A DNA stretch of 64,000 bases from Caballeronia sp. M1242 (GTDB taxonomy: Bacteria; Pseudomonadota; Gammaproteobacteria; Burkholderiales; Burkholderiaceae). Positions within the stretch are counted from its first letter, which is position 1. Each line of letters begins with the position of its first letter. The notes below the pieces were generated by a model. The model saw nothing but the letters and a program-made list of their open reading frames with translations. It did no database searches and was not told the DNA's origin. A program made the translations under genes and the position numbers. The stretch covers positions 124,001 through 188,000 of the forward strand of contig NZ_CP071129.1 in assembly GCF_017220215.1 (NCBI RefSeq). The letters run 5' to 3'. Below are positions 1 to 64,000 of the stretch, one piece after another.

Positions 1-1518
1 GATTCGGACGTCTCCTCCGACGACATCGTGGCCGTGTGCTGCTTCGTGATCGACGAATCGCAAATCACGATCGGTCGCGGCGACGCGCATCACATTGCGC
101 CGTCGGCAGCGTCCGAGCCGGCGCAAGCCAAGCAACACACGCTACAGGCAGAGCCGCCCGTATCGCAGGCGCAGCAAGCGCCCGCATCCGCGGCGCAGCA
201 CAAGGAAGAAGCGGCGAAGGCGGCGGCGAATGCGGAAACGCAAGCTGCTGCCGCCATCCCGTCACGCGAAGCACAACCGAAGGCCGCCACCGGCGACGCC
301 GAGAAGAAAGCGCGCCCGGCCGCAGCGGCATCGGCGGAAGGCAGCTCCATTCGCGTCGGCGTAGAGAAGGTCGATCAGCTCATCAACCTGGTCGGCGAAC
401 TGGTGATCACGCAGGCGATGCTCGCCGAAACGACGAGCACGTTCGACCCTGCATTGCACGACCGTCTTTTCAACGGCATGGCGCAGCTCGAGCGCAACGC
501 GCGCGACCTGCAAGAGGCCGTCATGTCCATCCGCATGATGCCGATGGATTACGTATTCAGCCGCTTCCCGCGACTCGTCCGCGATATCGCGGGCAAGCTC
601 GGCAAGGACGTGGAACTCGTCACGTTCGGTCAGGCGACCGAACTGGACAAGAGCCTGATCGAGCGCATCATCGATCCGCTCACGCACCTCGTGCGCAATT
701 CGCTCGATCACGGCATCGAGACCGTGGAAGCGCGCCGCGCGGCGGGCAAGCCCGCGACCGGGCAGCTCGTGCTGTCGGCGGCGCATCATGGCGGCAACAT
801 CGTGATCGAAGTGAGCGACGACGGCGCGGGCCTGCGCCGCGACAAGATCCTCGCGAAGGCGCAGAAGCAGGGCATGCAGGTTTCCGACTCCATGACCGAC
901 GAGGAAGTCTGGCAACTCATCTTCATGCCGGGCTTCTCGACCGCCGAACAGGTGACGGACATTTCCGGGCGCGGCGTCGGCATGGACGTGGTGAAGCGCA
1001 ACATCCAGTCGATGGGCGGTCACGTCGAAATCATGTCGCGCCAGGGCGCGGGCACGACCACGAAGATCGTGCTGCCGCTCACGCTCGCAATTCTCGACGG
1101 CATGTCGGTGAAGGTCGGCAACGAAATCTTCATTCTGCCGCTCAACTTCGTGATGGAGTCGCTGCAACCGGTCGCCGAGGACATCTACACGGTCGCCAAC
1201 GGCGAGCGCGTGGTGCGCGTGCGCGGCGAATATCTGCCGCTGATCGCGCTGCATCAGGTGTTCTCGGTCGAAGGCGCGCGCACGGAGCCGACGCAGGGCA
1301 TCGTCACGATCCTGCAAACCGAAGGACGGCGCATGGCCATGCTGATCGACGAACTCGTCGGCCAGCAGCAAGTGGTCGTGAAGAACCTCGAAACGAATTA
1401 CCGCAAGGTGCACGGCATCTCGGCGGCGACCATTCTCGGCGACGGCAGCGTCGCGCTGATCGTCGACGTGGCCGCGCTCAACCGCGAATCACGCGCGCAA
1501 CACTCGCACACCCATTAA
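1..1518 (+). CDS. cheA: Chemotaxis histidine kinase CheA (5' truncated by window edge)
   Basis: Chemotaxis sensor kinase that autophosphorylates and passes phosphate to CheY and CheB. The reading frame is open from base 1, so the P1 phosphotransfer domain lies outside the window; about 505 residues remain. After an Ala/Glu-rich linker come the P3 dimerisation helices (VDQLINLVGELVITQAML), the P4 ATPase with N-box HLVRNSLDHGIE, G boxes DDGAGL and GRGVGMDVV, and a C-terminal CheW-like P5 domain. It ends 27 nt before cheW in the same orientation, as in the usual Burkholderia che operon. Confidence 0.97.
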   Translation, partial: DSDVSSDDIVAVCCFVIDESQITIGRGDAHHIAPSAASEPAQAKQHTLQAEPPVSQAQQAPASAAQHKEEAAKAAANAETQAAAAIPSREAQPKAATGDAEKKARPAAAASAEGSSIRVGVEKVDQLINLVGELVITQAMLAETTSTFDPALHDRLFNGMAQLERNARDLQEAVMSIRMMPMDYVFSRFPRLVRDIAGKLGKDVELVTFGQATELDKSLIERIIDPLTHLVRNSLDHGIETVEARRAAGKPATGQLVLSAAHHGGNIVIEVSDDGAGLRRDKILAKAQKQGMQVSDSMTDEEVWQLIFMPGFSTAEQVTDISGRGVGMDVVKRNIQSMGGHVEIMSRQGAGTTTKIVLPLTLAILDGMSVKVGNEIFILPLNFVMESLQPVAEDIYTVANGERVVRVRGEYLPLIALHQVFSVEGARTEPTQGIVTILQTEGRRMAMLIDELVGQQQVVVKNLETNYRKVHGISAATILGDGSVALIVDVAALNRESRAQHSHTH

Positions 1519-1545
1519 ACACATCGACCGAACCTGGGGTTTCTC

Positions 1546-2064
1546 ATGGCAGACATCCAATCGATTCAAAACGCAACACTGTCGCGCCGCGATGCGCAGC
1601 ACGCCGAAGCCGCCGGACAAGAGTTCCTCGTCTTCACGCTCGGCGCCGAAGAGTACGGCATCGACATCCTGAAAGTGCAGGAAATTCGCGGCTACGACAG
1701 CGTCACGCGCATCGCGAACGCGCCCGCGTTCATCAAGGGCGTGATCAATCTGCGCGGCATCATCGTGCCGATCGTGGACATGCGCATCAAGTTCAATCTC
1801 GGCCGCGTCGAGTACGACAACCAGACGGTCGTCATCATCCTGAACGTCGCGCATCGCGTGGTCGGCATGGTGGTGGACGGCGTGTCGGACGTGCTCACGC
1901 TCACGCAGGACCAGGTCATGCCCGCGCCCGAATTCGGCGCGACGCTCACTTCCGAATATCTCACCGGCCTTGGCACGGTCGAGGGCCGCATGCTGATCCT
2001 GATGGACATCGAAAAGCTCATGACCAGCCGCGAGATGGAGCTGATCGACTCGGTCGCCGCTTAA
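1546..2064 (+). CDS. cheW: Chemotaxis coupling protein CheW
   Basis: 172-residue adaptor that couples receptors to CheA at the inner face of the membrane. The whole protein is one CheW SH3-like domain: [26 protein letters not shown] at the start, then [16 protein letters not shown] and the core [13 protein letters not shown]. Length matches the family. The ATG at 1546 is used; its ribosome binding site is weak, so translation may depend on coupling with cheA. A chemoreceptor follows after 40 nt. Confidence 0.97.
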
Positions 2065-2104
2065 CGAGGAGCCCGCACGCGTCGCGGGTGAAGGAAAGGA
2101 AGCC

Positions 2105-3955
2105 ATGTTCAAGAAGTTGTCCATCCGCACGACGCTCACGCTCGTCGGTCTGTTGTTCGTCGGTTGCGCGGCCGTCATCGGCGCGCTGTCGCTCGTCGGC
2201 CTCAATTCCGCGAGCGCCTCGCTCGACTCCATCGCCAAAGAAGACATGGTGGCGATGCGCGCGCTCGCGGACACGTCCTCGTATCTGCTGCGCTCGCGCA
2301 TCACGCTCGACCGCGTGCGCTCGCTCACCGAAGCAGGCAGCGCCGACGAGGCAAAGAAGGCGATGGAGCGCGGCCAGTTCCTGCTCGACAAGAGCTACGA
2401 GAACTGGAAGCTCTATCTCGACACGAAGAAGCCGATGCTGCCGCAAGCGACGCTCGACACGCTCGTCGCGCAGCACGACACGCTGATGAAGACCGGCGTC
2501 GAGCCGGAGTTCGCCGCGATGCGCGCGAACGACATGGCCGCGTACCACGCCATTGCCGATACCAAGATCAGCCCGATGTTCGTCGCGTTCGATCAGGCGG
2601 TCACGGCGGCGGTCGCCTTCCAGCAGAAGCACGCGGAAGAGTCGCGGGCGAACGCGGCGTCGCAGAACGCGACGCTCAGCATGGTCATCGGCGGATTGCT
2701 CGCGCTTTCCGGTCTGCTGCTTTTCGCCACGCGTTTCGCGCTGCGCAGCCTGATCGTGCAGCCGATCAACGACGCGGTGGACCACTTCGAGCGCATCTCG
2801 CGCGGCGATCTCACGAAGTCGGCGCACACGGACAGCACGAACGAAATCGGCCGTCTTTTCGCGGGCATCGAGCGCATGCGCACGAACCTGACCGCGATGG
2901 TCGGCGCGGTGCATCGCGGCGCGGAATCCATCGATGTCGGCGCGCATGAAATCGCGAGCGGCAACACGGATCTGTCGCAGCGCACGGAAGAACAGGCGGC
3001 GTCGTTGCAAGAGACGGCCTCCAGCATGGAACAGCTCACGAGCACGGTGAAGCAGAACGCGGACAACGCGCGTCAGGCGAGCCAGCTCGCGGTGAACGCG
3101 TCGGATATCGCGTCGCGCGGCGGCGAGGTGGTCGAGCAGGTCGTCGATACGATGAACGCCATTGCGTCCAGTTCGGGCAAGGTGGTGGACATCATCGGCG
3201 TGATCGAAGGCATCGCGTTTCAGACCAACATTCTCGCGTTGAACGCGGCCGTGGAAGCGGCGCGGGCGGGCGAGGAAGGACGCGGCTTCGCGGTCGTGGC
3301 GGGCGAAGTGCGCTCGCTCGCGCAGCGCAGCGCGGCGGCAGCAAAGGAAATCAAGGCGCTGATCGGCGATTCTGCCGAGAAAGTGCAGAGCGGCTCGCAA
3401 CTCGTCACGCGCGCAGGCGAAACCATGGGCGAGATCGTGCAGGCGGTGCGCCGCGTGACCGACATCATGGGCGAGATCAGCGCGGCGTCGGAGGAGCAGT
3501 CCGACGGCATCGAGCAGGTCAATCGCGCCGTCACGCAGATGGACAGCGTGACGCAGCAAAACGCGGCGCTCGTGGAGCAGGCGGCGTCGGCGGCGGCATC
3601 TCTCGAAGACCAGACGCGGCAGTTGAAGGAGATCGTCGGGCAATGGCGCATCGCGGGCACCGTGCCGGCGTCGGTGAAGCCGAGCGCGGCGGTCGCGGCT
3701 GCGCGCCTGGCGCCCGCCGTGGCGAAGCCTACGCGCGTCGAGCCGGTGTCGCGTGCATCGTCCGCGAGCGCAGCGAAAGTTGCAGAGCAGCCTAACGTCG
3801 CGCCGGAAACGGCCGTTATCAAGGATAAGGCCCGCGATGCAGCGAAGCCGGCAAGCGCAGCGAAAGCCGCGCCCCGCGTGAGCGCACCGGCGGCCGCACC
3901 CGCCCCGCGCGCGAAGGCCACGACCGCCGACGACGGCGACTGGGAAACGTTCTAA
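2105..3955 (+). CDS. tar: Methyl-accepting chemotaxis protein (Tar/Tsr type)
   Basis: 616-residue transmembrane receptor. TM1 lies near residues 10-32, a four-helix-bundle periplasmic ligand domain reaches to about 185, TM2 spans about 190-212, then a HAMP domain and the cytoplasmic methylation/signalling hairpin with the conserved tip [19 protein letters not shown]. An Ala-rich tail ends in DWETF at the very C-terminus, the tether pentapeptide (E. coli NWETF) that recruits CheR and CheB. A purine-rich GGAAAGGAAG precedes the ATG. The ligand cannot be told from sequence. The symbol reflects the operon position, not proven aspartate sensing. Confidence 0.93.
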
Positions 3956-4078
3956 GCGCATCGGCCGGCAGCGGTCGAGCGCGCGGATTCGGAAACAACC
4001 CGGCGCACGACCGGGGCAGAAGCGGAAAGCAAGCAGGCAAGCACGCAAGCAGGCGCACATAGAGCAAGAGGCACCAGA

Positions 4079-5008
4079 ATGGCAACGCGTAATGCAACCA
4101 ACGCACGCGTCGAACTGGCCGGCGGCATACGCGGTCCGGAAGTCGAGCGCGATTTCGAATTCACCGTGGCGGACTTCGCCCGGATCCGTGAGCTGATTCA
4201 TCGCCGCGCAGGAATTTCGCTGTCCGACCACAAGCGCGACATGGCCTACAGCCGGCTCGCCCGACGCCTGCGCGCCTGCGGCATGGACACGTTCAAGCAG
4301 TACCTCGACCGTCTCGAAGCCAACGACGACAACGCCGAGTGGGAAGCCTTCGTCAACGCGCTGACGACCAACCTGACGGCGTTCTTCCGCGAGTCGCATC
4401 ACTTCCCGCTGCTCGCGGACTTCGTGAAGCGCCGCCAGCAGCCGGTGTCGGTGTGGTGCTCGGCGGCATCGACGGGCGAGGAGCCGTATTCGATCGCGAT
4501 GACGCTCGTCGAGGCGCTCGGCGAGCAGGCCGCGCGGCACTGCACGGTGTTCGCGAGCGATATCGACAGCCAGGTGCTCGCCAAGGCGGACGCGGGCGTG
4601 TATTCGCTCGATCAGGTGAAGGCGATGCCGGTGGAACGCCTGAAGCGGTTCTTCCTGAAAGGCACCGGCTCGCACGCGGGCTTCGTCAAGGTGCGCCCGG
4701 AGTTGCGCTCGCTGGTGAACTTCGGCCGCGTGAATCTGACGGACGCGCGCTACGACGTGAAAGGCCCGTTCGACGCGATCTTCTGTCGCAACGTGATGAT
4801 CTACTTCGACAAGCCGACGCAAAGCCAGGTGCTCTCGCGCTTCGAGCCGCTGATGAAGCCGGGCGGCCTGTTGTTCGCCGGTCATTCGGAGAACTTTACG
4901 TATGTGTCGCAGGCGTTCCGGCTGCGCGGCCAGACGGTCTACGAACTGACGCGCGACACGAAAGCGGCGGCCGCGCCGAAGCGCGTGCTCGCGGGAGAGC
5001 CGGCATGA
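4079..5008 (+). CDS. cheR: Chemoreceptor glutamate methyltransferase CheR
   Basis: 309-residue SAM-dependent methyltransferase that methylates receptor glutamates during adaptation. The N-terminal helical domain ([19 protein letters not shown]) is followed by the SAM-binding Rossmann domain with [18 protein letters not shown], the acidic strand [14 protein letters not shown] and the late motif [14 protein letters not shown]. Its TGA overlaps the cheD ATG (ATGA at 5005-5008), so the two are translationally coupled. Confidence 0.97.
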
Positions 5009-5763
5009 GCGGGCTGCCGATCGCGTCGAATCTGTATTTCGACAACCATTTCAAGAAGCCCGGCGTGAAGCTGCTGCCGAACGAGTTCTACATGACGAGC
5101 GAAGACATGGTGCTCGTGACGGTGCTCGGATCGTGCGTGGCGGCGTGCATCAACGATCGCACGGCGGGCATCGGCGGCATGAATCACTTCATGCTGCCCG
5201 ATGACGGCTCAGATCCGTCGCACGCGTCGTCGGACTCGATGCGCTACGGCGCGTATGCGATGGAAGTGCTCATCAACGAGCTCATCAAGCGTGGCGGACG
5301 CCGCGAGCGGTTCGAGGCCAAGGTGTTCGGCGGCGGCGCGGTGCTCGCCGGCATGACGACGATCAACATCGGCGATCGCAATTCGGAGTTCGTGCGGCGC
5401 TATCTCGCGCTGGAGAAGATTCGCATCGTCGCCGAGGACTTGCAGGGCATGCATCCGCGCAAGGTCGCGTTCATGCCGCGCACGGGACAGGTGATGGTCA
5501 AGAAGCTGAAGACGCAGCACGACCCGGTCGTCGTCGAGCGCGAGCAGGCGCTCGTGCAGCGCACGCCCGAAGAGCGCGCGGAACGGCTCGCAAGGGCGCG
5601 CGCGCGTGTGGAACTGTTCGGCGTGGAGCGCGCGAAACCCGCCGCGCCCGCGACCAAGCCGCGCGTCGAGCTGTTCGGCGCGTCGGGAACGGCGGCCGCC
5701 GCGCGGGCGATCAACGGAATCGCGCGGACGTCGCGCATCGCGAAGGCCGCGGAGGAGGCGTGA
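5005..5763 (+). CDS. cheD: Chemoreceptor glutamine deamidase CheD
   Basis: 252-residue deamidase that converts receptor glutamines to glutamates. The catalytic core is visible: [11 protein letters not shown] carries the nucleophile Cys, GGMNHFMLP the His, and FGGGA a conserved Gly-rich turn. Residues from about 185 form a basic, Ala-rich C-terminal extension beyond the roughly 160-residue CheD core; it contains RVELFG twice (201-206 and 220-225). The start is the ATG overlapping the cheR stop, not the longer open frame upstream, which runs inside cheR. Confidence 0.95.
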
Positions 5764-5765
5764 GC

Positions 5766-6887
5766 ATGTTGAATGCATCGAATGGCGGCAAGGAAGCCGC
5801 GCCGAAGATCAAAGTTTTGTGCGTCGACGACTCGGCGCTCGTGCGCAGCCTGATGACGGAGATCATCAACTCGCAGCCCGACATGCACGTGTGCGCAACC
5901 GCGCCCGATCCGCTCGTCGCGCGCGAGCTGATCAAGCTGCATAACCCGGACGTGCTGACGCTGGATGTCGAAATGCCGCGCATGGACGGGCTCGACTTCC
6001 TCGAAAAGCTGATGCGCCTTCGGCCGATGCCGGTCGTGATGGTGTCGTCGCTGACCGAGCGCGGCAACGAAATCACGCTGCGCGCGCTGGAACTGGGCGC
6101 GGTGGACTTCGTCACGAAGCCGAAAGTCGGCATCCGCGACGGCATGCTGGATTACGCCGAGAAGCTCGCCGACAAGGTTCGCGCCGCTTCCCGCGCGCGC
6201 GTGCGGCAGATCGTGCATGCGGCGAGCGCGCCGAGCGCGCCGGGCCACGCTGGCGCGAAGCCCGCGCCGCTCATCAACAACCCGCTCGTGTCGACGGAAA
6301 AGCTGGTGATCGTCGGCGCGTCGACGGGCGGCACCGAAGCGATCCGCGAAGTGCTCGTGCCGCTGCCGCCCGACGCGCCTGCCGTGCTGATCGCGCAGCA
6401 CATGCCGCCGGGCTTCACGAAGTCGTTCGCGCAGCGCCTGAACGGGCTGTGCCGCATCACGGTGAAGGAAGCGGAGCATGGCGAGCGCGTATTGCCGGGT
6501 CATGCGTATATCGCGCCGGGCCACGCGCACCTCGTGCTCGCGCGCAGCGGGGCGAACTACGTCGCGCATCTGTCGGATGCGCCGCCGGTGAACCGGCATC
6601 GTCCGTCGGTGGACGTGCTGTTCCGCTCGGCCGCGCAGCACGCGGGCAAGAACGCGATCGGCGTGATTCTGACCGGCATGGGCCGCGACGGCGCGGCGGG
6701 ACTGCTCGACATGCAGCAGGCGGGCGCCTATACGCTCGCGCAGGACGAAGCGAGTTGCGTGGTGTTCGGCATGCCGCGCGAAGCAATTGCAATGGGCGGC
6801 GCAAGCGAGATCGCGCCGCTTTCTGAAATGAGCCGGCGCGTGATGACGCGGCTGGCATCGATGGGCGAACGCGTGCAGCGCGTCTGA
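5766..6887 (+). CDS. cheB: Chemotaxis response regulator / protein-glutamate methylesterase CheB
   Basis: Two-domain enzyme. The N-terminal receiver has acidic residues VDDS and phospho-acceptor Asp67 (LTLDVEM); the C-terminal methylesterase has the catalytic Ser in GASTGGTEA (about residue 186), His in QHMPPGFT and Asp in GMGRDGAAG. It removes methyl groups from receptors when phosphorylated by CheA. ATG 5766 sits 7 nt after AGGAGG. A GTG at 5760 overlapping the cheD stop would add two residues but is too close to that ribosome binding site. Confidence 0.96.
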
Positions 6888-6944
6888 TTTAACTGAATTG
6901 AATTACGCGGTGTCACGCCGCACTGAGAACACACGGGAGCAATG

Positions 6945-7340
6945 ATGGACAAGAACATGAAGATCCTCGTCGTCGACGATTTTCCGACGATGCGCCGTAT
7001 CGTGCGCAATCTGCTGAAGGAGCTCGGCTATTCGAACGTCGACGAAGCAGAAGACGGCGCGGCGGGCCTCGCGCGTCTGCGCGGCGGCGGCTTCGACTTC
7101 GTGATTTCCGACTGGAACATGCCGAACCTCGACGGCCTGTCGATGCTGCAGCAGATCCGCGCCGACGCGACGCTCTCGCATCTGCCGGTGCTGATGGTGA
7201 CGGCGGAATCGAAGAAGGAGAACATTATCGCGGCGGCGCAAGCGGGCGCGAATGGTTACGTGGTGAAGCCTTTCACGGCCGCCACGCTCGACGAGAAGCT
7301 CACCAAGATTCTCGAGAAGATGGCTAAAGCCGGGAGCTGA
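6945..7340 (+). CDS. cheY: Chemotaxis response regulator CheY
   Basis: 131-residue single-domain receiver that binds the flagellar switch when phosphorylated. The acidic pair is in [13 protein letters not shown], the phospho-acceptor Asp in [13 protein letters not shown], the switch Thr in LMVTAE and the Lys in GYVVKPF. Two ATGs are adjacent (6942 and 6945); the second has better spacing from GGGAG and matches the usual N-terminus. cheZ starts 2 nt after the stop. Confidence 0.97.
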
Positions 7341-7342
7341 TC

Positions 7343-8047
7343 GTGAACGATCTGACCACTGAACTTGCCGCCGTGGCAGCGGAGGCCGATAACGATTTTT
7401 CGAGCGACCGCATTCTCGCGCGCATCGGCCAATTGACGCGCACGCTGCGCGACTCGATGCGCGAACTAGGTCTCGACAAACAAGTGGAAGCCGCGGCGCA
7501 AGCCGTGCCCGACGCGCGCGACCGCCTGAAGTACGTCGCGACGATGACCGAGCAGGCGGCCGACCGCGCGCTCAACGCGATCGAGCTCGCCAAGCCGATG
7601 CAGGAAGCGATGCAGCGCGAAGCACAGGCGCTCGACGAGCGTTGGGCGCAATGGTACGGCGCGCCGCTCGCGCAGGGCGAGGCCGGCGAGTTGCTCGCGC
7701 AGACGCGCGGTTTCCTGCAAAGCGTGCCGGAAAAGACGCAGGCGACCAACGCGCAACTGCTGGAAATCATGCTCGCGCAGGATTTCCAGGATCTGACCGG
7801 CCAGGTGATCAAGAAGATCACGGACGTCGTATATCTGATCGAACAGCAATTGCTGGGCGTGTTGCTCGAGAACATCGCGCCCGAGCGGCGCGAGCAGTTC
7901 GCGGCGTCGGCGGCGGCGTTGATGTCGTCATCGACGGGTAGTCCGGAAAATCTTCTCAACGGACCGCAGATCAACCCGGAAGGGCGCAGCGACGTCGTGC
8001 AGGATCAGTCGCAAGTGGACGATCTGCTCGCGAGCCTCGGCTTCTAA
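7343..8047 (+). CDS. cheZ: CheY-P phosphatase CheZ
   Basis: 234-residue phosphatase that speeds CheY-P dephosphorylation. The long helical hairpin includes the catalytic segment QDFQDLTGQVIKKI, and the C-terminal amphipathic helix VDDLLASLGF is the CheY-binding tail. It starts at GTG 7343, 6 nt after GGGAG inside the end of cheY, so the pair is tightly coupled. It is the last gene of the operon and a terminator follows. Confidence 0.95.
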   Translation: MNDLTTELAAVAAEADNDFSSDRILARIGQLTRTLRDSMRELGLDKQVEAAAQAVPDARDRLKYVATMTEQAADRALNAIELAKPMQEAMQREAQALDERWAQWYGAPLAQGEAGELLAQTRGFLQSVPEKTQATNAQLLEIMLAQDFQDLTGQVIKKITDVVYLIEQQLLGVLLENIAPERREQFAASAAALMSSSTGSPENLLNGPQINPEGRSDVVQDQSQVDDLLASLGF

Positions 8048-8372
8048 GCCTTCCGGCTTCCTGACGCCAGGCGCAAAAAACGCGGAACGCCTCTTCGGAT
8101 GCGTTCCGCGTTGTTGCGTCCGCGCCGGTTTCCGCCAGCGACGGCTGCTTTTAGCAAAGCATCTATCGACCGGGAACTTCTGGCCGACTTACTGTTCGAT
8201 TCATCCGTCCCCAACGGCGCGGCGCATGCGCGTGACGCGGCCGTTTTTCGGGATTTGGCATACTGATGGCTATAGCATCCGTACGATGCTTGAATCCGCA
8301 GGGGTTCGCGGCTCCGTAAAACGGCGCTCGGGCCCGCCAGGCAACCATCCACAGGAATCGACAGGAGGCCCA
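8048..8372. other. Intergenic region between cheZ and the DUF2844 gene
   Basis: Holds the che terminator near its left end. A small inverted repeat TGCTTT-tagc-AAAGCA lies at 8146-8161. A promoter for the DUF2844 gene is expected around 8230-8300, where AT-richer stretches occur, but no convincing -35/-10 pair was found. No gene was recognised. Confidence 0.5.
8079..8112 (+). terminator. Rho-independent terminator after cheZ
   Basis: Perfect 12-bp stem AACGCGGAACGC (8079-8090) and GCGTTCCGCGTT (8101-8112) with a 10-nt loop, 32 nt after the cheZ stop. The U-tract is short and interrupted (TTGTTG), so termination may be partial. Confidence 0.75.
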
Positions 8373-8894
8373 GTGAAGGTACCGAAGCAACCCCGTCATG
8401 GGCATCTCAGGCTATCGTTGGCCTTTCTTGCAGGCGCGTTGAGCGTCTGCGCTGCCGCACCGGCGCGCGCGGCGCTCGGCGGCGCGCCGTTGAACGCGCC
8501 GCAAGGCGCCACCGCCGCCAACGCGGTCGTGCATGCCGCGACGGCGGCATCGGGCGCGTCCGGCGCATCGGCGGCATCGAACTACACCGTCCGCTCGACG
8601 ACGCTCGCCAGCGGCACCGTCATCAACGAATACGTGTCGTCCGACGGCACCGTGTTCGGCGTCGCGTGGCGCGGGCCGCGCGTGCCGGACCTCGCGACCT
8701 TGCTCGGCAGCTATTTCCCGCAGTACCAGCAAGCCATGCTCGCGCAGCGCGCCGCGCGCGGCGGACGCGGTCAGGTGAGCGTGCAGGATTCGGGTCTCGT
8801 CGTGCATTCGGGCGGCCACATGGGCGCCTTCTCGGGTAGCGCGTACCTGCCGCAGTCTTTGCCCGCCGGCGTTTCCGCCAGCGACATCCAGTAA
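8373..8894 (+). CDS. Secreted DUF2844 domain protein
   Basis: 173-residue exported protein of unknown function that I recognise as DUF2844, a family best known from Burkholderiales. An N-terminal signal peptide (LSLAFLAGALSVCAAAPARA, then ALGG) is followed by a short Ala-rich stretch and a compact domain with YTVRSTTLASGTVINEYV and GVAWRGPRVPDLATLLGSYF. It starts at GTG 8373, preceded by ACAGGAGG; the longer open frame upstream lacks such a site. The stop is 19 nt before the DUF3443 lipoprotein gene, so the two are probably one operon and may act together in the envelope. Confidence 0.85.
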   Translation: MKVPKQPRHGHLRLSLAFLAGALSVCAAAPARAALGGAPLNAPQGATAANAVVHAATAASGASGASAASNYTVRSTTLASGTVINEYVSSDGTVFGVAWRGPRVPDLATLLGSYFPQYQQAMLAQRAARGGRGQVSVQDSGLVVHSGGHMGAFSGSAYLPQSLPAGVSASDIQ

Positions 8895-8913
8895 GCGACG
8901 GGAGAATCCGATA

Positions 8914-10200
8914 ATGTTCACAACGACACCCGGCCTCGGCGCGGCATCTTCCCGGCGCGCCGGCAACGCGGCGCGCTGGCTCGGCGCGCTGTTTCTCGCG
9001 CTCACGCTCGCTGCATGCGGCGGCGGCAGTGACAACAATTCGAGTTCCAGCGGCGGCTCGTCCGGCGGCGGCAGTTCCGGCGGCGGCTCGTCCAGCACGG
9101 CCAACGCCCAGCCGATCACCCCGAACGGCACCAACGCGGTTCCCATCACGGTGAACGGCGGCGTCGCGAACTTCGTCAACATTCCGAATGTCTCGGTGAC
9201 GGTCTGCGCGCCCGGCACGAATACCTGCCAGACCATCGACAACATTCAGATCGACACGGCTTCCTTCGGCCTGCGCATTCTGAGTTCGGCGGCGCAGTCG
9301 GTCATCGGCGCGCTCCCGGTGGCGAAGGCGCTCAACGGCGGACAACTCGCCGAGTGCGCCGGTTTCGCGGACGGCTACACGTGGGGCACCGTGCGGCAGG
9401 CGGACGTGCGAATCGGCTCGGAAGTGGCGAGCGGGCTGCCGGTGCAGATCATCGGCGACCTGGACGCGTCGGCGGCGCCCACCGGCATGAACGGATGCCC
9501 GTCGGGCAACGACGAGAACACCGTCGGCGAGATCGGCGCAAACGGCATTCTCGGCATCGGCACGCTGGCGCAGGATTGCGGCAGCAATTGCGCGACGACC
9601 CCGCTGAACGGCATGTACTTCTCGTGCACCAACGGCACGAACTGCACGGGCACGGCAGTTCCGGTCGCGCAGCAAGTGGCGAATCCCGTGCAGCGGTTCC
9701 CGGTCGACAACAACGGCGTCATTGTTCAGCTGCCGCCGGTTCCCGTCACGGGCGCGGCAAGCGCGAGCGGCACGCTGATATTCGGCATCGGCACGCAGAG
9801 CAACAACACGCTCACGGGCGTCACGCATCTCGGCACCGACGCGTACGGCGATCTCAGCGGCACGTACAAGGGCACGAGTTACCAGACGTTCTTCGACACG
9901 GGATCGAACGGCAACTTCTTCCAGGACAACTTCCCGCTGTGTTCGAGCACGAGCGTGTTCTATTGCCCGACGTCGCAGCAGTCGCTCACCGCGACCGTCT
10001 CGGGCACCGACGGCAATACGGCGACGGTGCCGTTCAGCCTCGTGAGCGCGCGCACGCTCACATCGGGCACCGGAAAGTTCGCGTTCAATAGCCTGGGCGG
10101 CCAGTTGGGCATGACCGGCTTGTTCGACTTCGGCATGCCGTTCTTCTACGGGCGCCACGTGTACGTCGGCTACGGTAGCGCGCCGTTCGTGGCCTTCTGA
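8914..10200 (+). CDS. DUF3443 lipoprotein, possible pepsin-like fold
   Basis: 428-residue predicted lipoprotein with lipobox LTLAAC (Cys35), then a Gly/Ser-rich linker to about residue 62. I recognise DUF3443, a Burkholderiales family without assigned function. Two short motifs stand out: IDTAS (Asp114) and FDTGSNG (Asp328), each after a hydrophobic strand and 214 residues apart. This resembles the two D-T-G-S/T loops of bilobal aspartic proteases. The first has Ala where active enzymes have Gly, so activity is uncertain. Several Cys pairs suggest disulfides. It is transcribed with the DUF2844 gene and followed by a strong terminator. Confidence 0.85.
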   Translation: MFTTTPGLGAASSRRAGNAARWLGALFLALTLAACGGGSDNNSSSSGGSSGGGSSGGGSSSTANAQPITPNGTNAVPITVNGGVANFVNIPNVSVTVCAPGTNTCQTIDNIQIDTASFGLRILSSAAQSVIGALPVAKALNGGQLAECAGFADGYTWGTVRQADVRIGSEVASGLPVQIIGDLDASAAPTGMNGCPSGNDENTVGEIGANGILGIGTLAQDCGSNCATTPLNGMYFSCTNGTNCTGTAVPVAQQVANPVQRFPVDNNGVIVQLPPVPVTGAASASGTLIFGIGTQSNNTLTGVTHLGTDAYGDLSGTYKGTSYQTFFDTGSNGNFFQDNFPLCSSTSVFYCPTSQQSLTATVSGTDGNTATVPFSLVSARTLTSGTGKFAFNSLGGQLGMTGLFDFGMPFFYGRHVYVGYGSAPFVAF

Positions 10201-10215
10201 CGAAGCTCGAATGAC

Positions 10216-10247
10216 AAAAATCCGGCCCATGCGGCCGGATTTTTTTT
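10216..10247. terminator. Bidirectional terminator between DUF3443 and SDR genes
   Basis: AAAAATCCGGCC (from 10216) pairs with GGCCGGATTTTT, closing a 4-nt loop, with a T-run on the + strand and an A-run on the left side. It can serve both the + strand lipoprotein gene and the convergent SDR gene. Confidence 0.88.
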
Positions 10248-10250
10248 CGC

Positions 10251-11033
10251 CTATTGCCCGGAGGAAGCCGGACGAGGCTTGCGCGGCGCGCGCTCGAAGA
10301 GCGGATCGTAGAGCCAGCGCGGCATCGCATGCAGCAGCATGCCGACGACGCGCATCTGCCACGGAAACGTCGCGTAGCGCGCTTTGCGGGCGATGGCATC
10401 GGCGGTTTTCGCGGCGAAGCGGTCCGCATCCATCAGAAACGGCATGCGATACGGATTGTGCGCGGTCATCTCCGAACGCACGTAGCCCGGCGCGATGGTC
10501 ACGACCGAGACGCCCTGCGGCCGCATTTCCACGCGCAGCGCTTCCAGATACTTCGCCGCCGCCGATTTCGACGCGCTGTACGCGCCGGAGCCCGGCAGCC
10601 CGCGCACGCCCGCGACGCTCGCAATGCCGACGAGCGTGCCGCGCCGAGCGGCCGTCATCGACGCGATGAACGGTTCGAACGTCGCGACCATGCCGAAGTA
10701 GTTCACGTCCATCACGGCGCGGAACGTGTCGAGTTCGCCGTGGCCCGTGAGCGCGCCCTGACTGATGCCCGCGTTCGCGATCACGATGTCGGCCGCGCCG
10801 TGCTCCGCGATGAACCGGCGCGCGGCATCGGCGAGCGCGTCGGGATCGCGGACATCGGCGGGGTAAATGGAAATCGACGCCTTGGGATGGCGCGCGGCGA
10901 ATGCCGCAAGAGACTCGGCGCGTCGGGCGACGAGGCCGAGCACGGCCCCGCGCTTCACGTATTCTTCGGCCAGTGCCAGGCCGATTCCACTCGACGCGCC
11001 GGTGATGAAAACCTTCAACGGAACTGCGTTCAT
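10251..11033 (-). CDS. Short-chain dehydrogenase/reductase (SDR) family protein
   Basis: 260-residue classical SDR. The NAD(P)-binding TGASSGIG is at the N-terminus, NAGIS follows strand 4, the catalytic Ser is in GIASVAGVRG and the YSASK motif carries Tyr and Lys. Substrate cannot be inferred. ATG 11033 was chosen; a TTG start at 11048 would add five residues but abuts the dsbA stop. It lies 15 nt downstream of dsbA and is likely cotranscribed with it. Confidence 0.92.
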   Translation of the reverse strand: MNAVPLKVFITGASSGIGLALAEEYVKRGAVLGLVARRAESLAAFAARHPKASISIYPADVRDPDALADAARRFIAEHGAADIVIANAGISQGALTGHGELDTFRAVMDVNYFGMVATFEPFIASMTAARRGTLVGIASVAGVRGLPGSGAYSASKSAAAKYLEALRVEMRPQGVSVVTIAPGYVRSEMTAHNPYRMPFLMDADRFAAKTADAIARKARYATFPWQMRVVGMLLHAMPRWLYDPLFERAPRKPRPASSGQ

Positions 11034-11048
11034 ACCGGCGTCAGGCAA

Positions 11049-11696
11049 TTACATCTTTTTGTCGCGCACTTGCTGGACGAGGAAGTCCATCACCTGCGTC
11101 GTGCCGGGCAGACTGTTGGTCTGCGCCGGACCGGTCACGTACTTGCCCTGCACCACGACCGTCGGCACGCCGTCGATCTTGTAGTCCTGGAGCAGCTTGG
11201 CGTCGCGCTGAACGTCGCTCTGCGTCGAGAACGAGTTGTACGCGTCCATGTACTTCTTCTTGTCGACGCCTTGCGTAGCGAGGAAGTCGGCCTGCGCCTG
11301 CGGCGTCAGCAGATAGTTCTTCTTCACGTGGATTTCGTTGAACACGACCGGCGTGAGCTTCTCCGCGACGCCGAGCGCGACCAGCGCGTGATACATCTTC
11401 GAATGCGGGATGAAGTCGTCGCGGAACGCCACCGGCACGCGCTTGAACACGACGTCCGGGCCTTGCTTCTTCTCCCACGCCTCGATGTACGGCTCGAATT
11501 CGTTGCAGTGCGGGCAGCCGTACCAGAAGAACTCGATGACCTCGACCTTGCCCGCCGGCGCGCCGATTGGCTGCGGCGCCTGCATCACCGTGTAATCCTT
11601 GCCAGCAGCGGGAGCGGCCGATGCCGTGCCAGCGACGCTGATGGACGCGGCGGCAATGCCGAGGGAAAGGGCGAAGGCGCTAAAGAGTTTTTTCAT
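11049..11696 (-). CDS. dsbA: Periplasmic thiol:disulfide oxidoreductase DsbA
   Basis: 215-residue oxidase that introduces disulfides into secreted proteins. A signal peptide (MKKLFSAFALSLGIAAASIS, cleavage after ASA) leads to a thioredoxin fold with active site CPHC (Cys61/Cys64) in FFWYGCPHCNEF, a helical insertion, and the cis-Pro motif GVPTVVVQGKY. ATG 11696 begins the signal peptide; the longer upstream reading is not supported. Neighbours are the SPOR protein upstream and an SDR downstream. Confidence 0.96.
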   Translation of the reverse strand: MKKLFSAFALSLGIAAASISVAGTASAAPAAGKDYTVMQAPQPIGAPAGKVEVIEFFWYGCPHCNEFEPYIEAWEKKQGPDVVFKRVPVAFRDDFIPHSKMYHALVALGVAEKLTPVVFNEIHVKKNYLLTPQAQADFLATQGVDKKKYMDAYNSFSTQSDVQRDAKLLQDYKIDGVPTVVVQGKYVTGPAQTNSLPGTTQVMDFLVQQVRDKKM

Positions 11697-11841
11697 GATC
11701 GAAGAAAGTGCAAAGGTGCGACGTGAAGGCTGACATGGCGGATGCGTCGCGGTTCTCAAGTGGGACATACGACGCTTAAGCCTGACTTAAGGCGCGCCGC
11801 GCTCATAACCGGCCGAGCACGCGGGCGCCGTCCCGCACGCG

Positions 11842-12609
11842 TTATTGCTTCGAAAAACGAATGACCGCCGTATCGACGCCTGCGTCGGACAGACGCTGAC
11901 GCGCCGTGTTCATGTCCTCGAACTTGGCGAACGGACCGATACGCACGCGATAGTACGTCACACCGCCTGCATCGCGCTGCGTGACCTTCGATTCGAAGCC
12001 CTGAAAGCCCAGACGCGCGCGCTGCTGCTCGGCATCGGCCTGCGTCTTGTACGCGCCGACTTGCAGGAAATAGCCGGTGTTCACGTCGCCGGGCGCGGGC
12101 GGCGTGGTCTTGGCCGTGGCGGGCGGCGCGGAACCGTTCTTCGGCGGCGTCGCGGCGGTGGTCGAACTCGTCGAACTGGTCGAACCCGGCGCGGCTTCGG
12201 GCTTCTTCGCGATGGTCGGGCTCGCAGTGCGCGGCGCGGACGCCGTGCCGCCGCTCGGCGGGACTTCGACGATCTGCGGCTCGTCCAGCACGCCCGACGA
12301 CTGCGTCTGGTTCGTGCTCTGGCCGGGCGCCGTGTTCGGCGGCGTGGGCTGCGCGGCTTGCGGCACCGCTTGTCCCGGCGACTTGCCTTGCAGCGGGCGA
12401 TTCGGGTCGTACGGCTGCGCGGCGGGCGCGGAAGACGACTCCGCTGGCGGCGCGACCTTCGCGACGAATGGCGTGGGCGCACGTGTGATGTACAGCGCGA
12501 CGATCACGGCGATCGCGAGTCCGACGATCAGACCGAGCACGATGCCGAGAAAGGTTCCCCCCGTTTGCTTCGACTGCGATTGCTTCGACGTGCGGCTTGG
12601 TTTTGCCAT
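11842..12609 (-). CDS. SPOR-domain membrane protein (FtsN-like)
   Basis: 255-residue bitopic inner-membrane protein. A short cytoplasmic Lys/Ser/Gln-rich tail (MAKPSRTSKQSQSK) precedes one TM helix at about 19-42 (TFLGIVLGLIVGLAIAVIVAL), a long Pro/Ala/Ser/Thr-rich periplasmic linker, and a C-terminal SPOR domain (GYFLQVGAYKTQADAEQQRA ending VIRFSKQ). SPOR domains bind denuded septal glycan, so a role in division is likely. The argS-SPOR-dsbA order is what I expect in Burkholderia. Confidence 0.9.
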   Translation of the reverse strand: MAKPSRTSKQSQSKQTGGTFLGIVLGLIVGLAIAVIVALYITRAPTPFVAKVAPPAESSSAPAAQPYDPNRPLQGKSPGQAVPQAAQPTPPNTAPGQSTNQTQSSGVLDEPQIVEVPPSGGTASAPRTASPTIAKKPEAAPGSTSSTSSTTAATPPKNGSAPPATAKTTPPAPGDVNTGYFLQVGAYKTQADAEQQRARLGFQGFESKVTQRDAGGVTYYRVRIGPFAKFEDMNTARQRLSDAGVDTAVIRFSKQ

Positions 12610-12763
12610 CGTATGAATCACCTGCAAAAAGTCTTCGAGTTGGCCGACGATTATAGCCGCCGCGTAACGCGCGCCCGCGCCAGGCTGCCGTCCGCGCACG
12701 CCGAAAGATTCACAAAGTTACAGGCGCGCGCGCGACGAAGAGCTCACGACGCCGCGCCGCCGA

Positions 12764-14548
12764 TCACATCTTCTGCGGAGCCGACACGCCGATGGTCGCG
12801 AGACCGTTTTCAAGCACCTGACGCGTGGCCGCCAGCAGCGCGATGCGCGCCGTACGCTCCTTCTCGTCGTCCACGAGCACGCGCTCCGCATTGTAGAACG
12901 AGTGAAATTCACCAGCGAGGTCGCGCAGATAGAACGCGACCGCGTGCGGCGCGAGTTCGTCGGCGGCGTGCGCGAGCATGTCGGGGAACTCGGCGAGCTT
13001 GTTGAGCAACGCCATCGCGCGCGGGCTCGACAGCGGTTCGAGATCCGCCTTCGCCGCTTGCGCGAGGTCGCCGCCGTAGCGTTCCTTCCAGTCGTTGAGA
13101 ATGGTGCAGATGCGCGCGTGCGCGTACTGCACGTAATAGACCGGGTTCTCGTCGTTCTGCTTCAGCGCGAGGTCAATGTCGAACACGAATTCGGTGTCGG
13201 CCTTGCGGGAGATCAGGAAGAAGCGCACGGCGTCGCGGCCGCGGCGGATCATCGCTTCGTCGAGCTGATCGGGCGCGGCTTCGCTGCCCGGCGTCATGCC
13301 GCCCGACCATTCGATCAGATCGCGCACCGTCACGTAGCTGCCCGCGCGCTTAGAGATTTTCACTTCCTGGCCGTCGCGCATGACCGTGACCATCTTGTGC
13401 AGCACGTAGTCGGGATAGCCCTTCGGAATGCCGATGCCGAGCCCTTGCAGCCCGGCCCGCACGCGCGCGATGGTGCCGTGGTGATCCGAGCCCTGCACGT
13501 TGATGACCTTGGTGAAGCCGCGCTGCCACTTGGTGACGTGATAGGCGACATCGGGCACGAAGTACGTGTACGTGCCGTCGGACTTCTTCATCACGCGGTC
13601 TTTGTCGTCGCCGTCGTCGGTGGTGCGCAGCCACAGCGCGCCGTCCTGCTCGTAGGTCTTGCCGGCGTCGATCAGCGCCTTCACCGTTTCTTCGACGCGC
13701 CCTTCCTTGTACAGCGACGACTCCAGATAGAACTGGTCGAACTTCACGCCGAACGCGGTCAGGTCCATGTCCTGTTCGTGGCGCAGATACGCCACCGCGA
13801 AATGTCGGATGGCTTCGAGGTCGTCCACGTCGCCCTTGCCTTTGACCGGCTCGCCGTCCTTGGCCGCCACCGTTGCGCCCGCCATGTAGTCACGGGCGAT
13901 GTCGGCGATGTACTCGCCGTTGTACGCGGCTTCCGGCCACTCGGCGTCGCCCGGCTTGAAGCCGCGGGCGCGCGCCTGCGTCGAGATGGCGAGATTGCCG
14001 ATCTGCACGCCAGCGTCGTTGTAGTAGAACTCGCGATGCACCGCGTAGCCTTGCGTCGCGAGCAGGTTCGAAAGCGCGTCGCCGAGCGCCGCCTGACGGC
14101 CGTGGCCGACGTGCAGCGGACCGGTCGGATTCGCCGACACGAATTCGACGAGCACGCGCTTGCCCGCATCGCGCGACGAACGGCCGTACGCCGCGCCTTC
14201 GCCGAGCACCGCCGGGATCACGTCTTGCTTTGCCTTCGCCGCGAGACGCAGGTTGATAAAGCCGGGACCGGCGACTTCCGCGCTCTCCACGAGCCCCTTC
14301 GCGGCCGGATGGCCGAGCACCGCATCGACGATCTGCTGAGCGAGTTGACGCGGGTTCGCGCGCAACGGCTTGGCGAGCTGCATCGCGACGTTCGACGCCA
14401 CGTCGCCATGCGCCGCGACCTTCGGCCGTTCGAGCACGATCGCGGGCGCGACGAAAGCGGCTTCCGTTGCGCCTTGCGTGGCTTGCGCGACCTCTTTGAC
14501 CGCGTCGGAGAGGAGCGTTTCCAGGGTTTCTTTGTGTGCGGGCAGCAT
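12764..14548 (-). CDS. argS: Arginyl-tRNA synthetase
   Basis: 594-residue class I synthetase that charges tRNA-Arg. The HIGH-type signature is [11 protein letters not shown] after [10 protein letters not shown], the KMSKS-like loop is [11 protein letters not shown], and the C-terminal DALR anticodon-binding domain ends the protein ([14 protein letters not shown] onward). Length is normal. ATG 14548 ([17 protein letters not shown]) is chosen; an upstream in-frame start would add 36 unrelated residues. The 154-nt gap to the SPOR gene leaves cotranscription open. Confidence 0.97.
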
Positions 14549-14679
14549 GCTGATTGTGATCCAGTGGAGCGAATGCGCAGTGTCACGCGACAGGTGCGGG
14601 CGACGTAAAGCGCCGATTGACGCGGCTGATGAGCCGTTCGCCACGGCCTGCTTCAAGACGGGCCACGGCTGAAACCGGG

Positions 14680-14699
14680 AGTTTAGCAGGTGCTAAACT
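14680..14699. promoter_or_regulatory. Perfect palindrome, candidate operator
   Basis: AGTTTAGCAGGTGCTAAACT has 9-bp perfect arms around GG. It lies in the divergent spacer between argS (-) and the DUF1840 gene (+), 132 nt and 95 nt from their starts. A weak -10-like TATTCA follows at 14703 on the + strand, which would put the palindrome over the -35 region. The cognate regulator is unknown; a hairpin in the transcript is the alternative. Confidence 0.5.
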
Positions 14700-14793
14700 G
14701 TCTATTCAGGGTGGTTGTTCTGCAAAGATCGGCTTGCCGGCGCGGCTCGCATTCGCCCCGGCTGTCATCCAACAAAAGGAAAAGGACTGTCCC

Positions 14794-15120
14794 ATGCTGA
14801 TCACATTCAAAACCATGGCTGCACCGGATGTCATGATGCTCGACAACCTCGCCGAGTATCTGCTTCAGATCATCGGCAAGCAGCTGACCGAACGCGGCGT
14901 CATCACGCATGACGAACTGCCTGGCGCCATTCAGAAACTCGAAGCGGCGGTCGTCAGCGACAAGAAAGAGCGCGCCGAGCACGACGGCCATTTTCACGAA
15001 GGTGAACAAGGCCACGATCCGCACGAGATTCCCATCGGGCTCGCGCAACGGGCGTATCCGTTCCTGGACATGCTGCGTCTCGCGCAGAAAGAGAACAAGG
15101 ACATTCTCTGGGGCGTCTGA
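14794..15120 (+). CDS. DUF1840 family protein
   Basis: 108-residue cytosolic protein that I recognise as DUF1840. It starts MLITFKTMAAPDVMMLDNLA, contains a central His/Glu-rich stretch (ERAEHDGHFHEGEQGHDPHE) that could bind metal, and ends in a helix (YPFLDMLRLAQKENKDILWGV). Function is unknown. ATG 14794 follows AAAAGGAAAAGGA. It is a monocistronic gene flanked by a palindrome upstream and a terminator downstream. Confidence 0.85.
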   Translation: MLITFKTMAAPDVMMLDNLAEYLLQIIGKQLTERGVITHDELPGAIQKLEAAVVSDKKERAEHDGHFHEGEQGHDPHEIPIGLAQRAYPFLDMLRLAQKENKDILWGV

Positions 15121-15154
15121 GCGGGCGCATGAGCACCGCGCGGCTCAAATGAAA

Positions 15155-15186
15155 AACCCCGCATCGGCGACGATGCGGGGTTGTTT
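15155..15186 (+). terminator. Rho-independent terminator after the DUF1840 gene
   Basis: AACCCCGCATCG (15155-15166), loop GCGA, CGATGCGGGGTT (15171-15182), then TGTTTT. The A-run on the left flank could also help stop transcription from the convergent small-protein gene. Confidence 0.85.
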
Positions 15187-15214
15187 TCCTGCTGGCTTAC
15201 TCGGGCGGCGCCGC

Positions 15215-15403
15215 TTACTGCGACTGACCGTTGCCCGGAGTCTTCGGCTTTTTGGGCGTCTTCGGCTTCTTCTTGTGTTCGGCCTGCGGCGGCGAGTACG
15301 ACGATGCCTGCGTGGTGCTGGCCTGCGCGAACGCAGCCGAACTCGACGCTGCAAGCACTGCCGCGGCGATCGCGATGCTTACGGCGGACGTCATCTTCTT
15401 CAT
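15215..15403 (-). CDS. Small secreted Lys/Pro-rich protein
   Basis: 62-residue protein with a signal peptide (MKKMTSAVSIAIAAAVLAAS, cleavage near AFA-QA) and a mature part of about 35 residues whose tail repeats KPKTPKKPKTP before GNGQSQ. No family was recognised. The signal peptide and ATG at 15403 support it as real. The mature peptide is highly basic, which would fit binding to an anionic surface, but no function can be assigned. Confidence 0.65.
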   Translation of the reverse strand: MKKMTSAVSIAIAAAVLAASSSAAFAQASTTQASSYSPPQAEHKKKPKTPKKPKTPGNGQSQ

Positions 15404-15569
15404 GCGACTTTCTCCGTGGCTAAAAAGTGCGTGGCCGCCGTCGTGGCGGTTCATCGCAGCGACAAGTCTACGGAATAAAAAAAGTTCCCGCCCATCACGC
15501 GGCGCTTTTCTTGCGTATCACGCGCAGCATATGTCTTTGCACAACGTTCGCCACGCTCGCCACGCGCGA

Positions 15570-18287
15570 TCAGCGCAGCGGCGCGAGCGCGCGTTCCGCA
15601 TCGGCCGATGAGATCGCCATGCGTTGCGCGAAGCTCTGCAGCTGATCGTCGCCGATCTTGCCAACCGAAAAGTACGTGCTTTCCGGATGCGCGAGATAGA
15701 AACCCGAAACGCTCGCGGCCGGCGTCATCGCGAGCGATTCGGTCAGGCTCATGCCGATTTCCTCTGCCTGAAGCACTTCGAACATATCGCGCTTCACGAG
15801 ATGATCGGGGCACGCCGGATAGCCGGGCGCGGGACGGATGCCGCTGTACTTCTCCGCGATGAGCGCTTCGTTGTCGAGCGTTTCGTTGGCGGCATAGCCC
15901 CACAGTTCGCGGCGCACGCGCGCATGCAGCGCCTCGGCGAAGGCTTCCGCGAAACGGTCGGCGAGCGCCTTCAGCATGATCGCGCTGTAGTCGTCGTGAT
16001 CGGCGGCGAACTGCTGTTCTTTCTTGTCGACGCCGAGGCCTGCCGTCACGGCGAACAGACCGATGTAATCGGCCACGCCCGATTCCTTCGGCGCGATGAA
16101 GTCCGCCAGCGAGCGATTCGGCCGCATGACGCCGTCGACCACCGGCCGCACGCTTTGCTGTCGCAGATTGCGCCAGGTCATCGCCACTTTCGAGCGCGAC
16201 TCGTCGGTGTAGATCTCGATGTCGTCGTCATTCACCGTGTTCGCGGGCAAGAGCGTGATGACGCCGTTCGCCGTGAGCCAGCGGCCCTGGATGATGCGCG
16301 AGAGCATCGACTTGCCGTCCGAGAACACGCGCCGCGCCGATTCGCCGACGATCTCGTCGTTCAGAATGGCCGGGTACGGTCCCGCCAGATCCCACGTCTG
16401 GAAGAACGGGCCCCAGTCGATGTAATTCGCCAGATCCGCGAGGTCGTAGTTCTTGAACACGCGCCGCCCGATGAAGCTCGGCTTTTTCGGCTGATACGCG
16501 CTCCAGTCGATCTTCGTCTTGTTGGCGCGAGCCTCGGCGTAGGTCACCATCGGCTGCGCCTTCTTGTTCGCGTGCTGCGTGCGAATGCGTTCATAGTCGG
16601 TCTTCAGTTCGTCGAGGAACTTGGCCGCGCCTTCGTCCGACAAGAGGCTCGATGCCACCGACACCGAACGCGACGCGTCCGCCACGTACACGACCGGGCC
16701 ATCGTAATTCGGCGCGATCTTCACGGCGGTATGCACGCGCGAAGTCGTCGCGCCGCCGATCAGAAGCGGCGTCTGCTTGCCGCGGAAGTATTCGTCGCGC
16801 TGCATTTCCGAGGCGACGTAAGCCATTTCTTCGAGACTCGGCGTAATCAGCCCCGACAGGCCGATAATATCCGCGCCTTCTTCCTTCGCCTTCTGCAGGA
16901 TGGTCGCGCAGGGCACCATCACGCCCATGTTGACCACTTCGAAGTTGTTGCACTGGAGCACCACCGACACGATGTTCTTGCCGATGTCGTGCACATCGCC
17001 CTTCACGGTCGCGATGACGATCTTGCCTTTGGACCGCACGTCCGCGCCCGCATCGGCGAGACGCTTCTTCTCTTCTTCGATGAAAGGGATCAGATGCGCG
17101 ACCGCCTGCTTCATCACGCGCGCCGACTTCACCACTTGCGGCAGAAACATCTTGCCCGCGCCGAAGAGGTCGCCGACGATGTTCATGCCGTCCATCAGCG
17201 GCCCTTCGATCACGTTGATCGGCCGGCCGCCCGCCTGTTCGATCTTCGCGCGCACTTCCTCGGTATCTTCCACGATGAAGGTCGTGATGCCGTGCACGAG
17301 CGCATGCGAAAGTCGCGCCTCGACCGGCTGATTGCGCCATTCGAGGTTCTCTTCCTTCTTCGCCGCGCCGGTCTTGAACTTGTCGGCGATTTCGAGCAGA
17401 CGGTCGGTGGCGTCTTCACGGCGATTGAGCACGACATCTTCGACGCGCTCACGCAGTTCGGGATCGAGGTCGGCATAGACGCCGAGCTGCCCCGCGTTCA
17501 CGATGCCCATGTCCATGCCCGCCTGAATGGCGTGATAGAGGAACACCGTGTGAATGGCTTCGCGCACCGGATCATTGCCGCGAAACGAGAACGACACGTT
17601 CGACACGCCGCCGCTCACCTTCGCGTGCGGCAGGTTTTCCTTGATCCAGCGCGTTGCGTTGATGAAATCGACCGCGTAGTTGTTGTGCTCTTCGATGCCC
17701 GTCGCGATCGCGAAGATGTTCGGATCGAAAACGATGTCTTCCGGCGCGAAGCCCACTTCGTTCACGAGAATGTCGTAGGAACGCTTGCAGATTTGCGTCT
17801 TGCGTTCGAACGTGTCGGCCTGACCTTGCTCGTCAAAGGCCATGACGACGGCAGCCGCGCCGTAGCGGCGAATCAGCTTCGCGTGATGACGGAACGCGTC
17901 TTCGCCTTCCTTCAGCGAAATCGAATTGACGATCGCCTTGCCCTGCACGCACTTGAGCCCGGCTTCGATCACTTCGAACTTGGAGGAGTCGATCATGATC
18001 GGCACGCGCGCGATGTCCGGCTCGGACGCAATCAGATTCAGAAAGCGCACCATCGCCGCTTTCGAATCGAGCATGGCTTCGTCCATGTTCACGTCGATCA
18101 CCTGCGCGCCGTTTTCGACCTGTTGCCGCGCGACGGCGAGCGCCTCGTCGAACTGGCCGTTCAGGATCATGCGCGCGAACGCCTTCGAGCCCGTCACGTT
18201 CGTGCGTTCGCCGACGTTGATGAAGAGCGAGCCTTCGGTGACGTTGAACGGCTCGAGGCCGGAAAGACGCATCGTGTGATCGGTCAT
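15570..18287 (-). CDS. metH: Cobalamin-dependent methionine synthase, pterin/B12/AdoMet part
   Basis: 905-residue C-terminal half of MetH. In order: a pterin-binding (CH3-H4folate) barrel ([13 protein letters not shown] onward), the B12-binding module with the lower-ligand motif [11 protein letters not shown] and GLSGLITPS, and the C-terminal AdoMet reactivation domain. The homocysteine-binding part is a separate ORF upstream, ending 53 nt before this ATG. Together they match a whole MetH, so the enzyme is probably a two-subunit complex. An AG-rich stretch precedes the start. Split metH is also what I know of related Burkholderiales, so it is unlikely to be a sequencing error. Confidence 0.95.
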
Positions 18288-18340
18288 GGTCGTTCGCTTC
18301 TCTTCTGTTTCTCTTGGTCGATTCGGGCAGTACTAAGTAC

Positions 18341-19408
18341 TTAAGCGGCGTCGCGGTATTGCGAAGGGAAGGCGCGCGGCTTGACTTGCGCGAGCGCCTT
18401 CGCGATCTCGGCGATATGCTCAGGCGTCGTTCCGCAGCACCCGCCCGCGAGATTGACCAGTCCCGCTTGCGCGAACTCTTTAAGCAGCCCCGATGTCACG
18501 TCGGGCGTTTCGTCGAAGCCGGTGTCGCTCATCGGATTCGGCAGGCCGGCGTTCGGATAGCACGAGACGTACGTATCGCAGAGCTTCGCCAACTCGGCGA
18601 TATACGGACGCATGAGCGCCGCGCCGAGCGCGCAGTTGAGCCCGAACGTCAGCGGCTTCGCGTGACGCAGCGAGTTCCAGAACGCCTCGACGGTCTGGCC
18701 CGACAGAATGCGGCCCGAGGCGTCCGTGACCGTGCCGGAGATCATGATCGGCAGGCGTTCGCCCGTGTTCTCGAAGAGCTCGTCCAGCGCGAAGAGCGCC
18801 GCCTTCGCGTTGAGGGTGTCGAAGATGGTTTCGACGAGAAAGAGATCGCAGCCCGCATCGAGTAGCGCCTTCGCTTGCTCGTAGTACGCGTCGCGCAGTT
18901 CATCGAAGCTCACGTTGCGCGCGCCGGGATCGTTCACGTCCGGCGAGATGCTCGCGGTCTTCGGCGTCGGGCCGATCGCGCCCGCGACGAAGCGCGGCTT
19001 GTCGGGCGTCGAGAACGCATCGCAGGCTTCGCGGGCGAGTTTCGCCGACGCGAAGTTCATCTCGGCGGCCAGGTCTTCCATGCCGTAATCAGCCTGCGCG
19101 ACGCGCGTGGCGCCGAACGTGTTCGTCTCGATGATATCGGCGCCCGCCGCGAGGTATTGGTCGTGAATCTCGCGGATGATCTGCGGCTGCGTGATGGAGA
19201 GCAACTCGTTGTTGCCCTTGATATCGCGGCCATAATCCTTGAAGCGATCACCGCGATAAGCGGCTTCGTCCAGCTTGTAGCGCTGAATCATGGTGCCCAT
19301 CGCGCCATCGAGGATCAGAATGCGCTGCTGCAACAGCGTGGGAAGCGCGGCGCCGCGCGTGTAATCGCGCGCGGGAATCGAGAGACTCGGAGTGGCGTTC
19401 TGGTTCAT
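18341..19408 (-). CDS. metH: Homocysteine S-methyltransferase part of split methionine synthase
   Basis: 355-residue Hcy-binding barrel that supplies zinc-bound homocysteine to the MetH reaction. The N-terminus carries [18 protein letters not shown] and the barrel entry [18 protein letters not shown]; the zinc cysteines are in GLNCALG and [14 protein letters not shown] 19408 is chosen over GTG 19426. A -10-like TACAAT lies on the minus strand at 19447-19452, giving a short leader with no room for a cobalamin or SAM riboswitch. Confidence 0.94.
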
Positions 19409-19511
19409 GACGGACAGGCCCTGCACCGGATAGGAAATAGTCCGTCATTGTAGCCGCAGCGCGATGCGGTCGCTCCCGGCGCGGTTTGCTTCAAGGCGAA
19501 GCGGACAGGCG

Positions 19512-19544
19512 AAAAAAAGAACCCCGCCGAGGCTTCGGCGGGGT
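19512..19544 (-). terminator. Terminator of the DUF3567 gene
   Basis: Read on the minus strand, ACCCCGCCGA pairs with TCGGCGGGGT (19521-19530 with 19535-19544), loop 4 nt, followed by TTCTTTTTTT. It ends transcription from the DUF3567 gene and insulates the metH promoter downstream. Confidence 0.88.
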
Positions 19545-19658
19545 CTTCTCTGGCGTGTCGCTCGTTTGCCGTATTGCGTGGCTCGCCTCATTCGCCGATC
19601 CGCCGGCGAGCATGGCGGCGCGGGCGCAAGACTCGGAGCGCCCGCGCGAAACGTGGCG

Positions 19659-19916
19659 TTAGTGCAGCACCACGGGCTGGGTCATCAAGACATCGAACTG
19701 GCCGAGGAATTCATCGACATCCTCGAGCGATGGTTCTTCTTCGATCAGCTTTTGCACATGCTCGCGGAATTTTGCCGCAAGCTCGCCGTCGATGAAGATC
19801 TCCCGTTGCGTGTTCTTGTCGACGATTTCGTACCCGCCCGACATCATCGCGAGATGATTGGCCTGGGGTGGAAATTCAACGACGCAATAGTTAGGGCTGT
19901 TGTAGATCATTTGCAT
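19659..19916 (-). CDS. DUF3567 family protein
   Basis: 85-residue small cytosolic protein that I recognise as DUF3567: MQMIYNSPNYCVVEFPPQ at the start, GGYEIVDKNTQREIFIDG in the middle and an acidic helix EEEPSLEDVDEFL near the end. No function is known. ATG 19916 is chosen because AAGGAG lies just upstream; the longer frame to 19985 has no such site. It is monocistronic with its own terminator. Confidence 0.85.
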   Translation of the reverse strand: MQMIYNSPNYCVVEFPPQANHLAMMSGGYEIVDKNTQREIFIDGELAAKFREHVQKLIEEEPSLEDVDEFLGQFDVLMTQPVVLH

Positions 19917-19991
19917 GGCGACACTCCTTATTCCTGTTGCTCCCGCAACCTGCATCGTAGTTGGAGCGACTGGGTGGGAATTCAAGGGGTG

Positions 19992-20026
19992 GCCTCGACG
20001 TGATGCCGTGTTATCGAGGCTTTTTT
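19992..20026 (+). terminator. Orphan + strand terminator-like hairpin
   Basis: GCCTCGA (19992-19998) and TCGAGGC (20014-20020) form a 7-bp stem followed by TTTTTTC on the + strand. Both flanking genes are on the minus strand, where the structure would have an A-run before it and no U-tract after it. It therefore terminates a + strand transcript, if anything. Confidence 0.5.
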
Positions 20027-20039
20027 CTGTGAAACGTGG

Positions 20040-20828
20040 TCAGGCGGCCTCACGCAGGAACGCATCGAGCAATGCGCAAAAGCGTTGCGACGCCTCGATC
20101 GGAGACATGTGTGCCGCATCCAGAAGTTCGAATTGCGCGCCCGGCACCGTGTCGGCGATTACCTTGGATTCAGCATGCGGCGTGCCATTGTCGTGTTCAC
20201 CGGCCACGACGAGCGTGCGCTTTTGAATCGACGCCAGTTGGTCCTTTGCATCGAAACGGCTCAAGGCTTCCGCGGCCTTCGCGAAACCTTCGTCGGGCGT
20301 GCGCGCAATCGTTTCGCCGACCTGCTCGATCACTTCGGGGTGCGCTTTACGAAAACCCTCCGTGAACCAGCGTTCCAGCGTCGATTCCACCATACTCCCT
20401 ATGCCGTTCTGACGCACGGAAGCCGCGCGTTGCAAAAACGTCGAGCGCGCTTCCTCGCGGATGAACGCGGGCGCGCCCACGACCGTCAGCGAATCCACTT
20501 TGTCCGCATGGTTGATCGCGAACTTCTGCGCGACCATGCCGCCCAGCGACAAGCCGACGACATGCGTGCTCGGCGCACCGAGCTTGTCGAGCAACTCGGA
20601 CAGATCATCGGCGAGATCGTCGACGCTGAACCCGTCCGGCGAGACCGCCGTGTAGCCGTGGCCGCGCAGGTCGTAACGCAGCACGGTGAAATCGTTGCGG
20701 AAGTAGCCGGCCATCTGGTCCCACGCGGACAGATCGCCGGCGAGTGGATGGATGAAGGTCAGCCAGGGACCGCCGCCTTCGTTGTCGAGAACGTATCGGG
20801 TTTCGATGCCTTTGTTGTTCACCTGCAT
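20040..20828 (-). CDS. Alpha/beta hydrolase, 3-oxoadipate enol-lactonase-like
   Basis: 262-residue alpha/beta hydrolase. Visible are the oxyanion region FIHPLAGDLSAWD, RYDLRGHG, the nucleophile elbow GLSLGGMVAQ, the acid in VVAGEHDNGTP and the His in DAAHMSP. The sequence resembles PcaD-type enol-lactonases of the beta-ketoadipate pathway, but the neighbours do not include other pca genes, so the substrate is open. The ORF is open far upstream, but ATG 20828 gives the family-like N-terminus MQVNNKGIETRY. It lies 64 nt after the DUF3108 gene. Confidence 0.88.
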   Translation of the reverse strand: MQVNNKGIETRYVLDNEGGGPWLTFIHPLAGDLSAWDQMAGYFRNDFTVLRYDLRGHGYTAVSPDGFSVDDLADDLSELLDKLGAPSTHVVGLSLGGMVAQKFAINHADKVDSLTVVGAPAFIREEARSTFLQRAASVRQNGIGSMVESTLERWFTEGFRKAHPEVIEQVGETIARTPDEGFAKAAEALSRFDAKDQLASIQKRTLVVAGEHDNGTPHAESKVIADTVPGAQFELLDAAHMSPIEASQRFCALLDAFLREAA

Positions 20829-20892
20829 ATCCGCTCCGTGGAGGTCGCTTTGAGAATCCGTGCGTCCCGTGAGACCGTGGGACGCGCCGCCG

Positions 20893-22110
20893 CTACGGCC
20901 TGACGGTTGCATCGTCGGCGGCGGGTGCGGTTTCCTCTGACGCATCCGTCGTGCCCGGCGCGTTGTTCTCGGCAGCGGAAGCCGCTTGCAGCTTGCCGGC
21001 CCACAGCATTTCGATCTGCATGCCATTGGGCTCCGTCTGGAGGATGCGCGCGGGCAGCCAGCCGAGCGCCGGAGCCAGCCAGATGTCGAGCTTGCGCCGG
21101 TCACCTTCGCGGCGCGGCAGGCGCGTGAAATGCCGCGCGGTGACGAAACCGTCGCGCGTCTGCACCGTTTCATCGCCGACGGTTTCCATCGGCCAGATTT
21201 CGCTGCTGTCGTTATCCGCGACGCTGAACTGCCGCGTGACGCCGGGTTTGTAGACATCGGGCGCGCCGCGCACGAGGCTCGTCAGTTGCATGACGACGCT
21301 GAAGCGATCCTGCGCGCCGTCCGCGAGCGGCTGGCTATTCGGCGTGCGCGTGTAGACAATCTGCTTCGTTTCGCGATTGAAGACGGCGACATCGGCGGCG
21401 CGGCGGCCGCGTTTCTCCGAATACTGTTCCGGCGCGATGCCGAAGGCATCGATATGGCCCTTGCTCGAATACACGTACGGACCGACGAACGGCAGCGGAA
21501 TGGAGACGACCATCTCGTAGTGCTGGCCGTCGTTCGTCCAGCGGATCGTGCCGGTCTGATTCATCACGCCGTTGACGAGCGTGTCGTAGCGTAGGTCGCC
21601 GGTCTGGGGGACGCTGAATTTGTCGCCGGAAGCGGTTGGGGTCGAGGCTGCGGTTGCGGTTGCAGCTGCGGTTCCGGTTGGTGCGGACGCGCTCGCGGCA
21701 CTCGCGCCCGAAGCCGCCACGCCCGATGCCGCCGCAGGTTCACCGGGCTGCGGCGTGGCCGCGCTCAACACGGGCGCGGGCGCAGCGGGTTTCGGCGCAG
21801 GCGCGGCCTTGGGCGGCGCAGGCCGCGCGACATGCGCAGGCGCGGCTGGTTTGACAGGCGCAGGCGGCGTGACGGGCTTCGGCGTCAGCAATTCCACCTG
21901 AACGGGCGGCTTCTGCTCGGGCGTACGGTTCGCCGGCTGCTTCGCGTGTTCGATCCAGCGCATCGCGCTCCAATGCAGCGCGGCGACGATCAGCGCCGCC
22001 CCAACCCAGCGCCCCCAGCGCCCCCAGCGACGAGGCGCATCCGGCGCGGACGCGGCAGCGGAAGGCTCGCCCGGCGCAGCAGGCGGACGATGAAACGAAA
22101 ACAGGGGCAT
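20893..22110 (-). CDS. DUF3108 envelope protein with TonB-like N-terminus
   Basis: 405-residue protein. A short cytoplasmic head is followed by a TM helix at about 36-50 (WVGAALIVAALHWSA), a Pro/Lys/Ala-rich stretch (KPVTPPAPVKPAAPAHVARP and further copies), a Ser/Ala/Thr linker, then a C-terminal domain recognised as DUF3108 (GDLRYDTLVNGVMNQTGTIR onward). The TM plus Pro/Lys-rich spacer recalls TonB, with DUF3108 presumably in the periplasm. ATG 22110 is the best start clear of the upstream IclR gene; the frame stays open beyond it, so the start is not certain. Confidence 0.82.
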   Translation of the reverse strand: MPLFSFHRPPAAPGEPSAAASAPDAPRRWGRWGRWVGAALIVAALHWSAMRWIEHAKQPANRTPEQKPPVQVELLTPKPVTPPAPVKPAAPAHVARPAPPKAAPAPKPAAPAPVLSAATPQPGEPAAASGVAASGASAASASAPTGTAAATATAASTPTASGDKFSVPQTGDLRYDTLVNGVMNQTGTIRWTNDGQHYEMVVSIPLPFVGPYVYSSKGHIDAFGIAPEQYSEKRGRRAADVAVFNRETKQIVYTRTPNSQPLADGAQDRFSVVMQLTSLVRGAPDVYKPGVTRQFSVADNDSSEIWPMETVGDETVQTRDGFVTARHFTRLPRREGDRRKLDIWLAPALGWLPARILQTEPNGMQIEMLWAGKLQAASAAENNAPGTTDASEETAPAADDATVRP

Positions 22111-22198
22111 CGAACGAAGCGGAAAGAGAAGCAATGGCGCGACGACAGAAGCGGTTATGACACGCGCGCTCGCGGCGATGTTCCGCGCGCAGGCGCGA

Positions 22199-23014
22199 TC
22201 ACCGTTCGCCCGCCTTGTATCCCAGTTCATACGACAGGCTGCGCGCGCATTCCCGCAGCGCCGAATCGATCTCGCCGCCCCAGCGCGTATCGAACGCGCC
22301 TTCGTGTCCGAGCGCGATGAGCCCGAGCGCGAGTTCGCCGGTCGAATCGAAAACGGGCATGCAGAAAGCGTGGATCGACGGCAGCAACATGCCTTCGACG
22401 CGCGCCGCGCCATGTTCGCGGACATCGGCGAAAAGCGGTTCGACATCAGCGAGTGTTTGCTTACTCGCAGCGAGTTCGCGTTCAAGCATCGGCTGCGTCT
22501 TGCTGCGCGGCAGATACGCGGCAAAGAGCAGTCCCGTTGCCGACGACAGCAGCGGCATTACGTCGCCGAGCTTCAGCGATGCCTTCGCCGGGTAGCTCGA
22601 CTCCATCCAGTGCACGACCGTCGGCCCCTGATTGCCCCACACCGCGATGCCCACGGTCTGGTCGATGCGATCACGCAATTCGGCCAGCGCAATGCGCGCG
22701 AGCTTCACGCCATCGACGCGCGCGAGCCTGGCGAGCCCCATCTGCAGGGCAAAGCCGCCGAGTTCGTAGCGGCCCGTGAGCGGGTCCTGCGAAGCGAGCC
22801 CGAGCCGCACGAAGCTCACCAGATACCGATGCGCTTTCGCCGGGCTCATGCCCGCGCGCTGCGCGAGATCGCGCAGCATCATGGCGCGCGGCTCGTGAGT
22901 CAGCACATCGAGCAATCGGAAGCCGACTTCGATCGACTGAATGCCCGAGCGCAGCTTTTCTTCGGATGCGTCGAGGTCGAGTTCGTCGCCGGTGGCGGGC
23001 GCGTTGGATGGCAT
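22199..23014 (-). CDS. IclR family transcriptional regulator
   Basis: 271-residue regulator. The N-terminal winged helix-turn-helix spans roughly 25-85 (GIQSIEVGFRLLDVL, LRDLAQRAGMSPAKAHRYLV, GRYELGG), followed by the IclR effector domain (VGIAVWGNQGPTVVHWMESS to FDSTGELALGLIALG). It is divergent from the FAH-family hydrolase gene with a 75-nt spacer, the usual arrangement for an IclR regulator and its target, so it probably controls the 23090-26207 cluster. The ligand is likely an aromatic or dicarboxylic intermediate, by family. Confidence 0.92.
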   Translation of the reverse strand: MPSNAPATGDELDLDASEEKLRSGIQSIEVGFRLLDVLTHEPRAMMLRDLAQRAGMSPAKAHRYLVSFVRLGLASQDPLTGRYELGGFALQMGLARLARVDGVKLARIALAELRDRIDQTVGIAVWGNQGPTVVHWMESSYPAKASLKLGDVMPLLSSATGLLFAAYLPRSKTQPMLERELAASKQTLADVEPLFADVREHGAARVEGMLLPSIHAFCMPVFDSTGELALGLIALGHEGAFDTRWGGEIDSALRECARSLSYELGYKAGER

Positions 23015-23028
23015 GGAAAGCGGGAAGG

Positions 23029-23045
23029 CGATGGATTCACCATCG
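23029..23045. promoter_or_regulatory. Inverted repeat in the iclR/FAH divergent spacer
   Basis: CGATGG-attca-CCATCG, perfect 6-bp arms, with a -10-like TAAAAT immediately to its right (23046-23051) for the + strand gene. It is placed where an IclR operator would be expected. The repeat is short and could be chance. Confidence 0.35.
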
Positions 23046-23089
23046 TAAAATAGATTTCCCTCAACGTCATCTCAGCCCGACTCCGCCTT

Positions 23090-24076
23090 ATGAAACTTGC
23101 CACGCTGAAGGACGGCACGCGCGACGGCCAGCTCATCGTCGTATCGCGCGATCTGCGCACGGCTGTCATTCCCGATGGAATCGTCTCCACGCTGCAACGC
23201 GCGCTCGACGACTGGCCGTTCTACGCGCCGCAGCTTTACGACGTCTACGAAGCGTTGAATCAGGGCCGCGCCCGCCACACGTTTTCGTTCGATGCGAAGT
23301 CATGCATGGCGCCGCTGCCCCGCGCGTTTCAATGGGCCGATGGCTCGTCCTACGTGAATCACGTCGAGCTCGTGCGGCGCGCGCGCGGCGCCGAAATGCC
23401 GGCTGAATTCTGGACCGACCCGCTCATGTATCAGGGCGGCAGCGACGACTTTCTCGGGCCGACGGACGACATCGTGTGCGCGTCGGAATCGTATGGCATC
23501 GACTTCGAGGCGGAAGTCGCCGTCATCACCTCCGATGTGCAGATGGCGCCCACGCCCGACGAAGCATTGAAAAGCGTGCGCTTGCTGATGCTGGTCAACG
23601 ATGTCTCGCTGCGCAATCTCATTCCCGCCGAACTCGCGAAGGGCTTCGGCTTCTTCCAGAGCAAGCCTGCCACCGCGTTCTCGCCCGTGGCCGTCACGCC
23701 CGACGAACTCGGCGACGCGTGGCGCGAAGGCCGCGTGCATCGCCCGATGACCGTGCACTGGAACGGCAAAAAGGTGGGCCAGCCGGATTGCGGCGTGGAC
23801 ATGGTGTTCCACTTCGGCCAGCTGATCGCGCACGCGGCGAAGACGCGCAATTTGCGCGCAGGGTCGATCGTCGGTTCGGGCACGATCTCGAACAAGGACA
23901 CGAAGCGCGGCTACTGCTGTATCGCGGAAAAGCGCTGCCTGGAGACCATCGAGCACGGCGCGCCGCAGACGGAGTTCATGAAGTTCGGCGACAGCGTGAA
24001 GATCGAAATCTTCGACGACGCGGGCAAGTCCATTTTCGGCGCAATCGATCAGGCCGTCGTGCAGCTCGAACACTGA
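23090..24076 (+). CDS. Fumarylacetoacetate hydrolase family protein
   Basis: 328-residue FAH-fold enzyme that cleaves C-C bonds of 3-oxo acids or related ring-fission products. The C-terminal catalytic domain shows the metal-binding acidic pair in YGIDFEAEVAVI, plus LMLVNDVSLRNLIP and AGSIVGSGTISNKD. The N-terminal part (MKLATLKDGTRDGQLIVVSR) is typical of longer single-chain members. It is the first gene of a likely catabolic cluster with a binding protein and an enoyl-CoA hydratase, opposite an IclR regulator. It may act on fumarylacetoacetate or another diketo acid. Confidence 0.92.
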   Translation: MKLATLKDGTRDGQLIVVSRDLRTAVIPDGIVSTLQRALDDWPFYAPQLYDVYEALNQGRARHTFSFDAKSCMAPLPRAFQWADGSSYVNHVELVRRARGAEMPAEFWTDPLMYQGGSDDFLGPTDDIVCASESYGIDFEAEVAVITSDVQMAPTPDEALKSVRLLMLVNDVSLRNLIPAELAKGFGFFQSKPATAFSPVAVTPDELGDAWREGRVHRPMTVHWNGKKVGQPDCGVDMVFHFGQLIAHAAKTRNLRAGSIVGSGTISNKDTKRGYCCIAEKRCLETIEHGAPQTEFMKFGDSVKIEIFDDAGKSIFGAIDQAVVQLEH

Positions 24077-24202
24077 TATCGCGCGATGAAACAAACGGCG
24101 CAACGGGTTTCGCCCGATGCGTCGAGAGCACCGGCCACCGTACACTCTCCGGGCGTTGCGGCTCACGCGCCGCGCGACGACAAAAAACAAAAGGAGACTT
24201 CC

Positions 24203-25363
24203 ATGCGCAGAAGCAAGTGGGTGGCCGCAGCCGTGCTCGCATTCGCCGCGACGACAGCGGCGTTCGCGCAAACGCCGCACGTCAAGATCGGGCTCGTGCT
24301 GTCGCTGACGGGACCGGCCGCGTCGCTCGGCATTCCCGCCCGCGATACCGTCGCGCTTCTGCCTAAGGAAATGGGCGGCGCGAGCGTCGACTACATCGTG
24401 CTCGACGACGCCTCCGACACCACGCAAGCCGTGCAGACCACGAAGAAGCTCATCAGCGAGAATCAGGTCGATGCGATCATCGGCTCGTCGATCACGCCGA
24501 ATTCGCTCGCGATGATCGATGTCGTCGCGCAAGGTCAAACGCCGATGATCTCGCTGGCGTCATCGGCGAAGATCATCGAGCCTGTCGACGACAAGCGCCG
24601 GTGGGTGTTCAAGACGCCGCAAACCGACGCGATGATGGCCTCCGCGATTGCCGAGCACGCGAGCAATCACGGCGTGAAGACGCTCGCGTACATCGGCCAG
24701 GCGGACGCGCTCGGCGAGACCTTCTACGCGGAAGTCGCGAAGTTCGCGCAATTGCACAAGATCACCGTGGTCGCCAACGAGCGGTTCAATCGCACGGACC
24801 CGAGCGTGACCGGGCAGATTCTCAAGATTCTCGCGGCCAAGCCGGACGCGGTGGTGGTCGGCGCGGCTGGCACGCCTGCCGCGTTGCCGCCGAAGACGCT
24901 CGCGCAGCGCGGCTACAAGGGCAAGGTGTATCACAATCACGGCGTGGGCAATCGCGACTTCCTGCGCGTGTGCGGCGCGGATTGCAACGGCACGTTCCTC
25001 CCCACGAGCCCGGTGCTCGTCGCGGCGCAGTTGCCGGACGATCATCCGGCCAAGCGCCTCGCGCTCGACTACATCAAACTGTACGAAGCGAAGCAGGGCG
25101 CGGGCACGGTCTCGGCGTTCGGTTCGTATGCGTGGGACGCGGGCATGCTGCTCCAACGCGCCGTTCCGATCGCGATGAAAGCCGGCGCGCCGGGCACGCC
25201 CGCGTTTCGCGGCGCGCTGCGCGATGCGCTCGAAGGCACGAAGAACTTCGCGGACACGAACGGCGTCGTCAACATGACGCCCAACGATCACATCGGCCTC
25301 GACCAGCGCGCCCGCGTGATGGTCGAGATTCGCGACGGCAAGTGGGTGTATCAGCCGCGCTAG
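24203..25363 (+). CDS. ABC transporter periplasmic substrate-binding protein (LivJ-type)
   Basis: 386-residue periplasmic binding protein. A signal peptide ([20 protein letters not shown], cleavage after AFA) precedes the type I binding-protein fold with [37 protein letters not shown] and [13 protein letters not shown]. The family binds branched-chain amino acids or aromatic acids. ATG 24203 follows AAGGAG; the open frame from 24086 is not needed. No ABC permease or ATPase lies nearby, so it is an orphan whose partners are elsewhere. Confidence 0.93.
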
Positions 25364-25379
25364 ACCACATCGAACGGAC

Positions 25380-26207
25380 ATGAGCGATCTCTCCTTGTAT
25401 TCGCGCTACACGTCGCTGCACTTGCGCCGTCACGCGCATGGCGTGCTGGAAGTCGTCATGCCGGGCGCGGGCGCGAACAAGAGCGGCCTCTCAACCGCCG
25501 ACGCCAACATGCACCGCGAACTCGCGGAGATCTGGCGCGACATCGACCGCGATCCCGAGACGCGCGTCGCGCTGATTCGCGGCGAGGGCAAGGGCTTCTC
25601 GGCGGGTGGCGACCTCGCGCTCGTCGAGCAGATGGCGAACGACTTCGACGTGCGCGCGCGAGTCTGGCGCGAGGCGCGCGATCTCGTGTACAACGTGATC
25701 AATTGCAGCAAGCCGATCGTCTCGGCCATGCACGGCCCGGCGGTCGGCGCGGGGCTGGTCGCGGGCTTGCTCGCGGATATCTCCATTGCGTCGAAGTCGG
25801 CGCGCATCATCGACGGACATACGCGGCTCGGCGTCGCGGCGGGCGATCACGCGGCGATCATCTGGCCGCTGCTGTGCGGGATGGCGAAGGCCAAGTACTA
25901 TCTGCTCCTGTGCGAGCCCGTGAGCGGCGAAGAGGCGGAGCGCATCGGACTGGTATCGCTCGCGGTGGAAGAGAACGAACTCATGCCGAAGGCGATCGAA
26001 GTGGCGAACCGGCTCGCGCACGGATCGCAGACGGCCATCCGCTGGACCAAGTACGCGCTGAACAACTGGCTGCGCATGGCGGGGCCGACGTTCGATACAT
26101 CGCTCGCGCTGGAATTCATGGGCTTTGCCGGACCGGACGTGCACGAGGGCATGCGTTCGCTGCGGGAGCGCCGCGCGCCGGACTTTCCGGGCGACGCGCC
26201 GTTCTGA
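25380..26207 (+). CDS. Enoyl-CoA hydratase/isomerase family protein
   Basis: 275-residue crotonase-fold enzyme. The CoA/oxyanion segments are [17 protein letters not shown] and [14 protein letters not shown], followed by [17 protein letters not shown] and the trimer helix region. It acts on an acyl-CoA, but the exact reaction (hydratase, isomerase or hydrolase) is not fixed by sequence. It follows the binding-protein gene by 16 nt and likely belongs to the same operon as the FAH enzyme. Confidence 0.92.
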
Positions 26208-26219
26208 CGCGGCCCGGCA

Positions 26220-26242
26220 TGGCTAGTGGCTAGTGGCTAGCC
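26220..26242. repeat. Short direct repeat (GGCTAGT)
   Basis: Three near-copies of GGCTAGT in tandem just after the enoyl-CoA hydratase stop, ending in GGCTAGCC. It adds stop codons in one frame and probably has no other role. Confidence 0.4.
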
Positions 26243-26273
26243 AAGGCGATCAACCAATCAAGAGGAGCGACGA

Positions 26274-27041
26274 ATGACGGACACCTCAGGCGGCACCCCG
26301 CCGTTTTCGATTCCCGGCTTCCCCGGTTTCTCCGGCCTGGGCCAGGCGGACATGATGGGCAAGATGTGGGAAATGATGCGCCTGAATCCGTTCGCGGCCG
26401 CGATGTCGGGCGGCGCGCAGGGCGCGAATCCCTCGCTATCCATGATGTCGGACATGCTCGCGCCGCTCACGAACATCGAGGAACTGGACAAGCGGGTGAC
26501 GGACATGCGCGCCGTCGAGCAGTGGCTCAAGCTCAACCTGAACATGCTGCAATCGGCGATTCAGGCGCTCGAAGTGCAGCGCGCGACGCTCGCCACGCTG
26601 CGCGCGTTCGGCGCGTTCGCGCAGACGTCCGTCGAGAATGCGCAGAACGCGGCGGCGGAGACATCGAAGGCGGCGGGCCGCTGGCCGATGGGCGGCGCCG
26701 CATCGAGCGACGCGCCGAAGGCCGCGCCCGGCGAGCGCGCGGCGCCCACGGAAAGCGACAACCCGGAAGCGGGCGCGAACTCCGACGCGCCGCTGCCGCC
26801 GGGCTTCGATCCGAGCGGCTGGTGGAACGCGCTGCAATCGCAGTTCAACCAGCTCGCGCAACTGGCGATGATTCAGCCGGGCATGGCGGGCGCGCCGGCG
26901 GGTCAGCCCTCGGCGTCGGCCGAAGAAAGTTCGACCGCGCCGGCTCCCAGCAGTCAACCGGGCGACGACACGTCAGCCGCCGCAGCAGCGGCAAAAAAGG
27001 CGGCCGCGCGCAAAGCGCCGCCGCGAAAGAAACCGGAATAG
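26274..27041 (+). CDS. phaM: PHA granule regulatory protein PhaM
   Basis: 255-residue PhaM-type protein, which in Ralstonia eutropha links polyhydroxybutyrate granules to the nucleoid and activates PHB synthase. The N-terminal part (MGKMWEMMRLNPF) and the helical EELDKRVTDMRAVEQWLKLN region match the family. A low-complexity Pro/Ser/Ala middle leads to a histone H1-like basic tail (AAAKKAAARKAPPRKKPE) that would bind DNA. A good ribosome binding site (AGAGGAGCG) precedes ATG 26274. A terminator follows. Confidence 0.93.
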   Translation: MTDTSGGTPPFSIPGFPGFSGLGQADMMGKMWEMMRLNPFAAAMSGGAQGANPSLSMMSDMLAPLTNIEELDKRVTDMRAVEQWLKLNLNMLQSAIQALEVQRATLATLRAFGAFAQTSVENAQNAAAETSKAAGRWPMGGAASSDAPKAAPGERAAPTESDNPEAGANSDAPLPPGFDPSGWWNALQSQFNQLAQLAMIQPGMAGAPAGQPSASAEESSTAPAPSSQPGDDTSAAAAAAKKAAARKAPPRKKPE

Positions 27042-27081
27042 GCATCGCGCCGTCTTGCGCGAGCGGCATCGGCTGGGAAAA

Positions 27082-27117
27082 ACGCCTGGCGGCCACGCGG
27101 TCGCCGGGCGTTTCTTT
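27082..27117 (+). terminator. Rho-independent terminator after phaM
   Basis: A 13-bp stem (27082-27094 with 27099-27111, two G-U pairs) and loop ACGC are followed by TTCTTTT. It separates phaM from the promoter of the B12/MerR regulator. Confidence 0.85.
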
Positions 27118-27164
27118 TAGGGTGCCGCGACGGCTCCCGCGTGGCTTCGCCGCGTCGCTGCCCA

Positions 27165-27285
27165 TTGACATATTTTGTCTAAGGTTCACTATGCAACAAG
27201 AACGGTTTTGTCCACCTGCGCGGCTAGGCACGCATTCTGCATAGGACCGTCCACGTGCTCAACAACCGTTTTTGTCCATGACAAA
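27165..27285 (+). promoter_or_regulatory. Promoter/operator region of the CarH-like regulator
   Basis: A consensus -35 TTGACA (27165-27170) is followed after 19 bp by TATGCA (27190-27195), a long spacer of the kind MerR-family promoters use. TTTTGTC occurs three times: 27173-27179 inside that spacer, 27206-27212, and 27270-27276. The last is the left arm of TTTGTC-CAT-GACAAA (27271-27285), which contains the start codon. The copies are 33 and 64 nt apart, close to whole helical turns. This looks like autoregulation. Confidence 0.5.
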
Positions 27286-28291
27286 CACATCGGAAGACAA
27301 CCTGCAATCGGACTCTGACGCGCAGCCCGCAGGACAGAGCGAATTCCCTCCAGAGGCCCCGCTGTTACGTTCGGTGGGATCGGGCGTGACCGGCGTGGGC
27401 ATCGGCGCCATCGCTCAGGAGATTGGTCTGACGAAGGACACGCTGCGCGTCTGGGAGCGGCGCTACGGCTTTCCGCAGCCCATGCGCTCACCCGGCGGAG
27501 AGCGGCTGTATCCGCAGGAACAGGTGACGAAGCTGCGGCTCGTGAAGCGCCTGCTCGACGCGGGGCATCGGCCGAGCAAGGTCCTCGCGCAGCCGATCGA
27601 GGCGTTGCAGCAACTCGCCGAGTCGTCGGGCGTCGGACAGGACGCGCCGGACGCCGAACTGGACCACTTCATCGCCCTGCTGCGCAACGGCGCGTACGAG
27701 GACTTCCGCTTCGGACTGCTGCGACGCGCGACGCGCGACGGTCTGGAGCGCTTCGTGGTCGACGTCGCCGCGCCGCTTGCCGCCCGGGTGGGAAACGCGT
27801 GGGCGGCGGGCACGCTTCAGGTCTACCACGAGCATTTGTTCAGCGAGTCGATCCAGTTCACGCTGCGCACGCTGATGCGCCCGCTCTCCGAGGCGCTGCG
27901 CGGTCGCGGCGGCCGGCCGCGCGTGCTGTTGACGACGCTCTCCGGCGAAGGCCACGGTCTCGGCATTCTGATGGCCGAAGCCATGTTCAGCCTCTGCGAG
28001 TGCGAATGCGTGCAGTTGGGGTTGCAGACGCCGCTGCACGACATCGTCAGCGCGGCGGTGGCGCATGAGGTCGATGTCGTCGGATTGTCGTTCACGGCGG
28101 TGCTTCCGGCTCAGGTCATCGCAAACGGACTGACCGAGCTGCGCAGCATGTTGCCGCCGCACATCCGCATCTGGGTCGGCGGCAGCAGTCCGGCGCTGCG
28201 CCGCAAGCTGAACGAGGGCGTGGAGCATCTCGCAGGTTTGACGCCGATCGAAGAGTTCGTGGCGGCTTGGCGCGAAAGCGCCGTGCTATGA
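27278..28291 (+). CDS. CarH/LitR-type B12-dependent MerR photoreceptor regulator
   Basis: 337-residue regulator. A MerR helix-turn-helix (IGAIAQEIGLTKDTLRVWER, then YGFPQPMRSPGGERLY) is followed by a helical B12-cap domain and a C-terminal cobalamin-binding Rossmann domain. Signature residues of adenosylcobalamin light sensors are present: W-x9-E-H (Trp175, Glu185-His186) and E-x-H-x-x-G (Glu224, His226, Gly229). In CarH these hold AdoCbl, keep a DNA-bound tetramer in the dark and release it in light. The ATG lies in a palindrome and has no clear ribosome binding site; TTG 27272 is the only other in-frame start nearby. Target genes are not evident beyond probable autoregulation. Confidence 0.9.
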   Translation: MTNTSEDNLQSDSDAQPAGQSEFPPEAPLLRSVGSGVTGVGIGAIAQEIGLTKDTLRVWERRYGFPQPMRSPGGERLYPQEQVTKLRLVKRLLDAGHRPSKVLAQPIEALQQLAESSGVGQDAPDAELDHFIALLRNGAYEDFRFGLLRRATRDGLERFVVDVAAPLAARVGNAWAAGTLQVYHEHLFSESIQFTLRTLMRPLSEALRGRGGRPRVLLTTLSGEGHGLGILMAEAMFSLCECECVQLGLQTPLHDIVSAAVAHEVDVVGLSFTAVLPAQVIANGLTELRSMLPPHIRIWVGGSSPALRRKLNEGVEHLAGLTPIEEFVAAWRESAVL

Positions 28292-28720
28292 TCGGGAACG
28301 CTTGCTCGCGCGAGCCCGAGCGGGCCTGCGGACGTCGCGGCATCGACCAAACGTGCGTCCGCGCGCGCCGGCGCTAGTCGCTTCGCCGCGCTGGTCAGGC
28401 GCACGTATGCGTCTTTGCTGCAAACCGCTGAGCAGGCGGCACGACGAAGCCTCGACGGAACCTGGGCACAGGTTTCGCTTCTCACCCAAGGTTAAATACG
28501 ACGCACACAAGGCGGCACGCGCGCAAGAACGCGCATGTCGAGGGCGGCTGGCGCGTTGCCTCGGCGCTGAATCGAGTGCTTCCTTGTCGTTTTTCGCCTG
28601 TGGCCGCCGGAATCCCGCGTAAAATTGAAAGCTTGGTTGCTTGCGTGCAGCGGTCGTCGCGCACGTTCGACCGACCGTCATACAGATATAACGTCGCATA
28701 AGTGGCTTCAGGGGTGGACT
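28292..28720. other. Intergenic region between the CarH-like and di-iron genes
   Basis: 429 nt. A 106-codon open frame on + (28302-28622) and one on - have composition like random GC-rich DNA and no family resemblance. Towards the right end a TATAAC (28687-28692) with TTCGAC 15 nt upstream, and a TAAAAT at 28620-28625, are possible promoter elements for the di-iron gene. The TTTTGTC motif seen before the regulator is absent here. Confidence 0.45.
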
Positions 28721-29596
28721 ATGAACACCATGCTTTATCCGGAACTTTATAAATCGCTGGAATCCGTCCGTTGGGATATGGAGAAGGACATCCCCTGGGA
28801 CAAGTTCGATGCGTCCCTGCTCACCGACGAGCAGGCCCGGACCATCAAGATGAACGCGATCACCGAATGGTCCGCTCTTCCCGCAACCGAAATGTTTTTG
28901 CGTGACAACCACCATGACAGCGACTTCTCCGCGTTCATGAGCGTGTGGTTTTTCGAGGAGCAAAAGCATTCGCTGGTGTTGATGGAATATCTGCGCCGCT
29001 TCAGGCCCGAGCTCGTGCCGACGGAAGAAGAACTGCACGCCGTGCGCTTCGAATTCGATCCGGCGCCGCCGCTCGAAACGCTGATGCTGCACTTCTGCGG
29101 CGAAATCCGCCTGAATCACTGGTATCGCCGCGCGGCCGAATGGCACACCGAGCCGGTCATCAAGCACATCTACGAAACCATTTCGCGCGACGAGGCGCGG
29201 CACGGCGGCGCATATCTGCGCTACATGAAGAAGGCGCTCGCCAACGCAGGCGATTCGGCGCGCGCCGCGTTCGCGAAGATCGGCGTGCTGATGGCCTCCG
29301 CGCGCCGCACGGAAAAGCCGCTGCATCCGACGAACCTGCACGTCAATCAGGCGCTCTTCCCGCGCGATACCGTGCAGTCGCGTCTGCCCGATCCCGAGTG
29401 GCTCGAACGCTGGCTGGACGACCAGATCCGCTTCGACGATAGCTGGGAGAAGAAGGTCGTCGAGCGCATCTTGCACAACCTCTCGATTCTCTTCGAGCGG
29501 TCGTTCGTCACCGCGCAGGAGCTGAACCGCTATCGCAAGGAAGTGGTGCAGCGTCTGCAAGCCGCGTCCGGCGGCTCCAGCGGACAGCCCGCGTAA
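28721..29596 (+). CDS. Ferritin-like di-iron protein
   Basis: 291-residue soluble helical protein with a complete set of di-iron ligands: Glu49 or Glu57, Glu80-x-x-His83 (EEQKH), Glu128 (CGEIR) and Glu158-x-x-His161 (DEARH). This E-ExxH-E-ExxH pattern is shared by acyl-ACP desaturases, AurF-type N-oxygenases and ferritin-like oxidases. The substrate cannot be decided; no ferredoxin or ACP gene is adjacent. ATG 28721 begins the recognisable N-terminus MNTMLYPELYKSLESVRWDM. It follows the CarH-like regulator in the same direction and is followed by a terminator. Confidence 0.85.
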   Translation: MNTMLYPELYKSLESVRWDMEKDIPWDKFDASLLTDEQARTIKMNAITEWSALPATEMFLRDNHHDSDFSAFMSVWFFEEQKHSLVLMEYLRRFRPELVPTEEELHAVRFEFDPAPPLETLMLHFCGEIRLNHWYRRAAEWHTEPVIKHIYETISRDEARHGGAYLRYMKKALANAGDSARAAFAKIGVLMASARRTEKPLHPTNLHVNQALFPRDTVQSRLPDPEWLERWLDDQIRFDDSWEKKVVERILHNLSILFERSFVTAQELNRYRKEVVQRLQAASGGSSGQPA

Positions 29597-29617
29597 CAAC
29601 GTATCGCGCGCATGAAC

Positions 29618-29656
29618 AAACGGCCTGCCGGCTCACATCGGCGGGCCGTTTTGCTT
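29618..29656 (+). terminator. Terminator after the di-iron protein gene
   Basis: AAACGGCCTGCCG (29618-29630) pairs with CGGCGGGCCGTTT (29639-29651), 13 bp with one G-U pair, followed by TGCTTT. The U-tract is modest. Confidence 0.78.
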
Positions 29657-29730
29657 TCCAGGCCGCGTGCTTCGCCGGCGAGACGCCGTGGCACAATGCG
29701 CGCTTTCCGAACTACCCGTTGATCATCGCC

Positions 29731-30213
29731 ATGCCCGCCACTTTCGAACGCAAGATCACCACGCGCGACGCGCTCGCCGCGCTCCGCCCGACGCTCGCGG
29801 GGCCGGTCGTGTTCACCAACGGCGTGTTCGACATCCTGCATCGCGGACACGTGACCTATCTTGCCGACGCGAAGGCGCTCGGCGCGACGCTGATCGTCGG
29901 CGTGAACAGCGACGCCTCCGTGCGCACGCTCGGCAAGGGCGACGATCGCCCGATCAATCGCGAGGACGACCGCATGGCGCTGCTCGCGGCGCTCGAAAGC
30001 GTGGATTGGGTCGTGAAGTTCGAGGAATCGACGCCGCTGCAACTGATCGACGCCCTGCGCCCGGACGTGCTCGTCAAAGGCGGCGACTACGACATGGACA
30101 AGCTCGCCGAATCGGCGCTCGTGCGCGGCTGGGGCGGCAAGGCGCTCGCGATTGCGTTCGAGCATGACCGCTCGACCACCGCGCTCTTGAAGAAGGTCCG
30201 CGCGCAGTCCTGA
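29731..30213 (+). CDS. rfaE2: D-glycero-beta-D-manno-heptose 1-phosphate adenylyltransferase
   Basis: 160-residue nucleotidyltransferase making ADP-heptose precursor for the LPS core. The nucleotide-binding signature is FTNGVFDILHRGHVTYL, with the family motifs GVNSDASV, RPINREDDRMALLAAL and the terminal HDRSTTALLKKV. It is the free-standing E2 form (E. coli HldE fuses it to the kinase), normal in beta-proteobacteria. ATG 29731 gives the family N-terminus. Confidence 0.95.
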   Translation: MPATFERKITTRDALAALRPTLAGPVVFTNGVFDILHRGHVTYLADAKALGATLIVGVNSDASVRTLGKGDDRPINREDDRMALLAALESVDWVVKFEESTPLQLIDALRPDVLVKGGDYDMDKLAESALVRGWGGKALAIAFEHDRSTTALLKKVRAQS

Positions 30214-30222
30214 ACGGCCGCG

Positions 30223-30465
30223 TTACTGGCCGAGCGGCTTCGTCTCCACGTTCGCGGCGGGCGCGGGACCGCCGACCTGCGGCTGATCGGCTGCTTCCTC
30301 GGGACGCAGCGGCCGCGTCGTCAGCGTTTCGGGCCGCACCTGTTGCAACAGATGATGCGGCTCGCGCGCACCGGCGGCGGGCAGCGACGATCCGAACATG
30401 CCGTGCACGAGCGCGAACACCAGCACGTTGGCCAGAATGAGTAAAGCAATGAGCCAGCGCAGCAT
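30223..30465 (-). CDS. Small single-pass membrane protein
   Basis: 80-residue protein: one N-terminal TM helix (MLRWLIALLILANVLVFALV) then a hydrophilic Pro/Glu-rich periplasmic tail with no recognised domain. It lies 28 nt downstream of coaX on the same strand, so it is likely the last gene of the birA-coaX operon. No function can be proposed. Confidence 0.7.
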   Translation of the reverse strand: MLRWLIALLILANVLVFALVHGMFGSSLPAAGAREPHHLLQQVRPETLTTRPLRPEEAADQPQVGGPAPAANVETKPLGQ

Positions 30466-30493
30466 GCCAGGGGCTCCGTCAGTCGGTTCGTAA

Positions 30494-31321
30494 TCAGTCA
30501 GTTCGGTGCGTGGCCGATTCCCGCGCGATGAGCGCGAGGCCGGCGAGCACGAGGGAATCGTGGCGAGTGTGCCGCACCGTGAGCGCGCCCGCAATCTCGT
30601 TGGCCGCGCCGCCGCCGAGCACGAGCCGCACGTCGGCTTGCCAGTCCGCGCGCAGATCGCGCCATGCGCGTTCGATCAGGCTCGCTTGCGCGAGCAGGCA
30701 GCCCGCCGAGAGCGCGGCGGCCGTATCGGTGGCGAAGAGGCTGCGCGGCGCGGCTTCCGCGTGGCCGAGCGCGCGGCGCGCGGCGGCGGCATCGAGTGTC
30801 GGCAGCTGCGCGGTGTGACTGCCGAGCGATTGCATCATCAGCGACCAGCCCGGCGCGATCAATCCGCCGGTGAAGACGCCATCGGCGCGCAACGCTTCGA
30901 GCGTCGTCGCGGTGCCGAAGGTGGCGATCAGCACGTTCTCGCCGGGAAACGCGGCGCGCGCCCCGATCAGGCCCGCCCAGCGGTCGCTGCCGAGCTTGTC
31001 CGGTTCGGCGTAGGGGTTCGTCACGCCGCATTGCGCGGCCTTCGCGCGCACGACGGTGCGCGGCAGCGCCGGCCAGCGCGCGTCGATCATGCGGTCGATG
31101 CGCGCCTGCGCCGCCGCGCCGGCCACGTTCGAGATCCACGCGCTGTCGGGCCGAGGCAGCGCCGACCATGCGGCGAGCGCCGGATCGGCGGCATCGCTCT
31201 TAGCGGATTCACGTTCGTGCTCCAGTGCGCCGCCCGCGATGGCCGCGCCGTCCGCATCCACGAGCGACCACTTGATGCGGCTGTTGCCTGCGTCGATCAG
31301 CAGCATCGGCGCGTCGCTCAC
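30494..31321 (-). CDS. coaX: Type III pantothenate kinase
   Basis: 275-residue kinase for the first step of CoA synthesis, of the ASKHA fold. Visible are the phosphate-binding start [16 protein letters not shown], the PNPY-like [16 protein letters not shown], the catalytic Asp in this segment, and [23 protein letters not shown] 31321 overlaps the birA stop (GTGA) and gives [14 protein letters not shown], the usual N-terminus; ATG 31306 would remove part of the first strand. Confidence 0.95.
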
Positions 31322-32226
31322 GGACGCTCCTTCGCGAGCCGCAGCGACAGTTCGCCCGTCGCGACGGCGCGCGGTCCTTCGGGCGCGTCGATCAGCAAGT
31401 GCCCGCTGTCGTCGACGCCGGTGGCGACGCCGCGCGTGACTTCCTGTCCCTGATCGATCAGCACGACTTCGCGGCCCGCATAGGCGTGCGCGTCGGTCCA
31501 GCGCTGGCGGAACGGCCGGAAGCCGTCCGCTTCGAAGCGGGGCAGCGCCGTGTCGAGCGCATTCAGCAGCGCGGCGAGCGTGTCCGTAAGATTCGCGTCC
31601 GGCCACGCGCGGGCGAGCGCGGCGGGCGCTGCGCCGGGAATGGCGGCGGCGGACGGCGAGTGGCGGTTCGCGTCGTCCACTTGCGCGGCGAGCTGCTCCG
31701 CGCCGTGCAGATTCACGCCGATGCCGATCACCACCGCCGTCGCGCCCGGCGCATTCCACGCCGTCTCGATCAGGATGCCGGCGAGCTTGCCGTCGTCGAG
31801 CAGCACGTCGTTCGGCCACTTCAGCGCAGGGCGCGCGGACGGCGTGAGCGGCAGCCGCGCGAGCGCGTCGAGCACGGCCGTGCCGATGGCAAGACTCAAG
31901 CCCGACAGCCCTTCGATGGGCCGCCGCAGCACGTAGCCCACCGACATCAGCAGCGCATTGCCCGGCTCGGCGAGCCACGCGCGGCCGCGCCGCCCGCGCC
32001 CGGCGGTCTGCGCATACGCGATGCGCGCCACCGGCGCGGGCGGCGTGCGTTGCGCGACGTCGCGGGCGAGCGCGCGCATGCGCTCGACGAGATCGGCGTT
32101 GGTGGAGCCGGTTTCGTCGACGATCTCGATGGTCCAGTCGCGCGCGGCACGCTCGGCGAGCGTGGCGAGCCGGTTACGGTCGATGCGCCAGGGCGCGTCG
32201 GGGGCGAAGGCGGGAGTCGGGGTCAT
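31318..32226 (-). CDS. birA: Biotin--[acetyl-CoA-carboxylase] ligase
   Basis: 302-residue biotin protein ligase. It has ETGSTNADL, the biotinyl-AMP loop [15 protein letters not shown], the catalytic [25 protein letters not shown], and a C-terminal SH3-like domain. The N-terminal DNA-binding domain of E. coli BirA is absent, so it should be a catalyst only and not a repressor of biotin genes. A minus-strand TACAAT sits at 32233-32238, only 7 nt before the ATG. Confidence 0.95.
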
Positions 32227-32342
32227 CGGGATATTGTAGCGGGCGGGCTCGGCGCTTCGCGTGGCGGATCGCGCCGCCGCGCAACGATCCTTCGTTACAA
32301 TGTCCCTCTCCCTCAAACCGCGTTCCAACGCCCCTTCGATCC

Positions 32343-33470
32343 TTGAACTTCGACACGCCGCCCCGCCTGCGAGTGGAAGCCGGTCAGCAAGGCAAGGTGG
32401 TCCGTCTTTCGGGCCAGTGGACGGCGCTCGCGCTCGCGCGTGACCGCTCGAAAACCGGCGTCACGCGGCGGCTGCGCGCGATCGGACGCGAGGCCATCGG
32501 GCAGTGGGATTTGCTATCGATCGAACGGCTCGATCATGTCGGCGGGCAGGCGCTCTGGCGCATCTGGGGCCGCAAAATGCCCGCGACCGTCGCGCTGTCG
32601 GACACGCAGCGCGAAATCTTCGAGCGCGTGGCGCTGCTCGACGCGGAGCGCGAGGAGCCGGAGGCCATCGATCGCACCGATCCTGTCACGCGGCTCGGAC
32701 ACCTGATTTTCGCGTTCTTCGATCACCTGCACGGCGGCCTCGCGATGTTCGGCGGCTTCGTGCTCGATCTGCTCGGATTGGTCCGTCGCCCACAACGGAC
32801 TCCGTGGACGGAGATTTCCGCGAACATCTATAGCGCCGGCGCGCAGGCGCTCGCGATCACGGCGCTCGTCGCGTTTCTGATCGGCATCGTGCTCAGTTAT
32901 CTGTCCGCGCAGCAACTGCGCATGTTCGGCGCGAACCAGTACATCGTGAATATTCTCGGGCTGTCGGTGATTCGCGAGCTCGGGCCGGTGCTGTCCGCGA
33001 TTCTCGTCGCCGGGCGCTCGGGCTCCGCGATCACCGCACAGATCGGCGTCATGCGCGTCACCGAGGAACTCGACGCGATGCAGGTCATGGGCATTCCGCA
33101 CGGCCTGCGCCTCGTGCTACCGCGCGTGCTCGCGCTCGGCGTCGCCATGCCGCTGCTCGTCATGTGGACCAACATCATCGCGCTGACGGGCGGCGCGCTC
33201 GCGGCGAAGCTCGTGCTGTCCATCGACATTTCTTTCTTCATCCGCTCGCTGCCGTCCGTCGTGCCGATCGCGAATCTGTGGATCGGGCTCGGCAAGGGCG
33301 TCGTGTTCGGCATGCTAATCGCGCTCGCCGCGTGCCACTTCGGCTTTCGCATCAAGCCGAATTCGCAGAGTCTCGGCGAAGGCACGACGACGTCCGTGGT
33401 CACGTCGATCACCGTCGTGATTCTCGCGGACGCGGTGTTCGCCATCCTCTTTCAGAACGTGGGGCTCTGA
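32343..33470 (+). CDS. mlaE: MlaE-family ABC permease with N-terminal STAS-like domain
   Basis: 375-residue inner-membrane permease of a lipid transporter. Residues 1-110 look like a STAS domain fused to the permease (VVRLSGQWTALALARDR); the rest is MlaE with five or six TM helices and the conserved ILVAGRSGSAITAQIG and VTEELDAMQVMGI. The start is TTG 32343, with TACAAT at 32296-32301 upstream. First gene of a mlaE-mlaF-mlaD-lipoprotein operon. Confidence 0.92.
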   Translation: MNFDTPPRLRVEAGQQGKVVRLSGQWTALALARDRSKTGVTRRLRAIGREAIGQWDLLSIERLDHVGGQALWRIWGRKMPATVALSDTQREIFERVALLDAEREEPEAIDRTDPVTRLGHLIFAFFDHLHGGLAMFGGFVLDLLGLVRRPQRTPWTEISANIYSAGAQALAITALVAFLIGIVLSYLSAQQLRMFGANQYIVNILGLSVIRELGPVLSAILVAGRSGSAITAQIGVMRVTEELDAMQVMGIPHGLRLVLPRVLALGVAMPLLVMWTNIIALTGGALAAKLVLSIDISFFIRSLPSVVPIANLWIGLGKGVVFGMLIALAACHFGFRIKPNSQSLGEGTTTSVVTSITVVILADAVFAILFQNVGL

Positions 33471-33474
33471 CGCC

Positions 33475-34350
33475 ATGTCGACGACGCTCGCCACCGCCGT
33501 GCGCCATCAGCCGCCGCCCGCGATCGCGGAGCCGGTCATCGAAGTGCGCGATGTCACCAAACGCTACGGCAGCACGGTGATTCACGAGCATCTCAACTTC
33601 GAGGTGCGTCGAGGCGAAATCGTTGCGCTGCTGGGCGGCTCCGGTTCCGGCAAGACCACGCTCGTGCGGCAGATTCTCGGGCTCGAATCGCCGACCTCGG
33701 GCGTGATTCGCGTGCTCGGCGAGGAATGGGCGCGCATGGACGCCGAGACCGCGAAGATGCTGCGCACGCGTTCCGGCATGATGTTTCAGCAAGGCGCGCT
33801 CTTCTCGTCGCTGTCGGTGTACGACAACATCGCGCAGCCGTTTCGCGAACTCGGCAAGATTCCCGAAGACCTGATCCGCGAATTCGTGATGCTGAAGCTC
33901 GAAATGGTCGGGCTTTCGTGCAAGCACGCGACCAAGATGCCGGCCGCGCTCTCGGGCGGCATGGTGAAGCGCGTGGGCATCGCGCGGGCCATCGCGCTCG
34001 AACCCGAACTGCTGTTTCTCGACGAGCCGACGGCCGGCCTCGATCCGAAGGCATCGGACGAATTCGTCGATCTGATCGCGACGCTGCATCGCGCGCTCGG
34101 TCTCACCGTCGTCATGGTCACGCACGATCTCGATACGATGGTCGCGCTTTCTACGCGCGTCGCCGTGCTCGCGGACCGGCGCGTGCTCGTCGCGGCGCCG
34201 GTGGAAGAAGCGGTCGCGGTGGATCATCCGTTCATCCGCGAGTATTTTCTCGGGCGACGCGGACGGCGCGCGCTTCAGGCGCTGCCGCCCGAACGCCGCG
34301 CGAAGCTGCCCGCCGCCGCGCTCGACGACGCCACCATCACCGTGAAGTAG
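33475..34350 (+). CDS. mlaF: ABC transporter ATP-binding protein (MlaF-like)
   Basis: 291-residue ATPase. Walker A is LLGGSGSGKTTL, the Q-loop is MMFQQGALF, the signature is ALSGGMVKRVGIARA, Walker B is LLFLDEPTAGLD, and the switch His is in MVTHDLD. The signature SGGMVKR is typical of MlaF. A C-terminal tail of about 40 residues extends past the core. It begins 4 nt after the permease gene. Confidence 0.94.
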   Translation: MSTTLATAVRHQPPPAIAEPVIEVRDVTKRYGSTVIHEHLNFEVRRGEIVALLGGSGSGKTTLVRQILGLESPTSGVIRVLGEEWARMDAETAKMLRTRSGMMFQQGALFSSLSVYDNIAQPFRELGKIPEDLIREFVMLKLEMVGLSCKHATKMPAALSGGMVKRVGIARAIALEPELLFLDEPTAGLDPKASDEFVDLIATLHRALGLTVVMVTHDLDTMVALSTRVAVLADRRVLVAAPVEEAVAVDHPFIREYFLGRRGRRALQALPPERRAKLPAAALDDATITVK

Positions 34351-34380
34351 TCCGGCGCAAAAGCGACAAGGAACCTGCCG

Positions 34381-35340
34381 ATGGAAAACAAATCACATGC
34401 GTTCTGGACCGGGCTATTCACCATCGTGCTCGTGCTGGCCATTGCGTTCGCGGCGTTTTTCTTCAACGTGGACCGCACCGTGCGTGTGCCGTATGACCTG
34501 ATCGCGCGGACAAACGTGACGGGCCTCTTCACCGATGCCGCCGTGCGTTACCGCGGGCTCGGCGTCGGCAAGGTCGAGTCGATCCGCTTCGACCGGGCGC
34601 ATCCGGGGCAGATCCGCATCCGCATTCTCGTCGACCGCAACGCGCCGATGACGCACTCCACTTTCGCGACGCTCGGCTTTCAGGGCGTGACGGGCATCGC
34701 GTTCGTGCAGCTCGACGACAGCGGCAAGGATCCGACCGCGCTCGCGTCCTCGCCGCAGCACGTCGCGGAAGTGCCGATGCGTCCCGGTCTTTTCGAGCAG
34801 TTGCAGGAACGCGGCGATGTGATCCTGCGCAAGTTCGAGCGTCTTTCGGAAGACGCGGACAAGTTTCTCTCCGACGACGTGCGCGATCAGCTTCTCGACA
34901 CCACCAAAAGCCTGAAGGGCGCGGCGGACGGCATCGCGTCGCTCGCGAGCCAGGTCGCGCCCGCAACCGCGCATCTGCCGCAGACGCTGAATCAGCTCGA
35001 TCGCACGCTCGCTTCGACGAACGCGCTCATACAGAACCTGAATCGCGAGAACGGACCGTTCGTGACCAACCTGAACAAAGCGGGCGACGCCGCTCAGCAG
35101 GCCGCAGCCGCCCTCGCGGACATGAACGAATCGCTGCGCGACGTGACGGCGCGCGTGAGCTTCGAGGCATTGCCGCGCCTCTATTCGTTCACCGAAGATC
35201 TCGGCGCCGCCGCGCGTTCGGTCGACCGCGCCGCCGATACGTTCAGCGCGAGTCCGCGCAGCGTGCTGTTCGGCGCGCCGTCGATGCCGCCGGGGCCGGG
35301 CGAGCCGGGCTTCGTCTGGCCCGCGAATCCATCGCGCTGA
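34381..35340 (+). CDS. mlaD: MlaD-family (MCE domain) membrane-anchored protein
   Basis: 319-residue protein with one N-terminal TM helix (FWTGLFTIVLVLAIAFAAFF), an MCE domain (VPYDLIARTNVTGLFTDAAV, RYRGLGVGKVESIRF, GFQGVTGIAFVQLDD) and a long helical C-terminus that forms the lipid-conducting barrel in hexameric MCE proteins. It is longer than E. coli MlaD (183 residues), closer to LetB/PqiB-type or long MlaD proteins. Confidence 0.9.
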   Translation: MENKSHAFWTGLFTIVLVLAIAFAAFFFNVDRTVRVPYDLIARTNVTGLFTDAAVRYRGLGVGKVESIRFDRAHPGQIRIRILVDRNAPMTHSTFATLGFQGVTGIAFVQLDDSGKDPTALASSPQHVAEVPMRPGLFEQLQERGDVILRKFERLSEDADKFLSDDVRDQLLDTTKSLKGAADGIASLASQVAPATAHLPQTLNQLDRTLASTNALIQNLNRENGPFVTNLNKAGDAAQQAAAALADMNESLRDVTARVSFEALPRLYSFTEDLGAAARSVDRAADTFSASPRSVLFGAPSMPPGPGEPGFVWPANPSR

Positions 35341-35374
35341 ACGAGGCCACAGAACAGGACAACGAAGGATTCCT

Positions 35375-36001
35375 ATGTCACTTGCTGAGTTGAAACGACC
35401 GTTGGCGCTTGCGCTCGCCTGCATCGCGATGCTCGCCGGCTGCGCGGCGAGCCCGCCCGCGACGCAGGACGCGCGCTACGACCTCGGCGCGCGGCCCGCC
35501 GCGAGTCCTGCGAGTGCCACGACCGAAGCGCCGATGCCGCCGGTCAAAGTGCTGGCGGTGCGCGCGTCGCGTGATCTGGAAACCGACGCGTTCGTCTATC
35601 GCCTGAGTTACGTCGATGCGCAGCGCACCGGCAGCTATGCGACGAGCCACTGGACGATGCCGCCCGCGCAGCTTCTCACGCAGCGATTGCGCGATACGCT
35701 CTCGCAACGCGGCCCGGTGCTCACGGGCGCGGACACGGTGCGCGCGCCGTTGCTGGAGATCGAGCTGACCGGCTTCGAACAGGTCTTCGATGCGCCGGAA
35801 AGAAGCCACGGCGTCGTATCGGTGCGCGCGACGCTCACTCAGCATGGCCGCGTCATCGCGCAGCGGATGTTCACGGCGAGCGCGCCCGCGCCGAGCGCCG
35901 ATGCATCGGGCGGCGCGCGGGCGCTGGCGGCGGCATCGGACGATCTGATCGCGCAACTCGGCGCGTGGCTCGGCGCGCAGCCGCTCACCGCATCGCGATG
36001 A
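35375..36001 (+). CDS. ABC-type transport auxiliary lipoprotein (PqiC-like)
   Basis: 208-residue lipoprotein: signal peptide with lipobox MLAGC and mature domain with YDLGARP, VRASRDLETDAFVYRLSYVD and LEIELTGFEQVFD, as in the PqiC-like auxiliary lipoproteins. It probably links the Mla-like pump to the outer membrane. It replaces the soluble MlaC/MlaA pair, which is not seen here. It starts 34 nt after mlaD. Confidence 0.85.
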   Translation: MSLAELKRPLALALACIAMLAGCAASPPATQDARYDLGARPAASPASATTEAPMPPVKVLAVRASRDLETDAFVYRLSYVDAQRTGSYATSHWTMPPAQLLTQRLRDTLSQRGPVLTGADTVRAPLLEIELTGFEQVFDAPERSHGVVSVRATLTQHGRVIAQRMFTASAPAPSADASGGARALAAASDDLIAQLGAWLGAQPLTASR

Positions 36002-36050
36002 CGGCGCGTTTCATCGTCAATCCGCTCGAACGGACGCGCCTGGGCGGCTC

Positions 36051-37229
36051 ATGACGATCAAGCAATGGCAGCGCCGCCCGTCGGCGTTCTCGCGGCAGGC
36101 GCTCGTCGCGTACGCGATGCTCGTCGTGTACGGCTCGCTGTATCCGTTTTCCGGTTGGCGCTCGCTCGGTCTCGGGCCGTTCTCGTTCCTGACCGATCCG
36201 CTGCCGCGTTACCTGACGGCCTTCGATGTCGTCACCAACGTCCTCGGTTACATGCCGCTGGGCGCACTGATCGTGCTCGCGCTTTATCCGCGCTGGCGCG
36301 GCTCGCTCGCGGTGTGCGCGGCGTTCGCGGGCGGCGCGCTTTTGTCGGGCGCGATGGAATCGATCCAGACGTATCTGCCGACGCGCGTCGCGTCCAACCT
36401 CGATCTCGCCGCTAATGCGCTCGGCGCGCTGATCGGCGGCGTGCTCGCCGCGCCCGCGACTAGCTCGCTGCTCGACCGCGGCTTGCTGCGGCGGATTCGC
36501 TTCACGTGGTTCGAGCGGCACGCGGCCTATGTGATTGGGCTGTCGGCGCTTTGGCCGTTCGCGTCGATGTTTCCTGCGCCGTATCTCTTCGGCGGCGGCG
36601 ACTTGCCGCGCGTGCTGTGGGATCAGCTCGATCCGGCGATGCAGGACGCGATTCTCGCGTGGACGCCCGCCGCGTGGGACGTCGAGACGTGGCCGGACCG
36701 CCTTGGCGCGCTGTTGCCCGACGAATCGTGGGAGGCGATGATCACGTCGTCGAATCTGTTCGCGGCGCTCGTGCTCGTCACGCTGCTCACGCGCGAGCGC
36801 GCGCCGCGCATTCGGCTGATGCTCGGGCTGATCGTCGCGACGCTGGTGGCGAAGGCGGGCGCTTCGTTCCTGCAATCGCGCGCCGGGCTGACCTTCGACT
36901 GGGCGACGGACGGCGCGCTCGAAGGCATCGGGATCGGCGCGGTGGCGGGCGTGCTGGCGGTGTCGCTGCCGCGTGCGCTGCGGGCGGCGCTGGCGGGCGC
37001 GGCGCTCGTCGTGGGGCTCGCGCTCGTGAATCTGCTGCCGGTGAATCCGTACTTCGATATCGTGCTCGCGGATTGGCGGCAGGGGCGGTATCTGCACTTC
37101 AACGGGCTGCTGCACTGGCTCGCGTGGGTGTGGCCGTATGCGGCGTTGGGGTGGCTGGCGTCGGCGGCGGAAAGGGCGTGGATGGGGCGGCGGCGGGGTG
37201 GGGGAGATGGTGCGGGCGGGGATCGCTAG
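36051..37229 (+). CDS. VanZ family membrane protein
   Basis: 392-residue polytopic protein. The N-terminal VanZ-like domain has VVYGSLYPFSGW, DVVTNVLGYMPLGALI and SGAMESIQTYLPTRVAS-NLDLAAN; several further TM helices occupy the C-terminal half. VanZ of enterococci gives low-level teicoplanin resistance, but the role of proteobacterial members is unknown. GC content and codon use look typical. The stop is 3 nt before the hairpin repeat array. Confidence 0.85.
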   Translation: MTIKQWQRRPSAFSRQALVAYAMLVVYGSLYPFSGWRSLGLGPFSFLTDPLPRYLTAFDVVTNVLGYMPLGALIVLALYPRWRGSLAVCAAFAGGALLSGAMESIQTYLPTRVASNLDLAANALGALIGGVLAAPATSSLLDRGLLRRIRFTWFERHAAYVIGLSALWPFASMFPAPYLFGGGDLPRVLWDQLDPAMQDAILAWTPAAWDVETWPDRLGALLPDESWEAMITSSNLFAALVLVTLLTRERAPRIRLMLGLIVATLVAKAGASFLQSRAGLTFDWATDGALEGIGIGAVAGVLAVSLPRALRAALAGAALVVGLALVNLLPVNPYFDIVLADWRQGRYLHFNGLLHWLAWVWPYAALGWLASAAERAWMGRRRGGGDGAGGDR

Positions 37230-37231
37230 AG

Positions 37232-37480
37232 CGACCGCCTTGCATGGGCCGCGAGTAAGGCGCTAAAGCGCCAACTCCCGCCGACCGCTCTGCATGGGGC
37301 GGGAGTAAGCGCTAAAGCGCCAACTCCCGCCGACCGCCTTGCATGGGGCGGGAGTAAGCGCTAAAGCGCCAACTCCCGCCGACCGCCTTGCATGGGGCGG
37401 GAGTAGGCGCTAAAGCGCCAACTCCCGCCGACCGCCTTGCATGGGGCGGGAGTAAGGCGCTAAAGCGCCAACTCCCGCCG
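37232..37480. repeat. Five tandem ~49-bp hairpin repeats
   Basis: Five consecutive units begin at 37232, 37283, 37332, 37381 and 37430 (lengths 51, 49, 49, 49, 50). Each has a linker GACCGCCTTGCATGG, then nested inverted repeats: GGCGGGAGT, aa, (G)GCGCT, aa, AGCGCC, a, ACTCCCGCC. Arms are 9 + 5-6 bp, giving an unusually stable stem. Copy 1 has substitutions in its left arm; copies differ by one base at TAAGGCGC/TAAGCGC/TAGGCGC. The array fills the gap between vanZ and the -10 of the ferredoxin gene. Confidence 0.95.
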
Positions 37481-37503
37481 ACACATCCCCCGACATCGCT
37501 CGC

Positions 37504-37509
37504 TATAAT
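37504..37509 (+). promoter_or_regulatory. -10 box for the ferredoxin gene
   Basis: Exact TATAAT 29 nt before the ATG and 24 nt after the last repeat unit. No good -35 hexamer is present at 16-18 nt upstream, so the edge of the repeat array occupies that place. Confidence 0.55.
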
Positions 37510-37537
37510 CGACCGACACCCCCATCGCCGGACGCTC

Positions 37538-37867
37538 ATGGACTCCTTCTACAAGTACCACGTGTTCTTCTGCCTGAACCAGCGCGATGCCGACGCCTCG
37601 CGTCCCAGTTGCGCGAACTGCAACGCGCAAGCCATGCAGGAGCACGCGAAAAAGCGCGTGAAGAAGCTCGGCCTCGCCGGCGAAGGCAAAGTGCGCATCA
37701 ACAAGGCCGGCTGTCTGGACCGCTGCGAACAAGGGCCGGTCGTCGTCGTGTATCCGGAAGGCACGTGGTATACGTATGTCGATGAGACCGACATCGACGA
37801 AATCGTCGATTCGCATCTCGCTAACGGCAAGATCGTCGAGCGTCTTCTGATCGATCAACCCGTCTGA
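37538..37867 (+). CDS. (2Fe-2S) ferredoxin domain protein
   Basis: 109-residue thioredoxin-like [2Fe-2S] ferredoxin. Cysteines are spread as VFFCLNQRD, SCANCNAQ and GCLDRCEQGPVVVVYPEG; the cluster ligands are probably the first Cys, one from the CANC pair and both in CLDRC. Typical of the free-standing shethna-type proteins next to hydrolases in beta-proteobacteria. The upstream open frame through the repeat array is not coding. The next gene starts 11 nt later. Confidence 0.9.
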   Translation: MDSFYKYHVFFCLNQRDADASRPSCANCNAQAMQEHAKKRVKKLGLAGEGKVRINKAGCLDRCEQGPVVVVYPEGTWYTYVDETDIDEIVDSHLANGKIVERLLIDQPV

Positions 37868-37878
37868 CGCCCGCCTTC

Positions 37879-38505
37879 ATGAACGCGCAAACAGAAAAAT
37901 TTCTGATCGACGGCCCGGCGGGCAAGATCGAAGTCGCGCTCGATCGCACGGAGTCCGCGCCGCGCGGCATTGCGCTCGTCGCGCATCCGCATCCGCTCTT
38001 CGGCGGGACGATGGACAACAAGGTCGCGCAGACGCTTGCGCGCACCTTTGTGCAGCTCGGCTATACGACGTATCGCTCCAATTTTCGCGGCGTCGGGCAG
38101 ACCGGAGGCGAGCACGACAACGGCATCGGCGAGCGCGAAGACCTGCTGGCGGTCATCGATCACATGCGCGCGCAACCCGGCCAGCGCGACGTGCCGATCG
38201 TGCTCGCGGGCTTTTCCTTCGGCACCTTCGTGCTGTCGCATGTCGCCAAGCGCATGCAGGAAAGCGGGCAGGCAATCGAGCGCATGGTGTTCGTCGGCAC
38301 GGCGGCGAGCCGCTGGGACGTGGCGCCGGTTCCCGAGAACACGCTCGTGATTCACGGCGAAGTGGACGATACCGTGTCCATCGCCTCCGTCTACGACTGG
38401 GCGCGGCCGCAGGAACTGCCGGTCGTCGTCATTCCGGGCGGCGAGCATTTCTTCCATCGCAAGCTACATATTCTCAAGCGCGTGATCGTCGACGCCTGGC
38501 GTTAG
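37879..38505 (+). CDS. Alpha/beta hydrolase (dienelactone hydrolase-like)
   Basis: 208-residue small alpha/beta hydrolase. It has ALVAHPHPLFGGTMDNKV, RSNFRGVGQTGG, nucleophile-like GFSFGTFV, acid in VIHGEVDDTV and His in GGEHFFHRKL. This group is recognised by the HPHP-x-GG motif. The substrate is unknown. It is cotranscribed with the ferredoxin gene. Confidence 0.9.
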   Translation: MNAQTEKFLIDGPAGKIEVALDRTESAPRGIALVAHPHPLFGGTMDNKVAQTLARTFVQLGYTTYRSNFRGVGQTGGEHDNGIGEREDLLAVIDHMRAQPGQRDVPIVLAGFSFGTFVLSHVAKRMQESGQAIERMVFVGTAASRWDVAPVPENTLVIHGEVDDTVSIASVYDWARPQELPVVVIPGGEHFFHRKLHILKRVIVDAWR

Positions 38506-38976
38506 GTTTCCGAAGGCTTTTGCCGCGCGCTGGTTCACGCGGTCATCGCGAATCGACATTTCGCTTAAGGCATCGCCTGAAAAAGCGCGGATTGGCGCTG
38601 GATTCACGCAGATTCGCCGTAATCGCGCTCCTGGCCGCGCGTATAATGGCGCAGAATTTTTTCGCCGCGACTCCGCGTCACAACGCGCTTTCCAACGTTG
38701 TGCCCGCACGCTGTGACCCGACGCTGCGGCGAAAAGCCCGACGCCAGAGCGCCGGCTCATTGCCGGCCTACGCGACGTTCGAAAACAAACGTTTGAGAAC
38801 CGATGGCGCGGCCGTCTGTCGAATGTGCGCTCCTTCGCTGCGGCACCCCGCGTGCCCGTTTCGCCAGCAGGCGAAGAGCGCGACCGGCATGAACGGTCTG
38901 CCTGTTCAACCCGCGCTTCGCCGCCTTTCGGATCATCCCGGGCGGAGCGCCGATGCTCTTTCTGCCGACCGATCCT
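38506..38976. other. Intergenic region upstream of the DD-carboxypeptidase gene
   Basis: 471 nt. An exact TATAAT at 38642-38647 is the best promoter candidate, without a good -35, and would give a leader of about 320 nt. The leader is GC-rich with several short inverted repeats. An open frame crossing it (38520-39197) has no family features. No gene or riboswitch was recognised. Confidence 0.45.
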
Positions 38977-40209
38977 ATGCGCTTTTTCCCTTCCGGCTTT
39001 TCTGTTTCGCCCGTCTCCGCTTTCGTTTCCACTACCGCCATTCACCGCCGCGCATTCAAGGCCGCCGTCGTGCTGCCGGCCGTCCTCGCTGCCGCGAGCG
39101 CGTTCGCGCAGGTGCCGCCGCCCGCGGTGACGGCGCATTCGTGGGTGCTCGTCGATGCCACCAGCAATCAGGTGCTCGCATCCGGCAATCCGGATGAACG
39201 CGTCGAGCCGGCGTCGCTCACAAAGCTGATGACCGCGTACCTCGTCTTCGACGCGCTGAAGTCGAAGAAGATCAACATGGACCAGACGGTCATGCCGACC
39301 GAAGCGGTGCGCCGCGTGAGGACGGACGAGTCGCGCATGTTCATCGAGGCGAACAAGCCAGTCACGGTGCATGACCTCGTGTACGGCATGATCATTCAGT
39401 CGGGCAACGACGCGGCCATTGCGCTCGCGGAACTCGTCGGCGGCAGCGAGGCCAACTTCGTCAATCTGATGAACGGCGCGGCGCAACGCATCGGCATGAA
39501 GCACACGCACTATGCCGACGTGAACGGCATGCCCGATCCGCAGCACTACACGACGGCAGGCGACCTCGCTGTACTGTCGACGCGTCTCATCCGCGACTTC
39601 CCCGAGTACTACAGCATCTTTTCGGAGAAGGAATTCACGTACAACAAGATCAAGCAGCCGAACCGCAACCGCCTGCTGTGGCTCGATCCGAGCGTCGACG
39701 GTCTCAAGACCGGTCACACGAAAGCGGCGGGCTATTGCCTGATCGCCACGGCCAAGCGTTCGCTGCCGGGCATGCCGGACGCGAGCCGGCGTCTCGTCGC
39801 CGTCATGATGGGCGAGCCGAAGGAATCGGCGCGCGTGCAGGACAGCCTCAAGATGCTGAACTACGGCTACACCGCGTATGACGCGCTGCGCCTCTACAAG
39901 GCGAATCAGGTCATCGAATCGCCGCGCGTGTACAAGGGCGCCTCCGACAACGTGCAGGCGGGCGTCGAGACGGATCAATACATCACCGTGCCGAAGGGCC
40001 TGGGCGACAAGGTCAAGCCGACGATCACGCGCAACGACTTGCTGATCGCGCCGATCAAGAAGGGCCAGCAGATCGGCACTGTGCGCATGATGGCGGACGG
40101 CAAGGACGTCGCGCAATTCCCGCTCGTCGCGTTGCAGGACGTGCCGCAAGCTGGTCTCTTCGGCCGCCTGTGGGATTCCGCGCTGCTGATGTGGCAAAAG
40201 AAGAAGTAA
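38977..40209 (+). CDS. dacC: D-alanyl-D-alanine carboxypeptidase (PBP5/6 family)
   Basis: 410-residue penicillin-binding protein that trims the terminal D-Ala of peptidoglycan stems. After a signal peptide (cleavage near ASAFAQ) come the SxxK motif SLTKLM, the SxN motif QSGNDAAIA and KTG in DGLKTGHTKAAGYC, then a C-terminal beta domain and the amphipathic membrane-attachment helix FGRLWDSALLMWQKKK. Start is uncertain: ATG 38977 or ATG 38953. The symbol is by similarity; dacA is equally possible. Confidence 0.93.
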   Translation: MRFFPSGFSVSPVSAFVSTTAIHRRAFKAAVVLPAVLAAASAFAQVPPPAVTAHSWVLVDATSNQVLASGNPDERVEPASLTKLMTAYLVFDALKSKKINMDQTVMPTEAVRRVRTDESRMFIEANKPVTVHDLVYGMIIQSGNDAAIALAELVGGSEANFVNLMNGAAQRIGMKHTHYADVNGMPDPQHYTTAGDLAVLSTRLIRDFPEYYSIFSEKEFTYNKIKQPNRNRLLWLDPSVDGLKTGHTKAAGYCLIATAKRSLPGMPDASRRLVAVMMGEPKESARVQDSLKMLNYGYTAYDALRLYKANQVIESPRVYKGASDNVQAGVETDQYITVPKGLGDKVKPTITRNDLLIAPIKKGQQIGTVRMMADGKDVAQFPLVALQDVPQAGLFGRLWDSALLMWQKKK

Positions 40210-40240
40210 TCGCGTCTTCTGTTCCAACGGAGCGGTTCGA

Positions 40241-41158
40241 ATGAGCCAAAACCAAGCCGACGACTTCAACCCGACGGTCTATCTGAACGGCGAGTGGGGA
40301 CCGCTTTCCGAGGCGCGCATTCCGGTGCTGGATCGCGGCTTCATCTTCGGCGACGGCATCTATGAAGTCGTGCCGCTCTACGCGCAAGACGGCGGCGCGC
40401 GCCTGCCGTTTCGGCTCACGGAGCATCTCGCGCGGCTGAACCGCAGCCTCGGCAAGATCCGCATCGAGAATCCGTTCGACGACGTCGGCTGGCGCGCGCT
40501 CATCGCCCGCGCGATCGACGCGAACGCCGGTCCGGGCGACGCCCTCGTCTACATTCAGGTGACGCGCGGCGTCGCGAAAAAGCGCGGGCACGCGTTCCCG
40601 GCCGGCATCACGCCGACTGTTTTCGTGATGTTGAGCCCGCTCGTGCTGCCGAGCGCCGCGAGCCGCGCGCAAGGCGCGGTCGCCGTGACGGCCGAGGACA
40701 AGCGCTGGCTGCATTGCGACATCAAATCGGTCTCGCTGCTCGGCAACGTGCTGATGGCGCAGCACGCGGCGGAAAACGACGCGCTCGAAACCATCCAATT
40801 GCGCGACGGCTTGCTCACCGAAGGATCGTCCTCAAATGTGTGGGTAGTGAAGGACGGCGCGCTGCTGGGCGTGCCGCGCGGCCCGCGCATTCTCGAAGGC
40901 ATCCGTTACGGACTCGTCGAAGAACTCGCGGCCGAGGCAGGCGTTCGGTTCGAGGAACGCGACATCACCGAGGCCGAACTGCGCGCCGCCGACGAAATCA
41001 TGATCAGTTCGGCGACGAAAGAAGTCATGCCGATCACCACGCTCGACGGCCAGGCCGTCGGCAACGGGCGTCCCGGCCCGGTCTATGCTGCGCTGTATGA
41101 CGCCTACCAGCGGGCCAAGTCGCGCGAGTTCGCGCAGCAGGCGAGCCGCGCCGGTTAA
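40241..41158 (+). CDS. Class IV aminotransferase (D-amino acid aminotransferase-like)
   Basis: 305-residue PLP enzyme. DRGFIFGDGIYEVVPLY near the N-terminus, the PLP Lys in CDIKSVSLLGNVLM and phosphate-binding SSSNVWVV plus ISSATKEVMPITTLDG identify fold type IV. The sequence fits D-alanine transaminase, which could supply D-Ala/D-Glu and would suit the adjacent DD-carboxypeptidase. Branched-chain transaminase or aminodeoxychorismate lyase activity cannot be excluded. It starts 31 nt after the carboxypeptidase stop. Confidence 0.92.
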   Translation: MSQNQADDFNPTVYLNGEWGPLSEARIPVLDRGFIFGDGIYEVVPLYAQDGGARLPFRLTEHLARLNRSLGKIRIENPFDDVGWRALIARAIDANAGPGDALVYIQVTRGVAKKRGHAFPAGITPTVFVMLSPLVLPSAASRAQGAVAVTAEDKRWLHCDIKSVSLLGNVLMAQHAAENDALETIQLRDGLLTEGSSSNVWVVKDGALLGVPRGPRILEGIRYGLVEELAAEAGVRFEERDITEAELRAADEIMISSATKEVMPITTLDGQAVGNGRPGPVYAALYDAYQRAKSREFAQQASRAG

Positions 41159-41168
41159 GGAGAAACCC

Positions 41169-41483
41169 ATGTCCGATTCATTCGATTCCAAGCCGCAGTC
41201 GGCCGATCCGACGCAGGCCAGCAGCACCGACGAGCTGTTCAATTTCCCCTGCGATTTCCCGATCAAGGTGATGGGCAAGTCGCATCCCGAATTTCAGGAC
41301 ACCATCGTCACCGTGATCCGCGAGTTCGACAATGAGTTCGACGTGACGCGCGTCGAAACGCGGCCGTCGTCCGGCGGCAACTACACCGGCCTGACGTGCA
41401 CGGTGCGCGCGCAGAACCGCGCGCATCTGGACGACATCTATCGCGCACTCACCGGCCACCCGATGGTCAAGGTAGTGCTCTGA
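41169..41483 (+). CDS. ybeD: DUF493 family protein YbeD
   Basis: 104-residue YbeD-like protein: an N-terminal acidic tail, then the ferredoxin-like domain FPCDFPIKVMGKSHPEFQD, VTRVETRPSSGGNYTGLTCT and DDIYRALTGHPMVKVVL. E. coli ybeD lies beside lipB. ATG 41169 follows AAGGAGAAACCC. Its last 17 nt overlap the 3' end of the convergent LysR gene. Confidence 0.93.
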   Translation: MSDSFDSKPQSADPTQASSTDELFNFPCDFPIKVMGKSHPEFQDTIVTVIREFDNEFDVTRVETRPSSGGNYTGLTCTVRAQNRAHLDDIYRALTGHPMVKVVL

Positions 41484-42426
41484 GATTGCCTGCGGCTGCG
41501 GGCGCATCGCACACGGCAGGCGTGCGCTCGTAAAGCTGCCTGAACTTCTCCGCTTCGGAGAAGATCCACTCCCGAAACGCCTGCACGCGCTTGGTCGCCA
41601 GCAACTCCGGCGGACACACGAAGTAATAGGTCCACGGACTCGGACCATCCACGTTGAAAAGCCTCACGAGCCGCCCGTCGATGATTTCCTGCATCGCGAG
41701 CGAGCGCCGCACGAGCGCGATCCCCTGGCCGTCGATGGCCGCTTGCAGCAAATTCGATGAATCCTCGAACAAGACGCCGCGTTTCGGCTCCGGCATGTCC
41801 GGTAGGCCCGCTGCGTCGAACCACGGACGCCATAGCTCGTCGCCGGAGCGCAGAAGCGGCATGTTCGCGAGGTCGGCGGGCACGCGCGGCAACGCGCCGC
41901 CGTTGAAGCGCGGCGAGCACGCCGGGAAGAACACTTCGTCCAGCAACGGCTCCGCGTGCACGCCCGAATATTTGCCATAGCCGAAGCGGATCGCCACGTC
42001 CACGTCGTCGCGGCTGAAGTCGGTGAGCGCGTTCGTCGACAGCAGTTCGAGATCGAATTCTGGATGCTTTTCGATAAAACCGCCCACGCGCGACGTGAGC
42101 CAGCGCGCCGAAAACGACGACAGCATGGACACGACGAGCCGCCGGTCCCGGTCGCCCGAACGCATGCGCCGCGTCGATTCCGCGAGCGCGACGAGCGCCG
42201 CGCGCACGTCGGCTGCGTACTGGCGGCCGCGATCGGTGAGGCGCACGCGCTTGCCGTCGCGGGCGAAAAGCGCCACGCCGAGTTCGGCCTCCAGCGCGCG
42301 TATCTGATGACTGACCGCGCCGTGCGTGACGAAGAGCTCGTCGGCGGCGCGCGAAAAGCTCTCGTGACGCGCGGCGGCTTCGAAGGCCCGCAGCGCGTTC
42401 AGCGCGGGAAGCTGGCGCAGGTCCAT
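41467..42426 (-). CDS. LysR family transcriptional regulator (GcvA-like)
   Basis: 319-residue LysR regulator. The helix-turn-helix is LNALRAFEAAARHESFSRAA-DELFVTHGAVSHQIRALE; the effector domain includes VDVAIRFGYGKYSGV, typical of GcvA-type members. ATG 42426 gives MDLRQLPALNALRAF; an alternative TTG 42453 adds nine residues, and neither has a clear ribosome binding site. It is divergent from the DUF2917 gene and separates ybeD from lipB. Its target is unknown, most likely the divergent neighbour or itself. Confidence 0.92.
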   Translation of the reverse strand: MDLRQLPALNALRAFEAAARHESFSRAADELFVTHGAVSHQIRALEAELGVALFARDGKRVRLTDRGRQYAADVRAALVALAESTRRMRSGDRDRRLVVSMLSSFSARWLTSRVGGFIEKHPEFDLELLSTNALTDFSRDDVDVAIRFGYGKYSGVHAEPLLDEVFFPACSPRFNGGALPRVPADLANMPLLRSGDELWRPWFDAAGLPDMPEPKRGVLFEDSSNLLQAAIDGQGIALVRRSLAMQEIIDGRLVRLFNVDGPSPWTYYFVCPPELLATKRVQAFREWIFSEAEKFRQLYERTPAVCDAPAAAGNLRALP

Positions 42427-42549
42427 GTGGATGTTGGCGGATGCGTTTGTCAATACGGCTCACATAGCGGTGAAAATTGATCGTTTTGTCTGATGCCTTG
42501 CTACGCCTACGATTGTAGTCATCGAAACGTTCCGTTGGCGGAGTCGATC

Positions 42550-42876
42550 ATGCGAGAAATATCAACAAGCGTCACGTTCGAAATCAATCCCGGCGAAACC
42601 GTGCCCATGCGCATTGCGCGCGGCACGCGGCTCACCGTGCACGGCAGCCCGGTCTGGGCGACACGCAGCAATGACATCGAAGACTACTGGCTCGCGCCCG
42701 GCGACCGGCTGAACCTGCGCGAGCGCGAGCGCCTATGGCTTTCGGCGGAAGGTGACAAGCCCGCGCGCGTCGTGTTCACCATCCTGCCGCGTCGCGACGA
42801 ACGCGCGATTCGTTGGCTGTCCACGCGCATCGAGCGGCTCGCGCTGCGTTTTCGCGCTGGCTGGCGCACCGTCTGA
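42550..42876 (+). CDS. DUF2917 domain protein
   Basis: 108-residue protein that I recognise as DUF2917: a cupin-like beta domain (TFEINPGETVPMRIARGTRL, WATRSNDIEDYWLAPGDRL) and a basic C-terminal tail (RRDERAIRWLSTRIERLALR). Function unknown. ATG 42550 is chosen; the open frame from 42493 adds a Cys-rich stretch outside the family. It is divergent from the LysR gene. Confidence 0.82.
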   Translation: MREISTSVTFEINPGETVPMRIARGTRLTVHGSPVWATRSNDIEDYWLAPGDRLNLRERERLWLSAEGDKPARVVFTILPRRDERAIRWLSTRIERLALRFRAGWRTV

Positions 42877-42946
42877 GCGTGGGCATCGGCTATCTTCGTC
42901 TTCACGGCCGGCGGGCATGAAGCGATTTCGGTAAACTACCGGGATC

Positions 42947-43750
42947 ATGTCCACCACGCCGCTTGCATTTTCTACCGAGCTTATCTCCGAGCCTGCCACC
43001 GACTTGCCCGGCGACGTCATTCTGCGCTGGCGCGGCCTCGAACCGTACGGCGAGAGTTTCGACGCCATGCGCGCGTTCACCGACGCCCGCACGCCCGACA
43101 CGCCGGACGAAATCTGGCTCGTCGAGCATCCGCAGGTCTTCACGCTCGGTCTCGCGGGCGATCCCGCGCATCTGCTCTTAGCCGACAGCGGCATTCCGCT
43201 CGTCAAGGTGGACCGCGGCGGGCAAATTACCTATCACGGGCCGGGGCAGATCGTCGCGTATCTGCTTATCGACTTGCGCCGTCGCAAGCTCATGGTGCGC
43301 GAGATGGTGCGGCGTATCGAAGAGGCCGTGATCGAAACGCTTGCAACGTATAATCTGGCGACCGACCGCAAGGCGGGCGCGCCGGGTATCTACGTCGCCG
43401 CGCCGACGCCGCTTCAGGCGCAACGCGGTGCGAACGTTCGTTTGCACGAACTGCATGAGGGCGCGAAGATCGCCGCGCTCGGGCTCAAGATCCGCAACGG
43501 CTGCAGCTATCACGGCGTCAGCCTGAACGTGAAGATGGACCTTCGGCCGTTCCTCGCGATCAACCCGTGCGGCTACGCGGGACTCGAAACGGTCGACATG
43601 GCGACGCTCGGCGTCGTGGCCGGCTGGCGCGATGTCGCACTCACGCTCGCCGAAAGACTGGCGCATCAGATCGACGGCACGCCGAGCGCCGCCGCTCAAC
43701 CGCAAGACGGCGCGAGCCGTCCCGCTGCATCTACCGGATCAACCGAATGA
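42947..43750 (+). CDS. lipB: Octanoyl-[acyl-carrier-protein]:protein N-octanoyltransferase
   Basis: 267-residue LipB, which moves octanoate from ACP to lipoyl domains. Motifs: [36 protein letters not shown], the substrate-positioning Lys in [18 protein letters not shown] and the catalytic Cys in [15 protein letters not shown] Ser/Ala-rich tail of about 25 residues is added at the end. The stop overlaps the lipA ATG. Confidence 0.96.
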
Positions 43751-44751
43751 CTGACGCAACCGCAAACCTGGCAGGCGACACCGCTCCCGCTTCCCCGACG
43801 ATCCCCGCGCCCTACGACGCCACCGCGAAGCAAAAGGCGCAGGCGAAGACATCGCGCATTCCGATCAAGGTGGTGCCGATCGAGAAGCTGAAGAAGCCGG
43901 AGTGGATTCGCGTGCGCACGGCGACCGGCAATTCGCGTTTCAACGAGATCAAGCAGATTCTGCGCGAGCACAACCTGCACACCGTCTGCGAGGAAGCGAG
44001 CTGCCCGAATATCGGCGAATGCTTTGGCAAGGGCACGGCCACGTTCATGATCATGGGCGACAAGTGCACGCGCCGCTGCCCGTTCTGCGATGTCGGCCAC
44101 GGCCGTCCCGATCCGCTCGATCCCGAGGAGCCGCTGAACCTCGCGCGCACCATCGGCGCGTTGAAGCTGAAGTATGTGGTCATCACGAGCGTGGACCGCG
44201 ACGATCTGCGCGACGGCGGCGCGGCGCATTTCGTCGAGTGCATCCGGCAGGTGCGCGAGCATTCGCCGGAAACGCGCATCGAAATTCTGACGCCGGATTT
44301 TCGCGGGCGACTGGATCGCGCGATCAACATTCTGACCGCCGCGCCGCCCGACGTGATGAACCACAATCTCGAAACGGTGCCGCGTCTCTATAAGGAAGCG
44401 CGTCCGGGTTCGGATTATCACCATTCGCTGAAGCTGCTGAAGGACTTCAAGGCGCTGCATCCGGAAGTGGCGACGAAGTCGGGCCTGATGGTCGGCCTGG
44501 GCGAAACGGAAGACGAGATTCTTCAGGTGATGCGCGATCTGCGCGCGCACGACGTCGATATGCTGACCATCGGCCAGTATCTGCAGCCGTCGGAGCACCA
44601 TCTGCCGGTGCGCGCGTACGTGCATCCCGATACGTTCAAGATGTACGAGGAAGAAGCGTACAAGATGGGCTTCACGCACGCGGCGGTCGGCGCGATGGTG
44701 CGGTCGAGTTATCACGCGGATTTGCAGGCGCATGGGGCGGGGGTGGTTTAA
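43747..44751 (+). CDS. lipA: Lipoyl synthase
   Basis: 334-residue radical SAM enzyme that inserts two sulfurs into octanoyl groups. The auxiliary cluster motif is [12 protein letters not shown] and the radical SAM motif is CTRRCPFC; the SAM-binding [12 protein letters not shown] and the C-terminal RSSYHADLQ follow. ATG 43747 overlaps the lipB stop (ATGA), so both lipoylation enzymes are coupled. A strong terminator follows. Confidence 0.97.
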
Positions 44752-44774
44752 CTGCGCTGCGGTTTGCTGCTGGC

Positions 44775-44804
44775 AAAAAACCCACGGTGACGTGGGTTTT
44801 TTTT
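44775..44804 (+). terminator. Rho-independent terminator after lipA
   Basis: AAAAAACCCACG (44775-44786), loop GTGA, CGTGGGTTTTTT (44791-44802), continuing TT. Strong on both strands; ends the lipB-lipA transcript. Confidence 0.92.
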
Positions 44805-44867
44805 CGCGCTTACGAATCGGCAAGGAAGCGGGGCGGCGTCCAGATCATCGGACAGCCGCGCAGCGCT

Positions 44868-44883
44868 TTTCCGGAAACCCGGA
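44868..44883 (+). promoter_or_regulatory. Candidate DctD upstream activator site
   Basis: Overlapping inverted repeats TTTCCGGAAA (44868-44877) and TCCGG-aaac-CCGGA (44870-44883) lie about 65-80 nt upstream of the sigma-54 site, a usual distance for an enhancer. No match to a published DctD consensus was demonstrated. Confidence 0.35.
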
Positions 44884-44946
44884 GCCGCGATAGATTGCGT
44901 CCGGCGCGGCGCCTTTGGTGTCAACGGCTTAGCGCGATTCGCACAC

Positions 44947-44962
44947 TGGCATCCCCCTTGCA
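44947..44962 (+). promoter_or_regulatory. Sigma-54 promoter of dctA
   Basis: TGGCATCCCCCTTGCA has the invariant GG and GC with the correct 10-nt spacing (consensus TGGCAC-N5-TTGCW; one mismatch at the last C of the -24 element). It gives a transcript start near 44974 and a dctA leader of about 210 nt. It fits activation by the DctD-type regulator encoded downstream. Confidence 0.78.
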
Positions 44963-45015
44963 TAAAAAGACCCAAGGCCCGCGAAGCCGCCCATAAAACC
45001 CAAGGAGACAAGCCG

Positions 45016-45045
45016 ATGCCCCCTTTCGCACCCAACCGACCCTGA
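45016..45045 (+). CDS. Nine-codon mini-ORF in the dctA leader
   Basis: ATG 45016 is preceded by AAGGAG at good spacing and encodes MPPFAPNRP before TGA. Four of nine residues are Pro. It lies downstream of the sigma-54 start and 140 nt before dctA, where it would be translated as a leader peptide. Whether it is functional is inference; chance or an ancestral start are alternatives. Confidence 0.4.
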   Translation: MPPFAPNRP

Positions 45046-45184
45046 TCCGTCGACGTAGCGGCTCTCGCTAACGCGACGCGATCCGGCACGCGCGGTTTCC
45101 CGCCACGCGTCGCCGCTTTGCCCGCACTTCGCGGCTCGCCGCTGGCGCTTTCATTGCCAACTGCTGATATTGCCTGGAACCATC

Positions 45185-46471
45185 GTGAAGAAACCTTTCT
45201 ACAAAGTCCTGTACGTGCAGGTGCTCGTGGCCATTGCCATCGGTATCGCGCTCGGGCATTTCTATCCCTCGCTCGCCACCGACATGAAGCCGCTCGGCGA
45301 CGGCTTCATCAAGCTCATCAAGATGGTCATCGGGCCGATCATTTTCTGCACCGTCGTGACCGGCATCGCCGGCATGGAGGACATGAAGAAGGTCGGGCGC
45401 GTCGGCGGCAAGGCGCTCTTGTACTTCGAAGTCGTATCGACGTTCGCGCTGATTCTCGGCCTCGTCGCCACGCACCTGCTGCGGCCGGGCGTCGGCTTCA
45501 ACGTCGATCCGGCGACGCTCGATCACAAGGCCATCGACACGTACGCCGCGAAGGCCGCGCACGGTCAGAGCGCGGTCGATTTCTTCCTGCACATCATCCC
45601 GGACACGCTGTCGTCCGCGTTCGCGCAGGGCGAAATCCTTCAGATTCTCTTGATCGCGCTGTTGTTCGGCGCGGTGCTGGCGCATCTCGGCGAGCGCGGC
45701 AGGCCGGTGACGAGCTTCATCGAAAGCCTGTCGAGCGTGCTTTTCGGCATGGTCGGCATCATCACGAAGCTCGCGCCCATTGGCGCGTTCGGCGCGATGG
45801 CCTTCACTATCGGCAAATACGGCATCGGCTCGCTCTTGCCCATGCTCAAGCTGATCGGCACGTTCTATCTGACCTCCGTCGTGTTCGTCGTCGTGGTGCT
45901 CGGCATCATCGCGCGCATGGTCGGCTTCTCGGTGCTGCGCTTCGTCGCGTACATCAAGGAAGAACTGCTGATCGTCCTCGGCACGAGTTCGTCCGAAGCC
46001 GCGCTGCCGCAACTGATGCTCAAGCTCGAAAAGCTCGGCTGCTCGCGCTCGGTCGTGGGTCTCGTCGTGCCGACCGGCTATTCGTTTAATCTGGACGGCA
46101 CCAACATTTATATGACGATGGCGGTGCTCTTCATCGCGCAGGCGACCAACACCGACCTGTCGTGGGGCCAGCAGTTGACGCTGCTCGCGGTGACGATGCT
46201 GACATCGAAGGGCGCGAGCGGCGTGACCGGCGCGGGCTTCATCACGCTGGCCGCGACGCTGGCGGTGGTGCCGACCATTCCGCTCTCGGGCATGGTGCTG
46301 ATTCTCGGCGTGGACCGCTTCATGAGCGAATGCCGCGCGCTGACGAACATCGTCGGTAATGGCGTGGCGACGGTGGTCGTCTCGGCGTGGGAGCGCGAGC
46401 TCGATCGCGCCAAGCTGCGCGCGGCCTTGCATCGCAATGTGGACGTGACCGAAGAGGCCGAAACGGTCTGA
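45185..46471 (+). CDS. dctA: C4-dicarboxylate transporter DctA
   Basis: 428-residue dicarboxylate:cation symporter of the glutamate/aspartate transporter family, importing succinate, fumarate and malate. It shows [19 protein letters not shown], the re-entrant loop [17 protein letters not shown], the [13 protein letters not shown] motif and [16 protein letters not shown] 45185 gives the usual N-terminus [15 protein letters not shown] 45170 is possible. A sigma-54 promoter and the dctB/dctD genes flank it. Confidence 0.95.
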
Positions 46472-46608
46472 AGCGACTCGGGACGGACGCGAACATGCGA
46501 GCGGCGAAGCCTCCGACTGCGGACGCTTCGCCGCGCGCGTTTCGGCAGGCTTATCCCGAAAACGCCTATGCCACAATAAGGGATTCTCAATCGCGGGAAT
46601 CTCATCAC

Positions 46609-48477
46609 GTGACGCGCCGCATCCTCGTGTTCTTTGCGCTCGCCGCGCTGCTCACGGCGTGTTGCGCGCTCACGTGGCACGTCGAGCGGCAGCGCGGCAT
46701 CGACGAATTGCGGCGCAACGCGGCGGCGCGCGTCGATCGCACCACGAGCACGCTCAAAAGCACGCTCGACCGCTACGAATATCTGCCGTATTTACTGTCG
46801 CGCCATCCGTTCGTGCAGGACGTGCTCGTCTCGCCCGATGCGCACAATGTCGATCGCGCGAACCGCTATCTCGAAGACCTTAACCGCCGCGCGCATGCCA
46901 CGGCGACTTACCTGATTCGCGCCGACGGCTACTGTGTCGCGGCAAGCAACTGGCGCGGGCCTGACAGCTTCATCGGCGTGGAATATCACTTCCGTCCGTA
47001 TTTCGTCGATGCCGTGAAAGGCGGCGTCGGACGATTCTTCGGACTCGGCACCATCTCGCTCGAACCGGGTTACTACATTTCGCAGCCGGTGTATCAGGAA
47101 GGCGGGCACGAGCTGATCGGCGTGGCGGTCGTCAAGCTGAATCTCGAATGGCTGCAAGGCGCGGATGCGTCCGAGCCGCTGCTCGTCACCGACGATCATG
47201 GCGTGATCTTTCTGTCCTCGGTGCCGTCGTGGAAATATCACACGGTGCGGCCGCTGCCGCAGAGCGTCGAGGCGTCGGTGTATCAGACGCGACAGTACGC
47301 GCAGCAGCCGATCACGCCGCTGCCCCTGTCCGTCGTCGAAACGCTGGAAGGCGGCGCGCAGATCGTGCGCGTCGGCGGCGGACACAACGCGCCGAGTTTT
47401 CTGGAGACGCGCCGTTCCATCGGCGAGCCGGACTGGCAACTCATCACGATGGCGCCGCTCGATCCCGTCGAAAGCGCGGCGCAGACAGCGGTCGTCGTGA
47501 CGGCGCTCGTCTTTGTCTCGCTGTGTCTGCTCGCGTTCTACTGGCGCATGCGGCGCGCGCGCGTGCGCGAGATGATCCGCAGCCGCGAGCTGTTGCAGGC
47601 GGCGTATGCGGAGCTGAATCAGCGCGTAGCGGAGCGCACGGCGGACTTGTCGCAGGCCAATGCGCAACTCACGAAGGAAGTCAACGAACGCACGCGCGCC
47701 GAGCAGGACTTGCGCGCCGCGCACGACGAACTCATTCAGGCGAGCAAACTAGCCGCGCTCGGCCAGATGGCGGCGGGCATCACGCACGAGCTGAATCAGC
47801 CGCTTGCCGCGTTACGCAGTTTCTCGGACAACACGCGCGTGCTGATCGAGCGCGGCGATCAGGCGGCGGCGCGCGAAAATCTCGAAGCCATTGCCGCGCT
47901 GACCGAGCGCATGGGCAAGATCACGAATCAGCTGAAGCTCTTCGTCGCCAAGGCGCGGCCGAAAAACGCGCGCACGGATGTGGCGCGGGCGCTGCGTAAC
48001 GTGCTCGGCATGCTCGGGCCGCGTCTTTCGAACGTCGTGCTGGACATCGCGCCGGAACTGGAAGGCGACGGCCCGCCGATCATGGTGCGCTGCGAGGACT
48101 TGCGGCTGGAGCAGGTGCTCATCAACCTGATCGGCAATGCGCTGGATGCCGTCGCCTCCTGCGATGCCCCGCGCATCGTGATCGAACTGGACGCGCGGGC
48201 GGATGCGGTGGAGATCGTCGTGCGCGACAACGGGCCGGGCATTCCCGCCGACGCGTTGCCGCATCTGTTCGAGCCGTTCTTCACGACGAAGGAGACGGGT
48301 CATGGGCTCGGCTTGGGACTGGCGATTTCGTCGGCGATCGCGCGGGACTACGGCGGCACGCTCGTCGCGCGCAATCGCGTGGCGCCCATCGTCGCGGACG
48401 GCCCGGAAGGCGGCACGCAAGCCGACGCCGATCACTCGCACGGCGCAGAATTCGTGTTGACGCTGCGACGCGCATAG
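46609..48477 (+). CDS. dctB: C4-dicarboxylate sensor histidine kinase DctB
   Basis: 622-residue membrane kinase. TM1 is at the N-terminus (ILVFFALAALLTACCALTW), a double-PAS periplasmic sensor follows (YLIRADGYCVAASNWRGPDS, EYHFRPYFVDAVKGG), TM2 lies near 305-325, then a coiled coil, the H-box HELNQPLAALRSFSDNT and the ATPase (N-box LINLIGNALDAV, DNGPGIP, GLGLGLAI). The start is probably GTG 46609; an ATG at 46495 would add 38 unsupported residues. Confidence 0.92.
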   Translation: MTRRILVFFALAALLTACCALTWHVERQRGIDELRRNAAARVDRTTSTLKSTLDRYEYLPYLLSRHPFVQDVLVSPDAHNVDRANRYLEDLNRRAHATATYLIRADGYCVAASNWRGPDSFIGVEYHFRPYFVDAVKGGVGRFFGLGTISLEPGYYISQPVYQEGGHELIGVAVVKLNLEWLQGADASEPLLVTDDHGVIFLSSVPSWKYHTVRPLPQSVEASVYQTRQYAQQPITPLPLSVVETLEGGAQIVRVGGGHNAPSFLETRRSIGEPDWQLITMAPLDPVESAAQTAVVVTALVFVSLCLLAFYWRMRRARVREMIRSRELLQAAYAELNQRVAERTADLSQANAQLTKEVNERTRAEQDLRAAHDELIQASKLAALGQMAAGITHELNQPLAALRSFSDNTRVLIERGDQAAARENLEAIAALTERMGKITNQLKLFVAKARPKNARTDVARALRNVLGMLGPRLSNVVLDIAPELEGDGPPIMVRCEDLRLEQVLINLIGNALDAVASCDAPRIVIELDARADAVEIVVRDNGPGIPADALPHLFEPFFTTKETGHGLGLGLAISSAIARDYGGTLVARNRVAPIVADGPEGGTQADADHSHGAEFVLTLRRA

Positions 48478-48498
48478 CCATTTGAATCGAGGCAAGAC

Positions 48499-49839
48499 AT
48501 GACCACCGGTTTGCAGGTGATCTTTATCGAAGACGACGAGCTCGTGCGCCGCGCGAGCGTGCAGAGCCTGCAACTCGCGGGCTTCGAGGTGGCGGGCCAC
48601 GGCAGCGTCGAATCGGCGGCGCGCGTCATCGACGCGAATTTTCCCGGCGTGATCGTGAGCGACATCCGGCTGCCGGGCGCGAGCGGCCTCGATTTGCTCG
48701 CGCAATGCCGCGAACGCGCGCCAGACGTGCCCGTGATTCTCGTCACCGGACACGGCGATATTTCGATGGCCGTGCAGGCCATGCGCGACGGCGCGTACGA
48801 CTTCATCGAGAAGCCGTTCGCCTCGGAGCGTCTCGTGGAAGCGGTGCGGCGGGCGCTCGAACGGCGCACGCTGGTGCTGGAGAATCAGGCGCTGCGGCGC
48901 GAGTTGGCCGATCAGAGCGGCGTGGCGCCGCGCATCATCGGGCGCAGTCCGGCCATCGAACAGGTGCGTCGGCTGATCGCGAACGTCGCGCCGACGGACG
49001 CCTCAGTGCTCATCAACGGCGACACGGGCGCGGGCAAGGAACTGATCGCGCGGAGCTTGCATGAGATGTCGCCGCGCCGCGACAAGCCGTTTATCGCGGT
49101 GAACTGCGGCGCGCTGCCCGAGCCGATGTTCGAGTCCGAAATGTTCGGCTTCGAAGCGGGCGCGTTCACGGGCGCGCAGAAGCGGCGCATCGGCAAGCTG
49201 GAGCACGCATCGGGCGGCACGCTGTTTCTCGACGAGATCGAAAGCATGCCGCTCTCGCTGCAAGTGAAGCTGCTGCGCGTGTTGCAGGACGGCGTGCTGG
49301 AACGGCTCGGGTCGAACCAGCCGGTGCAGGCGAATCTGCGCGTGGTGGCGGCGGCCAAGGGCGACATGAACGAGCACGTCGCGGACGGCACGTTCCGGCG
49401 CGACCTGCTGTATCGGCTGAACGTCGTGACCATCACGTTGCCGCCGCTCAACGAGCGCCGCGAGGACATCGTGCCGCTCTTCGAACACTTTCTGCTCGAT
49501 GCCGCCGTGCGCTACGGCCGGCCCGCGCCGCTCATCACGGACCGGCAGCGCGCCGAACTCATGCAGCGCGACTGGCCCGGCAACGTGCGCGAGTTGCGCA
49601 ACGCGGCGGATCGCATGGTGCTCGGCGTGATGGACGACGTGAGCGCGTCGCTGGACACGGCGACGCAATCGCTCAAGGAGCGCGCCGAGCAGTTCGAGCG
49701 CGCGGTCATCGCGGAAACGCTGGAGCAGTGCGGCGGCGCGGTCGCGGTGGCGGCGGACCGCCTTCAGGTCGGCAAGGCGACGCTCTACGAGAAGATCAAG
49801 CGTTACGGGCTCGCCGCGAAAGGCGATTCGGACCGCTAG
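48499..49839 (+). CDS. dctD: Sigma-54 response regulator DctD
   Basis: 446-residue activator. The receiver domain has acidic EDDE and phospho-acceptor Asp55 (VIVSDIRLPG). The AAA+ domain has Walker A GDTGAGKE, the sigma-54 contact loop GAFTGA and Walker B GGTLFLDEIES. A C-terminal Fis-type helix-turn-helix ends it (AVAADRLQVGKATLYEKIKR). It follows dctB by 21 nt and is the natural activator of the dctA sigma-54 promoter. Confidence 0.94.
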   Translation: MTTGLQVIFIEDDELVRRASVQSLQLAGFEVAGHGSVESAARVIDANFPGVIVSDIRLPGASGLDLLAQCRERAPDVPVILVTGHGDISMAVQAMRDGAYDFIEKPFASERLVEAVRRALERRTLVLENQALRRELADQSGVAPRIIGRSPAIEQVRRLIANVAPTDASVLINGDTGAGKELIARSLHEMSPRRDKPFIAVNCGALPEPMFESEMFGFEAGAFTGAQKRRIGKLEHASGGTLFLDEIESMPLSLQVKLLRVLQDGVLERLGSNQPVQANLRVVAAAKGDMNEHVADGTFRRDLLYRLNVVTITLPPLNERREDIVPLFEHFLLDAAVRYGRPAPLITDRQRAELMQRDWPGNVRELRNAADRMVLGVMDDVSASLDTATQSLKERAEQFERAVIAETLEQCGGAVAVAADRLQVGKATLYEKIKRYGLAAKGDSDR

Positions 49840-49847
49840 AAACGACA

Positions 49848-49867
49848 ACGCCCGCATAAGCGGGCGT
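49848..49867. terminator. Convergent terminator between dctD and the TlpA-like gene
   Basis: ACGCCCGC (49848-49855), loop ATAA, GCGGGCGT (49860-49867). Perfect 8-bp stem 8 nt after the dctD stop and about 20 nt before the convergent gene's stop. U-tracts are weak on both sides. Confidence 0.65.
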
Positions 49868-49887
49868 CATCTTGAGACGGGCTGCGC

Positions 49888-50427
49888 TCACGCCGCGGAG
49901 CCGAGCGCCTTGTCCAGCAGCGCATCCAGTTCCGCGAACGTCGGCTCGCCGACGTAGCGTTTCAGGATCTTGCCGTTCTTGTCGACGACGAAGGTAGTCG
50001 GCGTCAGTTGCACGTTGCCGAACCGCTTGGCGGCGCTGCCGTCGTCCATCGCGACCTTGAACGGCAGGTTGCGCGTCTGCGCGTAGTTGTTGACGTACAT
50101 CGGCGCGTCGTAGTTCATGGCGACGGCGACGAACTCAAGCCCACGCCCTTTGAACTTGTTGTACGTGTTGATCATCTCGGGCATTTCCTTCATGCAGGTC
50201 TCGCAGCTCGTCGCCCAGAAGTTGACGAGATAGACCTTGCCCTTCAGATCGGCCGATGTCGAAATCTTCTGGCCCGACAGCAGCGTGAACGTGGCGTCCG
50301 GCACGCGCTGCTGGCCGCCGAACGCGAAGTAGCCGCTACAGGCGATCACGCCCGCGACGAGCGCCATGACGATGTAGCGCAGCGGGCTTTTGACGCGGCC
50401 GGAAGTATCTTGCGTGGTTTGAGACAT
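49888..50427 (-). CDS. TlpA/ResA-like thiol:disulfide protein
   Basis: 179-residue membrane-anchored thioredoxin-fold protein. One N-terminal TM helix (YIVMALVAGVIACSGYFAF) and a periplasmic domain with active site CETC in NFWATSCETCMKEMP, then cis-Pro LTPTTFVVDKNG. Probably keeps periplasmic thiols reduced, for example in cytochrome c assembly. The start at ATG 50427 follows GAGG. Confidence 0.9.
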   Translation of the reverse strand: MSQTTQDTSGRVKSPLRYIVMALVAGVIACSGYFAFGGQQRVPDATFTLLSGQKISTSADLKGKVYLVNFWATSCETCMKEMPEMINTYNKFKGRGLEFVAVAMNYDAPMYVNNYAQTRNLPFKVAMDDGSAAKRFGNVQLTPTTFVVDKNGKILKRYVGEPTFAELDALLDKALGSAA

Positions 50428-50584
50428 GGGAACCTCGGATTGCAGAGTCCAGCGCCGTGAGCGGCGCAACCGCAATAGGAAAGTGCCGGTTATTTTAGCG
50501 CCAAACGCCCGGCGGCATCATGTCGGAGCCGAAGGCCCGGCATCGCGGCGCGATAATGATGCTTTTTCACGCAAAGAATCGGAC

Positions 50585-51169
50585 ATGAAGCAGGCTTTTC
50601 TCCCCGTGGCGGCCGCAGTGCGCCATTTTGCCGCGCTCGGTGCGTGGCGCGCGTCGATGGCGGCGGTTGCCTGTGGCGCGCTGCTCGCCTGCACGCCCGC
50701 GTACGACTGGCGCACCGTCATGAACAACGACGACGGCTACGAAGTGACGCTGCCCGCCAAGCCTCGCGCGGACGAACGCAAGATCGAGATCGCCGGCCAG
50801 CCGATGACCATGCGCATGCAGACCGCCGAAGCGAACGACGCCGTGTTCGCTGTCGGCACCGTCGTGCTTCCGAGCGCGGACCCGGCGCTGCAACGCGCGG
50901 CGCTCGACTACCTTGAGCAGGGCCTCGCGCGCAACGTGAATGCGCATCCGGCAGCGCGCGCGACGCAAATCGAGCTGGCGGCGGGCGGGCGCGTGCTCGG
51001 CAGCGAGATGCAGGTCGAAGGGCAAAGCGGCCAAAAGCGCGAGTCGCGGACCATCCACGCGCGTTTCGTCGCACGCGGCATGCATGTGTATCAGCTGGCG
51101 ATCGTCTCTGACAAAGCGCCGCCCGCCGAGCAAGCGGATCAATTCTTCACGTCCTTTAAACTTTTTTAG
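50585..51169 (+). CDS. Putative lipoprotein of unknown family
   Basis: 194-residue exported protein. The N-terminal region has a long signal with lipobox-like ALLACTPAYDW and a mature domain beginning MNNDDGYEVTLPAKPRADER, with a mixed alpha/beta look (AGQPMTMRMQTAEANDAVFA; MHVYQLAIVSDKAPPAEQAD). No family was recognised with confidence. It stands alone between convergent-divergent neighbours. Confidence 0.7.
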   Translation: MKQAFLPVAAAVRHFAALGAWRASMAAVACGALLACTPAYDWRTVMNNDDGYEVTLPAKPRADERKIEIAGQPMTMRMQTAEANDAVFAVGTVVLPSADPALQRAALDYLEQGLARNVNAHPAARATQIELAAGGRVLGSEMQVEGQSGQKRESRTIHARFVARGMHVYQLAIVSDKAPPAEQADQFFTSFKLF

Positions 51170-51532
51170 AGGGGACGCTCGAATCATGCAAGTACTGGCT
51201 TAAAAGCGCCGTGCCGAACTGAAATCGAATGCAAGTCGCTTCGCAGAATTGAGCCGTAATCCACGGATTTGTCAGGACTTTTTCCGCTATCCACAAGTTC
51301 TGTGGATAACTTTGTGGAGAAGAGTGTGCGGTAGCCACCGAAAGCCCGAAACAAGCGGCTGTCGTTACTTTGCCTCCGATCACGGCAATTTAATTAGTTC
51401 AATAAAATCAATGGCCTGCGGAATCGACGTGTAGCCGGCGTCATATCCGACGAAAGATGGGCGCGGATCGCGTCGGTGTGCATAAGTCAAGACTTGACAA
51501 GCATTTTTGCGCTGACGCGAACCGTCGCAGCC
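51170..51532. other. AT-richer intergenic region with DnaA boxes
   Basis: 363 nt between the ends of a + strand lipoprotein gene and the minus-strand comM gene. It holds two DnaA-box-like 9-mers, an AT-rich stretch (about 51386-51411, TTTAATTAGTTCAATAAAAT) and a perfect palindrome GTCAAG-A-CTTGAC at 51486-51498. No gene was recognised; the open frame 51249-51434 has no family features. Confidence 0.6.
51287..51309. promoter_or_regulatory. Inverted pair of DnaA boxes
   Basis: CTATCCACA (51287-51295, one mismatch) and TGTGGATAA (51301-51309, exact TTATCCACA on the minus strand) face each other across AGTTC, forming a palindrome with 8-bp perfect arms. A further TAATCCACG lies at 51258. DnaA binding here is inference. 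Confidence 0.55.
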
Positions 51533-53068
51533 TCATGCGATGCCGAGCGCCCGCCGGTACTGGACCGCCTCCGCGACGTGCGCGGCGTCCGGCGTGTCGA
51601 CGCCGGCGAGGTCCGCGATGGTCCGCACCACTTTCAGCACGCGGTAGTACGCCCGCGCCGACCAGCCGAACCGCTCTCCCGCCGAGCGCAGCAGCGCCTC
51701 GCCGGCGGAATCGGGGCGGCAAACGTCGTCGGCTTCGCGGCCATCCAGCTCGCGATTCGTCTTGCCCTGCCGGCGCAACTGCGTCTCGCGCGCGACCGCC
51801 ACGCGTGCCGCGACCTGCGCGCTCGATTCGCCACGCTTCGCGCTGCGCGCCGACAATTCCGCCGGCGAGAGCGCGGGCAGTTCGATCTGAATGTCGATGC
51901 GGTCCATGAGCGGCCCGGACAGCTTGCGCAAGTAACGCGTGGCGATCTCCGGCGAGCATCGGCATCGGCCGGAAGGGTCGCCGCGCCACCCGCACGGACA
52001 CGGGTTCATCGCGGCGACGAGTTGGCAGGCGGCAGGGAAGTCGGCTTGCTGGGCGGCCCGCGAAATGGTGATGCGGCCGGCTTCGAGCGGCTCGCGCAGC
52101 GTTTCGAGCACCTTGCGATCGAATTCGGGAAGCTCGTCGAGAAAGAGTACGCCCAGATGCGCGAGCGTGATCTCGCCTGGTTGCGGCGGATTGCGCCCGC
52201 CGACGAGCGCGACCGAACTCGACGAATGATGCGGCGCGCGAAACGGCCGCTGCCGCCACTGCGCCGGGTGAAAGCCGAGCGAGCTCGCCGAGAGAATGGC
52301 GGCGGACGTGAGCGCTTCGTCGTCGGACATCGGCGGCAAAAGGCCGGGCAGACGCGCCGCCAGCATCGACTTGCCCGCGCCCGGCGGCCCGACCATCAGC
52401 AGATGATGCCCGCCCGCCGCCGCCACTTCGAGCGCCCGTCGCGCGCCCGGATGACCGATGACATCGGCGAGATCGGGCGACGGCGCCGACAACGCGTCCG
52501 AAAGCGTTGTCGCTTGCGCGGGCCGCAGCCGCGCGTCTGGCACGCCATTAAGATGCGCGCACAGTTCGGGAAGATCCGCCGCCCCGAAAACGTCGATGCC
52601 TGGCACCAGCGCGGCCTCGGCGGCGCTCGCGAGCGGCACGTATATCTCGGGAACACTGGCGCTGCCCGCGTACTGGCGCGCCGCGCCGCAGACCATCGCG
52701 AACGCGCCGCGCATCGGGCGCAGCGCGCCGGTCAGCGATAACTCGCCCGCGAATTCACGATTCGCGAGCGATTCCGCGGGAATTTGCCCGCTCGCGGCGA
52801 GAATGCCGAGCGCGATAGGTAGATCGAAGCGGCCGGATTCCTTCGGCAGATCGGCAGGCGCGAGATTGACGGTGATACGGCTGACGGGAAAATCGAAGCC
52901 GCAGTTCTGCAACGCGGCGCGCACGCGCTCACGGCTTTCGCGGACTTCGAGATCGGGCAGGCCGACGATGGAGAATGACGGCAGCCCGTTGGCAAGATGG
53001 ACTTCGACGACGACTTCCGGCGCGCGCCCAGGGGCGGGCGCGCGGCTGCGTACCACGGCAAGCGACAT
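51533..53068 (-). CDS. comM: YifB/ComM-family Mg chelatase-like AAA ATPase
   Basis: 511-residue hexameric helicase that extends heteroduplex during natural transformation in Vibrio and Haemophilus. The N-terminal Lon-like domain (VEVHLANGLPSFSIVGLPD, then RITVNLAPADLPKESGRFDL) precedes an AAA+ domain with Walker A MVGPPGAGKSM, Walker B GVLFLDELPEF and a zinc-finger-like Cys cluster (NPCPCGWRGDPSGRCRC). The C-terminal domain is complete. Start ATG 53068. Confidence 0.94.
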   Translation of the reverse strand: MSLAVVRSRAPAPGRAPEVVVEVHLANGLPSFSIVGLPDLEVRESRERVRAALQNCGFDFPVSRITVNLAPADLPKESGRFDLPIALGILAASGQIPAESLANREFAGELSLTGALRPMRGAFAMVCGAARQYAGSASVPEIYVPLASAAEAALVPGIDVFGAADLPELCAHLNGVPDARLRPAQATTLSDALSAPSPDLADVIGHPGARRALEVAAAGGHHLLMVGPPGAGKSMLAARLPGLLPPMSDDEALTSAAILSASSLGFHPAQWRQRPFRAPHHSSSSVALVGGRNPPQPGEITLAHLGVLFLDELPEFDRKVLETLREPLEAGRITISRAAQQADFPAACQLVAAMNPCPCGWRGDPSGRCRCSPEIATRYLRKLSGPLMDRIDIQIELPALSPAELSARSAKRGESSAQVAARVAVARETQLRRQGKTNRELDGREADDVCRPDSAGEALLRSAGERFGWSARAYYRVLKVVRTIADLAGVDTPDAAHVAEAVQYRRALGIA

Positions 53069-53165
53069 GATTTCACCTGAAACGGCGCGCGCCGGAAAAC
53101 GGCCGCGCCGGCAATAAGACTAGGACTTCACGGCTCGCCGGCCGGGTACCAAAGAACGGCGCGCT

Positions 53166-53426
53166 TTAGTCTTGCGCCGCGCCGGTGCTCGTCAACCGCT
53201 GCTCCAGTTGCGCGACGCGCTTTTCCAGTTCTTCGAGCCGCGCGCGCGTGCGCACGAGCACTTGCGTCTGCGTATCGAATTCTTCGCGCGTGACGAGATC
53301 GAGCTTCGAGAAGCCTTGAGAAAGCATCGCCTTCATGTTTCTTTCGACGTCCTTCGCGGGCGAGTTCTTGAAAAGCTCGCTCATCTTCTGCTGCAGGTCG
53401 TTGAACACGTCGTTGGGCTGCTTCAT
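53166..53426 (-). CDS. ubiK: Ubiquinone biosynthesis accessory factor UbiK
   Basis: 86-residue coiled-coil protein (formerly YqiC/BMFP). The N-terminal amphipathic helix NDVFNDLQQKMSELFKNSP is followed by LDLVTREEFDTQTQVLVR and a Leu/Glu-rich coiled coil LEELEKRVAQLEQRL. It supports the aerobic ubiquinone complex with UbiJ. ATG 53426 has GGGAG upstream. It lies 97 nt upstream of comM on the same strand. Confidence 0.93.
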   Translation of the reverse strand: MKQPNDVFNDLQQKMSELFKNSPAKDVERNMKAMLSQGFSKLDLVTREEFDTQTQVLVRTRARLEELEKRVAQLEQRLTSTGAAQD

Positions 53427-53480
53427 CGTTTCTCCCTTCTGCACAAATAAAGTGCATTCGTTGTTAGGTCAGTGCCCCGA

Positions 53481-53500
53481 AACATCGAATGTTCGATGTT
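53481..53500. promoter_or_regulatory. Palindrome upstream of ubiK
   Basis: AACATCGAATGTTCGATGTT has 9-bp perfect arms around TG. It is 55 nt upstream of the ubiK ATG, just beyond a possible -35 CTGACC and -10 TTATTT on the minus strand. The position suits an activator or repressor site; the regulator is unknown. Confidence 0.5.
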
Positions 53501-53729
53501 GGTGCGCGCGCGTGTTCCACGAACGCACGCCGGGGGCATCTCACAGGCGACGCGATTTTAGCGCCGGCTCGCGGCTGCGTTGGCCGTCCATGCCCTTTTT
53601 GCGGACCTCGCGACCACTCTAGCAATGAACCGGCCCCTGCGCCAGCGCACGCCGCGCGCGTTAGCCGTTCGGCAGAGGGGCGCGGTGCTATCGGACGCAA
53701 TATCGCTGAAAGCCTTGCCGATACTCGGT

Positions 53730-53745
53730 TGGCATACGAGTTGCA
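53730..53745 (+). promoter_or_regulatory. Sigma-54 promoter of glnK-amtB
   Basis: TGGCATACGAGTTGCA keeps the GG/GC pair with correct spacing and matches TGGCAC-N5-TTGCA at all but one position. It is 78 nt before the glnK ATG. This is the expected NtrC-activated promoter of the nitrogen-limited glnK-amtB operon. Confidence 0.8.
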
Positions 53746-53748
53746 TAA

Positions 53749-54162
<414 letters not shown>

Positions 54163-54192
54163 GAAAAATCGGCGATAAGAGGAACCAGAAGA

Positions 54193-55686
54193 ATGCGCAA
54201 CTTTTTGATGTCATTGATGGTGGCGGGCGCGCTCATCGGCGCGAATGTCGGCACCGCACTCGCAGAGGACGCGTCCGCTCCGGTCGCCGCCTCGGCACCC
54301 GCGTCCGACGCCGCTGCGGCGAGCGCATCCGACGCCGCTTCGGCGGCAAGCGCGCCTGCCAGCGCGAACACGGCGATGGCTTCGTCGGCGGAAGCGGCCG
54401 CTGCCGCATCGGGCGCGTCTGAAGCTGCGCCTGCCGCGCCGACCGAGCCGTTCTCGGTCGATTCATCCAAGATCAGCTCCGGCGACACCGCGTGGATGCT
54501 GACCTCCGTCGCGCTGGTGCTGTTCATGACGATCCCCGGTCTCGCACTCTTCTACGCGGGCATGGTGCGCAAGAAGAACGTGCTCGCGACGGTCATGCAG
54601 AGCTTCGCGATCTGCTGTCTCGTGACGATCCTCTGGACGGTGGTGGGCTACAGCATCGCGTTCACGCCGGGCGGGTTGTTCATCGGCGGCTTCTCGCGCG
54701 TGTTCCTGCACGGCATGGCCTACATCAAGGGCGACAAGGCGACGACGCTCACCGTCAGCCATCTCGCCTCGACGATTCCGGAGTCGGTCTACTTCGCGTT
54801 CCAGTTGACGTTCGCGATCATCACGCCCGCGCTCATCACCGGCGCGTTCGCGGACCGCATGAAGTTCTCCGCGATGCTCGTGTTCATGGCGCTGTGGTCG
54901 CTCATCGTCTATTCGCCGATCGCGCACATGGTCTGGGAGCCGACCGGCTGGCTGGCGACGGCAGGCGTGCTCGACTTCGCGGGCGGCACGGTGGTGCACA
55001 TCAACGCGGGTATCGCGGGTCTGATGTGCTGTCTCGTGCTCGGCAAGCGCGTCGGCTATGGCCGCGAAGTGATGGCGCCGCACAACCTCGTGCTCTCGCT
55101 GATCGGCGCGTCGATGCTGTGGGTCGGCTGGTTCGGCTTCAACGCGGGTTCGGCGGTCGCGGCTGATGGCCGTGCCGGCTTCGCGATGCTCACCACGCAA
55201 ATCGCCACCGCCTTCGCCGCGTTCGGCTGGATGTTCGCGGAGTGGCTCACGAAGGGCAAGCCGTCGGTGCTCGGCATCATTTCGGGCGCGGTGGCGGGTC
55301 TCGTGGCCGTGACGCCTGCATCGGGCTTCGTCGGCGTGCCGGGCGCGATCGTGATCGGCATCGTCGCGGGCGTGGTCTGCTTCTGGTCGGCGACGTGGCT
55401 CAAGCACAAGTTCAACTACGACGACTCGCTCGACGCGTTCGGCGTGCACGGCGTGGGCGGGATCATCGGCGCGCTGCTGACGGGCGTGTTCGCAGTGAAG
55501 GACATCGGCGGGTTCGACGGCTCGGTGCTCGTGCAGGCGAAGGGCGTGCTCGTCACGCTGATCTACTCGGGCGTCGTGAGCTTTGTCCTGCTGAAGATCA
55601 TCGACATGACCATGGGCCTGCGCGTCACGGAAGAACAGGAACGCGAAGGTCTCGACGTGACGCTGCACGGCGAACACGTCGAATGA
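54193..55686 (+). CDS. amtB: Ammonium transporter AmtB
   Basis: 497-residue ammonium channel. A signal peptide (MRNFLMSLMVAGALIGANVG, cleavage after ALA) is followed by an unusually long Ala/Ser-rich segment from about 26 to 85 before the first TM helix. The pore core has LALFYAGMVRKKN, DFAGGTVVHINAG with the conserved Asp and His, LGWVGWFGFNAGSA-type helix and the second His in DAFGVHGVGGI. It is coupled with glnK, which gates it. A terminator follows. Confidence 0.96.
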   Translation: MRNFLMSLMVAGALIGANVGTALAEDASAPVAASAPASDAAAASASDAASAASAPASANTAMASSAEAAAAASGASEAAPAAPTEPFSVDSSKISSGDTAWMLTSVALVLFMTIPGLALFYAGMVRKKNVLATVMQSFAICCLVTILWTVVGYSIAFTPGGLFIGGFSRVFLHGMAYIKGDKATTLTVSHLASTIPESVYFAFQLTFAIITPALITGAFADRMKFSAMLVFMALWSLIVYSPIAHMVWEPTGWLATAGVLDFAGGTVVHINAGIAGLMCCLVLGKRVGYGREVMAPHNLVLSLIGASMLWVGWFGFNAGSAVAADGRAGFAMLTTQIATAFAAFGWMFAEWLTKGKPSVLGIISGAVAGLVAVTPASGFVGVPGAIVIGIVAGVVCFWSATWLKHKFNYDDSLDAFGVHGVGGIIGALLTGVFAVKDIGGFDGSVLVQAKGVLVTLIYSGVVSFVLLKIIDMTMGLRVTEEQEREGLDVTLHGEHVE

Positions 55687-55756
55687 CGAATGTGCCGCAA
55701 GCGTGCGCGTATCGATCGCGCGCGCTGCGGCTACAAGAACGAGCGCAGCGACTTGG

Positions 55757-55781
55757 CCCGCCTTCATGGCGGGTTTTTTTT
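55757..55781 (+). terminator. Rho-independent terminator after amtB
   Basis: CCCGCC (55757-55762), loop TTCAT, GGCGGG (55768-55773), then eight T. Classical strong terminator 70 nt after the amtB stop. Confidence 0.92.
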
Positions 55782-55907
55782 GTTTGAAGCGGAATAAACA
55801 CTGCGCGTCCGGGTTTCGTCCATTGAGGATCGTCTTGCATTGCCTGACGGGGCGCATGAGACCTTGGTAATTGGCGGCTCATCCCCAATTAGGCAAAACA
55901 ATTGCTC

Positions 55908-55913
55908 TACAAT
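55908..55913 (+). promoter_or_regulatory. -10-like box for gshA
   Basis: TACAAT lies 65 nt before the gshA ATG in an AT-richer stretch (ATTGCTCTACAATCTTTGG). No good -35 is present at 16-18 nt. It is the best promoter candidate for the gshA-gshB pair. Confidence 0.4.
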
Positions 55914-55977
55914 CTTTGGTCTTCTATCGGCCGGGCGTAACGCTCCGGTCCCGTGCAAAGCTGTCCGCGAGAAATCA

Positions 55978-57267
55978 ATGGTCCCGCACTTAGTTACGGC
56001 GTTGAGTGGCCCTCTGCTCGATCTCGAGCGGAAAATCCTCGAGGCCACGCCAGCCATCGAGCGGTGGTTCCGTCTCGAATGGCAAGAGCACACGCCGCCG
56101 TTTTACTGTTCCGTCGATCTGCGTAACGCAGGGTTCAAGCTCGCGCCCGTCGACACCAACCTCTTTCCCGGCGGATTCAACAATCTGCCGCAGGAAGTGC
56201 TGCCGCTCGCCGTGCAAGCGGCCATGGCGTCGATCGAGAAGATCTGTCCCGACGCGAAGAATCTGCTCGTGATTCCGGAACGCCACACGCGCAACGCGTT
56301 CTATCTGGAAAACGTCGCGCGGCTCGCCACGATCATGCGGCAGGCGGGACTGAACGTCCGCTTCGGCACGCTCGATGAAAACATCCACGGCCCGGTGACG
56401 ATTCCGCTCGCCGACGGCCAGAAGATCGTGCTGGAACCGCTCGAACGCACGCCGCGCAGGCTCGGGCTGAAGAACTTCGATCCCTGCTCGATTCTGCTCA
56501 ACAACGACTTGTCGGCGGGCATTCCACCTGTCCTCGAGAATCTGCACGAGCAGTATCTGCTGCCGCCGCTGCATGCGGGCTGGGCCGTGCGCCGTAAATC
56601 GACGCACTTCTCCTGCTATGACGACGTGGCGAAGAAGTTCGCGAAGATGGTCGAGATCGATCCGTGGATGGTGAACCCGTATTTCGCGCATGTGGAAGGC
56701 GTGGATTACGAGGCGCGCACGGGCGAAGAGGCGCTCGCCGACGCCATCGACGGCGTCATCAAGAAGATTGCGAAGAAGTATCGCGAATACGGCATCAGCG
56801 AAAAGCCGTACGTGGTGATCAAGGCGGACGCCGGCACGTACGGCAAGGGCGTGATGACCGTGCACGACGCAAGCGAAGTGGCCGCGCTCACGAAGCGCGA
56901 GCGCGCGAAGATGAACGACGCGAAAGACGGCCTGCAAGTGCATGACGTGATCGTGCAGGAAGGCGTGCATACGTTCGAGCGCGTGGAGAACGCGGTGGCG
57001 GAGCCGGTCGTGTATATGATCGACCGGTATGTCGTGGGCGGCTTTTATCGCGTGCACGATTCTCGCGGGCGCGATCAAAACCTGAACGCGCCGGGCATGC
57101 ACTTCGTGCCGCTCGGCTTCGAGCACACGGCGCTGCCGGACGCGCACGCGAAGCCGGGCGCCGCGCCGCCGAACCGCTTCTACATGTACGGCGTGGTGGC
57201 GCGACTCGGGCTGCTGGCGGCGTCGGTGGAACTCGAAAAGACGGATCCGGAAGCCATTCAGGTGTAA
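55978..57267 (+). CDS. gshA: Glutamate--cysteine ligase (proteobacterial GshA type)
   Basis: 429-residue enzyme for the first step of glutathione synthesis, of the ATP-grasp-like type found in beta-proteobacteria, distinct from E. coli GshA. Features: PHLVTALSGPLLDLERKILE, FPGGFNNLPQEVLPLA, VIPERHTRNAFYLENVARLA, PYVVIKADAGTYGKGVM and DRYVVGGFYRVHD. ATG 55978 begins the family N-terminus. gshB follows 50 nt later. Confidence 0.95.
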   Translation: MVPHLVTALSGPLLDLERKILEATPAIERWFRLEWQEHTPPFYCSVDLRNAGFKLAPVDTNLFPGGFNNLPQEVLPLAVQAAMASIEKICPDAKNLLVIPERHTRNAFYLENVARLATIMRQAGLNVRFGTLDENIHGPVTIPLADGQKIVLEPLERTPRRLGLKNFDPCSILLNNDLSAGIPPVLENLHEQYLLPPLHAGWAVRRKSTHFSCYDDVAKKFAKMVEIDPWMVNPYFAHVEGVDYEARTGEEALADAIDGVIKKIAKKYREYGISEKPYVVIKADAGTYGKGVMTVHDASEVAALTKRERAKMNDAKDGLQVHDVIVQEGVHTFERVENAVAEPVVYMIDRYVVGGFYRVHDSRGRDQNLNAPGMHFVPLGFEHTALPDAHAKPGAAPPNRFYMYGVVARLGLLAASVELEKTDPEAIQV

Positions 57268-57317
57268 GCGCGCGGCTTGCGGTAAGCTCGCAGGCCGCGT
57301 GAACCCAAGCGAAGACT

Positions 57318-58274
57318 ATGGACATTCTTTTTATCGCCGACCCGCTCGATCACTTCAAGATCTACAAGGACACGACCTACGCGATGATGGCCGAAGCCGC
57401 GCGCCGCGGCCACGTGCTCTACGCGTGCGAGCCGCAGCATCTCGCATGGACGGGCAGCGCGGTCGAGGCGAACGTGCGCCGCATCGAGATTGTCGGCGAC
57501 GAAGCGGACAGCGGCCGCTCGCCGTGGTTTTCGGCGGCGGAGGCGGAGAACCTGCCGCTCGCGAAGTTCGGCGCGGTGCTCATGCGCAAGGACCCGCCGT
57601 TCGACCTCGAATACGTGAACGCGACGTGGCTCCTCGAAATCGCCGAGCGCTCGGGCGCGCGCGTGTTCAACAAGCCGCAGGCCATCCGCGATCACTCGGA
57701 GAAGCTCGCCATCGCCGAATGGCCGCAGTTCGTCGCGCCGACGCTCGTCACGCGCGACCCGGCGCGTTTGCGCGCATTCCACGCCGAGCACGGCGATGTC
57801 ATTCTCAAGCCGCTCGACGGCATGGGCGGCATGGGCGTGTTTCGCGTGAAGGCGGACGGGATGAATCTCGGTTCGATCATTGAGATGCTGAGCGAGAACG
57901 GCGCGCGCATGGTGATGGCGCAGAAGTTCATCCCCGAAATTTCGGCGGGCGACAAGCGCATTCTGGTGATCGGCGGCGAGCCCGTGCCGTATTCGCTCGC
58001 ACGCATTCCTCAAGGCAGCGAAGTGCGCGGCAATCTCGCGGCGGGCGGGCTCGGCCGCGCGCAGCCGTTGACGGCGCGCGACCGCGAGATCGCTGAAACG
58101 CTCGGTCCGGTGCTGAAGGCGCGCGGACTGCTGCTCGCCGGGCTGGACGCCATCGGCGACTATCTCACGGAAGTCAACGTGACGAGCCCCACGTGCTTCC
58201 GCGAGATCATGGATCAGACGGGCTTCGACGTGGCGGGCATGTTCATCGACGCGCTGGAGCGCGCAGTCGGCTGA
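57318..58274 (+). CDS. gshB: Glutathione synthetase
   Basis: 318-residue ATP-grasp enzyme joining glycine to gamma-glutamylcysteine. Motifs: [34 protein letters not shown], the Gly-rich [15 protein letters not shown], and [19 protein letters not shown]. Length is normal. It follows gshA and completes the glutathione pathway. Confidence 0.97.
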
Positions 58275-58510
58275 CCGTGCATTTGGCGCACTGCAAAACG
58301 CGCGCTGCCAGCACTGTTACAATTGACTTCCCGTCGGCTTGCGAACTGGGGCTGGAACAGCTTCTGCGAGCCTGCATGACGGGAAGGCCGCCCGCGCCGC
58401 CGGTTGATTTCCCGACCGGCCGGATGCATATATGGCCTGTGACACGCGACGCTCGCGCGTTTTCGAGCGATGTCTGACGTTTTTGTCGCTACAGAGGTAG
58501 CAATCCCGAC

Positions 58511-58999
58511 ATGGCTGGCATTCTGATCATCGCGCACGCACCATTCGCCACCGCGCTTCGTGAGTGCGTCGCTCATATCTACGGCGGCTTGCCCGCGCGC
58601 ATCGGCGTCATCGACGTGACCGCCGACTGCGATCCCGTCGAGGTCCGCGCATTCGCCCGCTCGGAAATCGACCGCCTGAAGGAAGACAACGGCGCGATCG
58701 TGCTTACCGACGTCTTCGGCGCGACGCCCGCCAACATCGCGGCGAGCCTCGCGGAAGCCGACGTGCGCGTGCTCGCGGGCGTCAATCTGCCGATGCTCGT
58801 GCGCGCCGTCTGCTATCGCGCCACGCCGCTCGATACGCTCACGGAAAAGATTCTGCAAGGCGGGTCGAAGGGCATTCAGGAACTCGATTCGTCCACGCCG
58901 CTCAATCCCTGCGCGCTCGCAACGACAGTGGCCGGCTCGCCGGATCCCGCCTGTTCCGCGAGCGCCGATCTCGCTGCCGCTAAAGCCGCGAGCCACTGA
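58511..58999 (+). CDS. PTS mannose/fructose-type EIIA domain protein
   Basis: 162-residue EIIA of the mannose superfamily. The phosphorylated His9 is in MAGILIIAHAPFATAL, followed by GAIVLTDVFGATPANIAASL and a variable Ser/Ala tail. It takes phosphate from HPr, encoded next. No EIIB or EIIC is nearby, so the protein more likely regulates than transports. Confidence 0.93.
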   Translation: MAGILIIAHAPFATALRECVAHIYGGLPARIGVIDVTADCDPVEVRAFARSEIDRLKEDNGAIVLTDVFGATPANIAASLAEADVRVLAGVNLPMLVRAVCYRATPLDTLTEKILQGGSKGIQELDSSTPLNPCALATTVAGSPDPACSASADLAAAKAASH

Positions 59000-59035
59000 C
59001 GCCGCTTCCCTCATCCACTCGCGTTTCGGAGCATC

Positions 59036-59305
59036 ATGCAGCAACAAGAAACAACCATCGTGAACAAGCTCGGGCTGCATGCGCGGGCATCCGCGAAGCT
59101 CACGCAACTCGCCGGCAACTATCAGTCCGAGATCTGGATGAGTCGCAACGGCCGCCGCATCAACGCGAAGAGCATCATGGGCGTGATGATGCTGGCAGCG
59201 GGCATTGGCAGCACGGTGACGATCGAAACCGAAGGTCCAGACGAAGCAGAAGCCATGCAGGCGATACTCGGCCTGATCGCAGACAAGTTCGGAGAAGGGC
59301 AGTAA
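59036..59305 (+). CDS. ptsH: Phosphocarrier protein HPr
   Basis: 89-residue HPr. The phosphorylated His15 is in NKLGLHARASAKL, and the HPr-kinase-type Ser46 in INAKSIMGVMML is present. It passes phosphate from EI to EIIA. It starts 36 nt after the EIIA gene and is followed by a terminator. Confidence 0.96.
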   Translation: MQQQETTIVNKLGLHARASAKLTQLAGNYQSEIWMSRNGRRINAKSIMGVMMLAAGIGSTVTIETEGPDEAEAMQAILGLIADKFGEGQ

Positions 59306-59336
59306 GCGCCTCATCGGAAACTGCATGCACGCAACG

Positions 59337-59364
59337 AAAAGCCGCGCATCGACGCGGCTTTTTT
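59337..59364 (+). terminator. Rho-independent terminator after ptsH
   Basis: AAAAGCCGCG (59337-59346), loop CATCGA, CGCGGCTTTT (59353-59362), ending TT. It separates the EIIA-HPr transcript from the ptsI promoter. Confidence 0.9.
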
Positions 59365-59433
59365 GCGTCTGCTCCATTCAGTGGCGCGGTAACGCGGCGC
59401 AATCGGCTCGCTGCCGCCGCGACAGGCCGTGCA

Positions 59434-59462
59434 GGGACTTTCGAATAGTTCGAACTTATAAT
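59434..59462 (+). promoter_or_regulatory. ptsI promoter with a palindromic spacer
   Basis: Exact -10 TATAAT (59457-59462) and GGGACT at 59434-59439 as a weak -35, spacer 17 nt. The spacer is largely filled by TTCGAA-tag-TTCGAA (59440-59454), a 15-bp palindrome placed where a repressor would block the polymerase. Confidence 0.55.
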
Positions 59463-59533
59463 TGCCTGTGCGGCCAAGCGCCCGCCGCGGGTCTGGGAGA
59501 AACGCGGATACATCACAACTAGAGGAGGTGCGC

Positions 59534-61294
59534 GTGTCCTTCACGCTGCATGGAATTCCCGTATCACGAGGCATCGCCATCGGGCGAGCGTATCTCATTG
59601 CGCCGGCCGCGCTCGACGTCGCTCATTATCTGATCGAGCCGGATCAGATCGACGCGGAGATCGCGCGTTTTCATGCGGCGCAGGCCGCCGTAGCCCAGGA
59701 ACTCGAAGCACTGCGGGAAGACCTCGCCGCCGACGCGCCCACCGAAATGGGCGCGTTCATCGACGTCCACATGATGATCCTGAACGACGCCATGCTCGTG
59801 CAGGAAACCATCGACCTCATTCGCGCGCGCCGCTACAACGTCGAGTGGGCGCTCACCGAGCAACTCGAAATTCTGGGCAGCTTCTTCGACGACATCGAAG
59901 ACGAATACCTGCGCGAGCGCAAGGCGGACATTCAGCAAGTCGTCGAGCGCTTGCTGAAGGCGCTCGCGGGCGCGCCGACGGCGGCGTCGCTCGTCGTGCA
60001 CACGGCCGCGAGCAACGGACACAACGAGATGATCGTGGTCGCGCACGATATCGCGCCGGCCGACATGCTCCAGTTCAAGACGCAGGCGTTCAAAGGCTTC
60101 GTGACCGATCTCGGCGGGCGCACGTCGCATACGGCGATCGTCGCGCGCAGCCTCGGCATTCCGGCGTCGGTCGGCGTGCAGCAGGCGAGCGTGCTGATTC
60201 GCCAGAACGATCTGATCATCGTGGATGGCGATCATGGCATCGTGATCGTCGATCCGGCGCCCATCGTTCTCGAAGAGTATTCGTATCGGCAAAGCGAAAA
60301 GCTGCTGGAGCAGCGCAAGCTCCAGCGCCTCAAGTTCTCGCCGACGCAGACGCTTTGCGGGACGAAGATCGAGCTATGCGCGAACATCGAGTTGCCGGAC
60401 GACGCGCAAGTGGCCGTCGACGCCGGCGCGATGGGCGTCGGCCTCTTTCGCACCGAGTTCCTGTTCATGAATCACAAGGACCGGCTGCCGGAAGAGGAAG
60501 AGCAGTTCGAGGCGTACAAGCGCGCGATCGAGCTGATGAACGGCAAGCCGGTGACGATCCGCACGATCGACGTGGGCGCGGACAAGCCGCTCGATTCGAT
60601 GACCGGCGGCGATGGCTACGAAACCGCGCCGAACCCGGCGCTCGGCTTGCGCGCGATTCGCTGGAGCCTGTCCGAGCCGCAAATGTTCGTGACGCAACTG
60701 CGCGCGATTCTGCGCGCGTCGGCGTTCGGCCCGACTAAGATTCTGATTCCGATGCTGGCGCACGCACAGGAGATCGACCAGACGCTCGATCTGATTCGCG
60801 AAGCGAAGCGCCAGCTCGACGACGCGGGCATCGCCTACGACCGCAAGGTGCAGATCGGCGCGATGATCGAGATTCCGGCGGCGGCTATCGCGGTGCGGCT
60901 GTTCCTGAGCCGGCTCGACTTCCTGTCGATCGGCACGAACGATTTGATCCAGTACACGCTCGCCATCGACCGCGCGGACAACTCCGTCGCGCATCTTTAC
61001 GATCCGCTGCATCCGGCGGTGCTGCATCTCATCGCGCTGACCTTGCGCGAGGCGAAGCGCGCGGGCGTGCCGGTCTCGGTGTGCGGCGAAATGGCGGGCG
61101 ATCCGGCCGTCACGCGCCTCTTGCTCGGACTGGGCCTGACCGAATTCTCGATGCATCCGAGCCAATTGCTCGTCGTGAAGCAGGAGATTTTGCGCTCGAA
61201 TCTGAAGGCGCTGGAAAAGCCGGTCGCGGATGTGCTCGCGGCTTACGAGCCGGCCGAGCTTCAGGCTGCGCTCGCGCGTTTGCAGAAAGCCTGA
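59534..61294 (+). CDS. ptsI: Phosphoenolpyruvate-protein phosphotransferase (PTS EI)
   Basis: 586-residue EI that takes phosphate from PEP. The phospho-His199 is in DLGGRTSHTAIVARSLG; the PEP-binding barrel has GVGLFRTEFLFM, GLRAIRWSLSEPQ and the C-terminal VSVCGEMAGDP. It starts at GTG 59534 after a strong AGGAGGT. The stop is only 3 nt from the convergent moeB-like stop, with no terminator between them. Confidence 0.96.
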   Translation: MSFTLHGIPVSRGIAIGRAYLIAPAALDVAHYLIEPDQIDAEIARFHAAQAAVAQELEALREDLAADAPTEMGAFIDVHMMILNDAMLVQETIDLIRARRYNVEWALTEQLEILGSFFDDIEDEYLRERKADIQQVVERLLKALAGAPTAASLVVHTAASNGHNEMIVVAHDIAPADMLQFKTQAFKGFVTDLGGRTSHTAIVARSLGIPASVGVQQASVLIRQNDLIIVDGDHGIVIVDPAPIVLEEYSYRQSEKLLEQRKLQRLKFSPTQTLCGTKIELCANIELPDDAQVAVDAGAMGVGLFRTEFLFMNHKDRLPEEEEQFEAYKRAIELMNGKPVTIRTIDVGADKPLDSMTGGDGYETAPNPALGLRAIRWSLSEPQMFVTQLRAILRASAFGPTKILIPMLAHAQEIDQTLDLIREAKRQLDDAGIAYDRKVQIGAMIEIPAAAIAVRLFLSRLDFLSIGTNDLIQYTLAIDRADNSVAHLYDPLHPAVLHLIALTLREAKRAGVPVSVCGEMAGDPAVTRLLLGLGLTEFSMHPSQLLVVKQEILRSNLKALEKPVADVLAAYEPAELQAALARLQKA

Positions 61295-61297
61295 GCT

Positions 61298-62053
61298 TCA
61301 TAGATGACGCGCGCCGCAGACCGGGCAATCCGGCTGCCGCGCGATCTTCATCGTGTTCCATTCCATGCGCAGCGAGTCGAGCATCATCAGCCGGCCCGCG
61401 AGCGTTTCCCCGAAGCCGCCGATCACGCGCAGCGCTTCGGCCGCCTGCATCGCGCCGATGATGCCGACTGTCGGCGCGAACACGCCCATCGTCGAGCACG
61501 CGACTTCCTCGAACGCCTGATCCGGCGGAAACACGCATGCATAGCAGGGCGACGCGGGCGAGCGAAAGTCGAACGTGCTGATTTGTCCGTCGAAGCGCAA
61601 TGCCGCGCCGGACACCAGCGGCACGCCGTGCGCGACGCACGCTGCGTTGATCGCGTGGCGCGTCGCGAAGTTGTCGCTGCAATCGAGCACGACGCTCGCG
61701 TGCGGCACGTTCGCATTCAGCCACGCCGCGTCGGCGCGGGCGTTGATCGCCTGGATTTCGATGTCCGGGTTCAGCGCGTGCAGCGTCTGCCGCGCGGATT
61801 CCACTTTCGGTTGACCGACCGATTGCGTCGCATGGACGATCTGCCGCTGGAGGTTGGTGAGGTCGACGGTATCGGCATCGACGAGCGTCAGCTCGCCGAC
61901 ACCCGCCGCGGCCAGATACATCGCCGCCGGCGCGCCCAGTCCGCCCGCGCCGACGATGATCGCGTGCGCATCGAGAAAACGCTGCTGCGCTTCGATGCCG
62001 ATTTCATCGACGAGGATATGGCGGGAATAACGGAGGAGTTGGTCGTCGTTCAT
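61298..62053 (-). CDS. moeB: Molybdopterin-synthase adenylyltransferase (MoeB/ThiF family)
   Basis: 251-residue E1-like adenylyltransferase that activates the C-terminus of MoaD or ThiS. The ATP-binding site is VGAGGLGAPAAMYLAAAGVG, the zinc is held by CYAC and CPVC, and DCSDNFATRHAIN is conserved; the catalytic Cys is probably in EVACSTMGVF. ATG 62053 gives MNDDQLLRYSRHI, the usual start. MoeB or ThiF function cannot be separated by sequence. Confidence 0.93.
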   Translation of the reverse strand: MNDDQLLRYSRHILVDEIGIEAQQRFLDAHAIIVGAGGLGAPAAMYLAAAGVGELTLVDADTVDLTNLQRQIVHATQSVGQPKVESARQTLHALNPDIEIQAINARADAAWLNANVPHASVVLDCSDNFATRHAINAACVAHGVPLVSGAALRFDGQISTFDFRSPASPCYACVFPPDQAFEEVACSTMGVFAPTVGIIGAMQAAEALRVIGGFGETLAGRLMMLDSLRMEWNTMKIARQPDCPVCGARHL

Positions 62054-62111
62054 CGGCTTGGGGTGCTGCGCGAGCTTCGCGGCACTCACGCCGCGAAGCC
62101 CCAGACCAAGA

Positions 62112-63695
62112 TTACTTCGACTGCTGGGCCGTAGGCGACGAAGCCGGCGCCGCGCCCGATGCCGGCGACGAACCCGGCGTCGCGGGCAATGCCGGCTGAG
62201 CCACCACCGGCGCCGATGCCGAACGCGCCGGCTTGTTCTGCGCGAGCTTGCGTTCGCTGAACGACTTCGACTCGACGACCGGCTTGCCTTCCAGCTTGTT
62301 CAGCGCTTGCTGGAGCATGAAGTCGTCGTTGCTGCCGAACTCCACCGGCTTGCGGTCGCGGTCCTTGCGGCGCTGCTCGGGCGTCTTCTTGTCGTTCTGC
62401 TCTTCCAGCAGACGCAGTTGATCCAGACGATCCTGCTCGCGCTGCTCCTGTTCCTTCTTCTCGTTCGGATCCTGAGTGTTCGCGAGGTGATTCGAATAAT
62501 CCACTTCGCGGGTCACGAGCGCGTCGTCCGGATCGCCGTCCGCGTATTGATCGACCGGCACGTCCGGGCGCACGCCCTGATTCTGGATCGACTTGCCGCT
62601 CGGCGTGTAGTAGTACGCCGTCGTCAGACGCAGCGCGGTGTCGGCGGTCATCGGACGAACCGTCTGCACCGAGCCCTTGCCGAACGTCGTCTTGCCGACG
62701 ATCAGCGCGCGATGATGATCCTGCAGCGCGCCCGCGACGATCTCCGAAGCGGAAGCCGAATACGCGTTGGTCAGCACGACCATCGGCACCTTCTTGAAGA
62801 CGTCCGGCACGTTCTTCAGCGGATCGGAATCGAAGGACGGCAGACGATAGTTGTCGTAGGTATCGCGGAACGTCTGCTTGGCGTCCGCGATTTGTCCATT
62901 CGTCGACACGACGACCGCGTTATCCGGCAGGAACGCGCCCGCCACGCCGACCGCGCTCTGCAACAGGCCGCCGCCGTTATTGCGCAGGTCGAGCACGAGA
63001 CCCTTCAGGTTCGGCTGCTGGCGCGCGAGGTCTTGCAGCTTCGCCGCGAGATCCGGCACGGTGCGTTCCTGGAAGCTCGTGATGCGGATATAGCCATAAC
63101 CCGGCTCCGGCACCTTCATCTTGACCGACTGCACGCGGATCAACGCGCGCGTGACGGTGAGCGGGAACGTGCGGTCGTCGCTCTTGCGGAAGATGGTAAG
63201 CGTGACCTTCGTGCCCGGTTCGCCGCGCATCTGCTTCACGGCTTTGTCGAGCGTCATGCCGCGCACCGGCTTGTCGTTGATGCGCGTGATGAGGTCGCCC
63301 GGACGAATGCCGGCGCGGAACGCGGGCGTATCTTCGATCGGCGAGATCACCTTGATAAGCCCGTCTTCCGACGAAATCTCGATGCCCAGGCCCGCGAAGC
63401 GGCCCTTGGTCTGTTCCTGAAGCTCTTCGTAGTCCGTCTTGTCGAGATACGACGAGTGCGGATCGAGGCTCGACACCATGCCCTTGATCGCGGCGGTGAG
63501 CAGCTTCTTGTCGTCGACGGGCTCGACGTATTCGTGCTTGATTTGCCCGAACACTTCGGCGAAGAGCCGCAGTTGATCGAGCGGAAGCGGTGACGATGCG
63601 GCTTGCTGCGCGGACGCGGAAATCTGCAGAGTTGCGAGAGCGCCGACGGCAACGCCTGCGGCGATCAGGCTGAAGTTTTTCAGGTTCTTTCGCAT
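62112..63695 (-). CDS. ctpA: S41 family C-terminal processing peptidase (CtpA)
   Basis: 527-residue periplasmic protease. A signal segment (NFSLIAAGVAVGALATLQIS) is followed by a PDZ domain (GIEISSEDGLIKVISPIED, AGIRPGDLITRIND) and the S41 catalytic domain with nucleophile Ser in NAYSASASEIVAGAL and Lys in GKTTFGKGSVQ. The C-terminus is a charged coil followed by a Pro/Ala tail. ATG 63695 starts the signal. It trims envelope proteins; the substrate is unknown. Confidence 0.94.
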   Translation of the reverse strand: MRKNLKNFSLIAAGVAVGALATLQISASAQQAASSPLPLDQLRLFAEVFGQIKHEYVEPVDDKKLLTAAIKGMVSSLDPHSSYLDKTDYEELQEQTKGRFAGLGIEISSEDGLIKVISPIEDTPAFRAGIRPGDLITRINDKPVRGMTLDKAVKQMRGEPGTKVTLTIFRKSDDRTFPLTVTRALIRVQSVKMKVPEPGYGYIRITSFQERTVPDLAAKLQDLARQQPNLKGLVLDLRNNGGGLLQSAVGVAGAFLPDNAVVVSTNGQIADAKQTFRDTYDNYRLPSFDSDPLKNVPDVFKKVPMVVLTNAYSASASEIVAGALQDHHRALIVGKTTFGKGSVQTVRPMTADTALRLTTAYYYTPSGKSIQNQGVRPDVPVDQYADGDPDDALVTREVDYSNHLANTQDPNEKKEQEQREQDRLDQLRLLEEQNDKKTPEQRRKDRDRKPVEFGSNDDFMLQQALNKLEGKPVVESKSFSERKLAQNKPARSASAPVVAQPALPATPGSSPASGAAPASSPTAQQSK

Positions 63696-63953
63696 AGAGG
63701 AGTGCGTGCGGAATCGAATGGGCTGCATCGTGGGTGACGGGCCAGTATACCCGCTCGCTTTCGAAGGCGACTTAAACGCAACTTAAATGCCCGGCGTCGC
63801 GCGCCGCGACAACTATCGCTCGCTGCGGGCGACGCGCGTGCCTGTCGACGGCGACTGCGCGCGGTCAGGCAGGCGCCATCCGAGGCGTTCGGATGCGAAA
63901 CGGGCGCCGCCAGCCGACGCCCGCCCACGCCAACTTGGGCGCTGATGCGCGCT

Positions 63954-64000
63954 TTAGCCCGCCTTGCCCTGCTTCGCGACGGCAGCTTGCGCCGCAGCAA
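63954..64000 (-). CDS. gpmA: Phosphoglycerate mutase GpmA, C-terminal end (partial)
   Basis: Only the last 15 codons lie in the window, reading ...AAAQAAVAKQGKAG before TAA at 63954-63956. This tail closely resembles the end of Burkholderia GpmA (AKAQAAVAQQGK...), and gpmA upstream of ctpA and moeB is the order I expect. A weak GC hairpin (63901-63925) downstream may terminate it. The identity rests on a short segment plus synteny. Confidence 0.75.
   Translation of the reverse strand, partial: AAAQAAVAKQGKAG

Follow-up and report, generated by a model that had tools for sequence, protein, structure and literature searches.

A tandem hairpin array of Caballeronia sp. M1242 as an expanded copy of a dispersed, leader-associated element of Burkholderia sensu lato

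Between a VanZ-like and a ferredoxin-like gene of Caballeronia sp. M1242 lies a head-to-tail series of hairpins, and the locus raises the question of what such an array is and whether it serves one of the two genes beside it. An earlier note, made from the letters alone, had described it as stem-loop repeats that might stabilise or end the upstream mRNA or be a REP-like element multiplied by a RAYT protein. What that note observed was confirmed in part, and its interpretation is likewise partly supported.

The array and its flanking genes

The stretch of DNA analysed (64 kb, hereafter the window) belongs to a genome of 5.76 Mb in four contigs. Among 13 rows returned for it by Tandem Repeats Finder the array was the top-scoring one (period 49, 5.1 copies, 95% matches, score 449), with five contiguous units of 50, 49, 49, 49 and 50 nt followed by a closing GAC (Table 1). 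The five units of about 49 bp recorded by the earlier note thus stand, and its distances of 3 nt from the vanZ stop and 24 nt to a TATAAT are both true to within a base. Each unit consists of a 15-nt linker, GACCGCCTTGCATGG, and a hairpin of the form GGCGGGAGT-AA(G)-GCGC-TAAA-GCGC-CA-ACTCCCGCC. The linker had been called constant; it deviates in unit 2, which has GACCGCTCTGCATGG instead. A nested inverted repeat had been claimed for every unit and was present in units 2 to 5, whereas the left arm of unit 1 is imperfectly paired, making its hairpin the worst paired of the five (−14.8 vs −25.1 to −29.1 kcal/mol). The array strand as a whole folds at −157.2 kcal/mol (z = −9.7), and none of 200 shuffles was as good. 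The 23-nt core of the hairpin occurs five times in the window, all forward, and at up to three mismatches it was found zero times in 100 window shuffles.

The VanZ-like identity of the upstream gene is sound (Pfam PF04892, E 7e-11), while the ferredoxin call for the downstream gene rests on a Pfam match just below threshold (24 vs 24.8 bits). Contrary to what had been stated, the array leaves part of the gap between these genes free, since 55 nt including a promoter-like box separate it from the downstream ATG.

Table 1 Features of the array and its surroundings (positions in the window)
Feature	Position	Strand	Evidence or remark
Upstream gene, VanZ-like protein	36051..37229	+	PF04892, E 7e-11
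Tandem array, five head-to-tail units then GAC	37232..37482	+	Sequence and Tandem Repeats Finder
Hairpin of unit 1, left arm imperfect, 7/9 outer pairs	37248..37282	+	−14.8 kcal/mol
Hairpin of unit 2	37298..37331	+	−25.1 kcal/mol; model 73.3 bits
Hairpin of unit 3	37347..37380	+	−25.1 kcal/mol; model 74.1 bits
Hairpin of unit 4	37396..37429	+	−29.1 kcal/mol; model 69.1 bits
Hairpin of unit 5, then constant GAC (37480–37482)	37445..37479	+	−27.3 kcal/mol; model 71.1 bits
TATAAT box between array and next gene	37504..37509	+	In 30/30 fetched loci, with or without array
Downstream gene, ferredoxin-like; by eye without clear Shine-Dalgarno sequence before its ATG	37538..37867	+	Weak Pfam match

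A dispersed family and its place before genes

The window array is an expanded member of a family of hairpin elements dispersed through Burkholderia sensu lato. The element is laid out as 5′-CGCCnTGCATGG, a hairpin of 34 or 35 nt whose outer arms vary while its core is constant, and GAC-3′. A covariance model found the element in 51 of the 58 genomes of the genus with 0–71 matches each (at most 108 candidates scored per genome; one hairpin can score on both strands, and the filters were tightened), and BLAST with the array gave matches in 44 of the 58. The exact 22/23-nt core was present in 126 of 398 family genomes, which represent 5 of the 25 genera, and no genome contained the reversed pattern used as a control. 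Of 200 genomes sampled across the order, a sample with few element-bearing genera, two matched the model, both of the home genus (at most 31 candidates scored per genome). In the genome scan, at least 120 core loci came from Burkholderia, Paraburkholderia, Caballeronia, Trinickia and two lactobacilli. Carriage by phages was considered and rejected, as the exact core was not found in viral contigs and BLAST with the array gave no match in phage records.

In the lactobacilli, the core AGTAAGCGCT(A/G)AAGCGCCAACT was seen at loci L100, L113, L128 (Secundilactobacillus odoratitofui DSM 19909) and L183 (Lacticaseibacillus pantheris). S. odoratitofui (GC 0.44–0.46) carries a separate intergenic multi-stem palindromic repeat with the 22-nt core in three copies; in a fourth copy the inner stem has varied, and the outer arms covary. 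This repeat has no GCATGG, and no Shine-Dalgarno sequence by the test applied to the 174 clusters described below. The Secundilactobacillus core may reflect shared recognition or convergence.

The genome's own 22 model matches comprise the window array (5), a second array (7), one pair, two singles and six weak matches (32.7–35.3 bits); the last were not counted, since they lack GCATGG and, by eye, fall within the spacers of rRNA operons. The second array ends GACAGGAGACACGG-ATG, and the pair (L382, C1:569040-569132) stands 12 nt from AGGAGG. From its protein start, we take the gene that follows the pair to be elongation factor G-like.

Copy number also varied at the window's own site. The downstream gene is present in 57 of the 58 genus genomes, and among 30 orthologous loci fetched from these the model found 5, 3, 5 and 3 units in four (own included), a single weak match of 18.9 bits in a fifth, by eye a decayed remnant, and no match in the other 25; in one of these a remnant is recognisable by eye. 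The earlier note had named a hairpin confined to this place and fixed in copy number among relatives as the outcome that would make a mobile, REP-like origin improbable; what was found is a dispersed element of variable copy number. At one of the ferredoxin loci (L219, genome G041) the array is kept and the upstream sequence is unlike that of relatives, a rearrangement ending in or at the array.

All loci were reduced to 174 clusters with distinct flanks, of which 91 were single copies and 83 were arrays of 2 to 14 copies (at up to three substitutions), spaced mostly 45–56 nt apart. Of the pairs of neighbouring copies less than 200 nt apart, 176 shared a strand and 2 did not. An association with gene 3′ ends had been envisaged in the earlier note; the orientation of the element instead follows gene starts, 140 clusters pointing toward a downstream gene on the same strand and 24 against (p about 4e-21).

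A Shine-Dalgarno sequence, a start codon and at least 40 open codons followed within 45 nt downstream in 102 of the 174 clusters, compared with 25 of 870 random positions in the same loci. In the genome-scan loci alone the fraction was 67/122 among the matches listed, and with the lactobacilli left out it was 102/170, all four of these being without the site. Two clusters had a Shine-Dalgarno sequence on the opposite side only, one had it on both sides, and 70 of the 174 had it on neither, among them the window's own array and the four lactobacilli rows. The distance was narrow, with the Shine-Dalgarno sequence beginning 3, 4 and 5 nt past the right arm in 47, 10 and 21 of the 102 (78/102), and the typical arrangement from hairpin to start was GACAGGAGA-N-ATG.

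Neighbour settings were counted for 161 of the 174 clusters (13 with unknown neighbour left out), with gene context taken from a codon-usage caller, not from annotation. A start codon lay 8–20 nt past the element in 59 of the 92 co-directional settings and in 23 of the 42 divergent ones, and since the two behave alike the element marks both intercistronic gaps and the leaders of genes that come first. In the annotated Caballeronia sp. SL2Y3 an array stands 27 nt before the start of a class II aldolase gene; the same site in the relative Sq4a holds an apparent decayed remnant, and four other Caballeronia records had no core there. Apart from the VanZ-like, ferredoxin-like and aldolase genes, neighbours were named from their protein starts, and the downstream genes so named presumably include trpA, carB, etfA and fusA.

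A role as a plain insulator of the Shine-Dalgarno site was not supported by folding: predicted accessibility was 0.526 in native sequences, 0.496 with the last unit shuffled (p = 0.14) and 0.489 with that unit replaced by upstream sequence (p = 0.20; n = 88), so that the native value was not significantly above either.

In several Caballeronia, a larger palindrome (TTACTTTCTTTGC ... GCAAAGAAAGTAAC or GCCAAGAAAGTGACC) bears single copies at its apex and is itself another dispersed repeat (L378 1380–1720, L379 1380–1720, L103, L106, L112, L139, L150, L151, L155, L156 and L186).

Pairing of the stem and the natural series at atpD-atpC

Of 323 copies of the element, 230 had all six outer positions paired and 74 had five of them paired, and the arms made up 115 different pairs. 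Among 201 distinct hairpins, found via the core without selection on arm pairing, 91.1% of the cells in the outer six pairs were paired, compared with 72.8% after the arms had been re-dealt (the highest of 500 re-dealings reached 74.5%), a type of control that, here and at atpC, leaves relatedness among the sequences in place. The inner stem covaries as well: most copies have GCGC/GCGC, and the own genome's second array has GGGC/GCCC. A pairing of 99.1% in the set behind alignment A2 and model R1 is biased upward because its 44 sequences, hand-picked from 63, had been preselected on arm pairing (the 63 were prefiltered for at least 5/6 arm pairs, GCATGG and GAC). The suggestion of the earlier note that the repeat had multiplied recently with its stem preserved is one that we share.

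In the leader of atpC, 26 distinct single-copy sequences (alignment A1; 27 with one duplicate dropped) were paired in 88.7% of cells vs 78.5% in shuffles, and slid versions reached at most 43.8%. The covariation score was 0.421 vs 0.228, a value reached in none of 500 shuffles, and 58 cells had changed on both sides vs 22.5. Two of the five measures stayed within the range of the shuffles, namely pairs with two-sided change (8 vs 6.5; 84/500) and pair types (23 vs 21.2; 96/500). In several of the atpC hairpins the family core is lost and the stem still pairs, which speaks for constraint in place. A mini-ORF inside the unit (ATG GGN NNN GAG TAA) was discarded, as on reading its stop is not kept at atpC.

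The atpD-atpC spacer of 65 Burkholderia genomes provides a series of filled and unfilled sites. A hairpin abutted the Shine-Dalgarno site in 45 (a 46th locus, L289, was an artefact); 12 sites had collapsed to the left arm, 6 were precisely empty, 1 was rearranged and 1 had no spacer. As 19 of the 65 lack the hairpin there, it is dispensable at atpC. The collapsed sites look like deletions between two copies of GGAGT. In the empty ones CTCAACC is joined directly to AGGAGTCGATATG, and a typical filled site reads CTCAACC-CGCCGTGCATGG-hairpin-GAC-AGGAG; what the empty sites lack is thus the unit CGCCnTGCATGG-hairpin-GAC, the same one that is repeated in the window array. Because one and the same site carries no hairpin, one, a few or an array of up to about 13 copies (13 being the largest count), the old question of whether such repeats serve the host at all can be put directly to the test on a natural series. 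Upstream of CTCAACC, at L278–L312, another long stem of variable sequence was seen by eye in the Burkholderia spacer.

A proposed leader role, alternatives and known repeats

The element is real, widespread and ordered, REP-like and yet located in leaders and directly tandem; its function we infer. Our preferred reading, to which we would give an even chance, is that of a leader hairpin in mRNA, predicted to govern the translation or the persistence of the cistron that follows. A role as RNA in leaders is favoured by the narrow distance, by the direction and by the compensatory change in place, and the element likely tunes the strength with which the downstream gene is read. The unit would be transcribed and would fold, the edge of the hairpin next to the landing site of the ribosome would change initiation or protect a processed mRNA end, and extra units could arise by slippage or unequal exchange between the direct repeats.

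Narrow Shine-Dalgarno geometry, orientation and covariation were found for the family and not for the window's own copy. The latter is atypical for a leader role because a TATAAT conserved in all 30 fetched loci separates the array from the gene. The main transcript of that gene probably does not include it in its leader, and it may be a displaced copy whose effect, if any, is on the end of the vanZ mRNA or on read-through.

An extended form of the leader reading strikes us as rather unlikely in its entirety. It would make the element a self-spreading translation-leader cassette, a unit of about 49 nt that settles before ribosome-binding sites across the Burkholderia clade, its copy number serving as an evolvable control of the gene that follows, also in core operons (atpC and, by protein starts, trpA, carB, etfA and fusA), while its core would be recognised by a factor that distant bacteria share. 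The last part of this proposal derives from the 22-nt core with covarying outer arms that is also present in the Secundilactobacillus repeat.

By its placement the element resembles the TAACTGA repeats of marine Beggiatoaceae, which, in the available part of the source, are intergenic, direct and mostly of one orientation just upstream of start codons, with no functional pattern among the genes and a post-transcriptional role proposed (PMC4679880). The element shares with them direct repetition, a single orientation and a place just 5′ of starts. Their unit of 7 nt, however, has little predicted structure and overlaps the ribosome-binding site, the canonical form of which is rare there according to the same text (PMC4679880), whereas the element is a covarying hairpin unit of 49 nt just upstream of a canonical site. 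Among the matches listed by a search of the open literature, which also covered its exact letters, no title or abstract opening describes this element as a leader element (subscription papers lay outside its scope).

The main rival to a leader role, possible if doubtful in our judgement, is that of a selfish REP-like DNA element whose single-strand hairpin is moved by a Y1/HUH-type enzyme preferring AGGAG (CTCCT on the other strand). The position in leaders would then be target choice and not function, and a mobile element choosing its target in this way could account for the adjacency to AGGAG. What is known of REP-type repeats is mainly that they are extragenic DNA of uncertain purpose, and the element shares several features with them: it is a short, imperfect palindrome, extragenic and dispersed as singletons and clusters, with a conserved mismatch in its stem and a conserved 5′ flank (GCATGG), and it may resemble the E. 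coli REP core, TAAGCG...CGCA. The range of 0 to 71 model matches per genome within one genus (at most 108 candidates scored), the precisely empty sites at atpC and the many clusters without gene-start context also fit a selfish element. So does a weak Rfam match to naRNA4 (RF02564), an RNA that derives from a REP; the matches lie on the minus strand and span two array units, at 38.6 bits vs a gathering score of 59.5, and the array is not a member by Rfam's rule. In all, Rfam 15 gave 12 matches at E ≤ 1 in positions 36,900–37,900, none at its gathering score.

The same comparison also separates the two. In the part of the source available, REPINs are inverted doublets, and REPs stand beside RAYT genes (PMC3116915). 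On a third trait given there, hundreds of copies per genome, the count of 0 to 71 weighs neither way, since at most 108 candidates were scored. Neighbouring copies of the element are direct in 176/178 pairs and single copies are commonest; they stand 5′ of genes at a narrow Shine-Dalgarno distance, and no RAYT link was found. A RAYT-like gene is present in 57/58 genus genomes, 233/249 family genomes and 18/25 family genera, including genera free of the element, and the core (at up to three substitutions) was in none of 55 RAYT-like loci, partly from the same genomes (L043–L067, L314–L343; up to ~1.5 kb on each side). The earlier note's REP-like element thus stands as far as a dispersed element goes, and multiplication by a RAYT finds no support here. 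Matches to a pattern with seven substitutions in three RAYT-like loci were, on reading, attributed to chance. Also against a selfish element, no cognate transposase could be tied to it, the motif MPQAVHLL in the RAYT-like protein is, by eye, what we take to be a degenerate HUH motif, and the compensatory change at atpC persists after the family core is lost. The corresponding Y1-transposase-domain gene (G000:C1:2542675-2543358; L045, L314) has one match in most family genomes, and its product is perhaps a domesticated RAYT-like protein. The family, for its part, keeps to a narrow geometry where translation begins, and does so in core genes.

By analogy with REPs, which are said to protect or end the transcripts of some E. 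coli operons, the hairpins might act as a 3′-end barrier or attenuator that protects or ends the vanZ transcript, which we regard as improbable. Here the array begins 2 nt past the vanZ stop and has the very stable fold given above, and an upstream stop lay within 25 nt in 15 of the 59 co-directional leader cases. The family as a whole, however, is oriented to gene starts, is also found between divergent genes and is rare in convergent settings (2/174). The terminator role put forward in the earlier note fared no better, as there is no T run and none of six terminator-like sites in positions 36,000–38,600 is inside the array.

A binding site for a regulator or nucleoid protein at the level of DNA is more improbable still. 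The core and flanks are constant, and the window array adjoins a promoter-like box; against this, the outer arms change jointly to many sequences, which double-stranded recognition would not require, and the Shine-Dalgarno site follows within a narrow range of distances.

Among the matches listed in the open literature, core-bearing repeats were found in print only as 'orphan CRISPR' repeats. In the portion of the Paraburkholderia study available, 5 of 32 repeats in Table 4 (3 distinct; the search pattern included letters of repeat 23) share the core, with cas genes 'not identified' for them, and repeat 23 lies letter for letter within elements of four fetched loci (PMC5968390). That the window array is itself an orphan CRISPR array is scarcely credible, for although it too is made of palindromic direct repeats, the linkers are near-identical within each array read here (the published ones being a separate matter), and 91 of 174 clusters were detected as single copies, which also occur at gene leaders. 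The overlap suggests that some 'orphan CRISPR' arrays of Paraburkholderia merit re-examination.

No specific link to the antisense sRNAs of Rfam family RF02278 (PMC5688073, available in part) is claimed: GTCTCCT complements AGGAGAC, the sequence often following the element, but AGGAGAC was taken to be a general site. A predicted RF02278 'toxic' sRNA (L396, own genome C1:2641216-2641276) lies ~0.9 kb from the second array. GTCTCCT itself was seen in two of four RF02278 stretches, and the other two, given on the opposite strand, read GGAGGAGAC.
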